Source of the DNA: a bacterium
Lineage (GTDB): Bacteria; SM23-31; JAUVVT01
Assembly (NCBI GenBank): GCA_030616165.1
Contig: JAUWXV010000063.1
Location: forward strand, 1-15,642
Reading direction: 5' to 3'
DNA: 15,642 bases
The notes under the pieces are model-generated. The model made no database searches. It was not told the DNA's origin and worked only from the letters and a program-made list of their open reading frames with translations. The translations under genes were made by a program, and so were the position numbers. Position 1 is the first letter of the stretch, and every line of letters starts with the position of its first letter. Positions 1 to 15,642 of the stretch are shown here, piece by piece.

Positions 1-839
1 CCCAAAATTGCCGCGCTCTGTAAACCTATTATCATATATCCCTTTCCTACCTCATTCTGCTTTAATTGGGCATAACCTGGAATGAGTAATCTTCCGATAC
101 TACTCCTTTTCTTATCAGATTTTTCTTTTAAAAAATCTTTACTGACTTCCTGATATAGACTACTTACTATATTAATTTTTATTGGGTTAGTTTCATTGCC
201 TAAACTGGCACTTCGATCATTTATGTCTTCTGCTTTTATAAAATATTTGAGCGTGTCACCAATAACACCTTCAGACGGTATTCTACAAAAATAGATGTCG
301 CCTCTATATGAAATCAGGTCTATCCTCTCCCATTCATTAAAATCTTCCGAAATATACTTAACATAAAGGTCTTTCAAGCCTTCAAAAGCATCTGCTCTCA
401 CTACTATATCAATATCCTTTCCCTTTTCTACAGAAGTTATTTTATTATGATATATAATCGGAATTAAAAAATCATCCACCTCATCCAGATTTTTCAATTT
501 CTCGGGAATTTCAATAATAGGTGCAATTTCAATCTTATCAAGTACACTCGGATTCTCCACAGCCGTGATTTCAGTAAGTTTCCCCACAGAAATCTCTGGA
601 AAAATCTGGGTAATCTGAACAATTCCAATGTTTTTATCCTTTCTACCCTCTGGCATATCTCGAAGTAGTTTAAACTCATCTCCTATTCTAACATTATCAT
701 CTGACCCTCTGTCAAAGTAGAGCAAATTTTCGTCAATCTTTATAACATATCCAGTGACAATCTCCTGAGAATAGGCACTTACGAAGATTAATGAAACAAA
801 AATTATTTCAATTAAAAATATGAAAATAAATTTTTTCAC
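1..839 (-). CDS. Exported protein with FlgT/CsgG-like beta domain, Ig-like domain and DUF5683-like end (partial)
   Basis: The frame is open from a GTG at 839 to the left edge, so the 3' end is missing; 279 codons are visible. GTG is chosen because a stop codon lies two codons upstream in frame; there is no Shine-Dalgarno site. Residues 1-24 form a signal peptide (KK followed by a hydrophobic stretch, probable cleavage near AYS/Q). Residues 28-60 resemble the small beta domain found in FlgT C-termini (GYVIKIDENLLYFDRGSDDN, then RIGDEFKLLR). Residues 125-225 look like an Ig/fibronectin-like domain of surface proteins, with a YFIKAED strand near 199-205. From about 247 the sequence GRLLIPGYAQLKQNEVGKGY resembles DUF5683-type membrane ends (IPG-Y-Q followed by a hydrophobic helix). 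It is probably anchored in or spans the envelope. Function is unknown; the domain matches are by eye. Confidence 0.75.
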   Translation of the reverse strand, partial: MKKFIFIFLIEIIFVSLIFVSAYSQEIVTGYVIKIDENLLYFDRGSDDNVRIGDEFKLLRDMPEGRKDKNIGIVQITQIFPEISVGKLTEITAVENPSVLDKIEIAPIIEIPEKLKNLDEVDDFLIPIIYHNKITSVEKGKDIDIVVRADAFEGLKDLYVKYISEDFNEWERIDLISYRGDIYFCRIPSEGVIGDTLKYFIKAEDINDRSASLGNETNPIKINIVSSLYQEVSKDFLKEKSDKKRSSIGRLLIPGYAQLKQNEVGKGYMIIGLQSAAIL

Positions 840-882
840 AAATTAATTTTTTTTGTAATTTTTTTAACATAAACAAAGATAA

Positions 883-911
883 AATATACAATTAAATTTT
901 AATAAAGTCAA
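883..911 (-). promoter_or_regulatory. Sigma70-like promoter for the exported-protein gene
   Basis: On the minus strand the -35 box TTGACT (906-911) and -10 box TATATT (883-888) are separated by exactly 17 bases. The predicted transcript starts near 876, about 37 bases before the GTG start. The spacer is nearly pure A+T, like the ligA promoter. This suggests the gene can be transcribed independently of ligA. Confidence 0.65.
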
Positions 912-936
912 ATAAAATTTTAAATAATTTTTTTTC

Positions 937-968
937 AAAAACTTATAATATTCTGTCCAATATATTAA
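937..968 (-). terminator. Weak possible terminator after ligA
   Basis: On the minus strand, arms 959-968 and 943-952 can pair around a six-base loop with two central mismatches, followed by five T residues (941-937). All pairs are A-T, so the stem would be weak. It is the only hairpin-like structure seen between the ligA stop and the next promoter. Confidence 0.2.
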
Positions 969-975
969 TATTTAA

Positions 976-3012
<2,037 letters not shown>

Positions 3013-3030
3013 TCATATAAACTTAATGTA

Positions 3031-3059
3031 AATCTAATATTTTAAATTTAATAAGTCAA
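3031..3059 (-). promoter_or_regulatory. Sigma70-like promoter for ligA
   Basis: On the minus strand TTGACT (3054-3059) and TAGATT (3031-3036) are 17 bases apart. Transcription would start near 3024, about 30 bases before the ligA ATG. The -35 box and the following TATTAAA-rich spacer closely resemble the promoter at 883-911. Confidence 0.55.
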
Positions 3060-3112
3060 GTGATTTTAAATTTAAATGATAAAAATATTTAATTAACTTT
3101 ATATAAAATATC

Positions 3113-3141
3113 TTGACATAATAGCTTCTTTTTTTTAATTT
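3113..3141 (+). promoter_or_regulatory. Possible promoter for the FliG-like gene
   Basis: A perfect -35 box TTGACA lies at 3113-3118. Seventeen bases later TAATTT (3136-3141) is a poor -10 match (3 of 6). The position, about 70 bases before the proposed start, fits. The AT-rich stretch 2995-3213 contains no other gene-like feature on either strand. Confidence 0.35.
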
Positions 3142-3213
3142 TAATAAACAATAAAGTTCTATAATTTTACATTCTAAAAATTAAAATATCTAATAAAGAT
3201 AAGGAGACCCCAA

Positions 3214-3933
3214 ATTAATCCTTTACTTCAAAATATTTTAATATTTCAGAAACTTAATAATTATAAAGAAGATGATATTTTTCAGGTATTACAGGGTGAA
3301 TCCAATCAGACAATAGCAATAATTTTAGTTCGACTTAATGCCTTAAAAGCAAAAAATGTTCTTAGAAATTTCTCACCTGACCAGCAAAAAGATATAGCAT
3401 ACCGAATGGCTACCGGAAGCAGTATTCATGGTGATGTTCTAAATCAAGTTGCAAAAGGGATTCAAGAAAAACTCAGGGCTTTTGATTCTCATCGAGGGTC
3501 AGAGGTGGGAGGTTCCGAAAAAGTGGCTAAAATACTTAATCTTCTACAATCAAAAACAGGTAGGAATATACTTTCAGAACTCGAAAAAAGGGATATAAAT
3601 CTGGCATCCAGAATAAGAGACAAGATGTTCACATTTGCAGATATACATAATATTGAAGACAGTTCACTAAGAAGAGCCCTTACAAAAATCCCCAATGATT
3701 TACTTGCGCTTGCCCTTAAAGATGAATCATATGAAATGAAACAAAAATTCTTTACCAACATTTCTGATAATAGAAAAAAAATATTACTTTCTGAACTGAG
3801 AACCCTTGGTCCCCAAAGGCGTTCAGATATACAAGCCGCCAAAAATAAAATAATTACAATCTTAAAAAATTTGCAGGAAAAAGGAGAACTGTTCTTCAAG
3901 GGCAAAGATAAAGGAGATGAATGGATTTATTAA
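3214..3933 (+). CDS. FliG-like protein lacking the N-terminal domain; probable ATT start
   Basis: The frame is open from 3178 to the stop at 3931-3933 and encodes FliG middle and C-terminal domains. In flagellated bacteria FliG is the rotor protein contacting FliF, FliM and the stator. Counting from 3214 (239 residues): FliG_M at about 19-85 contains QGESNQTIAIIL, where the usual EHPQ motif reads ESNQ. FliG_C follows from GGSEKVAKILNLL (about 99), with MFTF at 138-141, ALALKD (165-170) and LGPQRRSDIQ (198-207). The FliF-binding FliG_N domain, about 100 residues, is absent, and the DNA before 3178 looks non-coding. No ATG, GTG or TTG occurs in frame before ATG 3406, which would cut FliG_M in half. 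However AAGGAG (3201-3206) lies 7 bases before ATT 3214, so ATT initiation is the best start. It stands alone, with no other flagellar gene nearby. It could be a divergent paralogue or a degenerating copy. Confidence 0.75.
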   Translation: MNPLLQNILIFQKLNNYKEDDIFQVLQGESNQTIAIILVRLNALKAKNVLRNFSPDQQKDIAYRMATGSSIHGDVLNQVAKGIQEKLRAFDSHRGSEVGGSEKVAKILNLLQSKTGRNILSELEKRDINLASRIRDKMFTFADIHNIEDSSLRRALTKIPNDLLALALKDESYEMKQKFFTNISDNRKKILLSELRTLGPQRRSDIQAAKNKIITILKNLQEKGELFFKGKDKGDEWIY

Positions 3934-3968
3934 TAATTGATTATGCTCAAAAATAGGACTACTTTTTT

Positions 3969-5381
3969 CTAAATTCTATGTAATTTCAAAAGGTTTGTTG
4001 TCCCCTTTTCATATATTGGCGCACCGAGAATTATTACTATTGCATCCCCCCTTTTAACAAATCTTTCTTTTAAAAGGAGTTTATCAACCTTTTCAATCAA
4101 ATCATCAGTATTTTCGATGAGTGGCATAATTTTCGGGCTAATACCCCAGTAAAGAGACATTTTTCTTTTAATCTTTTCATAAGGAGTGAATGCAATAATT
4201 GGGATATATGGCTTCGATTTTGAAATCAAAAGTGCGGTAAAACCAGATTGAGTAAAAGTTACAATAGCTTTTGCACGGATAGCTTCGGCTGAGTATGCGG
4301 CAGCATCGGTTATTGTATCCGAAAATGACAAAACTTTTTCGGGACATACTTTTCTTTTCACGATTTGCATCGAGAATTCCTTTTCAGTAGTTTCAATTAT
4401 CCTTGACATAACCTTTACAGATTCCACAGGATATTTTCCCGAAGCAGTCTCTTCAGAAAGCATTACTGCATCTGTTCCGTCCAGAATAGCATTTGCCACA
4501 TCCGATGCCTCTGCTCTTGTTGGGCGTGGATGTTCGGTCATAGATTCAAGCATCTGAGTAGCAGTAATTACGGGCATCATACACTCATTAGCCCTTTCGA
4601 TTATTTTTTTTTGTATAATCGGGACTTTCTCGAGTTCCATTTCAACACCCAAATCCCCTCTTGCTATCATAACACCATCAGAAACATCAAGAATCTCCTC
4701 AAGATTTTCAACTGATTCCGGTTTTTCAAGTTTTGCAATAACGGGTGTATCCTTTTTAAACTTTGAAATAGTTTTTTTAATTTTTTTAACATCTTCTACT
4801 TTTCTAACAAAGGAAAGAGCAATATATTCTAAATCGTTTTCGAGGCAGAATTTCAGGTCTTCAACATCCTTCTTAGTCAATGATGATACACTCAAATCAA
4901 CACCGGGTAAATTAATTCCTTTATGCTCTTTTAAAAGTCCGCCATCGATTACTTTGCATAAAACATTGTTACCTCTAATATTCTTAACCTTCAGTTGAAT
5001 CATCCCATCATCTAATAGAATCGAGTCCCCTATTTTTAAATCTTTCGTAATATTTTTGTAATTAGTTGAGATAATATTTTCGGTTCCAAGGATATTTTTT
5101 GTAGTCAAAGTGATTTCTGAATTTTCTTTTAAAAGACATTCTTTATTTTTTAGCAAACCAGTTCTGATTTTGGGTCCCTGCAAATCACCAAGTATCGCCA
5201 CAGTTTTTCCCGTTCTTTTTGAGGCTTTTCTTACATTGTTTATTATTTTTAGATGACTATTATGAGAACCATGAGAAAAATTCAAACGGGCAACATCCAT
5301 TCCTGAAGATATCATCTCTTTAAGAACCTCCACAGATTCTGATGAAGGACCTATTGTGCATACTATCTTGGTTCTTTTCAT
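3969..5381 (-). CDS. pyk: Pyruvate kinase
   Basis: This enzyme transfers phosphate from phosphoenolpyruvate to ADP at the end of glycolysis. From the chosen ATG at 5381 it has 470 residues, a typical length, and begins MKRTKIVCTIGPSS like most family members. Substrate and potassium-site residues Arg32, Asn34 and Ser36 are in ARLNFSHG. DLQGPKIRTG (66-75) is conserved. The catalytic Lys217 and metal ligand Glu219 are in AKLEKPE, and metal ligand Asp243 is in MIARGDLGVE. TATQMLESM (273-281) and HPRPTRAEASDVANA (284-298) are intact. The B domain spans about 70-168 and the allosteric C domain about 350-470. GGGAG at 5390-5394 is 8 bases from ATG 5381; an adjacent ATG at 5384 is equally possible, whereas the upstream TTG at 5396 overlaps this site and is unlikely. 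It converges on the FliG-like gene. Confidence 0.97.
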   Translation of the reverse strand: MKRTKIVCTIGPSSESVEVLKEMISSGMDVARLNFSHGSHNSHLKIINNVRKASKRTGKTVAILGDLQGPKIRTGLLKNKECLLKENSEITLTTKNILGTENIISTNYKNITKDLKIGDSILLDDGMIQLKVKNIRGNNVLCKVIDGGLLKEHKGINLPGVDLSVSSLTKKDVEDLKFCLENDLEYIALSFVRKVEDVKKIKKTISKFKKDTPVIAKLEKPESVENLEEILDVSDGVMIARGDLGVEMELEKVPIIQKKIIERANECMMPVITATQMLESMTEHPRPTRAEASDVANAILDGTDAVMLSEETASGKYPVESVKVMSRIIETTEKEFSMQIVKRKVCPEKVLSFSDTITDAAAYSAEAIRAKAIVTFTQSGFTALLISKSKPYIPIIAFTPYEKIKRKMSLYWGISPKIMPLIENTDDLIEKVDKLLLKERFVKRGDAIVIILGAPIYEKGTTNLLKLHRI

Positions 5382-5416
5382 CATATAATCTCCCAATAAC
5401 TTGATTACTTAATTTT

Positions 5417-5445
5417 AATTTAATCCAATATTTAAAATTTATCAA
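5417..5445 (-). promoter_or_regulatory. Sigma70-like promoter for pyk
   Basis: On the minus strand TTGATA (5440-5445) and TAAATT (5417-5422) are 17 bases apart. The start point would be near 5410, about 30 bases before the pyk ATG. It lies back to back with the lptF promoter in the shared intergenic region. Confidence 0.5.
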
Positions 5446-5480
5446 GTTATTTATTTTTATATATAAATAAAGATATAATC

Positions 5481-5509
5481 TTGATTTAATTTCTTTTTTT
5501 ACATATATT
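5481..5509 (+). promoter_or_regulatory. Sigma70-like promoter for lptF-lptG
   Basis: TTGATT (5481-5486) and TATATT (5504-5509) are separated by 17 bases. Transcription would begin near 5516, leaving a leader of about 50 bases before the lptF ATG. No Shine-Dalgarno site is visible in that leader. Confidence 0.55.
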
Positions 5510-5566
5510 TTAAATAATTTTACAGGATTTCACGAAAATACTTTTTTAATAATATATCAATAAATT

Positions 5567-6961
5567 ATGTTTATCATCTCCAGGTATATATTATCAAGGC
5601 ACATATATCCATTTTTCTTTGGATTTTTTGTGTTAGTATTCATATTTCTATCAAATTATCTAATGAGGGACATTTACAAATTCATCGGGAAAGGTCTGCC
5701 CTTTATGATAATAATCGAGGCTATATTATTGAATCTCGCCTGGATAGTAACACTTGCAGTTCCTATGTCAGTTCTTGTATCGTGTATTATGGCTTTCGGC
5801 AGTCTATCACAGAATAACGAAATTACAGCACTAAAAGCAAGCGGCATCAGCACCTTTAGGATGACCTTTTCTGTTATTATTGTTTCGATAATTATCGGAT
5901 TTTTTACATACGAATTTTATGATAAAATTCTTCCAGAGTTCAATTACCGGGCAAGAATCCTGATATCGGATATTCAGAGAAAAAGACCCACTATCACGCT
6001 CGAAGAAAATGTCTTTTTTGATATCATTCCGAATTACAGATTTTTAATAAAAAAGATAGAAAAGAATTCTCCATGGATTTATGATATATTAATATTTGAC
6101 CAAACAGATCCAAGCACACAAAAAAGCATTATTGCCGAAAAAGGAACTCTTATACCTTCAAAAGAGGGAAATAAACTCAGCATTACACTTTATAATGGAG
6201 AGATACACAATCTCCAGTTGCAAAATCTGGAGAATTATCAAAGACTCAAATTCGAAAAGTACGTAATATCCATAGATGTTCCCGGTAACGAACTGGAAAG
6301 GTCTTCCAGTCAATACAGAGGCGTTCGGGAAAAAAGCATCAAGGTTATGAATGAAGATATTAAAAATCTTGAAAATGATATAAATCAACAAAAAGTTAAA
6401 ATCAATAAACTTTTGGGAATACCTGAAAAAATAAAATTAAAAAGTATCCCCGCAATTATTGATTCTATTCAGAATGAATTAAGCCTGAATACCAAATTAC
6501 TCAAGGAATCGCAGTTCAAAGATAATAATCTCCAAACAAATGTTAATAGATTGTCGATATTGATAAGCCGTTTAAAAATGGAAGAAGCGGTTTTAGAAAG
6601 CAAGTTTACATATAAGAGTAGTCTCAAAATTGAAATACACAAAAAATATTCCATACCAGCAGCATGTATAGTTTTTGTTCTGATTGGTGTCCCACTCGGT
6701 GTTATGACGCGAAAAGGTGGATTTGCTGCCGGTGGCGGCTTGAGTTTTTTATTGTTCACAATTTACTGGGCATTTTTGATAGGAGGAGAATCATTAGGTG
6801 ACAGGGGTATAATTTCACCATTCTGGTCTATGTGGACTCCCAATATCCTTATCGGGTGCACAGGAATTTATCTACTAATCAAAATTTCAAAAGAAACACC
6901 TGTATTGTCTTTTGCATTTTTGAAAAAATTAGTCCCATTTAAAAAATTCTTCTTGAAATAA
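5567..6961 (+). CDS. lptF: LPS export ABC transporter permease LptF
   Basis: This is one of the two inner-membrane permease subunits of LptB2FG, which extracts LPS from the inner membrane and passes it to the periplasmic bridge. The protein has 464 residues. Transmembrane segments are visible at about 13-32, 46-75, 99-116, 362-380, 392-407 and 424-439. The coupling-helix region SQNNEITALKASGIS (81-95) is typical of YjgP/YjgQ permeases, and KYSIPAACIVFVLIGVPLG (360-378) is the conserved start of the fourth transmembrane segment. The periplasmic jellyroll occupies about 120-245. About 100 residues (255-355) rich in Lys, Glu, Asn and Leu, probably coiled coil, lie between it and TM4 and account for the extra length. 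It starts at ATG without a clear SD site. lptG follows after 4 bases. The LptF/LptG assignment rests on gene order and length. Confidence 0.9.
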   Translation: MFIISRYILSRHIYPFFFGFFVLVFIFLSNYLMRDIYKFIGKGLPFMIIIEAILLNLAWIVTLAVPMSVLVSCIMAFGSLSQNNEITALKASGISTFRMTFSVIIVSIIIGFFTYEFYDKILPEFNYRARILISDIQRKRPTITLEENVFFDIIPNYRFLIKKIEKNSPWIYDILIFDQTDPSTQKSIIAEKGTLIPSKEGNKLSITLYNGEIHNLQLQNLENYQRLKFEKYVISIDVPGNELERSSSQYRGVREKSIKVMNEDIKNLENDINQQKVKINKLLGIPEKIKLKSIPAIIDSIQNELSLNTKLLKESQFKDNNLQTNVNRLSILISRLKMEEAVLESKFTYKSSLKIEIHKKYSIPAACIVFVLIGVPLGVMTRKGGFAAGGGLSFLLFTIYWAFLIGGESLGDRGIISPFWSMWTPNILIGCTGIYLLIKISKETPVLSFAFLKKLVPFKKFFLK

Positions 6962-6965
6962 TATA

Positions 6966-8045
6966 ATGAAAATAATCGACAGATACATCCTGAAAAACTT
7001 TTTAAATATACTTCTCTTTTCTATTGCAGCTTTTACTCTCATATATATAATTACAAACCTTATAGAGAAATTAGACAGTTTTCTTGATAAAGAGGTTCCG
7101 TTAAAGATGATAATTCTTTACTATATATATTTCATACCCGACATAATAAAACAAATACTACCTATTTCTATGCTTATGGCGAGCCTTTTTTCTATAAGCC
7201 AGCTTGCACGACATCATGAATTGATAGCAATGAAATCTTCAGGAGTCAGTTTATTCAGAATTCTTTCATCGATTATAATTTTATCATTTTTTATCAGCGT
7301 CTTCTCATTTTTTTTTAATGAACTTTTTGTTCCATATACTAACCGCTTAAAATTTGACATTGACCGCGTGCATCTTCTTAAGCTTCCCCCAGCAGGACTT
7401 ACAGAACAAAGCAACATATCAATACAGGATTCTGAGGAGCGAATTGTTAATGTCGGATACTTCGACGGTGAAAGATTGATTGCTTATAATATTAATATTC
7501 AGATAAAAAAAGGGAATACTATTACCCGGAGGATTGATGCAAAAGAGATGAGATGGATAAAAAACAAATGGATTTTAAATAACGGAGCGATAAGAAATTT
7601 TAAAGACGAACAGGAGGAATTAGAACTCTTCACTCAATTAACTGATTATACTTTAAATGTAAAACCTGAGGATTTAAGTGTTATCCAAATCAAGCCCGGA
7701 GAGATGAATTACGCTGAACTGAAGCAATTTATTAAAAAATTAAAAAGTCTTGGGAGTGATACTATAAAATGGAGTGTTAATCTGAATCAGAAATTCTCTT
7801 TTCCGTTTTCGAGTTTTATAATTGTAATGTTTGGGATATCTCTTGCTTCTGCAGGATGGAGGGGAGGAACTGCAAAAGGTTTCGGAATATCTCTTCTTAT
7901 CTGTTTTTTATATTACGGCATAAATATAAGTGTGGGACCAATTCTTGGTCAAAAAAATATTCTTCAGCCAGCACTTGCAGCCTGGCTGGGTAATATAATA
8001 TTTGGCATTCTTGGAATAATATCACTCCTTAACGCTCCCAGATAA
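6966..8045 (+). CDS. lptG: LPS export ABC transporter permease LptG
   Basis: The second permease subunit of LptB2FG, 359 residues, close to the usual family length. Transmembrane segments lie at about 11-31, 46-80, 99-118, 278-297, 304-322 and 338-355. The signature SQLARHHELIAMKSSGVSLF (78-97) is the coupling-helix motif that contacts the LptB ATPase. SFPFSSFIIVMFGISLA (278-294) starts the C-terminal membrane bundle, and the periplasmic beta domain spans about 120-245. It lacks the extra helical region seen in the upstream lptF. Only 4 bases separate it from lptF and no SD site precedes it, so its translation is probably coupled. LptB, LptA and LptC are not encoded in this window. Downstream lies the inverted-repeat unit at 8100-8529. 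Confidence 0.92.
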   Translation: MKIIDRYILKNFLNILLFSIAAFTLIYIITNLIEKLDSFLDKEVPLKMIILYYIYFIPDIIKQILPISMLMASLFSISQLARHHELIAMKSSGVSLFRILSSIIILSFFISVFSFFFNELFVPYTNRLKFDIDRVHLLKLPPAGLTEQSNISIQDSEERIVNVGYFDGERLIAYNINIQIKKGNTITRRIDAKEMRWIKNKWILNNGAIRNFKDEQEELELFTQLTDYTLNVKPEDLSVIQIKPGEMNYAELKQFIKKLKSLGSDTIKWSVNLNQKFSFPFSSFIIVMFGISLASAGWRGGTAKGFGISLLICFLYYGINISVGPILGQKNILQPALAAWLGNIIFGILGIISLLNAPR

Positions 8046-8093
8046 ATCTAATCTGAATTATTCATAAATTGTAATTATCATCTGTCGGCAATA

Positions 8094-8126
8094 AGCTATT
8101 TGCTTTTAGCTATTAGCTTTTAGCTT
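8094..8126. repeat. 14-bp tandem repeat, about 2.4 copies
   Basis: AGCTATTTGCTTTT (8094-8107) is followed by AGCTATTAGCTTTT (8108-8121) and the partial unit AGCTT. The array overlaps the left inverted repeat. On the minus strand it supplies the final Lys-Ala-Asn-Ser codons and the stop of the read-through four-helix-bundle frame. Confidence 0.85.
8100..8125 (+). repeat. Left 26-bp terminal inverted repeat
   Basis: These 26 bases match the reverse complement of 8504-8529 at 24 positions. The first 18 bases, TTGCTTTTAGCTATTAGC, are identical; the two mismatches follow, then TTAGCT matches again. Confidence 0.95.
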
Positions 8127-8465
8127 GATAATTAATTTGTTAAGCATTCGTTTAATGTATAATAGCTAACCGATAATTTCATCATAAGTTTTTGAGTTTA
8201 TATACTTTAAATCGTAAACGAGTATCATTTGATATTCTAATTCGTTTGCAGAACTAAAAGCGATTTGCAAGAATCTAGCAAAATCAGGGTCACTATTTCT
8301 TCCACATCCTTCAGCAATATTTGAAGGAATAGATGAACAAGTGCGTCTAATTTGACTTGTTAAACCAAATAGTTCCGCGTTGGGGAATTGTTTGGATATT
8401 TTATAGATTTTGAGAGTCAATTCATGGCTTTTCTTCCAAACTTTTAAGTTTTTGAAATCTTGCAG
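8106..8465 (-). pseudogene. Four-helix-bundle (23S rRNA IVS / S23-type) protein with in-frame TAG and no ATG
   Basis: The reading frame from CTG 8465 begins LQDFKNLKVWKKSHELTLKI, the usual start of this family, and continues with the core signature FGLTSQIRRTCSSIPSNIAEG, followed by a GRNSDPDFARFL segment. A TAG at 8166-8168 ends it after 99 residues. Reading past it gives 19 further residues ending IKRMLNKLIIKLKANS and a TAA at 8106-8108, for 119 codons in total, which is the normal family length. No in-frame ATG exists: ATG 8472 is in another frame, and a stop precedes the CTG by one codon. GGAGG (8474-8478) is 8 bases before CTG, so CTG initiation is possible; a TTG at 8420 would remove helix 1. 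Either the gene is decaying, or it uses CTG and yields a shortened protein, or sequencing errors are present. The family's biochemical function is not established. Confidence 0.75.
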
Positions 8466-8473
8466 AGTTCATC

Positions 8474-8478
8474 CCTCC
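8474..8478 (-). promoter_or_regulatory. Strong Shine-Dalgarno site pointing to a CTG start
   Basis: GGAGG on the minus strand is 8 bases before CTG (8463-8465) but almost abuts the out-of-frame ATG (8470-8472). Its spacing supports CTG as the start of the four-helix-bundle gene if the sequence is correct. Confidence 0.5.
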
Positions 8479-8503
8479 AAATATTGAGTTTCATTTTTTT
8501 GAT

Positions 8504-8529
8504 AGCTAACGGCTAATAGCTAAAAGCAA
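8504..8529 (-). repeat. Right 26-bp terminal inverted repeat
   Basis: Inverted copy of 8100-8125 with two mismatches. It lies about 38 bases upstream of the proposed CTG start, so the two copies enclose the whole gene and its ribosome binding site. Confidence 0.95.
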
Positions 8530-8559
8530 TTATACTAAGTTTTTCATAAATTATTCAGA

Positions 8560-9438
8560 CTAATTTAGTTGACCGGCAAGAACTACAGTCTCCTTCTTTG
8601 AAACTGTAATCCCTCTCTCAGATTGAAGCGCTTCAAGATATATTATATAAATCCCTATTGGTAAAATTCTCCCATCATTATTCTTTCCGTCCCAAATTAC
8701 CGAGCGGGTACTTCCAGTGGGCTCGTTATTTAGAAGCCTTTTTACCAGCCTCCCGGAAACATCATATATTTCAATCTTAACATTCCCTTTATTAAATGGG
8801 AGAGAATAAGTGATAGTAACATAATCGTCAATACCATCATTATCCGGCGAGAAAGGATTAGGTGCTACATTTATTGAAACTCTTGATGGTGTAATCACTG
8901 AATAAATTGAATTTTCTTTACCAGGCGTTCCACCGTTTGTTTCAACACAGGAATCCCAATTTTCTTTATCATTAGTATTTTTATAAGGATTTATTCTCTC
9001 AATGGAAACACCCCTATCCCCTCCCCACTTGCTTTTATAACTCAAACTATCGATAACGATACCTTCATCATTTCGAAGGATTACATCATCTTCATCATTA
9101 TTGAACCGCGGAAATCCTTTAGACATAATAATGACTTTAATGTTGCCATCGAAATCAAAAATTAATCCTGAATTTCTTCTTATTACAATATAATCGTCAG
9201 AGAAAACCAGATAAGAATCATCTATTATAATACTTCCTTCTGGTTTATTTCTATCTCCAATCATCCATCCTTTTATTTCAACAGTTTCTTTTCCTGCATT
9301 AAAAATTTCAACCCACTCCGTCTCACCTGTTATAGGACTATACATTACTTCGTTGATAACTATATTCTGGGCATTAATCGTATAATATAAAATTATATAT
9401 AATAAAAAATTTAAAAGAACTGATTTAATGATTTTCAT
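8560..9438 (-). CDS. Secreted lamin-tail domain protein with FlgD-Ig-like C-terminal domain
   Basis: This 292-residue protein starts with a signal peptide (about 1-23, cleavage near INA/Q). Residues 25-165 form a lamin-tail domain (LTD): it opens with IVINEVMYSP, continues with EWVEIFNAGKETVEIKGWMI (41-60) and ends with NGGTPGKENS (168-177), typical of bacterial LTD proteins. Residues 188-275 resemble the FlgD-Ig-like/CHU_C-type end: VAPNPFSPDNDGIDDYVTI, then VKIEIYDVSGRLVKRL, DGKNNDGRILPIGIYIIYLE. Such C-termini are common in secreted proteins of FCB-group bacteria and can act in sorting or attachment; whether this one does is unknown. It lies 25 bases after the bactofilin-like gene and is probably co-transcribed. 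There is no SD site before the ATG. No catalytic domain is seen, so a structural or adhesive role at the surface is likely. Confidence 0.88.
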   Translation of the reverse strand: MKIIKSVLLNFLLYIILYYTINAQNIVINEVMYSPITGETEWVEIFNAGKETVEIKGWMIGDRNKPEGSIIIDDSYLVFSDDYIVIRRNSGLIFDFDGNIKVIIMSKGFPRFNNDEDDVILRNDEGIVIDSLSYKSKWGGDRGVSIERINPYKNTNDKENWDSCVETNGGTPGKENSIYSVITPSRVSINVAPNPFSPDNDGIDDYVTITYSLPFNKGNVKIEIYDVSGRLVKRLLNNEPTGSTRSVIWDGKNNDGRILPIGIYIIYLEALQSERGITVSKKETVVLAGQLN

Positions 9439-9463
9439 AACAGAATTTTATTAATTATTTTAG

Positions 9464-10606
9464 TTAAACAACTTCTTCTTTAGCTTTTTCAATGTGAGTA
9501 GAATAAAGATAAATTGCAATTCCTCCCATTCCAAGAATAGAAACAATAAGAGAAACCAGCCAATCTATATATGGAATATTTGACACTACAGCAATAATTA
9601 TCAATCCCAATATCAGAGGAAGATAATATTTTTGTTCACCTTCCAATGGTCTTTTTAATAAATAATTTCCGAGCAAAATCCCTACATAAATTCTGCAGAT
9701 ATATGCGATTATTAAATAAATCGCAAGTAATATAAGTCCGGCGGGAATAGTTATAACAAATATAAGCAAGAGCAAAATTAGAATTGGAATCCCGATAAGC
9801 ACAGCCGCGCCAATTCCAAAACTTGTAAAAATTTTTCTTTTTATTAAAATGATTGTCCCTCTCACATTTCTCTTTAAAAATATAATCATCAAGATACCAA
9901 CAATAATTGAAGCAATGAGACTCCACAATTCAAATAAAATTTTATATCCTGAAAAGTATTTCCTTTTTTCCCTTATTTTTTCAAAACTAATATTTCCACT
10001 TACTATGTTCTTCTCTGATAAATTTACTATTTCTTCTGCATACTTATATTTTAAATCTCCCAGAATTCTGGCACCTGTGAGAAAAGCAATAGACCCAGAA
10101 GCTTCAAGATTTGCATTTTTTTCAACAATACCGGAAATGAAAATATCTCCACCGACGCACTTTATCGAACCCTTTACGTGTCCTTTAATAATCGTAGTTC
10201 CCCCATAAGTATAAACATTTCCATTAATAACACTTTCTTTAGATAATTCGATTTCACCTCCTGCTGCTATAACATCACCTTCAACTTCAGCTTCGATGGT
10301 TGATTTTTGAGAAGCAATAATAATATCATCACCAACACTCCCACCAATAAAGATAGTTTTCCCCACACCAATAAAATCTTTTTCAATATTACCATTTGAT
10401 GTCAACGTTCCACCTGCTGACATAAGGTCACCATTTACATAACCATTCATCTCAAAAGTCCCAGCCCCAGTAAAAAGGTCGTTATTAATGGTATCATTTT
10501 TTCCTACCGTTAAAGAATTTCCCGCCATAAATTCCGCCGCATTAGTATTATATACGATTAAAAGAAAAAATGAAAATAAAATAAATAAAATTTTTATTTT
10601 TCCCAT
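9464..10606 (-). CDS. Secreted bactofilin-like protein with C-terminal transmembrane domain
   Basis: This 380-residue protein begins with a signal peptide (1-23, cleavage near NAA). Residues 30-210 are short Gly-rich beta repeats (for example VNGDLMSAGG, VEGDVIAAGG, VKGSIKCVGG, each about 18-20 residues apart), matching the right-handed beta-helix of polymer-forming bactofilins. After a charged linker come hydrophobic segments at about 226-244, 262-303 (two helices), 329-342 and 348-367, forming a membrane domain. Unlike cytosolic bactofilins, the helix should sit outside the cytoplasmic membrane. The ATG has an AAGGAG site 6 bases upstream (10613-10618), a strong ribosome binding site. It heads a likely two-gene envelope operon with the lamin-tail gene 25 bases downstream. 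Its exact role, perhaps scaffolding in the periplasm, is an inference. Confidence 0.85.
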   Translation of the reverse strand: MGKIKILFILFSFFLLIVYNTNAAEFMAGNSLTVGKNDTINNDLFTGAGTFEMNGYVNGDLMSAGGTLTSNGNIEKDFIGVGKTIFIGGSVGDDIIIASQKSTIEAEVEGDVIAAGGEIELSKESVINGNVYTYGGTTIIKGHVKGSIKCVGGDIFISGIVEKNANLEASGSIAFLTGARILGDLKYKYAEEIVNLSEKNIVSGNISFEKIREKRKYFSGYKILFELWSLIASIIVGILMIIFLKRNVRGTIILIKRKIFTSFGIGAAVLIGIPILILLLLIFVITIPAGLILLAIYLIIAYICRIYVGILLGNYLLKRPLEGEQKYYLPLILGLIIIAVVSNIPYIDWLVSLIVSILGMGGIAIYLYSTHIEKAKEEVV

Positions 10607-10801
10607 AATACGCTCCTTAATAAATTTATTTTTTTAAATAATTTTTACCTTATTTATTATTTTATAATTTCGATAGACAAATATTGAAGAAGAAAGATTT
10701 TTAAATTTCAGCAGGTCAGAACATCGAAAAGGTTATCTAACAGTTAAAAATTTTCAAAATTAAACTTATGAAATTTTTAGATAATTAAAATAATGCAATA
10801 T
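10607..10801. other. Intergenic region upstream of the bactofilin-like gene
   Basis: No credible reading frame lies here. The region holds the hairpin at 10733-10784 and, on the minus strand, a TATAAA box (about 10661-10666) that could serve as a -10 element but lacks a good -35 partner. It probably separates the dap genes from the envelope-protein operon. Confidence 0.4.
10733..10784 (-). terminator. Possible hairpin/terminator after dapH
   Basis: TTATCTAA (10733-10740) pairs with TTAGATAA (10777-10784), and the adjoining AAAAATTTTC (10746-10755) can pair with GAAATTTTT (10770-10778) around a short loop, leaving a five-base bulge on one side. On the minus strand it is followed by CCTTTTCG, a poor T-tract, so intrinsic termination is uncertain. 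Confidence 0.35.
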
Positions 10802-11500
10802 TTATAAATTTCTCAATTCTTCTATAATCTTTGTTTTAGTAATAGTTTTAAAATCTCTTTTTTTAATAAACTTTGCAGGTATTCCTGCAACTACCGAATT
10901 GGGCTTTACATTTTTAGTGACAACTGCCCCAGCGGCGACGATACCCTTTTTACCAATCTTCACTCCCTCCAGAATAACTGAATTAGCACCAATTAATGCA
11001 TCGTCTTCAATAACAACAGGCTTTGCGCTCGGTGGTTCCAACACACCAGCAATAACCGCACCAGCGCTAATATGCACCCTTTTGCCAATAACAGCCCTCG
11101 AACCTATAACAGCATTCATATCAATCATCGTTTTATCTCCGATTTCTGCGCCGATATTAATTACCGCACCCATCATTATTATGCAATTCCTGCCAATCTT
11201 AACCTTTTCTCTTATTAGTGCACCCGGTTCAACACGGCAGTTCAATCTCTTAAGGTCAAGAAGTGGAATCGCTGAATTACGACAGTTATTTTCTAAATAA
11301 TAATACTTTATCTTTGAACCGTTTCTTTCTAATATTTTTTTTATATAACTATAATCCCCGATTAAAATCACAGAATCATTTCCACTGAATACCATAACAT
11401 CTTTCGGTATTCTTTTATCGATATTTCCCTTGATATATACTTTTACAGGTGTTTTCTTTTTTGCGGTTGATATAAGATTGGCAATTTCTTTATAATCCAT
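10802..11500 (-). CDS. dapH: 2,3,4,5-tetrahydropyridine-2,6-dicarboxylate N-acetyltransferase (DapH)
   Basis: The enzyme acetylates tetrahydrodipicolinate with acetyl-CoA in the acetylated branch of meso-diaminopimelate and lysine synthesis. It is 232 residues long, close to the usual size of about 236. Residues 1-80 match the DapH N-terminal domain, and 88-213 form a left-handed beta-helix of hexapeptide repeats. The stretch from NSAIPLLDLK (75-84) through VEPGALIREKVKIG, IMMGAVINIGAEIG, TMIDMNAVIGSRA (124-136) and GVLEPPSAKPVVIEDDALIG (152-171) is diagnostic of DapH rather than the succinyl-type DapD. It ends with VVAGIPAKFI, the usual acyltransferase cap. GAGG lies 9 bases before the ATG. 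It follows dapB after 22 bases, and the two are probably one transcript. The acetyl route implies a partner aminotransferase and deacetylase outside the window. Confidence 0.95.
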   Translation of the reverse strand: MDYKEIANLISTAKKKTPVKVYIKGNIDKRIPKDVMVFSGNDSVILIGDYSYIKKILERNGSKIKYYYLENNCRNSAIPLLDLKRLNCRVEPGALIREKVKIGRNCIIMMGAVINIGAEIGDKTMIDMNAVIGSRAVIGKRVHISAGAVIAGVLEPPSAKPVVIEDDALIGANSVILEGVKIGKKGIVAAGAVVTKNVKPNSVVAGIPAKFIKKRDFKTITKTKIIEELRNL

Positions 11501-11522
11501 TTCGTATTTCCTCAGTAAAAAC

Positions 11523-12287
11523 TTATTTTATTTTTAAGACATCCTGCATATCATAAAGAGACCTTTTTTTATCAGATATGAAATAAATCCCCTGAATTAC
11601 ACCATTTAAAAATATTTCCCTTGAAAATGCTGTATGAGATATTTTAAAAATTTCACTGTCACCGATAAAAAGAATTTCATGGTCACTGACAATTTTGCCT
11701 CCCCTCACCGAGTGAAAAGTTATATCCTCCTTTTTTCTTTCGTCAAAGCCCTTCCTGCCCATTTTGAATACCTTTTCTGGTTTAATACCTCGCTTTTCAG
11801 CAATAATTTTTCCAACAGAGATGGCTGTTCCGCTTGGGGAATCTTTCTTATATCTGTGGTGTTTTTCTATTATCTCAATATCAAATCCATCCTTTAACAA
11901 TTCTGCCGCCTCACCAACAAGTTTATATAAAAGGTTAATAGCGATAGACATATTTGAGGATAAAAGTATTGGTATGGTCAAACTGGCTTCTTTTATCTTT
12001 CTTAATTCATCATCTGAAAAACCGGTTGTCCCAATAACCATACCCTTTTTATGTTTTATGCATATCGGAATTTTTTCCATCGCTGCTGAAGCGATTGAAA
12101 AATCAACAACAACATCAGCGTTTCCGATAATTTCTTCAATATTCCTTACCACTGGTATATCTTCATCTTTCCCTGTTCCAATAATATCAACACCTCCAAT
12201 GCAATCAATATTATCCTCTTGTTTAATCCTCTCCTTGATAATCTGACCCATTTTCCCGTATATACCACTTATTATAATCCTTATCAT
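11523..12287 (-). CDS. dapB: 4-hydroxy-tetrahydrodipicolinate reductase (DapB)
   Basis: This enzyme reduces the DapA product to tetrahydrodipicolinate with NAD(P)H, supplying the substrate of DapH encoded just downstream. It has 254 residues, slightly shorter than the E. coli enzyme. The N-terminal Rossmann fold carries GIYGKMG (8-14), and VIGTTGF (84-90) is the conserved nucleotide-binding loop. The catalytic and substrate-binding segment EKHHRYKKDSPSGTA (141-155) has His143 and Lys147, equivalent to E. coli His159 and Lys163. HSVRGGKIVSDHEILF near residues 193-208 is also a family hallmark. The ATG is preceded only by a weak AGAGAA, and 57 AT-rich bases separate it from the oxidoreductase gene upstream, with no convincing promoter. 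Co-transcription with that gene is possible. Confidence 0.96.
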   Translation of the reverse strand: MIRIIISGIYGKMGQIIKERIKQEDNIDCIGGVDIIGTGKDEDIPVVRNIEEIIGNADVVVDFSIASAAMEKIPICIKHKKGMVIGTTGFSDDELRKIKEASLTIPILLSSNMSIAINLLYKLVGEAAELLKDGFDIEIIEKHHRYKKDSPSGTAISVGKIIAEKRGIKPEKVFKMGRKGFDERKKEDITFHSVRGGKIVSDHEILFIGDSEIFKISHTAFSREIFLNGVIQGIYFISDKKRSLYDMQDVLKIK

Positions 12288-12344
12288 ATTTTCTCTATTT
12301 TATTTTAAATTTTAAAAAATTGAAATTCCGTTATCATTTTAACT

Positions 12345-13337
12345 TTAAACAACAACTTTTTCCCACTTCTGTGAAATGACAGATTTTTCAAGTGCTTCAA
12401 GGATTGCGACACACTTTAATATACTTTCATGTGTTCTTGGTTCTTTACCTGTTCGGAACATTTCAACCATATCCTCATAAGGTTTAAGGGAATCAGTTTC
12501 TTTGATTCTCGGCTCAAGAGGTCTGAAACCTTTATCAGTCAAAAGCAAAACATCCCAACCACTGTATCCTTTTCTAATAAGGTATAGTGTTGCAAAATAG
12601 CCTGAACTAAAAATTACACTTGCAGTTGTTTTATCATCTTTGGTAGAAACCTTGACTTCTTCAACATCCTCTCCAAAAATATACATCATTTTCTGTACCG
12701 TATGCACTCCATAAAAAAAGATTCCACCATATTTTGAATTAATATCACATGAACCAGTGCAAATGATATGTAATATATTATCAATATCAGGAATCTGCGC
12801 TTTCATATCAAAAACTTCATTACTTTGAGCTATGGTACTGTAAGAGGTAACAGGTGTCTTTAGTTCTTTTGCAATTTTAAGGAATTCTTTTCCCTCAGCA
12901 ACGCGATAACAGAAAGGCTTGTCAATGAAAGTTGGGATATCAGCCTTTACAAATGGCAAGGCAGCTTCCAAATGATATTTCGGGTGCCTGTGGTCAACGA
13001 TTAGTGCATCGATTTTACCCATCATCTCCATCGTGTCTTTAACAATATTTGGTATTTGCCCTCTTTTTGCTGCATTCCTTGCAAATTCATCGGTTTCTCC
13101 CCAAACATATAAAACTTCAACTCCGGGAAACCTTTTCTGTACATTAATAATTCTTCCATAAGTCACAGTGTGGCTATTTTCTGCACCAATAATTCCTATA
13201 CGAATTTTGTTCTGAGTGTTGATTTGGGATTGTTTTAAGGTAGTATGCCTGCCAGCCGAATTAGAAACTGAAGAAACCATAAAAGCTGACAGCACACCTT
13301 TACCAATATCTTTTGCAAAATCTCTTCTTGATTTCAT
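12345..13337 (-). CDS. Tat-signal Gfo/Idh/MocA-family oxidoreductase
   Basis: This 330-residue protein begins MKSRRDFAKDIGKG, a twin-arginine export signal (SRRDFAK) followed by a hydrophobic stretch to about residue 23. This suggests it folds with cofactor in the cytoplasm and is exported. Residues 45-140 form a Rossmann domain, but the nucleotide loop reads GIIGAENSHT instead of the classic GxGxxG, and the usual EKP motif reads DKP (139-141, in FIDKPFCYR). GVHTVQKMMYIFG (210-222) carries the family's likely catalytic His212. Such enzymes typically oxidise or reduce sugars or polyols with a tightly bound NAD(P); the substrate here cannot be read from sequence. AGGAG lies 6 bases before the ATG. 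Its neighbours, purN upstream and dapB downstream, share no obvious pathway with it. Confidence 0.85.
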   Translation of the reverse strand: MKSRRDFAKDIGKGVLSAFMVSSVSNSAGRHTTLKQSQINTQNKIRIGIIGAENSHTVTYGRIINVQKRFPGVEVLYVWGETDEFARNAAKRGQIPNIVKDTMEMMGKIDALIVDHRHPKYHLEAALPFVKADIPTFIDKPFCYRVAEGKEFLKIAKELKTPVTSYSTIAQSNEVFDMKAQIPDIDNILHIICTGSCDINSKYGGIFFYGVHTVQKMMYIFGEDVEEVKVSTKDDKTTASVIFSSGYFATLYLIRKGYSGWDVLLLTDKGFRPLEPRIKETDSLKPYEDMVEMFRTGKEPRTHESILKCVAILEALEKSVISQKWEKVVV

Positions 13338-13388
13338 TATAATCTCCTGACTTTATTTTTCTAAAAATTGAATTAGACAAAACATACC

Positions 13389-13416
13389 CTTATATTATGC
13401 AATTTTCAGATTACAA
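13389..13416 (-). promoter_or_regulatory. Possible promoter for the Gfo/Idh gene
   Basis: On the minus strand TTGTAA (13411-13416) and TATAAG (13389-13394) are 16 bases apart, in the 101-base gap after purN. The -10 box matches at 5 of 6 positions, the -35 at 4 of 6. The transcript might continue into dapB and dapH. Confidence 0.4.
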
Positions 13417-13438
13417 ATAAATTCAAACATTAAAAAAT

Positions 13439-14071
13439 TTATTCCTCTAAAATCTTCACGTATCTCCCTTCAATCTTCAGCCTGTTATGAGCGTATAACT
13501 GAATCGCCATAGGATAAAGTTTATGTTCGATCTTGAGCCCTCTCTCTCTAAATTCTTCAAGCGTATCGGAATCGTATCTTGGAAATGTCTGCTGTAAAAT
13601 GATTGGTCCAGTATCAACACCCTCATCTATGAAATGTATGCTAATTCCCGAATACTTTACTCCATATTTGAAGGCATCCCCATATCCGTCTGTTCCCGGG
13701 AAACTTGGCAGTAAAGCAGGATGAATATTTATTATTCCGGGAAGATTTTTCTCTTTGTTATAACAATGTCTGATAAACTCGGGGGTAACCAACCTCATAT
13801 AACCAGCAAAGACAATAAGTTCAGGTTTATATATGTCGAGTTGTTTTATGATTTCTGCCTCATGTTCTCTTCTATCTTTAAATTTTTTGCTTTCTACAAC
13901 AATGGTTGGAATATTATGTCTTTTTGCTCTTTCGAGTGCATAAGCAGTAGATTTATTAGAAACTACAGCAATAACTTCTGCATCTATTTTCTGATTTTCG
14001 CAATGGTCGATTATGGATTGAAGGTTGGTTCCACTGCCGGATACAAATACTGCAACTCTTAATTTATTCAT
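13439..14071 (-). CDS. purN: Phosphoribosylglycinamide formyltransferase (PurN)
   Basis: The enzyme transfers a formyl group from 10-formyl-tetrahydrofolate to glycinamide ribonucleotide, the third step of purine synthesis, directly using the product of PurD encoded upstream. It has 210 residues, a normal length. VSGSGTNLQSIID (10-22) binds the phosphate. YMRLVTPEFI (91-100) and INIHPALLPSFPG (114-126) are conserved, with catalytic Asn115 and His117; Asp153 in DEGVDTGPIILQ completes the active site. The loop after FPG reads TDGYGDAFKYG where E. coli-type enzymes have a GLHA-like sequence; this variant also occurs in some other bacteria. The ATG overlaps the purD stop by 8 bases, so translation is probably coupled. 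Confidence 0.96.
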   Translation of the reverse strand: MNKLRVAVFVSGSGTNLQSIIDHCENQKIDAEVIAVVSNKSTAYALERAKRHNIPTIVVESKKFKDRREHEAEIIKQLDIYKPELIVFAGYMRLVTPEFIRHCYNKEKNLPGIINIHPALLPSFPGTDGYGDAFKYGVKYSGISIHFIDEGVDTGPIILQQTFPRYDSDTLEEFRERGLKIEHKLYPMAIQLYAHNRLKIEGRYVKILEE

Positions 14072-15353
14072 ATCTAAATGCCCGAAATCCTATATCTTTT
14101 CTAAAATATTTTCCTTCAAAAGATATTCTGTCAACACCCATGTAAGCATTATCGAGTGATTCTCGGAGGGTTTTTCCCGATGATGTCACTCCAAATACCC
14201 TTCCTCCATTTGTAAAAATTTTATCATCTACGAGTTTTGTGCCAGCGTGAAAGACTTTCAGGTTTTCTATAGTTTTTAATTCTTTCAATCCTGTTACATT
14301 CATTCCCTTTGTATAGGAACCAGGATAACCTTCCGATGCAACAACCACGCACGCTGAAAACTTATCATTCCATTCGAGACTAACACCCTTAAGTTCTCCA
14401 TTAATAGTTTTTTCCATAATTTCAATAAGGTCGGACTTCAACAAGAAAAGGATAGGCTGAGTCTCCGGGTCACCAAAGCGACAATTAAATTCAAGAGCTT
14501 TTGGACCGTCTTCTGTCAACATCAACCCGGCATAAAGGACACCTTTATAAACAATCCCATCTTCTTTTAATCCTTTCACGGTTGGCAAGATTATTTTATC
14601 ATAAATTTCCTTGTTAACTTCACTGCTTAAAAATGGGACAGGTGCATACGCTCCCATCCCACCTGTATTTGGTCCACTGTCACTATCGTATATCTGCTTA
14701 TAGTCCTGTGAAGAAAGCATCGGAACAATATTTTCCCCATCCACAAAAGCAAGTATTGAGACCTCTTCTCCGGATAATTTATCTTCTATAACAAATTTAT
14801 TACCCGCACTTCCGAAAGCCTTTCTTAAAACTATTCTTTCTACAGCCCACTCTGTTTCAGCAACATTTTTACAGACTGTAACTCCTTTGCCAGCAGCGAG
14901 ACCATCAGCCTTAACAACCATTGCATTTTCGTTTCTATTTATTAATTCTCTTGCCTTTTTAAGACATTCGCCATCAGAACTATCAAAGACTGCGAAATCT
15001 GCTGCTGGGATATTATGCTTTTTCATAAACTGCTTCGCAAAAACTTTACTTCCTTCTAATATTGCTGCCTCCTTTGTCGGTCCAAATATCTTCAGACCAC
15101 ATTCATTAAAAAAGTTGACTATGCCATTTACGAGAGGGATTTCTGGTCCGACAACCGTAAGGTCTATTGACTTTTCTTTAGTAAAATCTGCAAGGCTTTT
15201 AAAATCACTTATATCAAGGTTAACAATCTCGGCTTCCTGCTGAATACCCCCATTACCCGGACAGCAGTATATTTCCTCGCAAATTTCGCTGTTATTCAAT
15301 TTCCACACAAGCGTATGTTCTCTTCCGCCGCTTCCTATAACAAAAATTTTCAA
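14064..15353 (-). CDS. purD: Phosphoribosylamine-glycine ligase (PurD)
   Basis: This ATP-grasp enzyme joins phosphoribosylamine and glycine, the second step of purine synthesis. It has 429 residues, the usual length for the single-domain bacterial form. IGSGGREHTLVWKL (6-19) is the N-terminal signature and VVGPEIPLVNGI (67-78) the pre-ATP-grasp loop. The ATP-binding lobe contains VVKADGLAAGKGV (146-158) and EEVSILAFVDG (196-206). SGPNTGGMGAYAP (226-238) and LEFNCRFGDPETQ (287-299), which holds the metal-binding Glu and Asn, are the catalytic core. The start is TTG, chosen because it gives the conserved MKIFVIGSGG beginning and because AAGGAG (15362-15367) lies exactly 8 bases upstream. That site sits inside the end of purE, whose stop is only 3 bases before this start. 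purN overlaps its 3' end. Confidence 0.97.
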   Translation of the reverse strand: MKIFVIGSGGREHTLVWKLNNSEICEEIYCCPGNGGIQQEAEIVNLDISDFKSLADFTKEKSIDLTVVGPEIPLVNGIVNFFNECGLKIFGPTKEAAILEGSKVFAKQFMKKHNIPAADFAVFDSSDGECLKKARELINRNENAMVVKADGLAAGKGVTVCKNVAETEWAVERIVLRKAFGSAGNKFVIEDKLSGEEVSILAFVDGENIVPMLSSQDYKQIYDSDSGPNTGGMGAYAPVPFLSSEVNKEIYDKIILPTVKGLKEDGIVYKGVLYAGLMLTEDGPKALEFNCRFGDPETQPILFLLKSDLIEIMEKTINGELKGVSLEWNDKFSACVVVASEGYPGSYTKGMNVTGLKELKTIENLKVFHAGTKLVDDKIFTNGGRVFGVTSSGKTLRESLDNAYMGVDRISFEGKYFRKDIGFRAFRYE

Positions 15354-15356
15354 GTT

Positions 15357-15642
15357 TTAAACTCCTTTATTCAATTTCCTTATTTTGTTTTTATATTCAA
15401 TTATCTTTTTAGATACAGATTCAAGGTTAAAAATTTTAGCAGCAGCCATGGCAGCATTTTCTGGATTTAAAACGACCATAGATGGGACATAGGAAGGTGT
15501 CCTTAAACTTGAAAAAATATCATTGGTGTTTAAATTTGGTGGACATGCTATAACTGGAAATCTAGTATTTGCTGATACCAGTCCCGATAAAGCATCCGAC
15601 ATTCCTGCTGAAGTTATATATACTATCGGTTCAATGCTATTC
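15357..15642 (-). CDS. purE: Class II (PAICS-like) AIR carboxylase PurE, C-terminal part
   Basis: The frame enters from the right edge (the 5' end is outside) and runs 95 codons to a TAA at 15357-15359. PurE makes carboxyaminoimidazole ribonucleotide in purine synthesis. The visible part contains ITSAGMSDALSGLVSANT, then FPVIACPP, then DIFSSLRTPS and PENAAMAAAKIF. The CPP ... SSLR-PS ... PE-AA--AA-IF pattern is that of class II enzymes, such as archaeal PurE and the carboxylase domain of animal PAICS, rather than the class I mutase with its GGAAHLPGM loop. Class II enzymes use CO2 directly on AIR and need no PurK. The N-terminal phosphate-binding loop is not visible. An ATG at 15602 lies inside the conserved core and is not the start. 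The gene is the first visible member of purE-purD-purN. Confidence 0.9.
   Translation of the reverse strand, partial: NSIEPIVYITSAGMSDALSGLVSANTRFPVIACPPNLNTNDIFSSLRTPSYVPSMVVLNPENAAMAAAKIFNLESVSKKIIEYKNKIRKLNKGV

Follow-up and report, generated by a model that had tools for sequence, protein, structure and literature searches.

The window analysed here, the whole 15,642-nucleotide stretch of DNA, contains a 508-bp insertion (8052-8559) between the convergent lptG and lamin-tail genes. Its ends are 17-bp terminal inverted repeats (TIRs): the left one, TCTGAATTATTCATAAA (8052-8068, plus strand), matches the TIR consensus TCTGAATWATTYATRAA exactly and pairs with the right one (8543-8559), which reads TCTGAATAATTTATGAA on the minus strand. 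Outside both TIRs lies the same 4-mer, CTAA, as a target-site duplication (8048-8051 and 8560-8563), whose right-hand copy includes the stop codon of the lamin-tail gene.

Nested within the TIRs, two inverted arrays enclose a minus-strand gene. They share an exact 18-bp core (8100-8117 on the plus strand and 8512-8529 on the minus strand; 0.03 matches per window expected from shuffling) and extend to arms of 29 nt each (8097-8125, plus strand, and 8504-8532, minus strand), of which 26 positions are paired (90% complementary). The arm pair scores 20 on a +1/-2 scale, on which no control window out of 371 attained 16. Both arms consist of tandem heptads of the form TTAGCTN, the left array (downstream of the gene in its own sense, the right one being upstream) reading TTTGCTT, TTAGCTA, TTAGCTT, TTAGCTT. 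The exact cores, the arms and the profile match of the gene (below) show that the repeats, the gene and their nesting in the original prediction are real. Its "26-bp inverted repeats" are indeed inverted, but they are 29-nt tandem heptads and not simple 26-mers. Moreover, the limits it gave to the unit (8100-8529) were too narrow, since the element with its duplications spans 8048-8563; the repeats taken for its ends are internal heptad arrays, and the duplication fits the outer 17-bp TIR. In the predicted RNA fold of the unit (z -6.0), TIRs and arrays are paired, and an Rfam scan of the window gave no match.

In a profile search, the enclosed gene (8166-8465, minus strand) matched PF05635 (23S_rRNA_IVP; E 2.3e-32) and TIGR02436 (E 2.4e-35), in line with the predicted four-helix-bundle gene of the type found in 23S rRNA intervening sequences (IVS), hereafter S23. 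The ORF as listed begins at an internal TTG; the frame is open upstream to a CTG (8463-8465), before which a Shine-Dalgarno-like GGAGGG (8473-8478, minus strand) was read directly, and a related copy on contig C227 has the same CTG start preceded by GGAGGGG. The frame closes at a TAG (8166-8168), and the profile match passes through it to 8136, so that the C-terminal codons lie past the stop (8136-8165, minus strand). Because two sister copies (C297 and C249) read AAA at the site of this premature TAG, the S23 copy of the window is probably damaged and decaying. Structures of S23 homologues are 2GSC (Xcc0516) and 2RLD, and the solved homologue is a pentamer. To our knowledge, S23 is not a known nuclease, and PADLOC models gave no match to three S23 proteins at E 0.01. 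Avd of DGR systems is a homologous four-helix bundle (PMC10053308); the Avd profile NF033474 matched the S23 gene at E 3e-4, with 21.1 bits against a cut-off of 80 bits, and no reverse transcriptase was recognised beside the window's S23 when its neighbours were read without a profile search.

Dispersed copies and the empty junction

Searching the same genome at the DNA level recovered related pieces at five other sites, three of them internally deleted (C1, C227 and C261) and two truncated (C249 and C297). The copy at C1 is 169 bp long, is flanked by an ATAA duplication and has its S23 gene deleted. The repeat, too, recurs in the genome, as the original prediction had proposed to check: TTAGCTN in three tandem units gave 32 matches (1 for the reversed control), and the TIR consensus gave 150 matches with at most two mismatches (40 for the reversed control). 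Twelve TIR pairs in the sampled loci have a repeated 3-4 bp flank, mostly a 4-mer NTAN; two are S23-unit copies (the window with CTAA and C1 with ATAA) and ten are others. The other TIR pairs of the family have no S23 match, and the outer 17-bp TIR is common to a larger gene-less MITE family.

Gene-less elements of the same TIR family, 158-273 bp long and with repeated flanks, were also noted in G000 on contigs C56, C92, C125, C141, C144, C166, C221, C224 and C327 (loci L103, L108, L111-L113, L115, L117, L118 and L096); several of them hold a GTCATCCTGAAC...TTCAGGATC palindrome. In G059, three near-identical copies show no clear target duplication.

The window element resembles a MITE in being short, with 17-bp TIRs, the 4-bp CTAA duplication, several dispersed copies, some internally deleted, and no transposase; it differs by its S23 gene and heptad arrays. 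An autonomous element with the outer TIR was not found, and the transposase search (PF01609 only) gave one fragment. With a completeness of 90% and 343 contigs, the assembly may lack a multi-copy IS.

Empty sites at the lptG/lamin-tail junction, which the original prediction had suggested looking for, exist in the class; with the repeat also recurring in the genome, neither of the conditions that the prediction named as refuting it held. In one relative of the same class (L238, G004), lptG and the homologous convergent gene are separated by 2 nt with no element, and the gap in the window is also 2 nt once the element and one CTAA are removed. In another relative (L237, G002), the same two genes lie 95 nt apart and S23 is absent. 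Since these relatives are distant (37-41% LptG identity), the two loci represent an unoccupied junction within the class and not evidence of a recent insertion. Thus the related copies elsewhere in the genome, the CTAA and ATAA duplications and the empty junction in a same-class relative uphold the claim of a mobile unit. Our main reading, to which we assign a probability of about 0.7, is that 8048-8563 belongs to a small family of dispersed elements and is decaying: it is an IVS-type unit inside a MITE, inserted at the 2-nt lptG/lamin-tail junction. The MITE layer of this reading rests on the TIRs, the duplication, the copies and the empty junction; the transposase that moved it would have acted on the TIR in trans.

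Inverted heptads around S23 genes

Inverted repeats composed of 7-nt units, with a sequence specific to each locus, were present at 11 of the first 29 S23 loci in other genomes (L034-L062). For the larger set, alignment A1 was too diverse for scanning and the narrower alignment A2 was used on genome contigs; the 78 S23 loci come from the best 80 of 587 loci, which are skewed to one part of the family, and inverted repeats were scored within 200-nt flanks at a threshold of 14. At this threshold, an inverted repeat was present at 52 of these 78 loci from the best 80 of 587, compared with 1 of 371 control windows, and mismatched upstream and downstream arm pairs reached it in 6 of 771 cases. The remaining 26 of the 78 had no inverted repeat of at least 14 within 200 nt. 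A period-7 self-match of at least 12 occurred in 61 of 156 S23 flanks versus 10 of 742 control flanks; period 7 ranked first, and nothing was seen at periods 3-6 and 10-12. The inward-reading strand of the arms is G-rich at 48 of the 52 loci. Inverted repeats of at least 14 also accompany 20 of 30 S23 loci on viral contigs, some of which may be host DNA.

This association bears on the possibility that a MITE picked up S23 by chance, with heptads that came from the MITE or from simple-repeat drift and are unrelated to S23. The gene-less TIR pairs described above and the heptad arrays found away from S23 would fit such a capture, but it is strongly disfavoured by the inverted heptads flanking S23 genes in unrelated phyla and on viral contigs.

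Within one genome, S23 loci mostly differ in their heptad while the arms of each unit match. A genome-wide heptad "dialect" was rejected: it fits some genomes and fails in others, in which the heptad changes from one S23 locus to the next. Two S23 loci in the same-class genome G005 have no TTAGCT arrays. Other arrangements were seen in passing. The inverted repeats flanking S23 at L148, L154 and L141 have a period of 8 or 9, not 7; in Vreelandella sedimenti (L181, about 3345-4000), an (ACAACTC)n array of about 650 bp lies downstream of an S23 gene; and G013 has 19 short matches resembling S23, many of them paired on opposite strands at close spacing (e.g., C7:104028-104554, C2:122174-122711 and C3:436717-437275), which looks like a different S23 arrangement.

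Heptad arrays also occur without S23, and heptad counts differ between genomes. Three tandem TTAGCTN units matched 15 times in G001 and 106 times in G005 and were absent from most other genomes. ACTCGG heptads abound in Geobacter AOG1, Pseudoxanthomonas and a Clostridia MAG, and 18 of 23 genomes have none. In the Clostridia MAG (G067, L226-L233), many ACTCGGG arrays are paired in inverted orientation at a spacing of about 120 bp; their G-rich strand points outward, the reverse of that in S23 units, and several other heptads are present. At three further loci (L018 1601-2102, L020 1647-2514 and L016 1544-2099), S23-less heptad arrays adjoin repeated GGGCGAA...TTCGCCCCTAC palindromes.

REP/REPIN-RAYT systems combine solo inverted hairpins with a coding long form, and heptad units may be analogous to them, except that the gene recognised in the unit is S23, as opposed to the Y1 transposase of RAYT systems. 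A REPIN-like hairpin family could thus be spread by an unrelated transposase, with S23 as the hitch-hiking cargo of its long form. Geobacter AOG1 has solo inverted heptad pairs of about 65-110 bp, arrays are dispersed in several genomes and the inward arms are G-rich, all of which favour this scenario. We nevertheless consider it somewhat unlikely, because S23 is found repeatedly between the arms across phyla and because a single genome can hold units with different heptads, in contrast to the REPs that a single RAYT recognises.

Ralph and McClelland (1993) are said to have described a 23S rRNA intervening sequence with S23p. The Coxiella burnetii IVS has an S23p ORF preceded by tandem GACAGAT heptamers, a 28-bp terminal stem and RNase III cleavage (PMC4990558). 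Like the window unit, it carries an S23 ORF and heptamers inside pairing ends, and its 428 nt compare with 436 nt between the outer array edges in the window; the window unit differs in lying between protein genes, not in an rRNA gene, and within an element that has TIRs and a target duplication. The shared protein family, the pairing ends and the Coxiella-like heptamers bear out the prediction that the unit is related to the rRNA IVS and exists outside rRNA. An actual 23S rRNA IVS that escaped into intergenic DNA would account for the protein family, the heptamers and the terminal stem; it is very unlikely, given that none of the motif-scanned loci resembled 23S rDNA and that operon units (below) are widespread. 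A search of the window's own assembly for LSU rRNA detected none. Because the operon units are widespread, the rRNA IVS may be a special case of them.

The separate pieces have already been published. In Xanthomonas and Nostoc, G-rich heptad arrays (186 in X. campestris, where 70 convergent inverted pairs were counted) have been described (PMC4692102) that are likewise degenerate, mostly intergenic and often in convergent inverted pairs, but they were described without a link to S23 genes: the text mentions neither S23 nor Xcc0516, the S23 protein that X. campestris encodes. Likewise, our search of the full-text literature, which covered few subscription journals, found no paper joining S23 genes to inverted heptads, and the link is apparently new. 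The undescribed system suspected in the window is more aptly framed as a rule that applies to S23 genes across many phyla. Taken together, our data suggest that S23 genes bracketed by inverted heptads represent a widespread type of selfish element that has apparently gone unrecognised.

Operon units and probable gene loss

S23 units are frequently located between genes that share an operon, pathway or complex. Their neighbours include purC and purF, sdhA and sdhB, 3-hydroxyacyl-CoA dehydrogenase and thiolase, two methylmalonyl-CoA mutase subunits, a GMP synthase and a carbamoyl-phosphate synthase large chain; at the last two, the opposite neighbours are, by our own reading of the sequence and not by profile, probably guaB and carA. 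S23 is co-oriented with its upstream neighbour in 71 of 76 cases, with its downstream neighbour in 68 of 75 and with both in 64 of 73, compared with 189 of 244 (77%) for other genes of the same loci (p = 0.067). Sense orientation within operons was therefore rejected as evidence, the local baseline for both neighbours being already 77%. Selection for pairing of the arms in sense RNA gained no support either: G-U mismatches did not exceed A-C mismatches (25 vs 41 at 52 loci; 94 vs 113 in 82 units, p = 0.21).

The purC-purF site of Chryseobacterium occurs in several states. At 71 sampled loci (one genome is counted twice), 25 have a 447-462-nt unit with S23, and 46 have a gene-less spacer of 84-141 nt. 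Several of these spacers consist of inverted heptad hairpins with a different sequence, and three (L322, L327 and L331) are gene-less remnants that retain the 3' arm of the unit. Seventeen of the 25 S23 ORFs have at least 112 aa and eight are shorter. On a weakly supported tree of 780-bp flanks, in which 41 of 67 nodes exceed 0.8, S23 presence changes at least 17 times over the 71 loci, compared with a mean of 20.8 and a minimum of 15 after shuffling; with that many changes, the state of the site is very labile. AGAAGTT arrays are more numerous in the S23-bearing species (Mann-Whitney p = 0.0025, with species not independent of one another).

These results speak to another alternative, in which the hairpins are useful to the host in mRNA processing or stability within operons and S23 is a domesticated regulator binding them. 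The placement between genes of one pathway or complex would suit this role, as would the many species with a hairpin of differing sequence at the same purC-purF spot. We regard it as unlikely, considering the eight short ORFs, the repeated gain or loss of S23, the lack of sequence conservation and the lack of a G-U excess in the arms.

Returning to our main reading, the S23 gene would be promoterless and expressed by read-through from the upstream gene in its own sense, here the lamin-tail gene, much as an rRNA IVS uses rRNA transcription; because co-orientation is not significantly above the local baseline, this read-through can only be inferred. The inverted arrays would fold into a long hairpin with the S23 gene in its loop. 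S23, as a relative of Avd and in view of its association with heptads, may bind this hairpin and help to spread or maintain the unit, and loss of the gene would leave solo hairpins, a step supported by the Chryseobacterium remnants. We tentatively propose, at somewhat less than even chances, that units of S23 and inverted heptads form one class of selfish element between host operon genes, with the rRNA IVS as a special case, in which the hairpin is recognised by S23 and spreads with its help, the arms co-evolve as heptads turn over, and gene loss leaves intergenic hairpins.

What the rRNA IVS protein does has been a standing question since the 1990s, and intergenic heptad repeats have been without explanation. 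The association of S23 with heptads joins both questions and makes each testable. That the arms match within a unit while other loci of the same genome differ in heptad is a separate puzzle. The heptad hairpins of a genome can now be read as possible relics of S23 units.
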